Of a stretch of 64,000 nucleotides of DNA, positions 1-64,000 are shown one piece after another; the first letter of the stretch is position 1; the number at the start of each line of letters is the position of its first letter. Below the pieces are notes generated by a model. The model worked only from the letters and a program-made list of their open reading frames with translations. It had not been told where the DNA came from and did no database searches. Source of the stretch: Aplectana chamaeleonis (taxonomy: Eukaryota > Nematoda > Chromadorea > Rhabditida > Cosmocercidae). The stretch spans positions 124,001 to 188,000 of the forward strand of contig JAPDOI010000701.1 in the NCBI GenBank assembly GCA_029168955.1, written 5' to 3'. Both the position numbers and the translations under genes were made by a program.

Positions 1-240
1 TCACATCAGATAACTGATCGCGTTATCAGACACTGCCTTATTAGAGACTCTATTTTGAGCCTCGGACATCTGAAATCTGTCACTCCTGTTTGGAATGCTG
101 AGTGCCCCCCCCCCTCCCAAACTAGGATTATACTGTACAGTAGACTTGGGACCGAATCGAATAAATATTCGATTAATATTCGGATAATTCGAATATTCGA
201 GCATTCGAATATTCGATTCATGCGGGAATTTGAGTTTTGA

Positions 241-535
241 GGTTTATTCGAATATTCGATCTACTCGGAATTTGAATTTTGGATTTATTCGAATATTCGA
301 TTTATTCGGAAATTTAATTTTTGGATTTATTCGAACATTTGATTTATTCGGAAATTTGAATTTTGCATTTATTCGAATATTCGATTTATTCGGGAATTCA
401 AATTTTGGATTTATTTGAATAATCGATTTATTCGGAAATTTAAATTTTGGATTTATTCGAATATTCGATTTATTAGGAAATTTGAATTTTGGATTTATTC
501 GATTCATTCGTGAATTAAAATTTTGGGGTTTATTT
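241..535. repeat. Left ATTCGAAT tandem array (about 41-bp unit)
   Basis: About seven degenerate units built on TTATTCGAATATTCGATTTA followed by a TCGGAAATTTGAATTTTGGAT-like tail, spaced about 41 bp apart. It lies in the left end of the 9-bp-TSD element. The frames it leaves open in both strands are low-complexity and not taken as genes. Confidence 0.85.
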
Positions 536-1689
536 GAACATTTGGCCAATTTCGGTGCCCCACATTCGAATTAGACCGGTAACAGGCGACTCATCCCCGC
601 ATCCATTTACGATGAAAACTAAAATGCGCCCTAAATTAAGATTTCTGAAAAATTTGAAGGTGTGAAAGCTTCTCCAGTCATTTGCACCAAAGTATGAATT
701 TCGCCCACCCAGACAGTCCGATCCCTGCCAAAAATCGGGGAGTACATCGACGGAGACGAGTCGCACGGCTTAGTCCGGCCACAACGGGGGGGGGGTTGGT
801 CCTACCTCAGTAAGCATACGCATCAACCGGGTCGGCCACGAGCAGGACAAGTGCGATCAGTCGAGACAAATCGGGGGGAAATTTCGACCTGAGTAAGCAA
901 AGCATTGAATACGTATCGACCGGGCTGGCTACAGCATATAGGCCGACTATGACGGGGCCGTTATGGAAGCCTATCTTAGTGCTTGGTCGTAGGTCCGATC
1001 CCTCCCCCCCAGCGAACGTCGAGGGGTTTAACCCAGGGATGTGCGGAAATTTAATTCAGTAAACAAAAAGTCGAGTTTGTCAGAACACAGAAACAGACGC
1101 GTAAGCGGCCAGAAAACAGAGATTTCCGCACACGCACGGTCCGACGTCTTCCATGTGACACATAACGCCTCGCGCTGTAGCATGGGGAGGAATTCGCGAA
1201 GCGCTAACCACGTTCTAACCATGGCTACCGTAACCACGGTTAAGCACATCGTGTGTGAATCGATTGGCCTCAAACCATAGCTAAACCGTGGTTATCGTTT
1301 CGTGAATTCGTGACCTGGTCGGGAAAGATTTACTTGGCAAGGAGTGGCGCAGTGATGTTGTCTGGTCGCTTTTCCCCTCCTCATCTTGAGATCTAGCACA
1401 GCACCGCATACAAACATTTTGCCCAAAAATTCTCTAGCGGCCATAGATGAATTGATATCCCTTTGAAATCACAAAGTCACATCTACCACTACCACAGTTT
1501 CCGTTTTCTGCTCAAACGGGATCGTTGAACCTGGAATTCTTCCGGTAATCTCCAAATAGTCCCCGTTTTGAAGGTATTTCACGAAAAAAGGTCTCCGAGC
1601 CCCTCAAAAAAGTCGAAAGTTCCGCTGTGGTCCTGATCTCGATTTTGAAATGTCGAATATTATTCGAGTATTCGAATAGGGTTCAAATA

Positions 1690-1950
1690 TTCGAATAGTT
1701 GGCCGACTTTTCGAATGTATTCATTCATTTGGAAATTTTCAGAGCCCTTATTCGGATGTATTCATTTATTAGGAGATTTTCAGAAAACATTATTCGAATG
1801 TATTCATTTATTCGGAAATTTCTAAAAGGCCTTATTCGAATGTATTCATTTATTCGGAATTTTTTAAAAGGCCTTATTCGAATGACTTCATTCATTCGGG
1901 AAATTTTTGAAAGGCCGTATTCGAATCATTCGTCCATTCGTAAACTGGGG
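1690..1950. repeat. Right ATTCGAAT tandem array (about 42-bp unit)
   Basis: About six units of the type TTATTCGAATGTATTCATTT then ATTCGGAAATTTTTAAAAGG, period about 42 bp. It is clearly related to the left array and in the same, not inverted, orientation. The 109-codon open frame across it is a by-product of the repeats. Confidence 0.85.
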
Positions 1951-2039
1951 TCGAATGCTCATGTATACTGTACAGCCAAAGTAAATGATCCCTCTCCGCG
2001 GAGACGCAGAGATAGCCAGGGGTGGTAGTAATCAATGAG

Positions 2040-3797
2040 TTGACCGCGAATGAACCGTGTAGTTAACGCACAGTTATGAGATGGTCAATGAGCGGTTGAA
2101 CGGCGGTTAGTTGTAAGAAAATGCATTCATTTCGTGGATTTGTGAACAATTAATTTCAACTGCAGCTTCATCTTAATACTATTCATACCCTTATGTTGAA
2201 GTAAGTCAAGAAATCTGGTAGAAAACCTCACGTGCAAACAGGCAGTTGCTGGTTGAAAAAATTTATGGCGCGGTCTCGGCGCGGTCAATCCATTGATTGT
2301 GCGTTGTCAGTGCCAAAATACTCTTCATGTGCCGACCGCACGATACCGCCCGTTGGCAACGTATTGAAGATCTTCGATCAGGCTGCGTGAGAGAGTGCTG
2401 TAGTGAGGATGCGCCGACTCGTCGATTAACCACTCGCAAAAAGTCCTCCTGAGGACTTATTGCGCGCGGTTAACCCGCGTCTGCGTTTCCTTCCATCCAA
2501 TGATGTTTCTATCACTCTAACGTAAGGGCACACGACGGTTTGCATTGTCATACGCCCGGTTCTTTCGGGCGATGACGGCAATCAATGATGTTATCATGAT
2601 TATCAAACAATTTATTCATGCAATTATTTATTGATGCATTCATTCATTTATTTATTTGCTTGTTTAAACGTCATTCATTTGTTTATTTGCGCATTTGTTT
2701 GTTCCTTTTTTCATTCGTATTTTTTAAACGTAAGTTTCTATGTATACATAAATTTCTTAACTTGATATGACGGACGTGCAATGACAGGAATCTCAGAAAA
2801 ACGCTGATTTTCTGGAGTATACTGAGATTAAGTATACAATTTTTTGAACAATAAAGATAATATGGAATTCAACCAGAAAGTCGAGCTTTCATGAGAGGTG
2901 CACCTTGGGTACAAGTTAAGAAACTAATTTTTACATAGAAAATTACATATCCCTACATTCAATTAATAAAAAATAAATAAATAAATTATTGCGCAAATAA
3001 AAAATTTAACAAAGAGGTGAATAAATAAAGAAATAAGCAAATGAATAAATACATCAATACCTGATGGACTAAATAAATTAATAAATAAAGAATACCCAAT
3101 AAAAATGAATATCGGGATGTTAAGAAAGTGCTACTTGGAAAGCTCAACCCGCTTCATATCTTGCATCAAGATGTAGGGGAAGTTTTGTTCCCCAAAGATG
3201 TTCAAGTGTCCTCGTTCTCATGTTTCTGTTCGTCAGAGCTGAATATGTTAATATTCAGCTTTGAATATATCATTTTTGAAAATAATTTTCAGGGAAAGCA
3301 GTCATATTCTGGGATGCATATCTTATATAATACTAAAACAAAGATTCTTTCAGCCGATTTTTCAGAATTTTTCCAGCCATAGGAATTTGCATTTTAAGGG
3401 AAATTTCCGGAAAAAATGGCAGTTTTCCTAGCATCTTTGTTTTCCATCGACGTCAGAACACCAAACATATGTAATAGTGAAGTATCATATACAATGTATT
3501 ACCTGATGAAAATTGATCTGTCCGATGAAAATTGATCTGTCCGATGAAAAAAGCAAAAATCTAACGTTTGAATAAATTGTCGGTGATTCACAACATAAAT
3601 ATTGCAAGATGGGGCATTGGATACAAAGCTCAAATGAGAAGTTTGTACCCCCAAAGTAGCTGAGTAATCAAGATAAGATGGAAAATGTGGATTTTGGAAA
3701 AGTTCCTGAAAATGCGAAATTCGCTAGATTGAAAAAATACATCTCAAACCCATAGTGGGAAGACAATAAATTATATGATTATATAAATAATTAATGA
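2040..3797. other. AT-rich interior of the 5.6-kb element
   Basis: The first 500 bp carry the GCGGTTAA-type subterminal motifs. From 2600 to 3110 it is dominated by short ATTTATTT/AAATAAAT runs on both strands, which can fold together. From 3120 to 3790 I see single-copy-looking AT-rich DNA and an 84-codon open frame with no recognisable domain. A 15-bp direct repeat occurs near 3518-3548. I see no gene. Confidence 0.5.
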
Positions 3798-4117
3798 ATC
3801 GCTCCAGCCGCGAAGCGGCTGGAGAGGTTTGGTTTTGCCTGGCACTTGTGATCACTTAGATTTTGGTAAAGTAGTTAATAAAACCTGTAAAACAAATTTT
3901 CTAGAGATTTCCTTCTGGATATAAGTGAGAGAGTATAGAAGACACCCGCTGACAAAATTTGAGCCAAATCGATTGAAAATTGACAAAGTTAGATCGGCGG
4001 AAGCTTAGCTAAAATTCGCGTTTTTTCTTGTAACGCGTCCCTCGTGTCCTGTTCCTCGTCCCTCGTCCCTCGTCCCTCGTTCCTCGTTCCTGCCACTAGC
4101 CACTGCCAGTGGTCGCA
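3798..4117 (-). mobile_element. Rolling-circle-like (Helitron/Helentron-type) 3' end, copy 1
   Basis: On the minus strand this 320-bp segment ends in a 9-bp-stem hairpin (CTCCAGCCG-loop-CGGCTGGAG) followed by CGAT. The same segment with the same hairpin end stands alone on the plus strand at 36985-37288. Here the 42-bp satellite adjoins it upstream in element orientation. A 3' hairpin, no terminal inverted repeat, no target duplication and internal tandem repeats are the layout of Helentron-derived HINE elements. The canonical CTRR terminus of classical Helitrons is absent. Confidence 0.55.
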
Positions 4118-4124
4118 GGCTATC

Positions 4125-5762
4125 AGTACATAGGGCATCTGATGACGTCATCAGGGTGTCATGTAAAGTACATAGGGCATCTGATGACGTCATCAGGGTG
4201 TCATGCGTAAAGTACATAGGGCATCTGATGACGTCATCAGGGTGTCATGTAAAGTACATAGGGCATCTGATGACGTCATAAAGGGTGTCATGTAAAGTAC
4301 ATAGGGCATCTGATGACGTCATCAAGACAATGTCATGTAAAGTACATAGGGCATCTGATGACGTCATCAGGGTGTCATGTAAAGTACATAGGGCATCTGA
4401 TGACGCCATCAGGGTGTCATGTAAGGTACATAGGGCATCTGATGACGTCATCAGGGAATGTCATGTAAAGTACATAGGGCATCTGATGACGTCATCAGGA
4501 TGTCATGTAAAGTACATAGGGCATCTGATGACGTCATCAAGGTGTCATGTAAAGTACATAGGGCATCTGATGACGTCATAAGGGTGTCATGTAAAGTACA
4601 TAGGGCATCTGATGACGTCATCAAGATGTCATGTAAAGTACATAGGGCATCTGATGACGTCATCAGGGTGTCATGTAAAGTACATAGGCATCTGATGACG
4701 TCATCAGGATGTCGCGTAAAGTACATAGGGCATCTGATGACGTCATCAGGTGTCATGTAAAGTACATAGGGCATCTGATGACGTCATCAGGATGTCATGT
4801 AAAGTACATAGGGCATCTGATGACGTCATCAGGTGTCATGTAAAGTACATAGGGCATCTGATGACGCCATCAGGTGTCATGTGTAGCATATAGGCATCTG
4901 ATGACGACGCACATCAGGTTGTGATGTAAAGTACATAGGGCATCTGATGACGTCATCAGGGTGTCATGTAAAGTACATAGGGCATCTGATGACGTCATCA
5001 GGATGTCATGTAAAGTACATAGGGCATCTGATGACGTCATCAGGATGTCATGTAAAAGTATAGGGCACCTGATGACGTCATCAGGTGTCATGTAAAGTAC
5101 ATGGGGCATCTGATGACGTCATCAGGGTGCCATGTAAAGTACATAGGGCATCTGATGACGTCATCAGGTGTCATGTAAAGTACATAGGGCATCTGATGAC
5201 GTCATCAGGATGTCATGTAAAGTACATAGGCATCTGATGACGTCATCAGGTGTCATGTAAAGTACATAGGGCATCTGATGACGTCATCAGGGTGTCATGT
5301 AAAGTACATAGGGCATCTGATGACGTCATCAGGGTGTCATGTAAAGTACATAGGGCATCTGATGACGTCATCAGGGTGTCATGTAAAGTACATAGGGCAT
5401 CTGATGACGTCATCAGGGTGTCATGTAAAGTACATAGGGCATCTGATGACGTCATCAGGATGTCATAAAGTACATAGGGCATCTGATGACGTCATCAGGA
5501 TGTCATGTAAAGTACATAGGCACCTGATGACGTCATCAGGGTGTCATGTAAAGTACATAGGGCATCTGATGACGTCATCAGGGTGTCATGTAAAGTACAT
5601 AGGGCATCTGATGACGTCATCAGGGTGTCATGTAAAGTACATAGGGCATCTGATGACGTCATCAGGGTGTCATGTAAAGTACATAGGGCATCTGATGACG
5701 TCAACAGGGTGTCATGCAACATACATAGGGCATCTGATGACGTCATCAGGACGTCGTGGAAA
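4125..5762. repeat. 42-bp satellite with CRE/ATF palindrome, about 39 units
   Basis: Head-to-tail array of a 42-bp unit. Each unit is AAAGTACATAGGGCATC, then TGATGACGTCATCA, then GGGTGTCATGT. Nearly all units keep the 14-bp palindrome intact. Changes cluster outside it: GGG or GGA or G, a lost base, AAAG or AAGG. A few units break it, for example GACGCCATC near 4405 and 4865, and one scrambled unit near 4895-4910. Because 42 is a multiple of three, the array is open in several frames with 14-residue peptide repeats, which explains open frames up to 162 codons. The core TGACGTCA is the consensus site for CREB/ATF bZIP factors. Confidence 0.95.
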
Positions 5763-5862
5763 GTGAGAAGCGCTTCATTTGTAGCGTGCGCAACAAGTTT
5801 GTCGCTTACTGATTATTATAGCAATCCATGCTATTTGAATAATACTGAAGATTTCTTCATAG

Positions 5863-6515
5863 ATATTACTTCGTAATATCAATAAAAAGTGAACAATTCT
5901 ATCAAAAAGGGGTCTTCCAAGCGAAAGAGGTTTGGTTGGCGTCAGAAACGTTCCAACAAAAAGGGAACAATAGGTAAGTAGATTGAGGAGAGTCTACAAA
6001 AAGTGAACAATATTCTCTGAGAGTAATTTTCTTGGTGAACACTTCTTAACAGCAAAAACAAACCGTTGTGGCATTTTACGATGATGAGTTTAGTGTCTTT
6101 CGGAAAAAAAGACTTCTATTCGTTTAACGAGATTTTACGGAATTACTCTTGCTTAATGCTGTATTTCTATTTTATAGTTTTGCTTCTCCTTAGAGCAAGA
6201 CCTAACCATCTGTCTAAGTCTTTGCGACGTCATCTTCTATTCTGATGGTAAGAGTTAGGTTTACATGCACATACGTTTAAACGGTTCTTGCGTAATCAAG
6301 ACCATTATTGGAACCACAGAAAGCTTCCGTGTAGAACACCGCAACGGTTTGTTTTCGCTGTTAAGAAGTGTTCACCAAGAAAATTACTCTCAGAGAATAT
6401 TGTTCACTTTTTGTAGACTCTCCTCAATCTACTTACCTATTGTTCCCTTTTTGTTGGAACGTTTCTGACGCCAACCAAACCTCTTTCGCTTGGAAGACCC
6501 CTTTTTGATAGATAA
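5863..6515. mobile_element. Foldback element, copy 1 (about 170-bp arms)
   Basis: Arms at about 5902-6071 and 6339-6510 are reverse complements over about 170 bp with only about two mismatches. They start ATCAAAAAGGGGTCTTCC. The 270-bp centre is not palindromic. A small ATATTAC-loop-GTAATAT hairpin precedes the left arm and is shared with the second copy at 55187-56226, so it belongs to the element. No coding capacity. Confidence 0.85.
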
Positions 6516-7600
6516 ATATTTGAGTTAAAGATTGAATAAGTTGATTAGTCATTCAAGGATTAAGCAATAAGGTCAATAAATAAATAAACGAAAGAAAACA
6601 AAATGAACGAGTAGGTAAATAAATGAGGACTAGCTAAAAAGTGGGTTCACCATTTACTAAGTAAAGAAATCGGCAAAGTTAGTAAGTAATTAAATTCCAT
6701 AGGCAGGAATGTTTGAGCTGACAAGGAAATTTTTTAGCCGTATGTTTTAGTACAAAAAATGGCAACTAGTGAGAAATCTATTACTTCGAAATGCTTACCG
6801 AATGGTCGAGTGTCCTAGATTTTGTTTTTGAATATTATTTGATTGCTTGGGATTCTTGGTTACACGGGAAATTCGAAGAATCCTTTTTTTTCGAGCAAAC
6901 CGAGCATTCGAATAGTGCAACAAGCAAAATTACGATTCTGTGTTCCATAATTGTTCTTTTTGAATTCAAGGACAACTTGTGAATGTAAAAAAAGAAAATA
7001 ACTATTCTTACAATTAGTAAATTTTTGTGTACAAGAAGGCATGAGAACGCAGAAAAACATCTCCAAATCGGCAGCTACTGACGAGCTGCTATTCTCTATC
7101 TCAATCGAATCATTTAGAGCAAAACATATTGTTTGTGTAGATGCTTAACGTGCTAAAAACGAGAGGCGATCGAGTCTCTGCTCAAAAAAGAAAAATAGAA
7201 TTGTGGTATCAGCTCTCAAAATCGTCTGAATGCGAGAGAAAGATGGTGAATTCAAAATGAGTTATGGTTAATAAAAGATAAGGGCGAATTTCGTGCATTC
7301 ATTGACGGCCTACTAACCTTGATTACCACGAGAACAACAGGAAGAGCACCGTTCCTTATAGCGCAGTGCGATGCACGCGAACTTTGGCTCGCGTACGTTG
7401 CCTTGACGGGTTCGATTCTATCAGTGCAGCGAGTTTTGCATTTGTGGCTGCTACCTCCTCGCGTTCAACCATTGGTTAACAAGCGGCTTGCGTGACGTAT
7501 CCTCACGGTCAGTAGGCGGCTAACTCATGGGCAGCGAGCATTTAACCCGCAGCTGAATTTCGCTGTTTATCTGCGGTTAACGTACTGATTACTACCACCC
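6516..7600. other. Right interior of the 5.6-kb element
   Basis: AT-rich DNA with AAATAAAT runs to about 6640, then apparently single-copy sequence, then a GC-richer end (7310-7600) with GGTTAAC/GCGGTTAA subterminal motifs mirroring the left end. Short open frames of 60-70 codons show no domain. I see no gene. Confidence 0.45.
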
Positions 7601-7603
7601 CAG

Positions 7604-8804
7604 TTTGCACTTTGGCCGGCTGGCAGCGCCTTTCTTTTCGTCCTCTGCGCTCATCATACTGACTCGGACATCCCGCGCGCCGGGTTGCCAATGCTCCGAA
7701 GACCTCTTGAGAAAAGAGTAATACTGGATGATATCATAGCACACACATTAAGCTGCATTCTGAGGCTCAACGCTCAGGACATGAGAGTAAATCTCAAAAA
7801 AAGTATATGAAACACTGGTAATTTCGTGGGTTTATTTTGTTGAAGAATTCATGTAGAGCTTTCTCAGGCATCATTCAATACTGCCAAGCGCCGACACACT
7901 GACTCTGGTGTATTTTCACGTCATCCCATCAAATAGCTGTTGATGGGAGCAAGGCATCAGAATAGCAGACTAGTGTGGACGGAGGAGTACCTTCACTATA
8001 CTCCACAGCAATGGAAAAAGTAGTTTTTCTAGCTGAATCTGGTGCTCCAAACGAACGAGTTGCTTTTTGTCTCGATGTTGCTCAACTTTGTTCGCCTTGA
8101 CTCGTTTTTGACGTTTCCAACGGCATAGGCGTCCTAATTGGAGCCCGGGTTACGCATTTATCTTACCAACTTTTTTGAGCGTGTCTGCTGCCTATAAAGC
8201 ATTCCCTATGAGATTCGTGGAGTAATTCAAATGTTGAAACATGGTTCAATGAGGGTTTTCTTGTTATGTAAGTTCGCTCCTATTGTACCTTCATCCACTT
8301 GTTCAGATGTGCGTTTTACCAAAACAACCGGGAATTTAACTGTTAGGGTTTTTCAACTTATGCCTTTCTGTTCCTGAAGAAGCTATGACAGAGATCAGCC
8401 AGAACTTCATCGAAAACAACTTGGCACTGCGTCTCGTGATAAATTCTGACTGACTCTAGTATAGTGAGTCGGGCGATGGATAATTCATATTCGCAGAGAA
8501 GCAATTTACCCCACGCACTGATTTTCAAAAAAAGTCTAGACTAGGAGAAGTGAAAGAAACTCCTGGCGTCTGCATGGACATTCCGCTCTCTATTATATAT
8601 TCTTTGAAGAAACGTAGACTGTTGCTTGCCGTAACGATTGGCTTCTGCACCACTCGCTTATCATTGAAATTGGGCGATCGCATGTGAATAACATGCGATT
8701 CTTGCCGGCAACGCGGGAGTAGAGTGAAGGACATGAGGTCGAGAATAGGAAAGACCATAAACTCAAACGAAGATACTTTGAAAACGGAATTCTGAACTGC
8801 TTAC
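7604..8804. other. Low-repeat stretch, no clear gene
   Basis: Outside the 5.6-kb element. No tandem or long inverted repeat is obvious. At 8525-8690 the minus strand could hold a last exon for the gene whose exons lie at 8805-9087: a frame compatible with the donor at 8804 starts after a weak acceptor (GGTGCAG) near 8650 and runs about 33 codons to a stop. This is speculative. Confidence 0.3.
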
Positions 8805-9087
8805 CCTCACCGCGGATCGAGTCGACGAACAATTTGATGTGGTCGGTGAATCGAATATGGAATTCGTCATTTAGGGCTTGGACCAGGTGGGTGATCTAAG
8901 AATAAAAGAAGAGGACGATGAGTGGATTTAATGCGGTAGCAGTAATGGGCCGGCAATAATGTTCTCTAGAAGGAGCGACTGCTGCTGCTGATTCCGTGGT
9001 GACAGCGCAGATGAAAGGATCATCACTTGGGGTCGAAACATCAGGAGTACCTACGAGAAAGCGTGCGACGAGCGGAGAATCGAGACT
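8805..9087 (-). CDS. Probable host gene fragment, two exons (minus)
   Basis: Exon 9055-9087 (33 nt) lies between an acceptor ctcgcag and a donor gtaggt. Exon 8805-8895 (91 nt) lies between acceptor ttcttag and donor gtaagc. Both are open in the same frame and join in phase 0. Joined they read about 41 residues, with a hydrophobic/amphipathic run around ITHLVQALNDEF and a mixed helical run to DSIRGE. The composition is protein-like and unlike the surrounding repeats. Upstream exons (above 9100) and downstream exons (below 8800) are not certain. I do not recognise the family. The next gene-like signal on the same strand ends at 12752; whether they are one gene cannot be told. Confidence 0.4.
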
Positions 9088-9590
9088 CTGCGAGGTAAGA
9101 TTAGAGAACACGTGAATAGTCTATTAGACCAACGAGACAGCGATCAGAATGCAGGAGAACACCGTTTTGTTCGAATTGGTCCCTATCGACCGCCCTGGGC
9201 GAAAATATGAAACAGTTTGTGAAACTAACTTTATTCTATCCATACAATACACATAAAAACGAATTTTAGCGGAAAATTAGCACTTGAAAGACACTGAGTT
9301 ATTATTCTTATTAGACGATCACAGGTCAGACATTCAAAATGTTAAGATTTTTTCTACGTGTGGACTGATCGAACGACGGATCGGCATTAAGTTAGTCGTC
9401 CCCTCCCAAACGAAGTAGTTTCTCCACTCCTCCCCTGCGCCTTTTCCTTATCACAACCAGGTTCATCAGTGCGATATTTTTGAAGCATATAGGATCAAGC
9501 ATATAGCCGAAAGAACGAATACCGCTAAGCCAAATAACCTTCAACGCTGCCGTTCAAAATCGGTCGAAACCCACAGAGACCCACATATTG
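9088..9590. other. Unassigned stretch
   Basis: Probably intronic or upstream DNA of the minus-strand gene at 8805-9087. No repeat or long open frame stands out. Confidence 0.3.
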
Positions 9591-10394
9591 ACGGAAACTA
9601 TAATCAGGCTACGGCGCAACGTGTGATACAACCCAACTTTGGTCCTTGCGACAAAATCCGATGTATGGCTGTCCACATGTAAAAACGTACCCTAAATTTC
9701 ATGGAAGTAGCTTTAAGCATAAGAGCTTCAAACCTACATAAGGTGGGCGGAGCTTGTTTTTATGCCCTGAGGGCGCAGTGGAGCAGATTCGAGCATGAAA
9801 ACCACATTTTGTAATTGGCTGTCCGGATATGAAACCACACCCAAAATTTCATGGACGCACCTTCAAGCAGAGCAGCGCTGCATATCATGGACTGCATGAA
9901 AAAATCGATTGCTGTGAAATATTCACAAGTATTTATTAAAGTTCAAATTAGGGAGTTTCGCGTTAATACAACGTGCAGAAAACCTAGTCACGGACTAAAG
10001 TAATCAATTTAGTTCTTTTACCCGGTTCAAAACGGTCTTTGTAAGCCCATTTTTAGGTGTGATACAATCGATTGTATCACAACTAATAATGGGTCCTCAA
10101 AGACCGTTTTGAGCCGACTAAACGAACTAAGTCGATTACTGCGGTCTGTGACTAGGTTTTTCGCACGTTGTAGTAACGCGAAACTACCTAATATAAATTT
10201 TAATAAATACTTGTGATTATTTCACAGCAATCGATTTTTTAATGGACTTCATGCCCGAAACTGAACCCTTGTGCCCTCACGTCATAAAAACAGGCTTCGC
10301 CCACCCCATGCAGGCTGTTCGGCTTGAAGCTACTTCCGTAAAAATTTGAGTACGTTTTCACATGTGGACAGCATATTCTAATTGTAGTTTCCGT
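9591..10394. mobile_element. Palindromic element, arms over 300 bp
   Basis: The outer end ACGGAAACTA at 9591 pairs with TAGTTTCCGT ending at 10394, and pairing runs inwards to a nearly perfect centre GTGATACAATCGATTGTATCAC at about 10057-10078. Arm identity is high near the centre (for example CACAAGTATTTATTAAA against TTTAATAAATACTTGTG) and lower outside. The left arm is about 150 bp longer because it holds a partial internal duplication of the CTGTCCACATGTAAAA/CTGTCCGGATATGAAA block. No coding potential. This is a foldback or MITE-like element. Confidence 0.8.
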
Positions 10395-10625
10395 ACCTGA
10401 AATTGCACCTATGTGCCCTCGGGGCCTAAAAATTCTTATGCTTCAGCCGATTTCGCATCTCAGAAATTGCCTAACGAGTCAATTTCGTGGAGTAAATTGC
10501 AAGAGATAAAACAGTGAACAATCCTCCTCTAAAACAGTCAACTATCCATCGTTTCCCAGAATTGCGAAATTTTTGACCTTTTGCGGGATCGATCTTGTGA
10601 ATCCTGAATCGCCTAAAATTGCATC

Positions 10626-10878
10626 TTAGATTACAAGATTCCAGAAAATCTGCGTGCTTTTGTTGACAAGATAGTCCGCTTGTAATGACCCCGATGACAG
10701 CCAATACTCAGCACCTTTGCTGCTGGCATATCCAGGAGCACTTTGGTGACACACTTCACCTTGCCGCGACCCCGCTTCCACATCGGAAGCAATAACGATG
10801 ACCATGCTGCTGTCGTCTGTTGTCTTGCATGATTTCTCCACCAGTGAATTGTCACCTCTTCTTGTGAGTTTCTGCCAT
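10626..10878 (-). CDS. Weak candidate small gene (minus)
   Basis: A minus-strand ATG at 10878 in an A-rich context opens MAETHKKR and stops at once unless spliced at a GTGACA donor. Splicing to an acceptor near 10815 (gacagcag) would join a frame of about 60 codons ending TAA at 10626, rich in Ser, Gly and Gln. The overlapping minus frame is also open for 74 codons. No family is recognised and no repeat explains the stretch. Treat as a guess. Confidence 0.2.
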
Positions 10879-11399
10879 ATTTTTACATCTCCATTTCATA
10901 TCCTGCCTCATTTGATTTTCGCAGTTGTTTCTGATTATTCAGTTTCGTTTTTGATCACCTGTCTCATTTTGCTCACTCAGTATGATCTCCAGTGTTATTT
11001 TGACACCTTACTGTTATCTCATTTTGCCGTCACAGTTTACCGTTATGATATATACTAACGATGTGGCTTTCGGAACCGCTCCCCACCCCTGATAAAAGGC
11101 CATCTTGATTTCTGATTGGGCGAAGGTCCGAACACCCCCCCCCACCGGACGTCGACGGGTCCGACCCCCCCCCCTCTGTGAAACATCACTTCTCACGCCA
11201 AACACAGACTATAATGACATCAAAAAAATCGAAAATTCAGTGAGAATGGGCTCTTTTCGAAAGATTCGGGCTTGACCGTTCTTAAACAGAACTCTCTGTC
11301 CGGAAGATTTCGGCTCCACTCAATCCAGTAAGGGAATCTGTCCTGTCTGTGTTCATGTGGGGCTTACAAACCGTACATTGTACATACCAACTATACAGC
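10879..11399. other. Unassigned stretch with poly-C tracts
   Basis: A T-rich run to 11055 is followed by two C8-C9 tracts near 11140 and 11167. The 86-codon plus frame at 10798-11058 is hydrophobic low-complexity sequence, probably chance. No feature is supported. Confidence 0.4.
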
Positions 11400-11540
11400 G
11401 GATCCGCGGCAAAATTTATTGGATATTCGGATTTTGGGCCGATCCGAAATTTTTTTTAGTGATTCGGATTTCGGTTCGATTCGGGTTTGGCCTTTTTTCG
11501 GTGATTCGGATGTTCGAAGCTCGATTGTTCGTAAAAAGGT
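11400..11540. repeat. ATTCGG/GATTCGG-rich degenerate array
   Basis: Repeats of GGATATTCGGATTTTGGGCC, GATTCGGATTTCGGTTCGAT and similar. Part of a recurrent class of TTCG-rich arrays in this window (also near 240, 1700, 17750, 18430, 32720, 45130, 50930, 53200). Confidence 0.6.
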
Positions 11541-11599
11541 AAGCCAACATCGATAGTCTAAACACTCCCTCTTTAGTGGAAGGATAAGAATGCGTCTCA

Positions 11600-12020
11600 A
11601 AATGTGAACAGTGGCCTCCTAAATGGCATGTTACCCACCGTAGCCCACAGTAAACTTTAAGAATTCGACAAGCGCACCCCAGATTCATGTTCAGCACCCC
11701 AGATTACCTCTACATACATCTTTTTAGCGAAATCCGGAAAAAATTCCAAAACACCCTAAAAGTTGCCTGATGGGTACCTTCGCGAAGCTTTGAAAACGCT
11801 CCTAACTTTTTCAGAGTGAGCCTAGGTAGCTGCGATGGACATATTCGGACTTCACGTCCGGAAATGGTTTTGGAAAAGTGCATTTCATTTGGAATGGCAA
11901 GCTTGGCCAGAAGGAGTTCCCTTGTCAGAATTAAGAAAATGTTGTTTGTGTGAAGTAGATGATGTAGTGTGCGAACAACTGTTTAGTCTCAGGAGTAATT
12001 TGGAGGGCAAATTATTCTAG
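11600..12020. repeat. Fragments of dispersed repeats
   Basis: 11640-11810 resembles parts of the family seen whole at 16085-16640 (CACCCCAGATT, ACCTGATGGG-type phrases). 11830-11930 resembles 37880-37960 (TTTCATTTGGAATGGC against TTTCATCCGGAATGGC). No gene seen. Confidence 0.45.
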
Positions 12021-12322
12021 TGCTGCGCCAAAGCTTGGATGTCTTCCTATCAAAACATGTAGATATGAACACTAAAGTTCGAGATTTCCTCGCAGACATA
12101 AAGTCTGTCCGAATGAAACTGGCGAACCATGAGACCAGCGTGCGTGCTAAGCGGCCATCGCATGCACCGCTCTTGGATGAGCATGCAAAGCGATGGCGAG
12201 CCTTCCCTCGCAGCCACTTGCTAGGGACGGTGCCGGCAGTGGCTGACAGCAGGCCGAGTGCGTCGATCAATCAGCTCAGCAGGCCGGCAAGCGTTCGGAT
12301 GGTTGCGAAAACCTCAAGTTAG
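12021..12322 (+). CDS. Candidate exon (plus), unknown
   Basis: After an acceptor attattctag at 12020 a plus-strand frame runs 100 codons to TAG at 12322. The first half (SLDVFLSKHVDMNTKVRDFL) is plausible helical protein; the second half is Arg/Ser/Ala rich. Against it, 12150-12200 contains a short inverted repeat (GCCATCGC...GCGATGGC) typical of the local MITEs, and 12430-12560 resembles 33680-33800, so the area is at least partly repeat. It would be convergent with the minus-strand gene ending at 12752. Confidence 0.22.
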
Positions 12323-12751
12323 CTGTTTACAACCGTTTGATCACTGGTCCGAGAGAGGCATACGCAACGGACACGCACACCGGCCTCATCGTTCGCCAGT
12401 CTCATTCGGACACACTTTATAGACTCCCTCGCTCATATTCGACCGAGCGGAGAAAGCAGCGTCGCGGCCGGTCATGGCAAAAAATAAGAGTGATAAGGAG
12501 ACTTCGACATGATATTCCGGTTGGCATTATTTCGACTAGCTCAAAATTAGGGAGAGATGCTATAGAACATGATCCTCATACATACACGAATGAGTAGATG
12601 CTCTCACCAGATATCGAGGAGACTTTCAGATTATGAAAAGCGTGCATGTTCAAATTAGCTTAAATTTTAGTTTCTCGATATCGTTATCGCGGGATATAGA
12701 AGAATTTGCTTTCGCTCCATTTGATCGGTCTCTACAAAAACGTAGAATTCG

Positions 12752-13235
12752 TCACTGTGCGATGCTAAGCATTTTCGCCAACTGAGTCCTGAATTCAGGA
12801 GGAACTCGCTCCAGTAGGTCAACATCCCGCTGCAGCATTTCATCCACTGCTGTCCTAAAACGAGAACATATTCGTTCGAGAGATATTCAGCGCAGCAGCT
12901 CACCTTTTGATGGCGTCTCCGAGCACATTACAGTCCGGTTTCAGCGCTAAAAGAAGCCAAGCTGCACTAGCGCAAACTGCCCTTACAGCACTGCAGATTC
13001 TCCAGTAAGCCATCAGTTCAGCGGTGAGAACGACCTCATCCTAGAAACAACGAAAGATAATGGCGAAACATGTGTGCTCCTCGTTCAGCTCACAACAATT
13101 GGGGCCAATGCTTCATCAAATCGGATGCACGCCGCACTGGCCACAAGACCGATCGACCAGAGTATGATGCCTATGATGCCGCCATGCGATAATGTCCTCT
13201 TGAAATCCTCGCATTTCCAACCGTAGAAACCAGTT
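12752..13235 (-). CDS. Probable host gene, 3' part, three exons; small membrane protein
   Basis: Three minus-strand exons fit with correct phases and sites. Exon 13094-13235 follows acceptor ttttctacag and ends at donor gtgagc. Exon 12904-13040 follows tttctag and ends at gtgagc. Exon 12752-12854 follows cgttttag and ends at TGA. Introns are 53 and 49 bp. The joined 126-residue C-terminal part has two likely membrane segments, around HGGIIGIILWSIGLVASAAC and around RICSAVRAVCASAAWLLLAL. An acidic/basic cytosolic-looking tail follows (VDEMLQRDVDLLERV) and ends LSIAQ. Two segments plus missing upstream exons would suit a tetraspan-type small membrane protein, but I cannot name the family. The 5' exons should lie above 13240, where a Tc1 relic starts at about 13.7 kb. 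Confidence 0.6.
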
Positions 13236-13700
13236 CTGTAGAAAATAGAATAACCTTTCTGTTTATCTCAGAATGTCTAACCAGGGAAGTGTTTAGAGTG
13301 GTAAACGCATCTGCGGAAACGACTACACTGCGCTGCGAAACTATATGACATGCACCGATTTTCGCGGTTCTGAATTTCGCGTAGCCTCAGCAGGAAAACT
13401 GCAAATGCCAATCGACGCAGCACCTTCCGAAACCCTGGGTACGAATTTTCATAAGAATACGCCGAATTTAAAAAGGCTGGCACCGGAAAATGTCGAATTT
13501 GACCGATGCAAAACTATTCGGCATAGCAGAGGATACAGCCAAAACCTCAATTTGACAGGCTCTGTATCAATCCGTTTAACATAATAGCAAGCAATAACAT
13601 GAATTCAATAGTCAATGGAGTTGCCCTAGCGCAAGGTAACGTCCAATAATTTGTTTGGAAAAGTGTTCACGAAGTTCTTGTGGACGCCACCTTCAATTGC
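13236..13700. other. Upstream intron or 5' region of the minus-strand gene
   Basis: A minus frame of 68 codons (13277-13483) and a plus frame of 79 codons (13345-13584) overlap; neither shows a domain or consistent splice phase with the exon at 13235. No repeat recognised. Confidence 0.3.
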
Positions 13701-14669
13701 GACCTACTCGACGATTACGGCTTCCCTCAGTTGAGCTACGGACTCGTACTGCCTGCCATAAGCGTATGCGCATTACGCAAGTGTACCACACAAGTTTTTC
13801 ATCGGGTTGAGGTCCAACGAACAGGCGTGCCATTCAAGTAAATCAACATAATTGGCCTGATACCAATCCAGCGTCGACCTGCTTACATGAATGGACGCAC
13901 TGTCGTGCTGGAATACCAGACGATGGCGTCTCAAAGAGGGCAAAAGGTAATCTTTTAGCACACTCTGGTAATATGCAGAGTTCATACTTCAAGGTACGAA
14001 GACAATGTCTAGCTTGCCGTACCAGCCGAATGTCGCCCAACACATCAAACTCCCTCCTCCTCCAAAGTTCCTCTTGGAGAACGAAAGTAGGTTCTTGCGC
14101 AGATCTCTCCAGAACCAATGAAATCCAGCAGGCCCGTCCAGGTTTAACTTTTTTTGCTCCGAGAAAACAATTTAAAAAGTTATTTTTCTTACGAGGTCGT
14201 TTGACATGAAGATTGAGGAGCGGACCCTCCTTCTTCCATTTGGTTTGCATGTTCACTCAGGCGAATTGGAACCGCAACTTTTTGTAGTTGTCCGTAAGAC
14301 GTTAGCATTTCATATTCGTTCGCGAACGACGTTCCCGAACCTACGAATGGTTCGCAGTATTGTGGATTTGTCTACGTGCAGGTGCAAGCTTCCCTTGATC
14401 TCGCTGGCGGACCTCATGGAATTTGACGCCAGCCTCTTCTCATCCGTTCCTCTCGGTCGCTCAGCTTGCTTGGTCTCGCAGGTTGTGTTTTATGCAGGTA
14501 CAAAGTAGAATCTTCAACGTATCGAGAAATGCAGCCTCGAGTTCGTCCAATTCGTTGGCTCATATATCGAGTACTAAAGTCCATATGGCTCAGAAGATCA
14601 ATCTGAGCTTTCCGCATTCCGACAATCCGGTACCACATTTTGGAAGATAAGGAGCAGGAACACCCCATG
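13700..14669 (-). pseudogene. Degenerate Tc1-like transposase
   Basis: Read on the minus strand, the order matches a Tc1-family transposase of about 330 residues. The N-terminal helix-turn-helix frame at 14668-14414 has SQRIGRTRGCISRY and SKLSDREER. A middle part at 14180-13990 is recognisable from the KKLNLDGP and KRNFGGGGSLM blocks. The C-terminal part at 13985-13773 has YYQSVLKDYLLP, VFQHDSASIH and LDLNPMKNLCG. Several stops and frame changes separate them. In the DDE triad the first Asp (usual SDE) reads SEQ, the second Asp (QHDSA) is kept, and the third acidic residue (usual NPMENLWG) is Lys. The element is dead. Terminal repeats were not found. Confidence 0.85.
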
Positions 14670-14723
14670 TTGAATAGATTTCATGAAACCGTAATTTTTT
14701 ACATGGCAAATCTACAAGATCAA

Positions 14724-15757
14724 AGGCAGTGTCCACGATAGATACCATGTCTGATTTTTTGGTGGAGATCGCCAGCTGCGGGCCTACCGCAACCCTAACG
14801 TTGGAAAAACTAAGAAAAGTTAGCTCAGAACGGTCCCCTACGTCCCCAAAGTTGAACACCCTTCAGCTCGTCACACTCCGGATGCACTTTCCACGCCCGC
14901 CGACGTGAACAAATGAATGCTCGAGATTGTGAGATGAGCGATGGTTTCCGATCAATAGCCCCGTTCTTCCCTCCATTCTTAAAGGCGTCGTACGCGCTGA
15001 AATCCACTTTCCATTTTTTTATGCTCAATCCCTTCCTCGGGCCCCTGTGAGAACGTACAACGAGCTTGGCTGCTCAAAAACGTACCATTGTGAGCATAGA
15101 GGAAGTGGAAAGTAAGGAATTCCGTCAAAAGGGGCCGGCCCTTCCGTCAGTCATTTGGCACTTTCGCGATATTTGAGCAGAACGTCGCGTCGCTAAGTAC
15201 AGGGCATGCCACTGTACGCTGACGCACCGTCGGACGAAAGTGGCATTATCGACTGGAAATTTCTCGTCACACAACGAGCGATTGCTTCCACCGCTGCGCC
15301 AATGGACGAATTGTAGAACTGTTCCTTGCGCCCTCCGCGTAACTAACCCGAGTCGATGCCGGCACGAATTTCAAATGATTTTCAGAAGTTTTTCAAAACG
15401 TTTTCTCTTTAAAAGTTAACGTTTTTGAGCGGGCTTTTGGCTACCTTTAGTCCCCTTTAGGCTAACAACTCAAAAACGCTTAAAAACGAAACATGGTTTT
15501 CAGCGCGTACGATGCCTTTAACTTCTCTCTTTACTCAGGTCGGCTGCAAAAGATGCAAATACATCGACTGCAAAAGACGGAAGTTACAAGCCTCGGACAA
15601 CTCGTCCACCATGCTTCCCTAGCTCAATTTTTGAGGGACCATAAATCCGTTACTAGAAGGTCTTGTACGATTCCAAAAACATCGTTGGAATCAGCATGGG
15701 ACCGTCTTCAAGATAGGCGGAAAAGCAGAAAAACGATTCTCATCGTGAACACTGCCT
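14724..15757. mobile_element. TTAA MITE, family M1, with nested M2
   Basis: Left end AGGCAGTGTCCACGATA preceded by TCAA; right end TATCGTGAACACTGCCT-type followed by TTAA (15758-15761). Without the nested M2 insertion (14979-15521 including its duplicated TTAA) it is about 0.5 kb and matches the M1 copies at 37982, 55471 and 60988. Shared internal phrases include CTCACAATCTCGAGCAT and ACAAGCCTCGGACAACTCGT. The 136-codon frame inside is therefore transposon sequence, not a gene. Confidence 0.8.
14983..15517. mobile_element. TTAA MITE, family M2, nested in M1
   Basis: Ends AGGCGTCGTACGCGCTGAAA and its reverse complement (one mismatch), flanked by TTAA at 14979-14982 and 15518-15521. Removing it rejoins M1 sequence (CATTCT|CAACTTCTC in other copies). 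TTAA duplication suggests mobilisation by a piggyBac- or Kolobok-type transposase. No coding capacity. Confidence 0.85.
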
Positions 15758-15759
15758 TT

Positions 15760-16080
15760 AAAAAAACTCCCAAGATTCACCTGCTATGTCATATAGTTTT
15801 GCATCGGTCGATTTCGACACTTTCTGTTGCCAGTCTTGTAAATTTTGACGTATTGTTATTAAAATTTGCACCCGGGGGTTATCGAAGGTGTAGCATCGAT
15901 TAGCATTTGCAAAATTTCTGCTCGGCCCACGCGAAATCCAGAACCGCGGAAATCGGTCTATGTCATATAGTTTTGCCGAGCAGTTTAGTATCTTTAGTAT
16001 CTCTTGCGGCTCAATAGTGAAAATGCGCAGTATCTCGCCCCGAGCTGCAGGTTAGAACAAGTTATGAGCATTTTTCGAGC
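15760..16080. other. Unassigned, two TTTTGC-rich similar blocks
   Basis: The phrase TGTCATATAGTTTTGC occurs at about 15785 and 15960, suggesting a degenerate internal duplication. No gene. Confidence 0.35.
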
Positions 16081-16084
16081 TTCG

Positions 16085-16640
16085 CGAAAAGGCAAGGGTT
16101 ACCCCCCACATGAAATTTTTAGGGTGTTTAGGAAGAAAAGATTTTGGGTTTAACTCAAAACTTGTATGTAGGGGTATTCTAGGGTGTTCATCACGAATCT
16201 GGGGTCTGTTTGCCGAAATTCTAAGGTTTACTATAGGTTACGGTAGGTACAATGCCATGAAAGGGGCAAAACCTACTTCAGCATTTCGAAAACCGACAAA
16301 TGGACATTAAATTGGTATTCACCACCCCGAATAACCTCCGCATATAAATTTTGAGTCAAATTTCGAGACTTCGACCGAAATACGGTATACCCGACGTAAT
16401 CTATCGAAAATCGATAAACGAACCTCAGATTCGTATTCAGCACTCCAAATAACCTCCCCACAGTAACAATTTCACCAATACCTATCGTAGCACTCCGGAA
16501 ATCGTCAAAAGTCGCGTTTTACCCTCAAATTCTCCCCGGATAGGAAGCTTTGTGCGAATGATGTCGAAAACTTTGGAAAATTGACAAATAAACCACAGAT
16601 TCGTGATCAGCGCCCCGAATGACTTCCCTGGAAGGAATTT
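16085..16640. repeat. Dispersed repeat family R1, empty-site copy
   Basis: Matches 36710-37620 in order and orientation: CACATGAAATTTTTAGGG, TTACTATAGGTTACGGTAGG, CGACAAATGGACATTAAAT and GATTCGTGATCAGC blocks recur. Fragments also occur at about 11640-11810, 22310-22400 and 35550-36000. It has no inverted ends and no coding capacity. It supplies the uninterrupted reference for the insertion at 36910-37288. Confidence 0.75.
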
Positions 16641-16689
16641 AAATCAAATCTAGACCATTTTTTAAACGCTTCGAGAGCCCTCTATTTGC

Positions 16690-17740
16690 TTTTAGGGCAG
16701 TGTTCACGATGAAAAAGTTGTCCGTTTTTTGGCTAAAACGTAAGCTTTGGGTCCTTCTAAGAAGATTAAGAACGGAAGTGCGACGAAAAACGGTCGGGAA
16801 GCGAATGAAAAATCTCGTGGGCCAGCCGACCAATTGGGCCACCCCGCCCACGTCCTATAACAGTTGTCCTGAATTCGTGTTACTGTACCAACGGACAACG
16901 AAATTTGGAATATTCTTCATCGCAAAAGATCTAACAACCCAGCATGCACATTGACCCCTCTTATTTTCAAAAGAATTTTTGGTACAAGTAACAGAAAGCG
17001 GGTGGTGGCCATCGTGTATCAACACCAGGGGTGTGCGGCAATTGCCGTTTGCCGATTGCCGGCTATTTTTGGGGTTCGCCGTTGCCGTTTGCCGTAATTG
17101 TCATCTAAAACGGCAGAATTTCGGCAAAAATGAAACAACAGGATTTGCCCTCACCGCAGTTTCTGTGTTGGTCAGCGATTCGAAGCTGCTACAAATAATT
17201 AATTTGAGAAGTTCCAGCTCATTTAATGTATAATTGTACCCATTGAATCGGTAACTGATGAAAACATCTTCACTGGGTAATCATAGGAGTTCCTTTCAGT
17301 TCTAGGTTGTTCGGGATCCTCAGAATGTCTTTTTTCAATAATCAAATTCATAACCCCTTAAAAATGCCACAAGCCCTTTTTTGGAAGCATACCGATTACT
17401 GCAAGTTCTAAGATTACAAAACCAAGTGATATCAAAGTTGTAGCGTAAATGCAGCTTTTTTTAGACATGTGAACCAGTTGAGAATCCGTGTAAATCGCTG
17501 ATCCTGGAACCGTGTGCTGGTGGTATTAATTGGGACAGGATGTTGACCAAATCTGCAAATACTTTGAGTAGCTTTTTTAGAATTTAACAATATTTACAGC
17601 TTTACACAAGGTGTTGAGTTGATCGCGAAACGCTTGTTTCCGGGCGAGATCTAACCAGCATATTCCCTTTCCAGGGGAGCGCCTCATCGCACTGCACCAC
17701 CAAAGCCCGAACACTATACTTAGTATCCGAATCACTCCTT
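16690..17740. other. M1 end fragment, low-complexity repeat, unassigned DNA
   Basis: An M1-type end (GGGCAGTGTTCACGATGAAA) lies at 16695 without a matching right end. 17030-17110 holds a GCCGTTTGCCG-rich stretch that also occurs near 19860-19930; the phrase GTGGTGGCCATCGTGT appears next to it and, inverted, near 20080. No gene from 17110 to 17740. Confidence 0.45.
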
Positions 17741-18000
17741 TTCGGACATCCGACTGGATATCCGAGATTCGGATAATCCGATATCCGAAAATTCGAAAAA
17801 ACGCATTATCTCAATCGAACCAATATCCGGGAAATTTAAAATCGGCATTATCTGAATCGAATCATTATCTGAAGGGTCGAAAATTCGGTTAAAATCGGAT
17901 GAAATTCAGATAAAATTTCGGATAAAGTTGGATAAAATTCGGGTAAAATTTCGGATAAAATCGGATAATTTTCGGATAATTTTTGGATAAAATAGGATGA
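17740..18000. repeat. TCCGAATATCGGAT/GGATAAAAT degenerate array
   Basis: Short repeats of ATCCGATATCCGAAAATTCG and, from 17890, of TCGGATAAAATTCGGATAA with about 17-20 bp spacing. A related array follows at 18425-18590, the two flanking a 430-bp unique stretch. Confidence 0.7.
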
Positions 18001-18424
18001 AATCGCACTCGGCCACGTCCACTTTCCCGCACCGCCTTCTATTTAGTACATCAAGCCCAGGGTCTCCCTCCTCCTTCCGATATCGGAAGAGTCGTTGCGG
18101 CGCGGAAAAATGGGCGTGGTCAAGTGAGATGACCAAGTGGCTAGTTATTCAAAGTAGAAATTTTTTGTATAGTCGCTTTGCATACCTTTCACTTGCTAGT
18201 TGTCCTGGAAAACCTGCTTATGAATAACACTGTGCCTCCCAAGGACGATGGAGTAATTGAAGATTTGTTTTCATATTTTTATTAATATGCATATATGAAG
18301 ATTGAAGTTTGTATGTGAACATGCTGCAAATGCAATGAAGTACTACTGTTTGCTCAATTATGGATGTTTTCAAAGGCTTGCCTTGAGTGCCTGGTTATTT
18401 TTCACCGTTTTGCCTCAGCTTTGT

Positions 18425-18590
18425 TCCGAAAATATCCGAAGTTATCCGAAATTATCCGGCCGGATATCCGTATCCGAATCATTGAAAAAATGGCATTATT
18501 TGAATCGAACCAATATCCGGAAAATTTTAAATCGGCATTATCCGAATCGATCCATTATCCGAAAAATTATCTCCGGATAACAAGTATACC
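18425..18590. repeat. TCCGAATC/TTATCCG degenerate array
   Basis: Shares phrases with 17740-17890 (GAATCGAACCAATATCCGG, AAATCGGCATTATC) in the same orientation. Together the two arrays resemble the paired arrays of the 9-bp-TSD element and may be the ends of another element of about 0.85 kb (17740-18590). Confidence 0.65.
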
Positions 18591-18759
18591 CAGCACCGCT
18601 GTCATTCAACTGCTCGGTAAATCAAGAACACTCCGACCAGTAATGCGGTCAGTAAAGGCAGTGTTCAATAATATTGTCGGTTTCGAGATCACTAGCTAAA
18701 ATGAAGGGTTTACTCTGTGACAGAACTGAGTTTGTTAAGAAATGGTATAAAGATGAAAA

Positions 18760-19235
18760 AATAAAGAATCTTTAAAGGCAACGCTCAAAAGCGCATTGAA
18801 CTTTTCACCAGAAATCGAAGGGTTCAAGGAACCTATAGCATTATACGGCCCAGGAACTTGAATGTGTGGTGCTCGCCCCACCCACTTCCTCGGTCGCTAC
18901 AGAGAAAGTGGGTGAGGCGAGCACACCACATTCAAGTTCTGGAACTGAAAAAACGATTTCCTGCTCGCTTTTGACTGACATTGTTGTGGTAATGGGCCTC
19001 GTGTCGGCTTGTAGGCCGAATACACATAAATGAACGCGCCCAAGAGCAGTCCGGCTGCCTAAACGCACTGCTCGAGGCGCTTCAGCGTCGACGTGAGCGT
19101 AGCGGCCTTCTGTCGCACATACCAGTCGAGCTGTCTTTAGGTGCCTCTCATTCTTCGAATTCGATCAGCATGCCCCTCGAAGCTCTCGATTTTCGGTGGA
19201 AATTCAAAGGCAGTTTTTATCGTGAGCACTGCATT
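18760..19235. mobile_element. Degenerate M1-type MITE with internal hairpin
   Basis: Left end TTTAAAGGCAACGCTC near 18772; right end TTTATCGTGAGCACTGCATT near 19220. The internal phrase TTTTCACCAGAAATCGAAGG is shared with the M1-type copy at 24096. A 93-bp hairpin (18850-18942: CCAGGAACTTGAATGTG paired with CACATTCAAGTTCTGG) sits near the left end. Confidence 0.5.
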
Positions 19236-19944
19236 CAACTAGGCTAGTTTTACTCCACTCCTGTAGCATCACAAGGAAAAACATTCAATCGTAGTTTGAA
19301 GTGAGCGAAATTGAGAACCTTGAGCCTACTACTTGCACAATAGAGATTGTGAGTGACTCCGGTCATAACCTAAACCGCGCGCTGCTGATCGCGGTGTGGA
19401 TTGTCATTCGCCATCAAAGGACCAATCATCGCGTATTCTCACCTGAATGTCGTACCGGTATCGGCCACAGTCTTTGGGTCGGCGCACACTCCCATCGCAC
19501 CAAGCTTGCTTACGCTTTACTAATTGCCGCAAGCCTCTTTAAAAAACCCTTTGCAGGTCTATCACACGCTGTACTGCTGAAAAAGACGCCCATCTTTTGG
19601 ATCTCTAGGATTGATTCGTACGGAAACTTCAATTAGTGGGGAGGAATTACCAGAATTATCTCCGGCGATGGAAAAGCTTACAGCTTTGTTGATCTTGATA
19701 GTGACTCCTCATAACCTGAGGCTTTCAAGTAGCTTTTGATATATGAGATTTTTCTTCCTGTAAAAGCTATTGAAACGCCAGGCACAAAGTAGCAACTGAC
19801 AGGTATAGCATGGAATATGACATGACTAAGCAAATGTTGGTGTATTATAGCACAAGACAGATTTTGCCGTTTGCCGGTCGTTTTTGGGGTTTGCAGTTGC
19901 TGTTTGCCGAAATTTTAAATTCCTTTGCCGCACACCCCTGATCA

Positions 19945-20077
19945 GCACTCCCGAGGAGGCGGGAGAAACGGGGGAGGAGCGAGGTTGCTGATCTGACGCA
20001 ACACGGGCTAGCCCCGTATTGCGTCCAATCAGGAACCTCGCTCCTCCCCGTTTCTCCAGCCTCCTCAGGGGTGTTGA
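19945..20077. repeat. GC-rich hairpin
   Basis: AGGAGGCGGGAGAAACGGGG pairs with CCCCGTTTCTCCAGCCTCCT; stems of about 60 bp surround TGACGCAACACGGGGCTAG-like sequence at the tip. It abuts GCCGTTTGCC-rich DNA on the left. It resembles the many short snapback elements here. The 126- and 95-codon minus frames over it are by-products. Confidence 0.6.
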
Positions 20078-22833
20078 CACACGATGGCCACCACCCACAG
20101 AAAGCAAAGCCACCTACATACCTAAGAATTTTGAAGCGCGAAACCATTTTCCCGACGTCATGTTCGATGCGTTGTACGCATACTCCCTGCGTACAACCCA
20201 TCGAACCTGAGGGGGAAATACACAAACGGTGACAATTATTTTTTCATAGATTTCTTCGAACAGTTTTTCTTCTTTCTTTGATTTATCTGTGATGTTTTTT
20301 TTCCTATTAATCTGTTCTTGGTGGACTTACCTACCCAAAAACATCAAAAACTATAATACGGCTTCTTATCGTAAACACTGCCTTTAAATAAACGCTCAAT
20401 CGAAAATTCGTACAAGTTCAAAACGCCGTCAGTCTGGACAAAGTTTGGAAAATGTGCCTTCACCCAAGCTTTGCTCAGGAGGATAGTTCTGGCCGCTGAA
20501 CACATTTGTGAGGTCCGTTTCTGGATTCTCCGAAGACTAATGCGCTTTCTGGAAGGTACAAAAAGCACAAAAAAACGACATTTTCAAGCTTGTAACTTCT
20601 TGGAACCAGCAGCTCGGGGCGAGGTACTGCGCAATTTTACTATTGAACCACATGAGATACCACCGATACTAGTCTTTCTGGCAGATGCGCTTATCACTCT
20701 AAACACTTCCCCTTGTAAGACAGGAGCCCAGATTCCCAAACAGGGGTGTGCGTAATTACGGTTACGACATTTTGGACCGTAAATCGTAATTTTCCGTAAA
20801 TAAAAATACATGCAATGGAAGTAAATCACAAGACATCTCCAATTGACCTGCTCTAATCCCACTTTGCGTATACTAATGTTTTTGATCAGGAGATGGAGTC
20901 AACCCAGGCGTGTTACTACAGCACGATCCCTTTACCATTCTTTAACGTGATTCTATCATTATAACCCGGGACACACGGTCGGAGTTGTAGGCGCTGGCTA
21001 ACAGATCCGCGATGCTCGCCGCGCACGTCTCAATAGCTGCCGCCTACGTCGCAATGCAATCTAAAATCGCTCTTCACAAGGAACTTCGTTTTCGAGTTTT
21101 TCATGAAGATCAACTTTCCTGATTCGCATAACTAGATTAGCGTCAAAACATCGAGCGAAGCAGTCTAATCAATCAAAAAATCGCTTCAAATAGTGCTCTT
21201 GGCCCGCCTTTTGAGTAGATCAGGGCTACTCAGAGTTTACGAAAATCACCACGAGGATTCGTTTTTTATCCCAAAAGTTTGAAGATAAAAACCGCTTCCT
21301 CTAGTTGATTTCTCTTCATCCGCAGCAAACGGACACTCAGAAAAGGCGCAAGTGCTAGTTTAAACGCTCATCTTCGCCCCTATTCTGAAACCGTTATCTC
21401 TCACTAATGCGAGCGTTTGGTGGGGCGCGTTGGCTACATGCTTTACTAAACTATGGGGACTAAACTACACAAAGCGGCAAAAATTAGAAAGCGGTTCTTT
21501 TTGCTCACGTTTCCTTTGAGAATCTATCGTATCGTCACCATAAAGCTACGATTCTGCAAGTGATTTAGTGGATTCACGAAAGAATAACGTGTGCTGGGCG
21601 ACCGATACTGTGCTCTAGATAATTTAGAGTTGGCACGGATCGGACTGATACTTTGCCATCTCTATTGAAGGTTGGCGCAAGCTTGATGCCATGTTTTTTT
21701 AACGTACGTGTACCGAGTTTGAGCCAACCTTCAGTAGGGAACTCGAAGTACCAAATGTACAGCATATGAGTGCGTTCCCTACTGACTGTATGTATAATCG
21801 GTGTTGCGGTTCCACAAGCAAATGAGGGGAGTTCTCCAATTTGGCTGTGGAGAATCGCTTAGATACTGTGATTTTGGCTTAACTCTTACAACGGTTTTAG
21901 CGTTTCAGTAGAGGCATTACGAGTATAATTGTGTCTCTGTTGCCCGCGGACAGCTGAATCGGACATGCGGATTTCTCAAGATCTGGGAAGGAGTTGTGGA
22001 ATGAGTGGTAAAGCAAAGCAGAGAAATACAGGTAAGACGATCACATTAAGGGTATGGTATACTTTCACGAGACACGGTCGCGTGGCTCTGCACAGCGATA
22101 GCGACCGGCTGTCGCGGAGCTCCCGCCCTTTAAACCTGTCGCATTCACAGAGCGCTGCACAGCGACAGGCTTCGGCGCATTTGAAGTATGTCAGCCCTCC
22201 GCGACACGTCGCTGCGGCTGACGCGCCATAATTGTTCCTACGGCAACCGATGCCGCTGCTCCGATGCAGGTCCCGCGACGAAATTTGAAATTTCATTTAC
22301 GCGCACCCCTGTTTTTAAAGTTACCCTCACATGCGAGTTTTGAGCAAAATCCAAAACTTTTCTCAGAAATTACCTGCTAGGTGGTACTCTCACCAGAGAG
22401 CAAAGCTTAAAAAACACCTAAGATAGTCCTCAGTCTTGTGCATAATTCGTCGCGTGTGCGACGGCTTCGCGGCGACAGAGAGTCCTCAACGACGTATTCG
22501 GTCATCGGCCGGTCGCCTGCGAATGGAGTTGACTCAATATTGCGTCCACTACGAAATGCACACGTTATCATCTTGACAGGATGCACCTTCATCTCCTCTC
22601 ATTGATAGGGTCTAATGTTCTGTACTCTAGAACCAGTTCATTGTGGGTGCTCAACACGGAGCTGGACATCGTTTTTGTCCTGCCCCTTTTTTTACCTGAT
22701 CACGCTGTGTGTGAGGTGATTTGTTAGATTTTCGATTTGACTGAATTTCTATCTATGCAGACTTCCAAAGCGCTGATCACTGATAAGATACTTCTTTCAA
22801 TCTGAGAGAGTCATGTAATGTGGCTGAATGACG
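20078..22833. other. Mixed unassigned DNA with M1 end and small palindromes
   Basis: An M1-type right end (TATCGTAAACACTGCCTTTAA) lies at 20370-20390. A palindrome with GGTTGGCGCAAGC and the inverse GTTTGAGCCAACC is at 21640-21760, the same core as at 58330 and 62690. 22070-22160 has CGACCGG/CTGCACAGCGA repeats. Open frames of 60-110 codons show no domain. I see no gene. Confidence 0.45.
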
Positions 22834-23632
22834 TGTCGCGGATGGGGAGCCCGGCCTGTCCTAGCGACCGCTTCGGTTCCCGGGTCTCCTCGTCGCGGAC
22901 TACATTGGCGGTGTTGTGTGTCTTCCGGCTAACACTTGCTCTCCGGTACAATCCCTTTTCGGGGAAGGTACCTTCTATGTGAGGATCACCTGACTGACTG
23001 TCGTGTGAACACTGAGGCAAATACCTGCCCGCGTATTAGCGCATTACATAACACAGCACATGAATATAAATTATAACCCTTTTATCCTTATGGCACTAAA
23101 ACCTAAGGTATCTACTGGGTTCGCCTTTACAAACACTTAGGGTTCCGTTTGGCTCATATCCACAGACGCGTATTATAGTAGCGAAGTATACCACGGCGTA
23201 ATAGACAAGCGGAGTACGTGGTAGCGTATTATCGCACCTCTTCCACTAGCCGATCGCACATTCCTGTGGTGACTAATACCAGAAGCCGATGTGGCTCGAC
23301 CAACCTCCAGGTCGCTCGGCCAAAGTCGAGCCGGCGCCCGAACGCCGGCTTCCTCAACAGCAAAGGCTGCTGGAGGACGGGGTCACCGGTTCCGGGGTCT
23401 CCCGGGAGGCCACCACTGCCGAAGCAGTGCTGTACCAACGGGTACTGTAGGCCAACGCCATCCGGCGCCGGGCAGACCACTGAACCGAGGACAGCCGCCT
23501 TATATAGGCAGAGCGGAGGAAGGGGGTGGGGCATAGCGGCAAGCGCGGGCATGCCCCTACTCCAAGCGGCTGGCGTAGTAGAAAGAGGCCGGGCGCTCAC
23601 GGTGCGCCCCCAGCCACCGTCGCATCCGCGAC
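22834..23632 (-). repeat. BEL 3' LTR (799 bp, intact)
   Basis: Perfect 10-bp inverted ends TGTCGCGGAT/ATCCGCGACA. It contains four exact copies of GCGTANTA on the plus strand, near 23030-23235. The same 799 bp, interrupted, form the right LTR. The plus frame of 313 codons starting at 23218 runs across this LTR and the adjoining tandem repeat and is not a gene. Confidence 0.9.
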
Positions 23633-23859
23633 ACTCCCGACACCAAAGAATTGCTGCCAAGGGACCGCAGAAAACGGGGCAACAGAGGCTGGGCCACCGA
23701 GAGATCCCAATCAAGCGGATTATAAATTTTACAGAAAGGAGGCAGCAAAAGTTATGCTGCGGGGATGAGCCAGCGCATTATGAGCCTTTACACACATTTC
23801 TCTACCTAACGAGGCGAACCCTCTCACTCATAACAAGGGCGAAATACGATGCAAAATAT

Positions 23860-24780
23860 GTACACGAGCCCTCGTCAGAAACGGGCTTGAGTGGCATAAG
23901 ACCTCACCTCAAAAAGAACCGGAAAACAAGAATATACATACATACATACATACATACAAGCCCTCAGCAGAAACGGGCTAGAGGGGCTCAAGGCCTCACC
24001 TCAAAAACAGAGTGTAGGGGCTTAAGGCCACACTTCAAAAGAACATACGTACACTATATACAAGCCCTTATTAAAAACGGGCTAGAGGGGCTTAAAGGCA
24101 GTGTCCACGATAAAAATCGTTTTCGAGTTTTCACCAGAAAACGAAGGTTTAGAATCTGACTGTTTTATCAGTGAAGAGAGAATCATGAAAAACGTTGCGA
24201 AACATCCAAAATCAGCTCTTCTTCTTGAAAGCCACATCTCAGCGGTGGATGTGTTGCGCGGGCATGGTCCTGAACTAGACAGGGTGCGCAAATGCGCCTC
24301 AATGCTAGAACTCAGCCGCGCTCGCGCTCCAATGCTAATATAGAAGCGGACCAAACTGTTCCTCGGGAAACTCGACTGCGAGCGTAAGGGCTAGCGCGAG
24401 CGGCCTCCGGAGCCGTATAAAGCTTTTTCGGGCTCGTTTTCGTTCGTTCTTTCGACCCCAGTGCTCCAATCAGACCCTGAACTTTCGATTTCCGGCCAAT
24501 CCGAGGACGAAGTTTATCGTGGACGCTGCCTTTAAGGCCTCACCTCAGAGAAAAGCGTAATACATACATGCCCTCGACAGAAACGGGCGAAGGGGGCTTA
24601 AGGCCACACCCTAAAGAATAGAGGGGATTAAGGCCTCACCTCAAAAACCGGTAGATCAAAAAAAAACTAAAACTAAGACGAAACTACCTACGGCCCTCAG
24701 TTCAAACGGGCGAGGGGCTTATGGCCTCACCTCTAAAAGCTCACACAAAAAACGAGCTACATCACGAAACAAAAACAGCG
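23860..24780. repeat. Degenerate tandem repeat upstream of BEL 3' LTR
   Basis: At least six units of about 60-75 bp built on CAAGCCCTC, GAAACGGGC, AGGGGCTTAAGGCC and CACCTCAAAAA. One unit is split by an M1-type MITE (24096-24531) inserted in the CTTAAGG of the unit. CATACATACATA microsatellite runs occur between units. In retrotransposon orientation this lies where pol would be expected. Confidence 0.8.
24096..24531. mobile_element. TTAA MITE, M1-type, nested in BEL
   Basis: 436 bp flanked by TTAA (24092-24095, 24532-24535). Left end AGGCAGTGTCCACGATAAA; right end TTTATCGTGGACGCTGCCT. The target was the CTTAAGG of a BEL tandem unit, so it post-dates that amplification. Confidence 0.88.
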
Positions 24781-24979
24781 AAATAAATGTGAAAAAATAC
24801 AAGACTAAAAACTAGAAAAGGCTGAGCTAAATAGATCACAAAGTATGTACAAGCCTTCTTGCAATGCCATCAGGCATACCATAGTCGATCCATCCATCGC
24901 ATATATAGAATATATATCATCTAGTCGACCATATAGCATGCCATCCATTCAGCGCCACAGATCCGTCAGAATACCATGA

Positions 24980-27630
24980 CGCATCCAACCAGGCATCTCC
25001 GAAGGCGCGTACTAAGCGTATTAGGCGGCAAACGATCTGAAATCAAGCAGATAGAAAACAAGATCAAAATTTGTACAAATTTGCCACCAGCGTAGTATAA
25101 CCTAGCAATTAATGCCAGGCTAAGGCGTAATAAGTCTGACATAAGTAGATCAGACCTGCGTAGTAGAGTCTGCCTTAGTGGTCTAGACTGTAAAAACGTA
25201 TTAGCTAGTCAGCCACTATGGGCAGGACTAGGCGTAGTGGATTGCGTACTACAGTATACTACAAGGGAGTTATACCGAGCGTACTGTAATCAATATTGAC
25301 TCGCGTAATAAAAGAAATAAACAACGCGTATTCGAATGGCGTATTACAGCATACCACGAGAAGGGCTATAATAAGCGTAATATGGTTAATTATTACTAAC
25401 CAGCGTATTGTGGTTAAGAAAATATTAACCAGCGTAATAAACAAAATATACCACGCGTAATCAAACGGCGTATTACGTATCACTGCGTACTAAACAATAC
25501 TTGCTCGACTGGCGTATTAACAAATGCTGGACCTTGGTCCATCCTCCCAACTTGGAGAGAAAATGAGACCGCGGTTTTGTCATAGCAAGTAATGTTGTAA
25601 GCGTAGTGTTTCGCTTCACAATGAAGCGAATGCGGAATAAGAACTTTATAAATTTTGCAATAAACATGCGACCTAAGGCCGACTACGCTTACACGTAGTC
25701 GCCGCGATATTCGCGATCGGCGATGTTTGAATCGCTGTCGCGCGTACTACTGCTCGCTTCAGCGAAGCGTCTGTAGAGCGTAATATGATGTACTCTCTCA
25801 CAGTGGGAGCACTCTGAGGCTGCGCATTCTGCTACGGAATGAGATTTAGCAAAACACTTCAGACAGAGTTTGTCTGCGTGAGCTATGTGTTCTCGAACCG
25901 TGCGCGTATTAACATAGCGGCATTCTCCTGGCTTGCGCCCTTGCCGAATGCAAAGAGCATACCGGGAGGAGTATAATGCCTGTTGCGTATCATCCTTCTG
26001 CGCATTATCTCCATGCGTATTATGACGAAAGTTTCGCCTCCGCATTGGGCTTCTAGAAAGGTGTCTAGAATGTTTTCTAGGCGGATTATCATGCGAATTA
26101 GTATGCGAACTATAAGGCGTATTATTGGAAGGCGCGTATTGTAAACTCGGTGCTTTGCCGGACAATGTCGTAGCGACATGTCCTGGCTCAACAGATTGAG
26201 AGTTTTTTGCGTAGGCGGAATACTAGATTCATCAGATCTGATGCGTGAAAGCATCATCTCAAGCGAAATAAGAAGTGACTGAGCTTCAGCTTCGACTATT
26301 TGTTCACCACTGGAAATCCAGAAGGAAATTTCGTCGTGTTCAGACCGTTGCTGACCCACTTCCAATGGCGTAGTAATGTAGTCAATGAAGCTGGACCACA
26401 AATCGCGTAATTATGCAAGATCCCGAGCGACGAAAGCATGAGAGATCATTAGAGATCGTTCCCTTTCACTTCCATGACAATGAAAATCTTGAGGCGTATT
26501 ATTCAACTGAATACCTCCCAGGAGACTCAGAACAACGGAATGGCAAGTGTCCCTCAATCGCTGAATCCTCTTGAGGACTTCTTTCTTGTGAACTGCAGCT
26601 TCCATAGTGGCCGACGTTGACCAGCGGAGTAGTAGTGAGGGGTTGAATAGCGGAATAGAAGTGGGGATTGAATAGCGAAATAGGAGTGAGAGCGGAGTAG
26701 GCGTGCCGATAACCAGTGCGAAGTGCAATCGATGAGCTTGTTTACGACTTCGCATGACCTTTTCGGCGCCGGCGGAGTATGGGAAAGTGCAGTGCCGTCT
26801 GGCACTCTCTCACGCGGGAGAGAATCTCTCGCGTGGGAGAACGCGCTAGCCTCTGCGCTCTCCAGCTAAATAGTGTGACGTAGGCTGGGAACGGCCAGCC
26901 ACGACAACTTACAGCGATATTGATCGCTCATGCATATTGAGGCTAAATTTGAGGACGCCCAGCGCAATAGGAGGCGAAATAGGGGAAAAACCAAGGTAAG
27001 AGGATGAATATAGGGTAAAACTGGGGTGAAGAAGAAGAAAATGAGGACGAGAAGAGTAGGAAAAGGGATCTAAGGGCAGTTTCGGGTCAAAATGATCAAA
27101 ATATGACCAAATTGAGCGTAATAAGGAGAAAAAAAGATAGAGAGATCGAGGAGGAGGAAAATAGCGGATAACCAACAAAAATTGAAGTTTCTGAGGAAAA
27201 CGTCACAAAAAGCAAAAAAATATGAATTTAGCGTTTTAAAGGTGAAATTTTGAGGGAAAAAACGACGCGTATTAGGAGAAAAAAAGGTACAAAGATTGAA
27301 ATAGTAAAAATAGCCTTGGTTGTGGGATAAAATCCTGCGTAATAAGCCAGAAGCAGAACCTGAAGGAGATGCCCTTTAGAGGTTTTTAGTGCTGAAAAGA
27401 TGGAGAATAAGCGTAATATAGGTGTACGCTTCCGATTTTGGCTAATCGGGCGCGGAATTTGACCCAGGTCAAAGGGACTTATTGAGGTGAGAATGCGAAA
27501 AGGAGGGGAACCCAAATAACCCGAAGCGACCTCACAAGTAGAAATTTTGCTGGCCATCCAGAGGAACGCGCGCTGAGGGCAAACGATCTATGAGTAAATA
27601 CCACCACCTAGGCCAGCGCGTAGTCCCTTC
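24980..27630 (-). repeat. Dispersed, strand-biased GCGTANTA motif field
   Basis: Reading the plus strand by eye I count 23 exact GCGTANTA octamers between 25007 and about 27411, plus about ten one-base variants such as GCGTAGTG, GCGTATTG and GCGTATCA. The opposite orientation is almost absent. The octamers are not at a fixed spacing and run through both gag and non-coding parts. Four more lie in each LTR. Away from the BEL element I did not see a comparable cluster. On the retrotransposon sense strand the motif is TANTACGC. Confidence 0.85.
25689..26605 (-). pseudogene. BEL/Pao gag, disrupted
   Basis: Minus-strand start at 26605 (MEAAVHKKEVLKRIQRL), typical of the start of BEL/Pao Gag. The frame continues through an in-frame TAA at about 26411 and then EHDEISFWISSGEQIVEAE. 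A frame change around 26150 leads to the C-terminal nucleocapsid part in the 25689-26165 frame. That part shows the BEL/Pao zinc-knuckle spacing: CIRQGRKPGEC, then LCLKCFAKSHSVAEC, then CSHCERVHH. The segment between (about 26000-26150) is Asn/Ser/Pro rich and full of the TANTACGC motif. No pol follows. Confidence 0.8.
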
Positions 27631-28028
27631 TGCGACCCGTGCAAGAAGGTACCGCAGCTTCGCCAACTACGAGAAGTGATGCAGGATTCGTCTACGTGAC
27701 GCCCACACTGCACCAACGGCAACTCGCTCAGGGGTCCAAAGGACGGGGCAAAAAACCATCCCGGGCATTACGCCTCTTCCGGTGTTGCGCGCTGAGTGCT
27801 CAATCTGACGGGGCTGCCACCTCCCGCCTAAATTTGCACCCACACCTTCGGAAACGCTTAGGCATCCCGGTCTGTGAGGCATGATAACCCAAGGTTGGGG
27901 ATGAAAAACCGCCACCCGGGACCTACAAACTAACCCATTACCATTTTAACAGATGACCCGGAAGACACGTGGAGTGCCCATTTTGCTCACTACCTCGGGG
28001 GAGTAGGAGTACTTGGGATCGAATCACA
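26606..28028 (-). other. BEL 5' leader region
   Basis: Between the right LTR and the gag start, in retrotransposon orientation. 26900-27560 on the plus strand is purine-rich (GAGGAGGAAAATAG, GGGAAAAACC). It holds four exact copies of the octamer. 27560-28020 is GC-richer with no repeat seen. No open frame with a domain. Confidence 0.55.
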
Positions 28029-28379
28029 GGGCGGACTGGGGGAGCCCGGCCTGTCCTAGCGACCGCTTCGGTTCCCGGGTCTCCTCGTCGCGGATTGCAT
28101 CGGCGGTGTTGTGTGTCTTCCGGCTAACACTTGCTCTCCGGTACAATCCCCTTTCGGGGAAGGTACCTTCTATACGAGGATCACCTGACTGACTGCCGTT
28201 TGAACACTGAGGCAAATACCTGCCCGCGTATTAGCGCATTATATAACAGAGCACACGAATATAACTTATATCCCTTTTATCCTTACGGCACTAAAACCTG
28301 AGGTATCTACTGGGTTCGCCTTTACAAACACTTAGGATTCCCTTTGGCTCATATCGACAGACGCGTATTATAGTAGCGA

Positions 28380-28947
28380 CTCAGACGATCACCGAATTCA
28401 ATGCGTGTCGAATATGCATTCAACTCGAAGACAAGGTGTTTTCGAGCTCAGTTAGTGAACGTGCTACTAGGAAAGCACGTGCTCTTATTGTGTTTCAAAT
28501 CACAGCACGTGCCCCAACAAATAAGCCATCCAATGCGCGCATGATAAACATTCAACACGATGACAAAACGATTATCCAAAACAGGAAAGTATACGATGCA
28601 CTCCTGAGACGGAATTGAGAGGTCGGCAGCTTCGCCGGTTCAATTAACCAAGTTTGCAGTACTTTATCCGCCCCACCGCTGGAGGCCTCGTCCAACCTCT
28701 GACGGCCCCAGGTGGTGCTCGGCGGGCTGGCCGCGTCGCACGTTGGTGTGTGCTACTACAATAACGCTGGACTACCTTGCAGCACGTACCCCTGTGATTG
28801 AATTTTATGGCACATGCTTCTGCTATGAAATTTTGCAGCACGTGCTGCTGTTTGGAGCTTGTGTCCCTGTGATAGAGCCTTTCGATGAGTGTGGTCACTC
28901 GCGTTGAATGCATATTCGACACGCATTGAATGCGGCGATTTCCTGAG
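28380..28947. mobile_element. Inverted-repeat transposon, CTCAG termini, 2-bp TSD
   Basis: 568 bp inserted in the right LTR; the left LTR shows the empty site. The flanking duplication is GA (28378-28379, 28948-28949). Terminal inverted repeats are about 45 bp, with the inner 22 bp (around ATTCAATGCGTGTCGAATAT) perfect. The outer ends read CTCAGACGATC and CTCAGGAAATC. The inside has several GCACGTGC motifs and no transposase; frames are at most 60-164 codons without a domain. The same end motif is on the element at 42769-43854. Confidence 0.88.
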
Positions 28948-29025
28948 GAAGTATACCACGGCGTAATAGACAAGCGGAGTACGTGGTAGCGCATTATCGC
29001 ACCTCTTCCACTAGTCAACTGCACA

Positions 29026-31252
29026 ACACACTTCAAACAGGCTGACATGGAAACTATTAAAATGCACCTGGAAGCTGTCGATTGGTATGGCTCTCTCAAT
29101 TCAGTGGATACTGTAGATGCGAAGTATGAGTTATTCATTTCTGTGCTTCATCATTGCATCGATTTATACGTGCCTCTACGAAAAATTACCTCTAAGAACT
29201 CTGGACTCCCACCCTATTTAGAATCGTTGAGCAACCTAAGGTCTCGTGCTTGGGCAGAAGCAAAATCTTCAGGTAATATGAACCAATTGACTCACTTCAA
29301 AAACCTGAATGAAAAGTTTAACAAGAAGTTGAGGAAATTCAATGCACAGGTGGAAAAGAAGGTGATAACGTCCGGGAATAAAACTGCATTCTACAGGTTG
29401 ATGAAGTCAAGGCTACGTGAAAAACACCCCATAACTGTTTTGAAGTACGACGGAAGGGTTATAAGAGAGGATTCGGATAAGGCAGAACTATTAGCTGAAA
29501 TTTTTCAAAGTTCATTCTCTTGCTCCACAGAAGATATTTCAATTCACGAAGGACTTTCTCCTCGGTTCCCTGTTATGGAAGACTCTGTATGGTTCGAGAA
29601 AAATGAAATGCTAGACCTACTTTCGAAATGGCCTCAGTCCCAATCACTCACGCCCGATGAAGTCCCACTTTCGTTCCTAAAAACCATTGCCTACATTATT
29701 ATTGGTCCTTTAGAGTATATTTTTAACCTCAGTTTTATGGAGGCAAACGTCCCCACTAGATGGAAATGTTCCTATGTAACCCCTATTCCTAAAAAACCAC
29801 CGTACACTGAGCCACTGAATTATAGGCCTGTTAGCTTAACGTCGATTTTCGCTCGTCTTTTTGAGAAAATCTTGAAAAAACGAATTGTGGATCATCTCCA
29901 GAATTTTTCCATTATACCTTCCAATCAACATGGGTTCCAGAAAGGAAAGTCAACTGTCACTGCTATGGTTGAAGTTTTAAATGACTGGACTAAGCACGTG
30001 GATGAAGGCAAAAGCGTGGATGTTGTATTCTTCGATTTTTCGAAAGCTTTCGATAGAGTCCCACATCAAAAATTGATGCTCAAGCTCGAAATGGTCGGAG
30101 TTCATCCTAGAATTATTGCGTGGCTCCGTTCATTCCTCTCTGATAGAACTTTTTCTGTTCGTATGAAGAACTCGTTTTCAAGCTCCAGGCCGGTTCATAG
30201 TGGAGTTCCACAGGGTAGTGTACTCTCCCCAATACTATTCAATATATATACGTTCGAATTGTGCGACATAATTCGCGGCCACGATGTAGAGTTTTGTTCA
30301 TTTGCAGACGACCTCAAAATTTACCGTGTTGCAGATAGCCAAGCAGATAACGGCGCGATTCAAGCAGCGATAAATTCTATTACTAAATGGTCTCAAGAGT
30401 GGGAGTTGCCTTTGTCTAAAGAGAAAACTAAAGTTTTGCACATAGGGACTCGAAATAGGCACCATGCGTACAATATTCAAGGTACCTCAATTGCACTAGC
30501 GGAAGAAGTAAGAGACCTCGGATTTCTGCTTACCAAAAATCTCAGTTTCGACAAACACTGTGACAACATCTCTATGAAAGCAAGTAGAATGGTCAACAAC
30601 CTTTTCCAGAGCTCTTTCAACGCAAAATACCAGTGTTTTGATTCATGCGTATAAGTGCTATGTAAGGCCTATAATGGAATATGGTACACCAGTGTTTAGC
30701 CCATACAAGCGGAAAAGCATAGAAAAGTTAGAAAGAGTGCAAAATGGTTTTACAAGAAAATTAATGATAAGATCGCACGGGATTCTTTATGAGCAAATAC
30801 CTTCGAGTAAAGAAAGGAATGAAAACTTTGGGTTGCAGAAGCCTTTCGATGAGAAGGAAAATGTTCGATCTTCTTTTGCTTCATAAAATTCTCCACGGCC
30901 AGTGTGGTCTACGATCTGCGAACCTCTTCACAGAGAGGGCTTCAGTCACTAGAGGGGTACATTCAAGCTACAACTGAAAAGAGCCAGGCTAGACTGTAGG
31001 CGTTACTTCTTTATTAATAGAACAGTGCCATTGTTTGAAAGACTTTGCAGAACATCCGCAACTCCTTTTAGCCGCAACTTATTCGAAAAGCTCATTCTTA
31101 GTAGTTTCACATCCTGATGCTTGCCTATACTGTTCTCACTGCCATTACAACTTCTCGTGTTTATGTGATTTCATTTGTTATTAGCTGGTTTCAATTGAGC
31201 TACTCTTATTCCTTTCACATAAGTTAATCTTATGTAATAAACATACATACAT
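29026..31252 (+). mobile_element. 5'-truncated CR1/jockey-type LINE
   Basis: 2227 bp inserted in the right LTR between GCACA and CCCTGTGG; the left LTR shows the uninterrupted join. It starts in the linker between endonuclease and reverse transcriptase and ends in AATAAACATACATACAT, a short tandem tail rather than poly-A, as in CR1-like LINEs. The 5' half (ORF1 and endonuclease) is missing. Confidence 0.88.
29047..31117 (+). pseudogene. LINE reverse transcriptase, 5'-truncated and frameshifted
   Basis: The first frame is open from 29047 to 30654 (535 codons). It holds the RT core: motif A FDFSKAFDRVPH (Asp about residue 330), motif B GVPQGSVLSPILF (about 386-398) and motif C FADD (about 419-422), all intact. 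After AKYQC the frame changes. The C-terminal domain continues as YVRPIMEYGTPVFSPY and LERVQNGFTRKL in a second frame (30638 on), as SLSMRRKMFDLLLLHKILHG in a third (30830 on), and finally RARLDCRRYFFINRTVPLF and FEKLILSSFTS to TGA at 31117 in another. At least three frameshifts lie in the last 0.5 kb. The missing N-terminal half is due to truncation at insertion. Confidence 0.9.
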
Positions 31253-31629
31253 CCCTGTGGTGACTAATACCAGAAGCCGATGTGGCTCCACCAACCTCCA
31301 GGTCGCTCGACCAAAGTCGAGCCGGCGCCCGAATGCCGGCTTCCTCAACAGCAAAGGCTGCTGGAGGACGGGGTCACCGGTTTCGGGGTCTCCCGGGAGG
31401 TCACCACTGCCGAAGCAGCGCTGTACCAACGGGTACTGTAGGCCAACGCCATCCGGCGCCGGGCAGACCACTGAACCGAGGACAGCCGCCTTATATAGGC
31501 AGCGCGGAGGAAGGGGGTGGGGCATCGCGGCAAGCGCGGGCATGCCCCGTATCCAAGCGGCTGGCGTAGCAGAAAGAGGCCGGGCGCTCACGGTGCGTCC
31601 CCAGCTACCGTCGCATCCGCGACATGACG

Positions 31630-32290
31630 TTTTATAGACCGAAAGATCCGCGATCTATGAAAAATCTTGAGACGAGGGCGAATTACATCGTGATCAGCAC
31701 TCAAAAAGACTCATTCTATGCAAGGTTCCACCTACATCAATCCAGAACATTTACCTACCCATTAAGTTATACGTTTCGGCGTGACCTTCCAAACCCTTTT
31801 GAAAATCGCCCAACAAATCTCATATCCTGGTTGACAGCCCAAATTTACCCTGTCAGCAGTCCCAAACGAAAAATTTCAACTGAATTTCAAAAAACGGAAT
31901 AGCGCCAGTTTTTGTGAGATTTAATGCCATTTTTCCATTTTCGTGATTTTTTTTTCAAAACGGAGCGTATGAATATCAATGCGAACATCATTTGGACAAG
32001 GAATAGTGCACTGCATAGAAAAAAATCATAAAAAAAGAAAATTTGGAATGATCGAAATCGCGAAGAAATTCATGGTAGTGTTCGGGAAAATGAAAAGCTT
32101 TGAGTGGCCGATGGTCGTTACATTTCATAAAAATGGAACAAATTACTGCCTCCCAGGATGGATGTCTGTCGCTTGCATCACGGTGCACACGACCACCGTC
32201 CAGTTGGCGCTAAACAGCGTGCACATTGTGGAAAAGTGTAGATGGACCGCGACACAGGCACGACCCCGTTGCGCATAACATATCCCACTA
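31630..32290. other. Unassigned stretch
   Basis: Directly outside the BEL target duplication. AT-rich, with frames of 92-99 codons of no recognised family. The plus frame at 31979-32278 has AFHFPEHYHE-like and WMSVACITVHTTT phrases in alternative frames and no domain. Confidence 0.35.
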
Positions 32291-32488
32291 GTTTCGCCGC
32301 GCGCGACGGCTTTCAGTCCTGGACGCGGTCAATCGCACTGCTGGGCACGGCGAGTGGTACCAGCAATCCCGTCGCCGCGACCCAAGTAGGTTTCGCCGCG
32401 CGCGACGGCTTTCAGTCCTGGGCGCGATCAATCGCACTGCTGGGCACGGCGAGTAGTACTAGTAATCCTGTTCCCGCGACCCAAGTAT
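32291..32488 (+). repeat. 99-bp tandem duplication, open as 33-residue repeats
   Basis: Two 99-bp units (32291-32389 and 32390-32488), about 90% identical, each starting GTTTCGCCGCGCGCGACGG. A plus frame from 32242 to 32712 stays open through both, with units starting FAARDGFQSW and ending ATQV. The differences keep the frame. Whether it is coding is unknown; the rest of the 156-codon frame (ERFLTSGVPHEQVIIDSLLL) has no recognised domain. Confidence 0.75.
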
Positions 32489-32709
32489 GCACTAGGCCTT
32501 ACGGTGAGGACTATGAAAGATTCCTTACGAGCGGCGTGCCACATGAGCAAGTCATCATTGATAGTTTGCTGCTCTACCTTAATTTCGAAACACATCTACA
32601 ATTTGCGTCTGTGTGCATCCTTGGCGCGCAACCTACTCGTGGATCAAAGGAATGTTCTGGAAAAAAATTATTCGCAAAAGTCGGCTATCGAGTTCATCCG
32701 AATTTTTCG

Positions 32710-32890
32710 TAGATTTTCGAATATTCGACTTTTCGATTAATTCGGGATTTTAAACTCTTCGAATACTCGACTTTTCGAACAATTCGGGATTTCGAACATT
32801 TCGAGTAATCCGGAATTTTGAAGTTTTCGAATATTCGACTCTTCGAATAATTCGAAGTCGACTATTTCAGTCGAATGATTTTTTCGAATA
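32710..32890. repeat. TTCGAATATTCGA array
   Basis: TTCGAATATTCGACTTTTCG units, the first two 42 bp apart, then irregular. It is followed at 32930-33015 by a segment (CGACGGTAGACCACC, GCACGGCCAGCTGCCTGG) that recurs at 49700-49800 beside a hairpin. Confidence 0.7.
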
Positions 32891-33015
32891 CATACATAGA
32901 GTTCGCGTAAAAATTCTAGTCTGATGAAAGGACGGGGCAGCGACGGTAGACCACCCCGCGCGAATCGAAACCCAATTCTCCAATGAGGCCGCCAACCCCG
33001 CACGGCCAGCTGCCT

Positions 33016-33480
33016 GGACCACGCGTCAGACTAAATTGAAAACGGGCATCATACCTGTCAATGGCCGCAACGCAACCGATGGTAAAGCAAACGAGAAAAA
33101 CTACATGAACTGGAAGGCTCAGCCAGCGATATCCATGCAAAAGAAGTTCCTAAAGGTTACAGAAACTGGAGTGTTTGTCTCCTACAAGCCACGAAAAAAA
33201 AATGTGGTAACGTACCTCGTTTGCGAAGCTGAATGCAAATACTGCTTCGGCCACTGTGAGACCAGAGAGGAATCCTGAATGAAAAGTGTTTCAGGGTTTT
33301 AGATAGCTACATATTTCCACGTTGTTGCATAGCTGTTGAAAAATTCGAAGTTTGCCGGACAAGCATTTCCTCTCTAATCCCGGCTTAGTCTTTAGAAGTG
33401 TGCTCATCTTGTTCTTATCAATCTTTTAAAAGGGAAAGGTGACGAAAGACCTGTGCGGTGCCGCGTTTGTTCGAAAACAT
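33016..33480. other. Unassigned stretch
   Basis: A plus frame of 80 codons (33036-33278) contains NYMNWKAQPAISMQKKFLKV; no family recognised and no splice context chosen. Otherwise no feature. Confidence 0.3.
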
Positions 33481-33483
33481 TAT

Positions 33484-33607
33484 GGCCGGGTTCATACCTT
33501 CGGCCATGTTCCGCAGCGACAACGCATGGCAGGCATATCGATCTCAGATCAAAAATGATAATAAGCATTGCGTCGCGTCGCTCGTCGCAAGAAGTATGAA
33601 CTCGGCC
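33484..33607. mobile_element. 124-bp MITE, GGCCGGG termini, 3-bp TSD
   Basis: Ends GGCCGGGTTCATAC and GTATGAACTCGGCC; TAT duplicated on both sides. Same length and end type as 41470-41593, whose duplication is ATA. A 3-bp AT-only duplication with GGC-type ends fits PIF/Harbinger-derived MITEs. Confidence 0.8.
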
Positions 33608-33869
33608 TATTACTAGACGTGTACTATTGGTAGCAGACTGATAAGTTACCATGTAATCTAATCTCGCTTGAATGAGTTCGGGCGTAGAAAGCAGAGGAGC
33701 GGTAGGTCGTGGCGAAAAATAACAGAGATAAGCAGATTCTGACAGGATAATCCCGATAAACCTTATTTCCGATGGCTCAAAATGAGAGGAGGTAGGCTAC
33801 ACAAAGGGCATTTACCCACAAGTGTTGGAATCTGCTGGAAGCTCATTTCAATATATTCTCCGAGTAGTG

Positions 33870-34225
33870 TAACATATTGAAACGATGTGGCAGAATGCTT
33901 TTGTTCCTCAGCCTCATGATGATTCGAAAGATGTATTGTTCTGTGAAGTTTCAAAAGGGAGAAAACTTTCAAATGTTGTTCAAAGCCCTGTAAAATATTC
34001 CACCACCGTCGCGCTTGGTCCAGCTCTAATAGCTGAGCGCCGTGCAGGTCCGAAGAAGGTGCTAAGCACCGACATCATCAGAAGAGTGGAGTTTTTCATA
34101 AGTTTCCGAACTTTTGCTGAGTTGTAGTCAACATTTGGAATTTTTATCCCTTTTGCAGCCTCACAAAACAATAAATCTTTCGGATATTGAAACGAGCTTT
34201 CCTCATGTTTTGGTATTTCGCCCGC
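33870..34225. mobile_element. Foldback element (about 120-bp diverged arms)
   Basis: Left arm phrases CGAAAGATGTATTGTTCTGTG and TTCAAAAGGG reappear inverted on the right (CACAAAACAATAAATCTTTCG, CCCTTTTGCAGC). Arms are about 80% alike. No coding capacity. Confidence 0.65.
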
Positions 34226-35110
34226 CTTAGCAGAGAATGGAACAAACCATAATATGGCTGGAGTACTTATCATGCAGGGTCCGCAGCTACTAGGAGGCCA
34301 ATTCTGTGCAACAAAGTGTTATCGTCGCCACGTCTGATGTTTTCTTCGCTCTGACAATAAGTCATGTGGGAGATCGATGAAAGGTCAAAATGTATTCTAC
34401 AGTGTGATTCAGAGTTAGCTCAAATACTTCGGCGAATGGTGGGTCACACTGGGAAATAGGGGGAGGGCACACACCTGAAAATTGTTTCGACCACACTTTG
34501 TTCAACTCCTTACCCGTGGTCCGTGTGCCTGAGGGCTATCTGCACCAATGAGCCAACTTGGGATGAAAAATATAAAGTAACCACCTTGACTCAAGCATTA
34601 ATCAATGTCCTCACCTTGCATGATCATCGAGACGTTGTGAAAATTGCTCTGGAAGGCGAAGGCGACGGCAACATCAGGATGTTTGAACGAGATGAAATTC
34701 ACAACTGATGAAAAAACGTCGTCATGGGGCTTTTTCACGCCGATCTCTTGTTGTCTTTCGAATACATTCTTCCTCATAGCTCGGAACTTCCCTCAAATTA
34801 ATTGTATAAACATGATTTCATAAATTGAAACAAAATTACTCTCGAAGATTTTTTAACCGAAAGGCAAGAACAGCTTTGCGGGGACTCACACATTATTGGA
34901 GAAGTTCTCGAGAACGGCAACGGAATTTCCCTCGTCGCGGAGGAAACACGGGAAAAGCGTGGAGGATAGGGGAGGAGATACGGGGAGAACGCGGAGGAGA
35001 TGCGGGATTGTCGCGTGAAGTCTAGGGCTCGAGAAGCTGCTCTCATCATTGTTGGCAGTGGCAGTCGCCAATTTTCTCGCAGTCGACCTACCACGCCAGC
35101 ATTCGCTGTG
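34226..35110. other. Mostly unassigned; one short plausible frame
   Basis: A plus frame at 34523-34708 (61 codons) includes TLTQALINVLTLHDHRDVV and ends at TGA; it reads protein-like but has no clear splice sites. 34900-35010 is GGAGGA-rich. No firm feature. Confidence 0.25.
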
Positions 35111-36540
35111 CTTAAAGGCAAGGTTCACGATAAACATTTTCTTGTTTTCGGTGTTTTTGGGTAGGTAAGACCACGAAGAAGAGGTTGTTAGGGAAAAACC
35201 TCTACGCAACTCTCGAATACCGGAGAGCAACTGCAGCTGCAGCTCGGGGCGGGATACTACGTAGTTTCACTATGGAGGCCTAACAAGGGCTTGCCTTACA
35301 GTTCCCGTGGGCTTTCATACAACCATGTGTTGATAGTTGTAGGTAATGGACAAAGCATTGAGAATCCGTTTTTCAAATCCCCTAAATGTCTTAAAGATTT
35401 ACAGGAGATTTTCAAAAGGGGCATTTTCATAGCTTTTCGTAGACAAAAGTGGTACACGAATGGAAATTTCCAGGATTTTCAAAAAAATTGTCTCGGATTT
35501 GGCTGAAAACTTGTTTCTAGAGGTTGTTTTTGAGTGCTGGTTACTAATGTGAGGCCCATCTGTCAATATTTGGAAAACTCCATCTGATTCGGTCCGAAGC
35601 TTCAAAATGGGGGAAATTTTGTAGGCAAAACGCTACTTTCGACGATTTCGAGAATGCTACGTTCAAATGGCCTCAAAACTTGTAAATAGAAGCTATTCGG
35701 GCTGCCTAACACGGATTTGCCACCCGTTTATCGATTTTCGATAAATTACGGTAAATTACAGTGGGAATACGGTAGCTCGGTCAAAGTCTCAGATTTGACT
35801 CGAAGTTTCACTGTGGGTGTTATTTGGGACGCTGAACCCGAATTTGAGGCCCGTTTTTCGATTTTCGAGGCTTCAATGTAAGTAAGGCCAGTGGAAAGGC
35901 ATTTTGCCTACCGCAACCAACAGTAACTCTGAGTCTGGCGAGGATTTGACCCCAGATTCCCTAAATAACCCCCAGTTGAAAGTTTTGAGTCGAATTCGAA
36001 AAATTTTCCTCAACACCCCAATAATTCCCGGCAACGAATCGCTCCTCCAGCAACGAAGCAGTAAAACATAGGTGTTCGTCACCTCGACCCATCGAAGAAG
36101 GACGTTTGCCACGAAGCAATCAAAATTGGAGTGCCTTTCTTTTACGCGCGTTGAAAAAGGAACAATTGTTCCCTGCATGGCAGCAGCGACGAGGTGCAGT
36201 CAGAACAAGGCTCAAAGGCAGAAGACACCCAGATAATTATTTTTCAATTTCCATACTATAAGATGCCTATACTTCAAGAGTGGAAACTGGTTGGCGATTT
36301 GTCTCAGACCTGTATATTCTCTTCATTCGCAACCGTTGCGCGAGAAGGGGCCAGGATAAGGAGACAGAACGGAAATGGAGTGTAGAACGACAATTTGTTG
36401 AGAATTTATCCATCCATCTAGCCGCTATCGAGTTCGGAAATCTGGTAGGAGGTCTGGCCTGCGGTGGTCGCTTATTTGGAGGAATTGAGATCTCGCACTT
36501 GGCACGTGTTACATAGGAGGGGTCTATGTAGTACACAACT
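35111..36540. repeat. MITE ends and dispersed-repeat fragments
   Basis: An M1-type end (TTAAAGGCAAGGTTCACGATAAA) at 35112. 35540-36010 shares phrases with the R1 family. 36205-36535 is a partial M3-type MITE (TCAAAGGCAG at its left; TTGAGATCTCGCACTTGGCA shared, inverted, with 39220-39250). Confidence 0.55.
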
Positions 36541-36709
36541 AAATGAAAATCTCAAATGTCATGTCTAACAAGGAAACTACTTTTAGTCAGCCTGGTTACT
36601 CCTGATGAAATGATTTTTTTTTCTAGAAACGTTTTTAGAGTGGAGTCCGATTATGATCTTCGCAGCTGCCTAAAACCACTGTGAAAAAAGTTACACGCGT
36701 TTTTTCAGG

Positions 36710-37620
36710 CCTTTCGGCAAGGTAAGGGTACCGGTCCCCCCATGAAATTTTTGGAGCGTTTTGAAAAATAATTTCGGATTCGGCCCAAAATTTGTATGTA
36801 GTCTAGAGTGCCGAACACGAATCTGAAGTCCGTTTGTCGAAATTCTGAAGTTTACTGTAGGTTACGGTAGGTGCCATGACATTGAGGGGGCTAATCCTGT
36901 CTTAGTATTAGTTAATGTTAAAGTGAGTGAGTAGGTAATCATATCTGTCCACATACCAACTTACCTACCTGCCCAACTGATCGTCTGCGACCACTGGCAG
37001 TGGCTAGTGGCAGGAACGAGGAACGAGGAACGAGGAACAGGACACGAGGGACGCGTTACAAGAAAAAACGCGAATTTTAGCTAAGCTTCCGCCGATCTAA
37101 CTTTGTTAGTTTTCAATCGACTTGGCTCAAATTTTGTCAGCGGGTGTCTTCTAGACTCTCTCACTTATATCCAGAAGGAAATCCCTAGAAAATTTGTTTT
37201 ACAGGTTTTATTAACTACTTTACCAAAATCTAAGTGACAAGTGCCAGGCAAAACCAAACCCCTCCAGCCGCTTCGCGGCTGGAGCGATTGCGAAAATCGA
37301 CAAATGGACACTAAATTATTGCTCACCACACCGAATATCCCCCGCATAGAAGTTGTGAGCCAAATCTGAGACTTTGACCGAACTACCGTATACCCACTTA
37401 ATTAACCGTAATCTGCCGAAAATCTATAAACGGACCTCAGATGCGTGCTCAGCATTCCAAATCACCTCCAGAGGAACAATTTGAGCAATATCTTTTGAAG
37501 CATCCCAGAAATAGTCAGAAGTCGCGATTTCCCATCGAATTTCCCCCCACGGGAAGGTTTGAGCAAATCAAGTCAAAAACTTAGGAAAATCGAAAAATAA
37601 ACCCCAGATCCGTGATCAGC
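36710..37620. repeat. Dispersed repeat R1, copy 2, with insertion
   Basis: Collinear with 16085-16640 apart from the 379-bp insertion at 36910-37288. Both sides of the insertion match the uninterrupted copy: GGTTACGGTAGGTGCCATG on the left, GAAAATCGACAAATGGAC on the right. Confidence 0.8.
36910..37288 (+). mobile_element. Short rolling-circle-like element, copy 2 (HINE type)
   Basis: Inserted between T and T of R1 (CTTAGTAT|T...GAT|TGCGAAAATC) with no target duplication, judged from the empty copy at 16273. It starts AGTTAATGTTAAAG and ends with the 9-bp-stem hairpin CTCCAGCCG...CGGCTGGAG plus CGAT. The last about 300 bp match 3798-4117 on the other strand, but there is no 42-bp satellite here. 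GAACGAGGAACGAGG short repeats lie at 37015-37040. T-T insertion and a 3' hairpin are Helentron traits. Confidence 0.6.
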
Positions 37621-37981
37621 CCGATCCTTCCAATTGGTATAAATAAACGCCCAAACGAAAAGTCCAAAACGCTGTCAGTCTCGGCCAAGTTTCGGAAATG
37701 TGCCTTCACCCAAGCTTCGTTCAGGGGGGTAGCTTTGGTCATTGAACACGATTATGTGGTCCGTTTTCCGATTTTCCAAAAACTAATGCGCGTGTTGGGA
37801 GGTACAATAGGTACGAAAATCCGACCGATAAACGCCTATAACTATTTTCTGACTGTGTTTAGGCACCTGCGAAGATCCTAATTGGATTCTACGTCAAAAA
37901 CGGTTCTAAAGAAGTACATTTCATCCGGAATGGCCAGGCTGACTAATAGTAGTTTCTTTATGAGGGTGTACTGTGTCTTCA

Positions 37982-38435
37982 AAAGCAGTGTTCACGATAA
38001 GAATCATTTTCTGCTTTTCCGCCTATCTTGAAGAGGGTCCCATGCTCCTTCTAGGAACGGAGTTATGGTCCCTCAAAAATTGAGCTAGGGAAGAATGGTG
38101 GACGAGTTTTCCGAGGCTCGTAACTTCCGTCTTTTGCAGCCGATGTATGCGAGCTGACCTGAGTAAGGAGAGAAGTTGAGAATGAAGGGAAGAACGGGGT
38201 TGATGATCGGAAACCATCGCTCATCTCACAATCTCGAGCATCCATTTGTTCACGTCGGTGGGTGTGAAAAGTGCATCTTGGGTGTGACGAGCTGACGGGT
38301 GTACAACTTTCGGGCCGTAGCGGACCGTTCCGAGCACATGTTTCTTAAATTTTTCAACGTTAGGGTTGCGCTAGGCCCTGCAGCTGCCGATCTCCACCAA
38401 AAAGTCAGACATGGTTTTTACCGTTGACACTGCCT
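37982..38435. mobile_element. TTAA MITE, family M1
   Basis: Left end AAGCAGTGTTCACGATAAGA preceded by TTCA (decayed TTAA); right end ACCGTTGACACTGCCT followed by TTAA at 38436-38439. Shares the CAAAAATTGAGCTAGGGAAG and CTCACAATCTCGAGCATCC phrases of the family. No coding capacity. Confidence 0.82.
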
Positions 38436-38439
38436 TTAA

Positions 38440-39150
38440 AGTCATGACCTCGATGGGAGGCGGCGCGCCGATTCCAAATCTGGAGGGGCCGCACTTCTTA
38501 CGGACCGAGCACACCGCTACCCTTACCCTGGTTCAATTAGCTAAATATGTACAAGCTATTGACACAGGAAAGTTTCATCGCAGATACCTCACAGAAGGCA
38601 TGTTTATATACATTAAAAGCACGCGTATTTTTCATCGTGAAAAGCTCTAAAGGTTGTCTAAAGCGCAAGTCATTGACAGAAAAGGCGCCAACGTTGCTGA
38701 TCAGAAAAACGCTTTCTCGAGGTTTTGCGCTGATATGTTTATTATCAGATTTCTCAGTATGAGCCTGGAATGGAAGAGAACATTTCGCTGTATTACGTTC
38801 CCACACTTCTTGCTATTTTTACATTCAAGTTGCATGAAACATAGTCTATAAACCCGTTAGAGGCATTTACGCGTAAATGTTGGTAAATAAAAAAATGGTG
38901 CGAAATTTCAATTCATTACCTCAGAATTTTCATACCGGAAATTGTAGGAAAAATTAATCCATGGCGGAACGTAAAAAAGTTTGGACATTTTTTTTAAAGT
39001 TTGTTGTCATCATAGATGGACGCAGCTCTTTAGATGTAGAGGAAAACGGTCTGCTAGACCTTCACTTATGGTGATGACGATGAACAGAGGAATGGATGAA
39101 ACCGATCAGGAAAAGCATTCAGAACTTCGAGTATTATGTGTGTGAGCACG
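38440..39150. other. Unassigned stretch
   Basis: Overlapping short frames on both strands (60-90 codons) without domain. Polypurine and AT-rich patches. No gene or repeat assigned. Confidence 0.3.
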
Positions 39151-39155
39151 CTCAA

Positions 39156-39565
39156 AGGCACAGTACAACCACAGATACGAATTTTGTGATTTTATTTGAA
39201 TGTGTAGTAGACCCCTCCTATATAGCACGTGCCAAGTGCGAGATCTCAATTTCTCCAAATAAGCGAGATATAAGCGACCACCACAGGCCTGAACTCCTTC
39301 GCTCACCACCGCGGGCCACACCCCCTAGCAGATTTCGGAATTTGATAGCGGCTAGATGAATGGATGAATGAGTCTTCGTTCTTCAATCCATTGCCGGACT
39401 GTCCCCTTATTCTGGATCGCTCTCGCGGAACGATTGTGAATGTAGAGAATTACAGGTCTGATACAACTCGTCCACCAACTTTTGACCCTCAAAATATAGA
39501 GATCTTTAAGGAGCCATAACTCTTCCCATAGATCCGAAAAATAATTTAATGGGTGTTCTGTGCCT
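39156..39565. mobile_element. MITE, M3-type, TCAA duplication
   Basis: Ends AGGCACAGTACAACC and GGTGTTCTGTGCCT, flanked by TCAA on both sides (39152-39155, 39566-39569). It is an inverted, diverged relative of the M3 elements at 45848 and 59288. The 154-codon minus frame from 39352 runs across its end and is not a gene. Confidence 0.7.
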
Positions 39566-39569
39566 TCAA

Positions 39570-41000
39570 GTCGAATGTTACCGGCTCCAGCAGAGATTTT
39601 AACAGAGGGCACTATCAGAGGTGATACGAGGACTACGTAAAGCATCAGCGATCTGGGGGTACTTACTGTTTTAACACCACGATAGCCTAATATTAGCACT
39701 GGTGTGCGAAGCAGTTTGAGTACGGTAAAACCGGAGGTTTCTCGGTACTGAAACAGAGAAATCTTGAAGAACCTACAAACGTTCCATTTTCCAAAATGCT
39801 TTTTTTGCGATCTCATATCTTTCTGTTTTCCAGTAAATTAATATTTCACAAAGTCGCCCATAATCTTATGCAGGAGGCAATTCTACAAAATTTAGGCTTT
39901 AAATCAGTTAATTAAACTTGACGAAACTAAGCAAAGGTGAGAGTTAGTAGCTGTAGTTGTAAGAGGAGCGATTTTTCGCGTGTCACACGCCCTACCTCGA
40001 CGCGGACGGTCGCGTCGCGGCAATCAGTGAGCAGTCGCTTGGTTTATCGCTGACAGACTGCAATTACCGCTCTGCAACCTCCCACAACGAATTGAGGTGT
40101 TTACAGGCTGCCTTCAATTCAGCCAGTGCCAATGAAGGGAATACTTCACTATACAAGACGCTTTATGCGTTTCGCATTTGAATCAATAGTAACGGGCTGC
40201 GCCGAATCCGATGATTGGATGGTAAAGGGCGCCGTCCTTCGATTTTCAGTCATTAATTTGAGATATGAGATTTTCATAAAAAGGGACCGATTCGTGTCCC
40301 CCCCCCCCACTATGGGAACAAGCTCCAAGCCAGCCGCTCGCCACACTGAGCAAAGAACAATTGGTGTGAAGCCATTCGTTTTGTCACCATGGGGTACTCT
40401 CTATAAAAAATCGTAATTCACATCATTCGAGGCGCGAGCGGTAGGCGCGACGCCTCAGCCTCCGTCTGCCTTCCGCTCTCTCACTGTCTGTAACCTCCGC
40501 TCCACACCAACACGCGTAGGAACTATGTGAATTTCGCCGTTTTATATCCTGTAGGTCTCATATAACACTATATAGCGCAGAACGGCAAGTTCTGCCCAAA
40601 AAATCGAAGAGTTCAAGATTTCCTCGTTTTTCTATACCGCTTTTCTTACGGAAAAATTACGGAAATCGATAAACACACACCCCGAGTGTTATGTTTTCAC
40701 TCATATTTTAATTACGTATATATCGCTTACATTTTAAACTTGGTTCTCTGACGATGAATGTTTTGTGTGTTTAATGACCATGAATATTTTAGAAAACATT
40801 TATCCCTTCATGCCTTCATTATTTTTCCATTTATGAGAGGTTTTTCGATTCTGCTGCGCTTATTTAGATGCCTGGATTTTTAACGACGAACGAGGGTTTT
40901 GCATGATTGAACGACTGACGAATTACAAAATTTCTATCATGCACATCCCTGCTATCAAGCAAATCTACAATCTGATCTATGAATTCTTCCAATCACCAAG
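39570..41000. other. Unassigned stretch
   Basis: Contains a CCCCCCCC tract at 40300, a plus frame of 96 codons (40126-40416) of no recognised family and AT-rich DNA to 41000. No repeat structure assigned. Confidence 0.3.
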
Positions 41001-41201
41001 GGCGGCATGCATGAACGCAGCGAACGGTGCCAGGGAGCCGCTCCGCGTGCCATGCGCGCAGCGTCGAACAACGGGGCGGCCCCTAATTTCGTGGCGTGTA
41101 TTAATGTGCCTGATTTTCGGGGCCGCCCCGTTGCTCGACGCTGCGCGCATGGCACGCGGAGCGGCTCCCTGACACCGTTCGCTGCGTTCATGCATGCCGC
41201 C
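41001..41201. repeat. GC-rich perfect-stem hairpin
   Basis: GGCGGCATGCATGAACGCAG pairs with CTGCGTTCATGCATGCCGCC; stems of about 80 bp are nearly perfect and enclose a 36-bp loop near 41082-41117. Because of the symmetry, similar 80-95-codon frames appear on both strands; none is taken as a gene. Confidence 0.85.
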
Positions 41202-41469
41202 CCAAATCATAAAGGGAACGTTGTGCGCATTTGGCTCTCCACGTAGCCAGCTCGCATGTCGCGCCATGGATCGATACGGGCAAGACCGATGGATGACGTC
41301 ACGAGCGAGCGTGCTGTGGGCGGAGGCGACTACAGACGGACAGGACGATACTCAAAAGTGGACAGTTTGAAGTTTCACAGAGAATCGCATGGCAGACTTT
41401 AAAAAAATCTGATTTACCAAAATGATTGAGAAATGTGGGTTCGGCCATTGCTGCGCTTCAAGGCTGATA

Positions 41470-41593
41470 GGCCGGGATCATACTTCCAGCGCAGTGTGGC
41501 CTGACGCAATGTTTACCATTACTATCGACCCAAATTCGATATGCCTGATGTGCACTGTCACGGTCGTCGGTCGCGAGAAGTATGATTCCGGCC
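41470..41593. mobile_element. 124-bp MITE, GGCCGGG termini, 3-bp TSD
   Basis: Ends GGCCGGGATCATAC and GTATGATTCCGGCC with ATA duplicated (41467-41469, 41594-41596). Sister of 33484-33607. Confidence 0.82.
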
Positions 41594-41599
41594 ATACTG

Positions 41600-42768
41600 G
41601 AGGAGCTAAACACTAACCTTTTTTTTCGACGTAGACTACAGAATCATTTTGAGGCAACTTCTTGGGACGCAACTGATCAGCTTGCGGTCGTTGATTCAAA
41701 TCATTCTAAAAATGAAGAAATGTGGGTGGGACTTGACTGAGAATCGTTGGGAGAAAGGGCGCAATTGTGTCCGAGTATAATTTCGCCCTAAATGTGTGTG
41801 CTGAAACTAATAATTTTAGGTCTACATTCCTGTACACATTCGCGTTGGGAAGTCTGGAAGGTGATTCCCATGTTTTCGTAACAAAGGGTTGCGATTAAGA
41901 GCGTCTCTGATTGGTGCACAGAGTGGCTGATAAGTTCGCGGAATTTCGTTCAAATCCTCAGGCGAACTGGGGCGTCGACAACAGATTGATCCGCCCACCA
42001 TGAGTCACCGCTGAGGAATGCGCCGATATTCGGCAGGGCCGTGGTCGCGAGTTATGATCTGGTCGATGTCGAGCTGTCTGACAGCTAGCGTTTTCTAGAT
42101 AAGAGGGGAGTAAACGACGCATTTCCAGGCATGGTGCGACTGATCAGAGTGCAGCTGGTTTACTTACCTAAGATTGCGATACATTGACCCCCCCCCAGCA
42201 TCTGAAGGTCCTGCCCGTCTGGTGGTGACCCCAGTGGAGGCTGGAAGACCCAGTCGCGACGCGTGTCAGTGTGCCTGCCACGGCCCGCGTCAGTGTGCCG
42301 ACCGCGACGCGTGTCGGTGTGAAGTATGTAGTCCCTAAGCTAGATGAAACAGTCCTGCAGGATGTGAACTGCTGCTAAATAGGCCGCTAAACGCGACACA
42401 TCGAAACGTCAACAGCCCGACAACAGGCGGACATCGCTGTGCAACGAGCAGGTCTCAGGCTTAGAATGCGCGCGATTTGAGTTGTCAACAGGAAGCGGTG
42501 ACAACTTAACAACCTGTTGTCAACGCCCTAGTTTGCCAGATTATGGTTGTTGAAGCCAAATGCGGTGGCTCCCGATCCTGATGAAGAGTGAATCTGCCTG
42601 GACCGCAATGATGGGTCTCTCACAGCTTCAGTATGTCGTAAAAAACCCGCTGCTAATTGCAACCGGCGTCGTTAATGGCACTCACAATCGATTCAAGGAA
42701 GATCAGCGGCGTCAATTCAGCGGCCAATGTCAAACCATCAACAAGACGGGGAATTGGCTGCGGGCCTT
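41600..42768. other. Unassigned stretch with short tandem repeat
   Basis: 42250-42325 holds three units of about 25-30 bp (GCGACGCGTGTCAGTGTGCC type). The plus frame at 42560-42796 (78 codons, LPILMKSESAWTAMMGLSQ) runs into the next transposon and has no recognised domain. Confidence 0.35.
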
Positions 42769-43854
42769 CTCAGAAAAATTAAAACATATTACATGAAATA
42801 TAAAAGGCCTGAATTAATATACATGTAATATAAATTGGCCAATGTATATTACTTGCAAATTATCTCAACCGATGTATGTTACATATAGAATATCGGCCCC
42901 TCGCTCGCAGACCAAATGTCGCACGTAATATGTTTTTGATGGTAAAAACATAATACTTGTAACATAAGAAACGATTACAATATACTTGTAATACATCTCC
43001 GTCAATGTAAGTTACATGTGAATTATCTCTGCTCAAGTAAATTACATGTACAGTTCACCTCCGCACTGCCGTTCAGTCCGCAAGTGCACCCTGATTGCGA
43101 AATCGTGCTGCGGCGCGGTTGCGAGTATCCTCAGACAAGGATGTGGGAGCACCCGGGCGCTTTTTGCCTTTGGTGCCCGGGTGACCCCACCGCCCGGGTG
43201 ATCCCACATCCCTGTCTGAGGATACTCCCCACCGCGCCGCAGCACGATTTCGCAATCAGCGCGCACTTTGCGGACTGAACGGCAGTGCGGAAGTGAACTG
43301 TAGTATAAGTGTAACATAATTCAAATATCTCCAGCATTTGAGGGTCCATGCTGAACACCTCCTGCAAACCTGCACAGCATACGGGCCGCCTCATACCTTA
43401 CCGATGAGCGCAGGCCCAGTGGACTAACATTCGACCGGGTGGTCACTCGCCCTGGCCGAGTCGTTGATCTCTCACACCTCAAGATTTGTTCAATCGTGAG
43501 GGAGGATTAGAGGAAGAAAAAAAGAAGTATTTTTGAAGCAAGCTTGAGCTCACTGCTTCTTGTATGAAACTCTGAGATCCAAGCTTGCTGCTTCAGTCAT
43601 GTAGCAGCGAGCCAAGCTCCTGGGATACCCAAGAGAGCTTGCTGATTCGTACCTATAGCACTAGCCAGGAACTTGCAGCTCCAACCCTTAAAGCATCGAG
43701 CTTCAACTTGCAGCTCTAATTAAGTTTCATGAAATATAAGTGTATGTTACATGTAATATAAGTGTAGGTTACATGCGATATAAAGGTAATATACTTGAAT
43801 GTCTCAAGTATCTTACACTTTATATTACATGTACCATGTTTTCATTTTTCTGAG
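42769..43854. mobile_element. Inverted-repeat transposon, CTCAG termini, 2-bp TSD (second member)
   Basis: Left end CTCAGAAAAATTAAAACAT and right end, inverted, CTCAGAAAAATGAAAACAT; TT duplicated on both sides (42767-42768, 43855-43856). Subterminal DNA on both sides is filled with ATTACATGTAATAT palindromes (42785-43050, 43725-43835). The centre holds a 259-bp GC-rich hairpin. 1086 bp, no transposase. Confidence 0.72.
43047..43305. repeat. GC-rich hairpin inside the CTCAG element
   Basis: CAGTTCACCTCCGCACTGCC pairs with GGCAGTGCGGAAGTGAACTG, and pairing continues through GAAATCGTGCTGCGGCGCGG to a tip of repeated CCCGGGTG. It looks like an element nested in the transposon. Frames of 60-91 codons on both strands are by-products. 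Confidence 0.8.
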
Positions 43855-43859
43855 TTGCT

Positions 43860-44590
43860 CTTTCATGTTACGGTCTTCTTCTAACTCTCCTTGAGCAGCT
43901 GACGCCGATTTCGTAGCGCGTGGCTGCGACGAGATTGCGGAAGCATAGTTTGCGAGCATATAAGCTTCGAAAGGAACCTTGAAAATGTTTTCGACCCCAA
44001 AGATGCGTTTTCGTGTAATTTTTGTAATTGTTTTGCATAATTGTGTTGTTGCTGTTCTGATACAACTTTGTGTCCTGAAATTGCGCCGCTCCTTTCAGTT
44101 TTTGGAGGTCTTTACAACCAGTTTGCACACCGACTAAACTTCGAAAACTCAATAGTCACCCTCTAGGTCACACTTCCAAAGCACATTGAGTGAACCAAAG
44201 CATCGGTTCTCTTGAAAAAAAATGTAGTGCCGTCCTACCCATAAAATTACAGGGATTGAAGGCGAAAATCGCGGAAAACCGTGTCCTAGTTTTCAAATGC
44301 TTTGAGCAGGTTGGTCCACGAAGTAGAAGAAAATAGCGGAGTGTCCCCTTGAAACTCTCATTTTTAAGAGAAAAATTGTTAGAGGACCCCTGAAATATTC
44401 AATTACGTCAAACTGTCGCGCGTGGTGCAGTTCGAAAATTCGAAACGGCGGAAATGGGTTTGCACTTCAAACTTTTAATCCTTCATTTCCCCGCCACTCG
44501 CATTTTTTCAATAACTAACATAGAAGTGGTGCGGTTTTGAGAATGATTTAATAGGTGTTTTTTCTACCGATATAAAGGTTTCAATGCTTG
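43860..44590. other. Unassigned stretch
   Basis: One minus frame of 94 codons (43868-44152) without domain. No repeats recognised. Confidence 0.3.
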
Positions 44591-44596
44591 CGTTCA

Positions 44597-45066
44597 GGCC
44601 CCCGTCAGACTCCGTCGAAAAACCTGCTGAGTCCGCGGCGGAAAAACCGTCCTCGACCGGCTGAGCCCGGTTGCCCCCAGCGCCACCCAGTTCCTCTGCG
44701 AAACACGCAATCGATAGTCAGCGGCTGCAGTAGGTGGGGCAGGGCGCAGACGGCGAGAGTCAGGATACGGCGGGACTCGGCAGGTCGCAGTCGGCAGAAG
44801 AAAATGCACCCAAATCACGTGAGAAACTTCTATATGGACCGGGTGGGGCGAGGATGATTTCGGTTGGGACGCAGCGGGACTCAGTCGGTGCATTGACCCC
44901 GCCCTTGTACGCATGAGAACCATCAGTATTGAACGGTGGGATTGCGGTCGCAAGAAAACGGTCGCAGTCGGACTCAGTGGGCTGATTTTTTTGCACCCGT
45001 CTCCCACGAATTAGGTGCGTATCGACCCGGTGGGACTTAGTAGATCCACCGACTCTGACGGGGGCC
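44597..45066. mobile_element. 470-bp MITE, GGCCCCCGTCAGA termini, TCA duplication
   Basis: Ends GGCCCCCGTCAGACTC and GAGTCTGACGGGGGCC; TCA duplicated (44594-44596, 45067-45069). Inside are many GGGACTCAGTCGG/CTGAGTCC variants. Open frames of 89, 107 and 137 codons reflect GC richness. A 3-bp duplication and GGC ends suggest a Harbinger-type MITE. Confidence 0.85.
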
Positions 45067-45129
45067 TCAGATGTTATGTACAATCATTCGAGGTAAAGAT
45101 TAGAATGAGCACTTTTTGAAAAGAGACCG

Positions 45130-45395
45130 AACGAACCAAGTTCGAATAAATTCATTCATTTCTTATTTAGAACGAACGAATTTCGAATAAATTCGTTCAT
45201 TTTTTATTCCGAACGAACGAATTTCGAATAAATTGGTTCATTTTTTATACCGAAAGAACTAATTTCGGATAAACTCGTTCATTTCTTATTTCGAACGAAC
45301 GAATTTCGAATAAATTCGTTCATTTTTTGATTCCGAACGAACGAATTTTGAATAAATTCGTTCGTTTTTCATTTCAAACGAACGGATATCCGAAT
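45130..45395. repeat. GAACGAATTTCGAATAAATTCG array (about 41-bp unit)
   Basis: About six head-to-tail units of GAACGAA, TTTCGAATAAATTCGTTCAT and TTTTTATTCC, spaced 41 bp. Each unit is itself nearly palindromic. A 45-bp-stem hairpin follows at 45610-45790 (CATAAGCCAGCCAGATTGG paired with CCAACCTGGCTGGCTTATG). Confidence 0.85.
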
Positions 45396-45847
45396 GACGA
45401 ATAACTTAAGCATCCATAGCAATATCGCGCAACTACGAAGTGAGCGACAATAAAAAGTTGAATTGTTTTTCTAAAGCTTTATTTCCACCCACAATTGAAA
45501 TTAATAAGGCACGACTCATCTCTAAACCTGTACGGGCTACAACGCAGAGAAAGCTACAAAATCAACTTTTCCGCTCTAACATAGCCTAAGAAGCTTCTTC
45601 GAGGAGCCTAACTAACTTTGCTTGCCCCATAAGCCAGCCAGATTGGTGGAGCCGAGCTCCATAGTTATCTCCAGAGGGTGCTTTCGCCTCTATGGTTTAA
45701 ATGAGAGGCGCAGAGTTCTGTTGTAGCCAACAACGGGGCACGGCTCCACCAACCTGGCTGGCTTATGGAGCGAGCAAAGTTAGAAACCCGATATATCATT
45801 CGACGCAGAATTTTACGTAGGTTGCAAAAACAACCCACACCATGGTA

Positions 45848-46322
45848 AAGCCACAGTCCAAACTCAGAATCGATTTCTCGTTTCTGTACCAATCTTGGAG
45901 AAAATTTCACGCTGATCACAATGGTGTCTCCAGAATCGCTCAGAACCCACTACGAAATGAGTTATGGCTCCTCAAAAATTTTGAATTTGAACTGGTAGAA
46001 GTTCGCGGACGAGTTGTCCTGAGCCTGTATTTCCTCGTTATTCGCAGCCATCATTCTGAAGCAGGTCACAATATAAAGCCAGACTGATAACGAAAGGAAG
46101 AACATAGATATTGAATGAAATCATTCGCGCGTCTCCTCCCTAAAGAGGTCGGAAACCTGCCAGTAGGCTTTGCCCATTTTTTCTTTCAAGGGGGCGTGGT
46201 CGACTTTTTCCTAGCTTTTTCTCGCTTATTTGAGCGAACTGAGATTTCGCGCTTGGCAGGGTTGCTATAGACGGCGACCGGACCAAAATATCAAAAATTA
46301 CCGCTGAGGTTGGACTGTGCCT
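45848..46322. mobile_element. TTAA MITE, family M3
   Basis: Left end AGCCACAGTCCAAACTC; right end GAGGTTGGACTGTGCCT followed by TTAA (46323-46326). About 85-90% identical over its length to 59288-59761. No coding capacity; the 81-codon frame is shared as a relic in both copies (LRIDFSF and RIAQNPLRNELWLLKN). Confidence 0.85.
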
Positions 46323-46329
46323 TTAAAGA

Positions 46330-47600
46330 GTTATAGGCGAAAAACCGGTGTTTCGTAAGATGAATAAGGCGGAAGGATCGAGGGAATATTTTTTTATGGA
46401 ACCTCACTCCTCACTGGAAGCACAAGTTGACGCAGAATTCTATCTCCAAGCACAAAAAAATTATGGACGAAAAACCGGCAGTGACACCCACCCAATCTTG
46501 AAAATGACTTGCATGAGTGTTGGGACACTTTCATTCTTTTTCGGGGCGTTTCACCGGTTATCACCGGTTTTCCCAATGATGGAGATTCCCCCTCCACCTG
46601 CCCAGAGGTGAAGGTTGGTGGAGTACACGGCTCCACCCAACGAAGCTATGGTTGGTGTTATGATTGCGCAGCGGCATAAAAGAGTGTGCGTGGCCAAGTG
46701 CGATTGCCATGTGGCTTCCCCCGTTAGAACCGTTCTAGTAGCCTCATCAGACGGTGTAGGGACCAAAATTTAGCTCTTTAAGGATATCATTCGGGGTATT
46801 CAAGTCTCCGGCAAACGGTCCGTTCGACGGACAACTCTCCCACGGCAGGCACGTTGATCCATTGGACTGGTCAATCCTCTTGATTCAAACTTACTTCCTT
46901 CCCCGATTTTCGCTGTTTTTCTCAAAAAACCTGAACCTTACGTTTTTGAGGAAGAAAGGATTATTTCGTCGTTGACGCTACATGCAGAGAAAGAGTCTTT
47001 TGAACCCACCTCACGCCTTCCAGTGATGCCTTGGAACACTCTCCGCAAAGTGCTTCGCTCTGGAACGTCGGTGCTCACCTAAAAATTCGAATTCCAGACG
47101 CAGATGTTTTTCGCCCTGGCACAGGTAATGTTAAACCAGGGTACTGCACGAGGTGTGGGCTGGCCAATTCTGCTCCGACCCCCCTCCACATCCACAAGAC
47201 CAGTTTTGCTCAGACCCTCCCCAGAAGCGTTAGTAGGTCGATTTTCGGCTGTTCTATCTCTTCTCATCTTTAGCAATGTGTTCAAACGGCTCATGCGGAA
47301 CGCTTGCTTCAGCGTTTCTTCGCAGTACAATTACTCTTGCAGTACTCTATTGGTAAGAATAAATTTGTCAAATGGTTAGAAAACTACCAAAATTGAAAGC
47401 TTGAAGCCAGTGCTATGCAAAAAAATGCGGATGTGTGAGGGCACGAGAGCACAGGGCAGTGCTCATTGCATTTAGAGGCAGCATGTACGCTCGTAAACGT
47501 GGTTGAGATAACTATGCAAATAGAATGGTTTGGCTCAGAACACAACGCTTATGCGTTTTGAAGTCAACAACGACTTACAGTGACGCTACGCATGTGATAA
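46330..47600. other. Unassigned stretch
   Basis: 46615-46760 repeats phrases from the hairpin near 45650 (GGTGGAGTACACGGCTCCACC). Frames of 80-91 codons around 46350 and 47100 show no domain. No gene called. Confidence 0.3.
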
Positions 47601-47603
47601 GTT

Positions 47604-47794
47604 GGCCCCGCCCTGTATCTGCCCGCCCATGTATTTGCTGTTCTCGTCCAAAACAGAGGTGCTGGACCATTTCCACCGTCGGCGACGCTATTGGTTTACC
47701 AATTGTACTAATTCTATCACCCACAGACGTCGCCGACGGTGGGAATGGCCCACCGCCTCTGTTTTGAAGGAGGACGCAAATACAGGGGGCGGCC
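47604..47794. mobile_element. 191-bp MITE, GGCC termini
   Basis: GGCCCCGCCCTGTATCTGC pairs with GCAAATACAGGGGGCGGCC; internal CCACCGTCGGCGACG pairs with CGTCGCCGACGGTGG. Flanks GTT and TTT, so a 3-bp duplication may have decayed. Confidence 0.72.
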
Positions 47795-47989
47795 TTTAAG
47801 TAGAGAGAAACTGAACGTGCAGAAGTGCACGTAACGGATAACAGCCTGTGCTATGCTAAAAATGCGGGTGTTTGAGGGTTCGATCCCCCGGAAGTCGACA
47901 ATTTCAAAAACCATGAGTAACGAGAGTTGTGTGTTTGAGTCCAGCGTTGCCGATTTATCCAGCATTCGAACTTTCACCGTCTCAGATGA

Positions 47990-48850
47990 ACTATCGCGGA
48001 ACGATCGCGAAATTCTGCCAGTCTCAAACCGAGAGCGTACCGCGTTCCTTCATCGACGATCCCACGATGCTCCATTGCGGAACCGCGAGGAATCGAGCCT
48101 GGGCCTAGCACGGAACGATCGCGAGATTCTACCAGTTTCAACCTGAGAGCGTATTGCGTCTTTCACAGTCTGCCGGACGACGCCGTCCGGCACGTCATAA
48201 GATAGGACCGCGGCATCGTGCAGTGCCGCAGTGCGACGCCGGATGACAGACGTCGCGATGCGGCGCTCGACGTCGGTGCGAAATTTCTCCGTTGATGGTG
48301 TGATGGTCGATATTATCGCTTGCTCTACCACAGGCCTTGTGGGCGCCGCGCGCGACGTCGGATAGCATTGGCGGACGTCGGACGGTAAAATAAGTGTGAA
48401 AGGGGCTTATCGCGTCTACAAATTGAAGCATTCGGGGTGTTACATCGCGGAGCCGCTACGAAACGAGCTCGGAATCATCGGTGGAAGATCGCGAGATTCT
48501 GCCAGCTTCTTGATGGTCTCTCGATGTTTCATCCGAGCGAGTGTTGCCTGTCAGATCAACCCAAAGCTACAAGGTATTTCCCTCGCCGTACACTGCTTTA
48601 CAAATCTGCACATCATGAGAATGCGGGACCAGGGGGAAACGATCAAGGTACCATCGCAGATCGCGAGTGCACCACGTTACTAGCGGGTGAACCTCTCAAC
48701 GATCGCGGTAACATCACAGCACTAGAACGAAAATGCCAACGGATGAGTCAATTGGGTAACTATCGCGGAACGAACGCGGATTGCGGGACTAGGGGGAGAC
48801 GAACACGGTACTATCGCGGATCACGGGAGCATCACGGTACTAGCGCGAAA
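47990..48850. repeat. Dispersed GATCGCG phrase repeats
   Basis: GGAACGATCGCGAAATTCTG and GGAACGATCGCGAGATTCTA (47998, 48113), GATCGCGAGATTCTGCCAGC (48487), then looser CGATCGCGGTAACATCAC/ACTATCGCGGATCACGG phrases to 48850. Period irregular. The 158-codon plus frame (48437-48913) lies in this low-complexity DNA and is not called. Confidence 0.6.
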
Positions 48851-49014
48851 GATTATCTAAGAGTAGAAGATGGTAAAAACGTCGAAGTCCACGGGCCTGA
48901 ACTAGTATTTTAACTGCAGTAACTTAGGTTCTAAATTGAAGACCGGGAAAATCCTAGCTTTAAGAAACTACACTAGGTGCCCTACCGTTTAAGACCTACT
49001 GCACCACTGGAGAA

Positions 49015-49170
49015 TCTCTTTGAAGAAAATTTCCTGGTGTGGGTTCTGTGACGATTTTGCGTTCTCTCAGTACTTAGGTGCGGGCCCAGCTGTGGGCCCA
49101 CAGTGCATTTTAGAGAAGAACCCACACTCAGTAAATTTTCTTGAAAGACACTCTCCAGGGGCGCGGAAGG
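49015..49170. repeat. Hairpin
   Basis: TGGAGAATCTCTTTGAAGAA pairs with TTCTTGAAAGACACTCTCCA, closing on GGGCCCAGCTGTGGGCCC. A second hairpin of similar kind lies at 49570-49690 (GGGCTGGGATTCATGAACGC paired with CATGAATCCCAGCCC). Confidence 0.7.
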
Positions 49171-49699
49171 TTTTGAACGGTCGAATATAATGTCTAGTTT
49201 CTCAAAGCCAGGTTTTTCTCACATAACTGATTTATCACTTAACCTATAACTTTTTAAAAACTTTCAAAAATAAAAATTTTAGGAATGTAGGTGTGGAACT
49301 TCGGCAAGGATGGCTCATTCTTTTCACGGCTCTTTTATAAGTTTTTACTTCGATTTTGCTTTATCTTCACAACCAGTGGTGATGTTTTCCTACATTCTTC
49401 TCCAGCCAGATACTCAACTGCTGACCCCTGGAGAAGAACGGCGTGTGGATGAAGACACTCCGCTCTCCACTTCTTTTATACCCCTACTCTTTATCAATTC
49501 GTTATCAACAATTTTGCTTACGAGAGCCATCCTTCCCGAAGCTCTATACCTACATTCTAATTTTAGTATGGGCTGGGATTCATGAACGCAAACCATGGGC
49601 TACACTTGGCTTTGTCTCCAAAGATTGCGCGCTATTTCCACCGCAAACCCAGGTGTAGCCCTTAGTTTCTCATCCATGAATCCCAGCCCAGGTGAATGG

Positions 49700-50842
49700 A
49701 CGAGGCTGCGACGGTAGATCACCGCGCGCGCAATATTAACCCTATTGGCGTGTGATGCCGGCAACACCGCACGGCCAGCCTCCTGGTCCATGCGTCAGAC
49801 TAAATCGAATGCGGAAACCATACTTTTTGGAGCTGGACGATTTTTTTCGACGGTTACGCCCACAGTGCAGTGCCGTTCAACGTCCATCGTAGATATTGCA
49901 AGTAAGTTACCGAAGTGAATCGACCCCGCTCGACTCAGATATCCATGTCTCAAAACTCCTAGTTTTCAAAATTATCGACATGTGGTGGGACCACACCTAA
50001 GAAAGGTGAGAGCCTGCATACTGTAGCGGTCTTCGGCGTTCATCTGGGATGGTGAAAGTTTGAATATGTGGTTAGTCGACCACGCTCAACTCAAATATCA
50101 ACTCTCGTAACTCCAAGTTTTCAATATTGTCGACTTCCGGCGGACCGGAGAAAGGTGTGAGCCTGCAAGCCCCGTTGTTCCCTTTATTCTCAACTGCTCT
50201 CTTTACTCTGGTCAGCTCGCGCACATTGGCTGCAAAAGGCGGAAAGTAAAAGTCTCGGACAACTCGTCCACGATGCTTCCCTAGCTCAATTTTCGAGGGA
50301 CCATAACTCCGTTCCCACAACGTCTTGCACGATTCCAGAGACATCATTGGAATCAGAATGGAACCGTTCTCAAGATAGGCAAAGAAACAGGAAAGGGATT
50401 TCTATCGTGAACACTGCCTTGAAACACTTTACACTGAGGATTCATATGTCCTGATAATCATTTTGAAAACAGTTTTATTATGACTTCACCCTAGGCTTCC
50501 TAATTGAACTTCGTCAATCGTAACTTACTCGAAACAGCCTTTCTGTTAAATCGCGATGTATATTTGAAGTCCATGTGGAAAGCTGCTCTTGATGGTATTT
50601 ACTCACACACAGGATGGTACGATTGGTCTTCCTCCAAAGTCAGACCCCCCTCTACACCCCTCCGGAACTCAGACCCCCGCTGTGGAGACCCACACCCGCG
50701 CCGAACCCTGTTTGAGACAGCTCTTACAGAGAGCGTGACTCGTCGTAAAACGGCCACCTATTATTAGATTTGGATGGTTTCCGCGAAGTTGTGCGCAAAA
50801 GTGCAGGAGCGGTAGAATTCTGGACTTAGAGGCAGTGTTCAC
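49700..50842. other. MITE fragments and unassigned DNA
   Basis: 49700-49800 repeats 32930-33015. 50195-50430 is an M1-type right half ending TATCGTGAACACTGCCT (50405). 50828-50842 is the start of another M1 element, into which the 9-bp-TSD element inserted. Confidence 0.55.
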
Positions 50843-51228
50843 TAGACTTGGTACCGAATCGAAAACATATTCGAAAATTAATCGATTAGTTCGAATACTC
50901 GAGCATTCGATTATTCGATTTATTCGGGAATTTGAATTCTGAGGTTTATTCGAATATTCGATTTATTCGAAAATTTGAATTTTGGATTTATTCAAATATT
51001 CGATTTATTCGAAAATTTGAATTTTGGATTTATTCAAATATTCGATTTATTAAGAAATTTGAATTTTGGATTTATTCGAATGTTCGATTTATTTGGGAAT
51101 GTAAATTTTGCATTAATTCGAATAATCGATTCATTCGTGAATTGAAATTTCGGGGTTTATTTGAACATTCGGCCAATTTCGGTGCCCCATATTCGAATTA
51201 GACCGGTAACAGGCGACTCATCCCAGCA

Positions 51229-51504
51229 CTTTCCGGAGAGCGAAAACTTCGTTGCGAGGTGATTTCTTTACAAACCGAGCGGGCTCTGCATACTTGAAGT
51301 TGACGAAGTCGGAACTGTCGCCACTATCATAACTCTGTTTTAGGCGCGAATTCGCTGCACTGCTATTGAAGCCGTAGCCTGTACTTCTTTGGTCTTGTAC
51401 TCGGTTATCTCGTACCCTCATCTAGATTATATGTATTCCTTTTTGTGTTTGTTCTATAACGTTCGCCTTATGTGACGTAATAAACTAAACTAAACTAAAC
51501 CAAA
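51229..51504. mobile_element. LINE 3'-end fragment
   Basis: Absent from copy 1 at the matching point (CATCC|CATTTACG). It ends ACGTAATAAACTAAACTAAACTAAACC, that is, a TAAAC tandem tail typical of 5'-truncated LINE insertions. No readable domain. Confidence 0.65.
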
Positions 51505-51663
51505 CCCATTTACGATGAAAACTGAAATACGCCCTAAATTTAGATTTCTGAAAACTTTGAAGGTGTGAGAGCTTCTCCAGTCATTTTCACAAAAGTATGA
51601 ATTTCGCCCACCAGACAGTCCGATCCCCTGCCAAATATCGGGGAGTACATCGATGGAGACGAG

Positions 51664-52249
51664 TTGCCCGCAACCGAATTAGACATAACCTATTCCATTT
51701 ATCCTTGAAATAGAAACTTAACAGAATGTAATTCTGCAAATGGGGTAATCCTTTTTATGTGTAGGTTTTCTGCAGTTCGTTCTTGTGCGCAAGATTCTCG
51801 CCCTCCCAGTGGGGTGCCGCACTTTTTCCCAGGCACATGACGCGCTCCCAGTTGGATCCCGTACACTTCGCAGGCGCTTGGCGCACTCACGCTTGAGTCT
51901 CATACACTATACCCGCCGTCCTGCGCACTCCCAGCTTGGTGCCGCACATTTGCGGTCAGGTCAACACTCACCGGTCCACTCTTAGCCGTTTTTTAATGTA
52001 TTAATTCTACAAACATCATTACCACGATTATCATTTTATACATACATACTACCTTAGACTAACCGTATGGCTCACAATACCCCCCCCCTCCGCGATTAGG
52101 TCCCCGTCGTAGTCGGCCGAGAGCCGAACTGGGCCGCCCTTTCCCATCCACAGTGATCCGGCGCCATCCCTCCCCTCCCTAGTGATCCAGCGCCGTCCTA
52201 CCCCGTCCATTGTGGTCCGATGTATGTGTATAGATTGGGTTGGCACACT
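51664..52249. mobile_element. 586-bp insertion with 4-bp duplication
   Basis: Interrupts copy 2 relative to copy 1 (GACGAG|TCGCACGG); CGAG flanks both sides. It contains repeated phrases GTGCCGCAC, GCGCACTC and CCCAGTTGG at 51800-51960 and a C8 tract near 52080. Class unknown. Confidence 0.6.
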
Positions 52250-53540
52250 CGAGCACACGGCTTAGTCCGGCCACAACGGAGGGGGGGGGTTCCTACCTCA
52301 GTAAGCATACGCATCGACCGGGACGGCCACTAGCGGGACAAGTGGGATCAGTCGAGACAAATCGGGGGGGGGGGCAATTTCGACCTGAGTAAGCAAAGCA
52401 TTGAATACGTATCGACCGGGCTGGGTACAGCATATAGGCCGACCATGGCGGGGCCATTATGGAAGCCTATCTTAGTGCTTGGTCGTAGGTCCGATCCCTC
52501 CCCCCAGCGAACGTCGAGGGGTTTAACCCAAGAATGTGCGGAAATTTAATTCAGTAAACAAGAAGTCCAGTTTGTCAGAAAACAGAAACAGAAGACGCAA
52601 GCGGCTAGAAAACAGAAATCTACGCACACGCACGGTCCGACCTCTTCCATGTGACACATAACGCCTCGCGCCGTAGCCTGGGGCGGGATTCGCGAAGCGC
52701 TAACCACGTTTTAGCCATGGCTACCGTAACCACGGTTAAGCACATCGTGTGTGAATCGATTGGCCTCAAACCATGGCTAAACCGTGGTTATCGTTTCGTG
52801 AATTCGTGACCTGGTCGGGAAAGATTTACTTGGCAAGGAGTGGCGCAGTGATGTTGTCTGGTTGCTTTTCCCCTCCTCATCTTGAGATCTAGCACAGCAC
52901 CGCATACAAACATTTTGCCGAAAAATTATCTAGCGGCCATTGATGAATTGATACCCGTTCAAAATCGCAAAGTCACATCTGCCACTACCACAGTGGCCGT
53001 TTTCTGCTTAAACGGGATCATTGAGTCTGGAATTCTTCCGGTAATCTCCAAATAGTCCCCGTTTTGACGGTAGTTCACGAAAAAAGGTCTCCGAGCCCCT
53101 CAAAAAAAATTGAAAGTTCCGCTGCGGTCCTGATCTCGATTTTGAAATGTCGAATATTATTCGAATATCCGAATAGGGTTCAAAAATTCGAATAGTTGGC
53201 CGACTTTTCGAATGTATTCATTCATTTGGAAATTTTTAGAGGCCCTGTTCGAGTGCATTCATTTATTTGGAAATTTTTAAAAGGCCTTATTCGAATGTAT
53301 TCATTTATTCGAGATTTTTTAAAAAGCCTTATTCGAATGTATTCATTTATTTGAGATTTTTAAGAGGCCCTATTCGAATGTATTCATTTAATCGGGATTT
53401 TTTAAAAGGCATTATTCTAATGCATTCATTCATTCGGAAATTTTTTGAAAGGCCGTATACGAATTATTCATTCATTCGTAAACTGGGGTCGAATGCCCAT
53501 GTATAGTGTTCACGATAATCTACGAATTAAAGATAAATGG

Positions 53541-54056
53541 CTAAATCGATTGCTTGGCCCCGGGTAGAACTGAAATGACGAAGAAATTGAGAAAAACGCA
53601 CCGGAAGGGCACGAAGTCCTTTACTCTCATCCGCCTCTCTACTCTCACAGGAACTGTTCGATGTAACAACGAAATCTTTTGTTGACCCGTCTCTTGCGAA
53701 TGTCTACTCTCTGTTGCTCCGCTCTTCCTTCCGTCACCGAAAATTGACGGGTTTAGGCTTCCCGCGAGCTCAAAACTCGTCCTAAGCATACATCGCCCAT
53801 GTATGGTTACTGCGTGGTTTTCTGAGCTCGCACTAAGCATTGCCTGGGGTTGATTAGGTGTTGGAAGCCTACTAGGATACAGATTAGACGGGGAAAGCAA
53901 ACAACGGACACTACAGAGTCCATAAAGACGCGTGAGCTTGCGGTAACGGAGTGAATAAGGAACATACGTATCGACATTTGACGACTCTGACGTGTTTCTG
54001 CGGCCACTCACAGGAGAGAGTACACGCATGGAGCTGAGCAGCAGAGAAGGAGACAA
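53541..54056 (-). CDS. Unexplained 171-codon minus frame
   Basis: The longest open frame here that no repeat accounts for. Start at 54056, stop near 53541. Ser/Arg rich, with no domain, signal peptide or membrane segment I can name; it begins MSPSLLLSSMRVLSPVSGRR. No partner exon found. It could be chance, a lineage-specific gene or an old transposon gene. Confidence 0.22.
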   Translation of the reverse strand: MSPSLLLSSMRVLSPVSGRRNTSESSNVDTYVPYSLRYRKLTRLYGLCSVRCLLSPSNLYPSRLPTPNQPQAMLSASSENHAVTIHGRCMLRTSFELAGSLNPSIFGDGRKSGATESRHSQETGQQKISLLHRTVPVRVERRMRVKDFVPFRCVFLNFFVISVLPGAKQSI

Positions 54057-55186
54057 AGGAGGAGGGCCCTAATTGAAACCCGAAATTTGGCGCCTGATCA
54101 TTTCATTTGCGTGCCTTCTTTGTATGCTAATGATTTTCATGTCATCTTAAATCATTTTCTTCGTTCTCTGTTCTTCCTCGTCAGTCTGGACTTCGGCAAG
54201 TAATACAGATGTACGCCGGTAAACCCGCAAGGAGTCCACCAACTGCTCTGGTCAAACCCTTTATAGTCCGCGGGACGCCAGCAGGCGATGGAGTGGTCGT
54301 TTCATGATCCACTCCATTTAAGCAGAATGCAAAAATGAGCTCTGTTTTTTGTTATTATTTGATGAACCAGTTTTTTTCTGCTATTGGAAGAACTCATTCT
54401 TGCCCTTCGAAGGTCGGACTTTGCATTCATTGATCGTCTATAGATTTCTGTCTTGTGGTACCACATGTTTTGAGAGAGGTCCGCCTCTCATGGCTAAATA
54501 ATCATCATCCTGGTTTTGAATTTCCATTATCACGTGAACATGCTACGTGTTCTTTGTGGCTTTATTTGAGCGGTGTACAAGTTACGTGTTCTCTGTTCTT
54601 TTTGGAGTGTGAGAAGAGTTTTGTAGAAGAGTTTAAAATGATTTTGTTTATTTTCTTTAACCTCTAATGACCCTCCTTCGGTGTATGCGAGTGAAGAAAG
54701 GTATGGCTTGCTGTGTAGTCTTGAGTCCCTTCCATATTTTACCGACCGACGTCAAGCGACTCGAGATGATAAACTAAATTAGATGAGATGGATAGCAAAG
54801 GGTTTATGGATATGCCGCATTCGATAACGAATCGTCAGACGACGGTCCTGCTGGTATCGAACTCACAACTGCGAGTGTCTGAGTCAGAGTTGATCGAGAA
54901 AATCACCGTGGCCGACCCGTTCGATTAAAAAAACATGGAGGTTGCAAATAACACCCGGTGTAGCCAGCTGTGGCTGACGCGATCAATTTGAATGAATTAT
55001 GTGGAACGATATCATGGATATCATTCATTTCTTAGCTTATATCATGTGAACATCGGTCGTGTCAGCCACATCGGGTGGTTTTTCTGAGATAGTTTTATAA
55101 CAGGTTGGGTCATTGATTCTTCTAAACACAGAAAGAGGACTGATCTAGTGGGGAGATGAAGAGGTCTTTGTTCGAAATTCTTGCAT
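54057..55186. other. Unassigned stretch
   Basis: T-rich DNA with a plus frame of 70 codons (54455-54667) without domain. A tRNA-like B-box phrase occurs on the minus strand near 54850-54870. No gene. Confidence 0.3.
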
Positions 55187-56226
55187 AGGATATTACTGCG
55201 TAATATCAAGAAAAAGTGAACAATTCTGTAAAAAAGAGGTCTTCCAAGCAAAAGTGGTTTGGTTAGCGTTACAAACGTTTCAACAAAAAGGGAACAATAG
55301 GAAAGTGGAATGAGGAGAGTGTACAAAAAATGAACAATATCCTCTAAAAACTTTTCTTTGTCGAACCTTCTAAACAGCGAAAACAAACCGTTGTGGTACT
55401 TTATGGGGAAGAACTGAATGATTTCCTAAAACAATTTGACATCATCTCCTCTTTAAATGATAGCTATTAAAGGCAGTGTTCACGATGAAAAAAGTTTTCA
55501 AAATTCCACTAGGATTGGGTAGTGGAGGGACACTCTGTAAGGTTAACGTCGAAAGAACGCATGAAAACGAGCCAAGAAACGCTCCAAAAGAGCCCGAAGT
55601 TGCAACTTCGAGCGCATTGAAAACCCCAAAAGCGCATCACAGGCCCACCGACGTGAACCAATGAATGCTCGAGATCGTGAGATGAACGATGATTTTCAAT
55701 CGTTAGCCCCGTTCTTCCCTTCAATCTCAGCTTCTCTCTTTACTCAGGTCAGCTCGCATAGATCGGCTGCAAAAGACGGAAGTTACAAGCCTCGGACAAC
55801 TCGTCCACCATGTTTCCTTAGCTGAATCTTTGAGGGACCATGACTCCGTTCCCAGAAGGTCTTGTACGATTTCAGAGACATCATTGGAATCAGCATGGGG
55901 CCGTTTTCAAGATAGGCGAGGAAACAGAAAAACAATTTTTATCGTGAACACTGCCTTTAAGTACACATGCATATATGTATACATATTTTGTCGGCACTCA
56001 CATAATCGAAGTCCTTTATCGGGTCAAAAGCGCTTATTCATAGAGAACCGCAACGGTTTGTTTCCGCCGGTCAGGAGTTTCGACAAAGAAAAGAGTTTTT
56101 AGAGGATATCGTTCATTGTTTGTACACTCTCCTCATTCCACTTTCCTATTGTTCCCTTTTTGATGAAACATTTGTAACGCAAACCAAATCACTTTTGCTT
56201 GGGAGACCCCTATTTTACAGAATTGG
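55187..56226. mobile_element. Foldback element, copy 2, with nested MITE
   Basis: Same ends as 5863-6515; arms about 55219-55395 and 56045-56226, about 85% alike. The spacer is split by an M1 MITE (55471-55956). It is much more decayed than copy 1. Confidence 0.82.
55471..55956. mobile_element. TTAA MITE, family M1
   Basis: Ends AGGCAGTGTTCACGATGAAA and TTTTTATCGTGAACACTGCCT-type, flanked by TTAA (55467-55470, 55957-55960). A well-preserved reference copy of the family (486 bp). Confidence 0.9.
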
Positions 56227-56279
56227 TCTAGTCATTACTATGAACAGAAGACAGTCACTCCGGGTGCATTAGAATGAAT

Positions 56280-56640
56280 GCATTTTGCAGCTTCAAAATA
56301 GGCTTAGTGCACCTTCAAAGTAAGCTAAGTGAGGTGTAGAAGTATGGTGAGCGCCGTTTTAAAGTAGGCTTAAAGCACTTTCGAGGTAGGATGAGTGCAA
56401 CCTTGAGATAAGTTAATGCAGATTCGAAGTAAGCTTGGTGCCACTTTATAGTATCCTCTACGCTGCCTTGAAGTAGGATGAATGCAGCCTTGAGGTAAGG
56501 TTAGAGCAGATTATAAGTGAGCTTAGTGCGGCTTTGAAGTATCCTCTGCGCAACCTTGAAGTGGGGTGAATGCAGCCTTGAAGTAAGCTTATTGCGCGTT
56601 CGAGGGCAGGTTGTTGCGCCTTTAATGGAACTAGGTGGAA
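56280..56640. repeat. Degenerate short tandem repeat
   Basis: About twelve units of roughly 30 bp: GTGCAGCCTTGAAGTAAGCTT and variants (TTCAAAGTAAGCTAAGTG, CTTGAGGTAAGGTTAGAGC). No coding value. Confidence 0.75.
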
Positions 56641-56716
56641 GCAATCAACCTAGATACTTCAAAGCCGTGGAAAGCTTTCCCAGAAAGTTCTGAAAATGAC
56701 ACTGAAATAAGACGTT

Positions 56717-56987
56717 TTAGTGCGTTTCTCGCCGTTTCGTCGTAATTCTCGTAATACTTGGTGGCCAACGCATTGTTTTTAAGTGGAAAACTCGGGTGCG
56801 AAAATCATCGTGAACACTGAAATCATCAAACACTGAAAGCATCAAAGTCAAGTACATTGACTACCTAAGACTAACCACTGGCCACACTGTTCTCTTCCTC
56901 CGTTCTTGGACATCTTTCGTCTCCTCGGTTCCTTCATCACTGTCATCGGAGAGAACTTTCTCGACTGGCGTTGAAGCCAAGCGTGAA
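56717..56987 (-). CDS. Candidate host exons (minus), acidic small protein
   Basis: Exon 56865-56987 (123 nt) lies between a strong acceptor atttctttcag and a donor gtagtc. It encodes about 41 residues with an acidic patch and a basic patch (SDDSDEGTEE, QERRKRTVWP). A 48-bp intron and acceptor gatgatttcag lead in phase to exon 56717-56816, which ends TAA after a Lys/Arg-rich 32 residues. The second exon starts inside a sequence like the end of an M1 MITE (GTGTTCACGATGATTTTCG), so it may be an exonised transposon end or a false join. A possible start codon lies at 57132 (MSDE, donor gtacac). The opposite strand is also open here for about 110 codons, which lowers confidence. Confidence 0.38.
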
Positions 56988-57530
56988 CTGAAAGAAATTT
57001 CCGAGTCTAGCATGATGGTTTCGCTATTTTCTTGCAACAAAAACCTGGGTGCACAGCTTCAGGGACTACAAGATATAAGCACAACTTTAAATTCTAGTAG
57101 AGAAGGTAGTGAGTGTACTTCTCGTCAGACATGGTCGATGTACATAATTAGGTATATAAAGGCTCATACTTCTCTCATATACCATACGTAACATATAGCC
57201 TTTCTCCCTCATTTCTAGCCGGGCGATGTAAAACTTATCACGCTAATCAAGCCGAAAACTTCCTATCACCGTTATATTTGGCCATCATCGACCGCTCCGC
57301 TAGTTGCGCCGCCCGGACTCATCCAGTTACCATCTAGCGTTTCGCTAGCACTTACAGGGAGAGAAACCAAAGTTTACAAGCTACTTGAAAGCCTCACGCA
57401 ATGAGAAAACGTCAGTAGCACTGTTCTGTACATTACCTATTAATTATTCAGTACCAAGTTCAACCAGACCGTTGGATTATCCCTCGCCGGAGGTAATTCC
57501 GTCGCTATTTGAAGACTCAGTACATTTCAG

Positions 57531-57723
57531 AGCTAGAGAACAGGAAAAAGACAAGTCTATTGAGCAGTGCAAAATGTGGAAGAACTCCAAAAGAATTTTT
57601 CCAGTCAAGTCCATCCGGAGAAGAGCAGCAAGCCGGAAGTACGCTTGGCGAGGTTGAAGTGTGCGCCGTTCAGGAGATGTGGCTGAGGTTCGGCTCCTCC
57701 ACAAGACGTATGTTTTACTTTTG
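57531..57723 (+). CDS. Candidate exon (plus)
   Basis: Between acceptor acatttcag (57530) and donor gtatgt (57708), a frame of about 60 codons is Glu/Gln/Ser rich (KEFFQSSPSGEEQQ, LGEVEVCAVQEMW) and looks protein-like; unspliced it stops at 57723. Two minus frames overlap it. An upstream plus-strand stretch (57219-57405, after acceptor tttctag) is also open but does not join in phase. Confidence 0.25.
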
Positions 57724-59287
57724 AGCCTTTCGTATTTCGCCTCAAAATTACATCATTTATGATATTTGAGCGCTTCGCAGTGCAGTATAACCTCATGGTT
57801 AGGTTCCAACCATAGTTGACCGATGGCCAACCTGAGCCGTCCCGAGCCAACCTTAGAAATCGTACTCCGCCCTGAGTAGTCCTCAGTAGTCCTGCGCCGC
57901 TCTGTACCGTCTCTATTGGTGGGCTGAATGCCAACTGATAACGTATTGCAACTACGTACTCTCACCGTAGCTCGACATACTTGAGCAAACCCTCGGATGG
58001 CTCAGCCCGGCCACAACAGGTGGATTTCCCACCTCAGTAAGCAATGCATTCTCAGGTGAAAAAAGTAGTCGAGAACCCGGCGAGAAGTTGTCCATAAATC
58101 GTACGAATTCAGGACAACTTCTAGCCTAATTCCCGACAACTCCTCAGCTTATTCTCGACAACTTTTCGCCGGGTGATGGTCTTTAGGATAAAATCATTAT
58201 AGGATGCTTCGTTAATGATGGTTCGCACCTATCCATAGTTTGCCGATGGGGCGCATGGAACCGTCCACGAGAGATTAATTATCTCTCGTGGACGTCGCGC
58301 TGCGGCCAGCTTGTCGCGTGGATCCGGAAGAGACTTTGCGTTCCCTATTTGAGGTTGGCGCAAGCTCGGGGCACCTATGCTATAGCACCTGGCACCGAGT
58401 TTGCGCCAACCTGCAACAGTGAACACAAAGTCTCTTCCGGATCCATGCCGACGGAATGTACCATGCCGATTCGGATTTAGAAAAGCAACCAAGCATGGGC
58501 GAATATTTTTCAAATGAAAGAGCACAAAAAGAGAGTGCAACGAGATAGCTGAAAACATTTAACCAAGGCACGAAATTTACATATGGATGGAAAAAGTGCA
58601 AAAATATTACAATGCAAAAAAAAGATAAAATCTCTAAGTAGCCGAATGCTCGAATGAAACAAGTCGTATTTTATCATGGAAATTGAATAAAAGGATATGG
58701 AAGGCAATGATATAGTAAAAAATGTCAAATTAAACAAAACATTTAATTCTTAGCCCTGCATACGTTTTTCATTTTTTTAGAAAAAAAAAAGATTCATGTA
58801 TTGCACGAGTTGCGGTTTACGACTAAAATGTAATTTTTATTCTCACGAAATCCTAATATCCAAACCAGGAATGAGCGGAATTCCGATTGCTCAGTCGGAA
58901 ATCCGCTCATCCCTGATTTGAATGTTACGATTTAGAAAGAAGGCATGAATAGCTGCAAGCATTACTAAAGCAATCACAGACGTGCTCAACAGAGAACAAG
59001 GTTTGAACCATGGATTTACACATAAATCAAAGGAGTCATCATCAGGAAAATCGGGACAATATAGGGTTTTTTCGATTTTTCAAATATAGAAACGCTTCAG
59101 AAAACGACCAATCGAACGAATTTTTAAAATATGTTTCGGTCAAAGAAGGGTGAGGGGATTCGGTCCACCTAGTATGCTTAAAATAGACCAACACTTCCGA
59201 CGTTTGAAAAAAAACTTACGACGTAGTGCACCTGACACATCGAAATCGACGGAGGGGGTGGGGAGTGAAAGATGCGAGACGTTTTAA
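57724..59287. other. Unassigned DNA with one hairpin
   Basis: 58315-58445 is a hairpin: CCGGAAGAGACTTTGCGTTC paired with GAACACAAAGTCTCTTCCGG around GGTTGGCGCAAGCTCGG/CCGAGTTTGCGCCAACC. 58850-58920 holds a small palindrome (GGAATTCCGATTGCTCAG). Elsewhere AT-rich DNA with no gene seen. Confidence 0.5.
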
Positions 59288-59761
59288 AGCCACAGTCCAA
59301 GCTCAAAATCGATTTTTCGTTTTTCTGGCTATCTTGGAGAAAATTCCACTCTGATCACAATGGTGTCTCCAGAATCGCTCAGAACCCACTACGAAATGAG
59401 TTATGGCTCCTCAAAAATTCTGAATTTGAACTGGTAGAAGTTCGCGGACGAGTTGTCTCGAACCTGTATTTTCTCGTTATTCGCAGCCATCGTTCTGCAG
59501 CAGGCCACATTATAAAGCCAGACCGAAAACAAATCGAAGAACATAGGTTTTGAAAAAAATCATTCGCGCGTCTCTTCCCTATTGAGGTCGGAAACCTGGC
59601 GGTGGGCGTTACCCATTTTTTTCTTTAAAGGGGCGTGGCCCACTTTTTCCTAGCTTTTTCTCGCTTATTTTAGCGAATCGAGATTTCGCGCTTGGCAGGG
59701 TTGCTATAGGCGGCAACCGGACCATAATATCAAAAATTACCTCTGAGGTTGGACTGTGCCT
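59288..59761. mobile_element. TTAA MITE, family M3
   Basis: Ends AGCCACAGTCCAAGCTC and GAGGTTGGACTGTGCCT; TTAA on both sides (59284-59287, 59762-59765). 474 bp. Confidence 0.88.
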
Positions 59762-59896
59762 TTAAAGCAAGTGTTTTCCCCGAAACTTGAGAGTTTAGTG
59801 GGGCCTTTTCACTACTGTCCTGTTTCTCGTGGAATCGCCTGCGCAAAACAACATGAAAAAATAAAACACGATTTTTTGCGTCTATGATGCCTCTAA

Positions 59897-60502
59897 GGCC
59901 CCGGTCATAGTTGGATGAGCCGACGCCTCCAGCCCGGTCGATACACACAGAATGCATTGGAAATGGGATGCAAAATCACTCGGTGTATCCCCCGCACCCC
60001 CCCGCACCCCCAACACCCACCCGGTCGATACGTATGAACAACATGGTGAGGTGAAGCTGAGAAAAATCACTCGGTGTATCCCCCCTGCCCCCCGCACCCC
60101 CGCACCCCCAACACCCCCCGCACCCCCGGTCGATACGTATGTTTAAAATGATGGAGTGAGGTTGAGAAAATCACTCGGTGTATCCGACGCGGTCGATATC
60201 CATGCAATACGTGGATGACGGCGGATGAGAAAATCACCGGGTGGGTGGGTCGATGATAAACATTGCGTATCACTAGAAAGCTAACCTTACTGCTACCTCC
60301 GTGACTTCACCATACTCGCCTTCACTATTTCTCTGAACAGGTGCAATCCTGTTGGCCACGTAATCATCGTCATATCTAGTTGGATGCATCGAGTGATTTT
60401 CTCAACCTCACTCCATCATTTTAAACATACGTATCGACCGGGGTGGTGTTGGGGGGTGCGGGGGGGATGCAGATGCAAATAGCACCAACTATGACCGGGG
60501 CC
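59897..60502. mobile_element. 606-bp MITE, GGCCCCGGTCATAG termini, TAA duplication
   Basis: Ends GGCCCCGGTCATAGTTGG and CCAACTATGACCGGGGCC (perfect 18 bp); TAA duplicated (59894-59896, 60503-60505). The inside has three to four direct copies of AATCACTCGGTGTATCC with CCCGCACCCCC and CGGTCGATACGTATG, and one inverted copy near 60385-60470. TWA duplication and GGC ends identify a PIF/Harbinger-type MITE. Confidence 0.9.
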
Positions 60503-60717
60503 TAAGGCGCGAAGACCGGTCTGTATTATATAAAACTCCATTATTAGTTCTTTTATTCGCCGCCATTGCCATGTCTTTAACTACATAGTCCTGATTCTGA
60601 ACCCTTATCACCTTCCCAGATACAACATTCCCCGATCGAAGCTTTTGTTTATCTTACTGATTTCTGTCCATTTCAGACTTCCGTCCTCTCGATTCAAAGC
60701 TTTTCTTCTCTCTCAGC

Positions 60718-60748
60718 TCCTCTTTCTCTCTCTGTCTCTCTGTCTATG

Positions 60749-60786
<38 letters not shown>

Positions 60787-60788
60787 GG
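60718..60788. repeat. TC microsatellite
   Basis: (TCTCTG)n and (TC)n run of about 70 bp. Confidence 0.95.
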
Positions 60789-60987
60789 TCTAGGTCTTCG
60801 AAGCCGAAGCATCGCCATCTGCAAATTGAACAATTGTGGAAAAAAATGTTTCGTTATGTGACAAACGTAGCTACATAAATAAATATAGAATATGTAAAGC
60901 GTATAGATATAGTTGTATGCATGCATCAACGTGATATTAATGAAATGTTCAGTAACATACATTGAAGGGCACAACTAACTTACTTAA

Positions 60988-61472
60988 AGGCAGTGTTCGC
61001 GATGAACTTCATCCTCGAATTTTCCATGACAAAGGCTTCTCGTGGCTCTCAGAAGCAGAACAGCGTTGAAAAAACGGGACGAAAAGCTACCCAGGAGCCG
61101 CAAAACGGCTTAGAAAAGTGGGAAAACCCCGCCATTGTGGGCAAGTCCCGCCCCTTCCCGCCCCTCGACGTGAACAAAGGAACACTCGAAATCGTGAGTT
61201 GAGCGATTGTTTCCGATCAAAAGCCCCGTTCTTCCCTTCATTCTCAACTTCTCTCTTTACTCAGGTCAGCTCGCTCACATTGGCTGCAAAAGACGGAAGC
61301 TACAAGCCTCGGACGACTCGCCCACCATTTTCCCTAGCTCAATTTTTCAGGTACCATAACTCCATCACCAGAAGGTCTTGTACGATTCCAGAAGCATCAT
61401 TGGAATCAGAATGGGACCGGTTTCAAGATAGGCAAAAAAACAGAAAAGCGATTTTAATCGCGAACAGTGCCT
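60988..61472. mobile_element. TTAA MITE, family M1
   Basis: Ends AGGCAGTGTTCGCGATGAAC and ATCGCGAACAGTGCCT, TTAA on both sides (60984-60987, 61473-61476). Another M1-like left end (AGGCGGTGTTCATGATGAA) starts at once at 61477, so two elements abut at one TTAA. The 162-codon frame across it is not a gene. Confidence 0.88.
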
Positions 61473-61710
61473 TTAAAGGCGGTGTTCATGATGAATTGTG
61501 GATGTTCAGTTTCTTACAGATTACGATAGGTCAAGAGCTTACTGTGGCAGCAGCGTCAGAAAAAGCTGCAGAAAAAGACGAGAAGGCACTTTTTTACCCT
61601 TGCTGACCGGCTGTTTGCGTGCCCTTCAATGTATGTTACTGAGGAAAACATGTAACTAGGGTTGAAACTTCTGAGTGTCTGATGTTCCTCGCAGAGGCTC
61701 GTAAAGAAAA

Positions 61711-61880
61711 TTGCTGTTGGCAACTATGGCGAGGTTTGAGACGGCGTATAATTCTAACCCTGTTTTGGAGTTCAAACGTGGTCGTAGAAGCGTTGAAGAT
61801 GAACCACGTAGTGGACGACCAAAAGCTGCAACAACACCAGAAATCATTGAGCAAGTACATTATATTCTCAGGCAAACCAT
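61711..61880 (+). pseudogene. Mariner transposase fragment
   Basis: A plus frame has the mariner phrase FKRGRRSVEDEPRSGRPKAA followed by TTPEIIEQV, the linker and second helix-turn-helix of mariner transposases. The DDD catalytic domain is absent; from 61885 the sequence is unrelated GC-rich DNA (GAGCGGTACCGGAGAG). A scrap of about 50 residues of a normally 345-residue protein. Confidence 0.8.
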
Positions 61881-62257
61881 CGCCCCGAGCGGTACCGGAG
61901 AGCTACTCGAGCGGCGCTGCCTCTCCGCTCCGAGCGAAAATTAGCCGTCTACTCGAGCAACAGCAGCCGCTCTCCGGGCCACAGCAGTATCGCTCGGAGC
62001 GATATTCGGTCCCAACTGTCACTGCGGTGGCTCTTCGGGCAAATCAGCGTAGCTTCACCGATGGCTTCTCTTTGTTTCTTTACTCGTTTCTCCACTAATT
62101 TGCTCTCTTTCTTATTTCCCTCTTCTCCCAGTCCTTCTTTTCTTCTTCTACTGTTTCCTCATTTCCCCCCTTCTCACTTTAATCTCGGGGAACAAACTCT
62201 TTTCTATCTATCGCTGCCTTCCACTTGATCCAAAGCCTGCTTGTTTGCGAAATATAC

Positions 62258-63138
62258 CTCTAGTACTGTGTATCTCCGAGTGCTTATATTCACTTTGAGG
62301 TAAACCACCAAACCTGCCATAGTTGACAGAATATCTGAGCCACCTTAGAACTAGATGATAGCGTTCGCAAAAATTTTCGACAGAGCGTAATTAGTGATTT
62401 TTAGCTGCTTTTGTGATTTTGCAGCTTCGGTCTTTTCTGACTTATCCGAGAAGTTTAGGCCTCGAAGCTCCAAAGTTATGTATAATGGCTAAGTCCTTAA
62501 TCAATAGTATTTTTCGACATTTATCGATCGTTTTTTTTGAAAACTCGATTCTCGAATTTTTCATCGATTTTCAAAATAACGAGCAATAATTGACAAAAAA
62601 AATACTATCGATTAGGAACTTCGCCGTTCTAACGTCGGCATAGATCCTAGTGATACTTCGCGTTCCTTATTGAAGGTTGGCGCAAACTCGGTGCACCTAT
62701 GGTATAGCTTATGACACCGAGTTTGCGCCAACCTTCAATAAGGAACGCGAAGTATCAGTAGGATCCATGCCGACGTAAAACGGCGAAGTTCCTAATCGAT
62801 TGTATTTTTTCGTCAATTACTGCTCGTTAATTTGAAAGTCGAATTGAATTTTCAAAAAAACGATCGATAAATGTCGCAAAATGCTATTGATTAAAGACTT
62901 AGCCATTACACATAACTTTGGGGCTTCGAGGCCTAAACTTCTCGGATAAGTCACAAAAGATCGAATCTGCAAAATCACAAAATCAGCTAAAAGTCATTAA
63001 CTACTCTCCGACGAAAGTTTTTGCAAACGCTATCAACTCGTAGTTCCAAGGTGACTCAGACATTCTGTCAACTATGGCAGGTTTGGTAGTTTATCTCAAG
63101 GTAAATAGATGCTCTCAAAGATACATAGTACTGAAGAT
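62258..63138. mobile_element. 880-bp palindromic element
   Basis: Arms of about 400 bp pair from CTCTAGTACTGTGTATCTCC / GATACATAGTACTGAAG inwards. Within them CCAAACCTGCCATAGTTGAC pairs with GTCAACTATGGCAGGTTTGG. The centre is GAAGGTTGGCGCAAACTCGG / CCGAGTTTGCGCCAACCTTC around 62672-62740. The core is shared with 58315-58445 and 21640-21760. No coding capacity. Confidence 0.85.
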
Positions 63139-63357
63139 GGTGCAAAACTAGTGGAGACGGCCACTCAGAATTCAAATGAGGAATGAAAGATACCGTTTTC
63201 AAAAATCTGTCTAGTTCCATGGAATGAATTTCTAGCAAATAACGAGTGATAATCTTATCACATGTCTGATGATTAAAGAAATTTTCATTTTCATGGATGA
63301 AGTTCTTAATTTGTACGGCTAAACCATGAGTCTCCCCCCCCCAACTAGTTTTGCACC
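63139..63357. mobile_element. 219-bp inverted-repeat element with long flanking direct repeat
   Basis: Ends GGTGCAAAACTAGT and ACTAGTTTTGCACC. It is flanked by a 25-bp direct repeat (63114-63138 and 63358-63382; starts CTCAAAGATACA, ends TACTGAAGAT) with two differences. The left flank copy is also the outer end of the palindrome. A 25-bp target duplication would be unusual for any DNA transposon. Confidence 0.7.
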
Positions 63358-63677
63358 CTCAAAGATACACAATACTGAAGATTGCCACTGAATTACAGCA
63401 CATTTCGCAAATGAGGAGGCTTTGGCACGTGTGGAAGGCAGCGTTACATAGATTTACTGCACGAGCAGACAGGAATCTAGCGCATGCAACATGCCCGAGG
63501 ACGGCACGTGTCGATGGCATTGATAATATTGGCGACAGCCGCTAGTGCCGGTGGGGGGCAGCACAGCAGTGTCACTAATATTATCAATACCATCGTTATC
63601 CTAATGCTTAGCTCACACTGGGATTGCTCCAAATATTGGACCGGAATACCTAAACCATACGGACCTAGATGAGAAGA

Positions 63678-64000
63678 TTACCCAACGCAAGATTGGAACA
63701 TGTTGAGAACCAACTTTGCGAGTGGGAAGTGGGTAAAATAGCAGTGCTTGGGTTTCGGTACGCTGTGCGTTTCGGGCTTCCATAAAAACGTATCCTTCTC
63801 GAAACTTGTGTGAGCGTGAATAAACTTGGCCATCACGCTGTCTATGGAGAGATACTCGTTTTCCATGACGCGGCGCACGCTTGTCATAGTGTGCGACTCA
63901 TCTTCCATGAAGCGGCGCACGCTTTTCATAATGCGCGACTAATTTTCTATGACGCGGAGGACGCTTCTCATAGTGTGCAACTCATCTTTGATGAAGCGGC
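63678..64000 (-). pseudogene. Coding-like minisatellite, runs off the window
   Basis: Minus strand, from the window edge: 42-bp units encode a 14-residue repeat (types RFMEDESHTMTSVR, RVIENxSRIMKSVR, RFIKDELHTMRSVL), then about 55 non-repeat residues ending FQSCVG and a stop at 63678. One unit has an in-frame TAG (about 63942). The composition is helical and charged, and changes between units mostly keep the pattern of Met/Val/Arg positions, which hints at past selection. Family unknown; the array continues beyond 64000. Confidence 0.4.

What the first reader, a model, noticed from the sequence alone, without database searches (positions are those of the whole stretch)
24980..27630. A BEL retrotransposon saturated with a one-orientation octamer, TANTACGC
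By eye, 23 exact GCGTANTA matches lie on the plus strand in about 2.6 kb of the BEL internal region, with four more in each LTR and about ten near matches; the reverse orientation is nearly missing. For a motif with seven fixed bases, about 0.2 would be expected by chance. The octamers are not evenly spaced, so this is not a satellite, and they run through gag as well as non-coding DNA. Strand bias points to something read in RNA or during minus-strand synthesis (packaging, Gag binding, small-RNA priming) rather than a symmetric DNA-binding site. I know of no named BEL/Pao feature like it. It could be a trans-recognition code that lets a pol-less element use a partner's proteins.
Basis: partly seen in the sequence, partly recalled or inferred. 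Interest (0 to 1): 0.78.

Follow-up and report, generated by a model that had tools for sequence, protein, structure and literature searches.

The report
Nematode BEL retrotransposons saturated with UANUNCGC
A family of jumping genes, probably from a parasitic worm, carries an eight-letter signal dozens to more than a hundred times on one strand only, even inside its protein genes where it is written largely by silent codon choice, which suggests that the signal is read in the element's RNA, most likely by a protein of the element itself.

Summary
In the window GCGTANTA occurs 34 times on + and 0 on -. The true motif is broader, GCGNANTA, which is TANTNCGC in the element's sense (minus) strand: 58 against 0 inside 22844-29025, 8 against 14 elsewhere. 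The element is a decayed BEL/Pao copy with gag remnants and no pol found (22834-31624), split by MITE-like inserts and a LINE that are nearly free of the motif. All 30 array copies examined share the trait, as does a copy with gag, protease, RT, A17 and integrase pieces (L079, L067: 134 sites against 3). In 13 chosen open frames from six loci the motif occurs 155 times; permuting synonymous codons gives 22.6. Its fixed letters are conserved beyond their surroundings. A 3' array and an LTR hairpin set motifs between or inside partly covarying stems. This is strand-specific selection at nucleotide level, best read as sense-RNA recognition. My preferred mechanism, inferred and untested, is distributed binding by the element's own zinc-knuckle proteins for packaging, shared by pol-less partners. 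Host-mediated RNA handling and VANC-like DNA binding remain open.

The parts
22834..31624 (-). BEL/Pao element, sense strand is minus: LTR, gag remnants, array, LTR; interrupted by later insertions
   Evidence: Ends TGTCGCGGAT...ATCCGCGACA with 5-bp target duplication TGACG at 22829-22833 and 31625-31629 (read); LTR identity 757 of 795; relatives carry DUF1759 and Peptidase_A17
22834..23633 (-). 3' LTR, about 800 bp; 9 GCGNANTA on +, 0 on - (counted over 22844-23633)
23189..23223 (-). LTR hairpin: 7-bp stem (23189-23195 with 23217-23223) whose loop is exactly motif, 5 nt, motif (23196-23203, 23209-23216)
   Evidence: Closing pair G-C 18, U-A 6, A-U 1, unpaired 7 of 32 distinct contexts found by a pattern that fixes part of the stem
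23634..24999 (-). 3' region upstream of the 3' LTR, with degenerate repeats and a MITE-like insert (24088-24539, no motif); motif 3 and 2 on either side of the insert
25000..25688 (-). Densest array: 14 exact motifs on +, 0 on -; many spacers can form small hairpins; 12 sites of 25000-25410 aligned in 30 copies 77-100% identical
25689..26809 (-). gag remnants in several frames (zinc-knuckle end at the array side, by eye), 18 motifs on +, 0 on -
   Evidence: no Pfam hit in the window pieces; relatives match DUF1759
26810..28038 (-). 5' region between LTR and gag remnants, 6 motifs on +, 0 on -
28039..28379 (-). 5' LTR, last piece in sense order (inner part; exact inner end not fixed), 3 motifs
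   Evidence: 95% identical to 22844-23184
28380..28947 (.). MITE-like insert with 49-bp terminal inverted repeats inside the 5' LTR, no motif on either strand
28948..29025 (-). 5' LTR middle piece, 3 motifs
29026..31248 (+). LINE insert (RVT_1; CR1-like by recall) inside the 5' LTR, motif 1/1
   Evidence: RVT_1 6.5e-40; split LTR; counts
31249..31624 (-). 5' LTR, first piece in sense order (outer part), no motif
   Evidence: 96% identical to 23258-23633

Best explanation
UANUNCGC is a sequence-specific recognition element in the sense (genomic) RNA of one lineage of BEL/Pao retrotransposons, probably of a strongylid nematode. A protein reads single-stranded A-N-U-N-C-G-C (U preferred before it). 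Each added site would give a small edge in competition for particles, which would explain accumulation throughout LTR, gag, pol, ORF3 and the 3' array. Copies without pol keep the sites and can ride in the same particles. Shown: motif, strand specificity, selection at nucleotide level, sharing between pol-bearing and pol-less copies. Supported but weaker: conserved hairpins in array and LTR. Inferred: that RNA rather than single-stranded cDNA is read, which protein reads it, and that packaging is the purpose.
For: Codon test: 155 motifs against 22.6 expected with protein and codon usage fixed; each of 13 chosen frames exceeds its maximum of 2000 permutations; reverse complement 0 against 2.0. 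Of the gapped patterns of this shape it is the only large outlier in the 8 frames of L079 and L067 (88 against 11.15, score 22.7; next 5.8). Sharp specificity: at sense positions 2, 4, 6, 7 and 8 other letters are near background; 283 sense against 7 antisense in 25.3 kb. Purifying selection: in the array, fixed letters have diversity 0.034 against 0.120 in spacers and 0.126 in spacer CpGs; between L079 and L041, over stretches of 5' region, gag and pol at 72.5% identity, 91.7% of fixed but 72.2% of free letters are kept and 13 of 18 sites are shared. Hairpins: 96.5% of cells paired and 34 double-changed cells against 13.2 in shuffles; an LTR loop that is exactly two motifs, with three closing-pair types; a like loop in gag of several copies. 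ORF3 frames with CCHC knuckles beside the array in 14 of 15 loci L064-L078, broken by a stop in the 15th. By coordinates, 2 of 7 listed A17 loci have motif pairs within 10 kb and 5 have none.
Against: No binding, RNA or packaging data exist. Motifs in coding RNA are not predicted to be less paired than with shuffled flanks (0.548 against 0.541, n=106); the array excess there is not significant (0.523 and 0.571 against 0.452 and 0.507), and over 24900-27630 motif letters are only slightly more unpaired than the rest (0.525 against 0.464, 4% of circular shifts as high). The longest-stem test over 42 spacers was not significant (Fisher p 0.28), though mean folding z was -1.55. In one search the number of pairs with double changes (5) does not exceed shuffles (5.1). 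Array position 4 (+ strand) is free across sites but conserved within a site (0.067). A packaging signal does not usually need over a hundred copies. A host RNA-binding protein would leave the same traces.
Confidence: 0.45

Rival explanations
1. The motif is read in sense RNA by a host RNA-binding protein that helps the long unspliced transcript: export, protection from splicing, decay or small-RNA silencing, or translation. The element has accumulated sites because more sites give more usable RNA.
For: Same evidence for sense-strand, nucleotide-level selection; distribution over the whole transcript rather than one leader signal.
Against: The octamer is below its reversed control genome-wide, and by coordinates 5 of 7 listed A17 loci show no motif pairs within 10 kb; a host factor useful to one BEL lineage should be useful to others. 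Two motifs exactly filling one recurrent loop look like a dedicated site.
Confidence: 0.22
2. DNA-level recognition as in VANC anti-silencing or an insulator array: an element or host protein binds many same-orientation copies in the integrated element and keeps it open.
For: VANC21 sites (YAGTATTAY) are dense and in one orientation in VANDAL21 (PMC5735166, passages). LTR and 3' array are plausible regulatory DNA.
Against: VANC sites are mainly non-coding and spread by tandem repeats; here many sites lie in coding frames and exceed what codon usage gives, and neighbouring sites mostly share little flank (mean 0.303 against 0.259 for random pairs, one pair at 0.83). Duplex binding gives no reason for 283:7 orientation at dispersed sites or for covarying stems.
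Confidence: 0.15
3. The motif acts during reverse transcription, in single-stranded cDNA (GCGNANTA on the minus strand) or as template contacts: strand transfer, nucleocapsid loading on cDNA, or plus-strand starts.
For: Strand specificity and hairpins hold equally for minus-strand cDNA.
Against: The motif is no purine tract, and no periodic spacing was seen. No direct evidence either way.
Confidence: 0.1
4. Artefact of composition, codon bias, protein repeats or a mutational process.
For: One frame dominates in coding frames (121 of 155 sites) and the disordered proteins are rich in N, S, T. A few sites sit in short local tandem repeats (25374-25439, 25419-25466, 26623-26690).
Against: Codon permutation keeps protein and codon usage and still gives 22.6 against 155; one-letter neighbours are near background; inserts in the same place nearly lack it; fixed letters stay while most free ones drift.
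Confidence: 0.03

Closest known systems
BEL/Pao LTR retrotransposons (Belpaoviridae) of nematodes
   Same: DUF1759 gag, aspartic protease, RVT_1, Peptidase_A17, Integrase_H2C2, DUF5641 in order in L079; 5-bp target duplication in the window copy; nearest named relatives of the A17-integrase piece in Ancylostoma, with a shorter match in Nippostrongylus
   Different: Saturation with a one-strand octamer and a second zinc-knuckle ORF after pol; the listings show no report of either
Dispersed packaging signals of single-stranded RNA viruses, e.g. human parechovirus 1 (PMC5431903, passages read)
   Same: Many short sites across the coding genome, recognised sequence-specifically, in stem-loop loops; multiplicity serves assembly
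   Different: There the motif is a loose GxU in loops and, by the paper, cannot be identified by a simple search for a repeating motif; here it is a sharp six-letter rule, in a retrotransposon, without proof of binding
VANC21/VANDAL21 anti-silencing motifs of Arabidopsis (PMC5735166, passages read)
   Same: A transposon family marked by many same-orientation copies of a short motif
   Different: Duplex DNA, mainly non-coding, spread by tandem repeats; here coding frames included, few tandem repeats, stems with some covariation
Su(Hw) insulator array of the gypsy retrotransposon (recalled, no call)
   Same: Repeated same-orientation protein sites in an LTR element
   Different: About a dozen sites in one leader segment, DNA-binding zinc finger

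Membership tests
BEL/Pao | RT of BEL type followed by Peptidase_A17, integrase and DUF5641 | tested here: met
   In the related copy L079, and A17 in L041; no pol was found in the window copy
BEL/Pao | Gag with DUF1759 and CCHC knuckles | tested here: met
   DUF1759 in L079, L042, L043, L039; knuckles in L079, L042, L043, L058 by pattern or eye; window pieces show knuckles by eye but no Pfam match
BEL/Pao | LTRs TG...CA and 4-6 bp target duplication | tested here: met
   TG...CA, TGACG on both sides of the window element
VANC-type anti-silencing array | Dense same-orientation short motif unique to the family | tested here: met
   Dense and one-sided in the family, not enriched genome-wide; uniqueness against all other repeats was not surveyed
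VANC-type anti-silencing array | Sites mainly non-coding and in tandem repeats | tested here: not met
   Many sites in coding frames; neighbour flanks hardly alike on average
VANC-type anti-silencing array | Element-encoded protein binding the motif as duplex DNA | not testable with these tools
   needs binding assay
Dispersed packaging signals | Many copies across the genomic RNA, constrained at nucleotide level | tested here: met
Dispersed packaging signals | Motif presented in loops of stem-loops | tested here: inconclusive
   In the LTR hairpin, a gag hairpin and as linkers in the array; no excess accessibility in coding sites
Dispersed packaging signals | Direct binding by capsid protein and loss of assembly when mutated | not testable with these tools
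   needs experiment

The most novel reading that the evidence does not exclude
A retrotransposon lineage has turned its whole genomic RNA into an address label: well over a hundred copies of a sharp eight-letter code, written into coding sequence largely by silent codon choice, read by its own zinc-knuckle protein(s), and shared by pol-bearing and pol-less members, so that code copy number is itself the trait under selection in competition for particles.
Probability: 0.4. Interest if true: 0.87.

Novelty: new variant of a known kind. Interest (0 to 1): 0.77.

Why it matters
How retroelement RNAs are told apart from host RNA, and how non-autonomous copies enter a partner's particles, is usually studied on one structured leader signal. 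Here a plain, sharply defined octamer gives a countable recognition system with a built-in assay: motif number can be varied by synonymous change. It also offers a rare coding-sequence record of selection for what looks like an RNA-binding site, because free and fixed letters inside each site serve as internal controls.

Tried and rejected
Rejected: satellite or mainly tandem origin (Tandem Repeats Finder reports three short arrays in the motif region, 25374-25439, 25419-25466 and 26623-26690; neighbour flanks in L079 0.303 identical against 0.259 for random pairs, one pair at 0.83). Composition or codon bias. Host-wide motif. A special feature of pol-less copies only. The repeat 23258-23633 = 31249-31624 looked like a separate element; it is LTR split by a LINE. 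CpG conservation as the cause (spacer CpG 0.126). Chain of hairpins everywhere: not shown outside array, LTR and one gag site. Rfam and tRNA searches of the window found nothing. ORF3 piece P0003 found no homologue at E 0.001 among 2218 candidates; ORF3 pieces have no Pfam match above cut-off (one sub-threshold SLBP_RNA_bind, E 0.1); similarity of ORF3 knuckles to Gag knuckles is weak by BLAST (E 0.023) though the cysteines line up. A scan of viral contigs found no relative.

Not obtained: the opposite-orientation control pattern genome-wide and a spliced-leader pattern to confirm a nematode host. That covers only the 7 A17 hits that fall on contigs C1 to C16:48 kb, the A17 list holds the 150 scored of 1073 candidates, and the pair list shows only the first places.

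Rows and choices: the 13 frames are my selection (Pfam-supported or neighbouring frames in L039, L041, L042, L043, L067, L079), not all frames; some overlap by short stretches. One search used 8 of these 13, another set of 8 (L079 and L067 only, 60 permutations). One search left out the sites at alignment columns 203 (2 copies) and 414 (12 copies). One search dropped L073 (105 bases covered), leaving 14 of 15; it showed no excess of third-codon-position change (0.049 against 0.046 and 0.044), so it gives no independent proof that ORF3 is translated. The ten helices were drawn by me from the sequences, so its slid control favours them. The pattern fixes part of the stem and motif letters, and its 32 contexts are distinct stretches of sequence, not checked to be 32 insertions.

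Full report
What was checked. The window (64 kb) lies in an unnamed 1.037-Gb genome. GCGTANTA occurs 34 times on + and never on -. Listing every GCG in that stretch and testing variants shows that the real motif is GCGNANTA: 58 on +, 0 on - in 22844-29025, and 8 against 14 in the rest of the window. In the element's own sense (minus) strand it reads TANTNCGC.

What the element is. The finding's coordinates cover only part of an LTR element with sense on the minus strand. Its ends are TGTCGCGGAT and ATCCGCGACA at 22834 and 31624, with a 5-bp target duplication TGACG on both sides (read). The 3' LTR is 22834-23633. The 5' LTR is broken into three pieces by a MITE-like insert with 49-bp inverted ends (28380-28947) and a LINE (29026-31248, RVT_1); I recognised this by comparison with other copies whose LTRs are longer and by self-comparison. 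The two LTRs agree at 757 of 795 positions compared. Inside are gag remnants in several frames (25689-26809) and an array (25000-25688); no pol frame was seen. The window's gag pieces have no Pfam match, but related copies match DUF1759 and Peptidase_A17, so BEL/Pao is right. Both MITE-like inserts have no motif and the LINE has one on each strand, while the element around them has 58 against 0. The signal therefore belongs to the element, not to the place.

Relatives. The LTR has 42 matches in the genome and the array has 42, both limited by the tool's 40 scored candidates. All 30 array loci (77-100% identical; one of them is the window copy) carry 23 to 48 GCGNANTA on one strand and 0 to 3 on the other. 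One neighbourhood, C1367 about 774.5-786.9 kb (L067 and L079), holds gag, protease, RT, A17, integrase zinc-binding and DUF5641 pieces in order: a pol-bearing relative. It has 44 and 90 motifs on one strand against 0 and 3 on the other, spread over LTR, array, ORF3, pol, gag and 5' region. Its 5' LTR was not found in the stretch fetched. The three opposite copies all start at L079 1429-1648. The best named protein relatives of the A17-integrase piece are from Ancylostoma duodenale (41% identity over 98%) and A. ceylanicum (38% over 94%), ahead of arthropod proteins at about 30%, so the host is probably a strongylid nematode. This is an inference; the spliced-leader test did not complete.

Selection on nucleotides. 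In 13 open frames chosen from six loci the motif occurs 155 times. When synonymous codons are permuted within each frame, keeping protein and codon usage, 22.6 are expected; every frame exceeds the maximum of its 2000 permutations, and the reverse complement occurs 0 times against 2.0. Of the 155 sites 121 use the frame T|ANT|NCG|C, where three of the six fixed letters fall on third codon positions and no stop can arise. Among gapped patterns of the same shape it is the single large outlier in eight frames of L079 and L067 (88 against 11.15, score 22.7; the next score is 5.8). In five sense stretches (25,330 bases) the count is 283 against 7. Any other letter at sense positions 2, 4, 6, 7 or 8 falls to near background; position 1 prefers T; positions 3 and 5 are free, with G disfavoured and A favoured at 5. 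The antisense count of 7 is close to the 4 to 5 that the window's flanks would predict (20 in 55.2 kb, both strands), so there is no sign of avoidance, only of accumulation on one strand.

Conservation. In 30 copies of the array, twelve sites were compared. Fixed letters have diversity 0.034 against 0.120 in spacers (p 4e-4) and 0.126 in spacer CpGs; of the free letters, + position 6 has 0.210 and + position 4 has 0.067. Between L079 and the more distant copy L041, over 2218 aligned columns of 5' region, gag and pol at 72.5% identity, 13 of 18 L079 sites are shared (17 in L041); fixed letters of L079 sites are kept at 91.7% and free letters at 72.2%. This is what a sequence-specific site looks like.

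Structure. Spacers in the array often are small hairpins that begin and end near motifs. A structure of ten such helices drawn by me pairs in 96.5% of cells across 30 copies. Cells changed on both sides number 34 against 13.2 in shuffles (0 of 500), but the number of such pairs (5) equals the shuffled mean. RNAalifold on the same alignment finds a partly different fold with a small covariation term (-1.99 of -53.75). In the LTR, a stem encloses a loop that is exactly motif, 5-6 nt, motif. Its closing pair is G-C in 18, U-A in 6, A-U in 1 and unpaired in 7 of 32 distinct contexts. A like loop closed by AATCG/CGATT lies inside gag of L042, L043 and L079 and occurs in L039, L040 and L059 too. Against this: coding sites are no more accessible than with shuffled flanks (0.548 against 0.541, n=106), the array excess is not significant there, motif letters in 24900-27630 are only slightly more unpaired (0.525 against 0.464), and a longest-stem test over 42 spacers was not significant, although mean folding z was -1.55. 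Presentation in a loop may matter at special sites only.

Candidate readers. Gag of this lineage has three CCHC-type knuckles, by eye and pattern. In 14 of the 15 loci L064-L078 a frame with CCHC knuckles lies beside the array, with an Arg/Ser-rich tail in the same frame in 10 of them; in the fifteenth, L067, this ORF is broken by a stop. Pfam finds nothing above cut-off in it and the protein search of one piece found no homologue. In the gag-bearing copies of the other groups (for example L058, L059, L060) the gag knuckles lie beside the array instead. I propose that one of these proteins reads UANUNCGC; nothing here tests that.

Mechanism. A one-strand, sharply specific, codon-fitted motif spread over the whole transcript is best explained by recognition of sense RNA. 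The purpose that best fits saturation is competition: RNAs with more sites gain more nucleocapsid and are packaged more often, which favours further sites and lets copies without pol keep pace. Host-mediated RNA handling fits the same data, but less well the restriction to some BEL lineages: on contigs C1 to C16:48 kb, 2 of 7 listed A17 hits lie in stretches with motif pairs and 5 have none within 10 kb. Same-orientation pairs number 1474 genome-wide against 391 for the reversed control; the opposite-orientation control did not complete. VANC-like DNA binding shares the one-orientation array (PMC5735166) but not the coding sites or the stems.

Literature seen. PMC5735166: passages. PMC5431903: passages. 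Others only as search listings. None of the listings described a BEL element or other LTR retrotransposon saturated with a one-strand motif; the library holds open-licence papers only.

Verdict. Interest 0.77: strong, unusual sequence evidence, mechanism open.

Noticed in passing
array alignment (window 25000-25410) and ORF3 of L064-L078: Some free letters inside the motif vary more than the surrounding sequence (+ position 6: 0.210 against 0.120 in the array; 0.089 and 0.137 at codon positions 1 and 2 of ORF3 against about 0.045). Few sites; unexplained.
   Followed up: no
L079 1429-1659: The only three opposite-orientation motifs of the pol-bearing copy lie together between integrase and ORF3, two of them overlapping forward motifs as near palindromes.
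   Followed up: no
L042 2875-2905, L043 3979-4009, L079 7370-7400, also L039, L040, L059: A second pair of motifs in a loop closed by AATCG/CGATT, inside gag.
   Followed up: partly
L067 2353-2355: ORF3 of this copy is interrupted by a stop inside its first knuckle; other copies are open there. Described only.
   Followed up: no
L042 5868-6698: An RVT_1 frame on the strand opposite to this copy's gag, so probably another element inserted, not BEL pol; internal tandem repeats at about 80% identity lie at 7588-8740.
   Followed up: no
P0012: An Ancylostoma duodenale protein named ubiquinone biosynthesis protein COQ7 carries Pao peptidase and integrase domains: probably a fused or mis-annotated gene model over a BEL element.
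   Followed up: no
window 4125-5764: 39-copy tandem array of a 42-bp unit; several other arrays in the window also have periods of 41-42 bp (164-510, 1710-1944, 45127-45384, 50905-51171, 53207-53482, 63854-64000).
   Followed up: no
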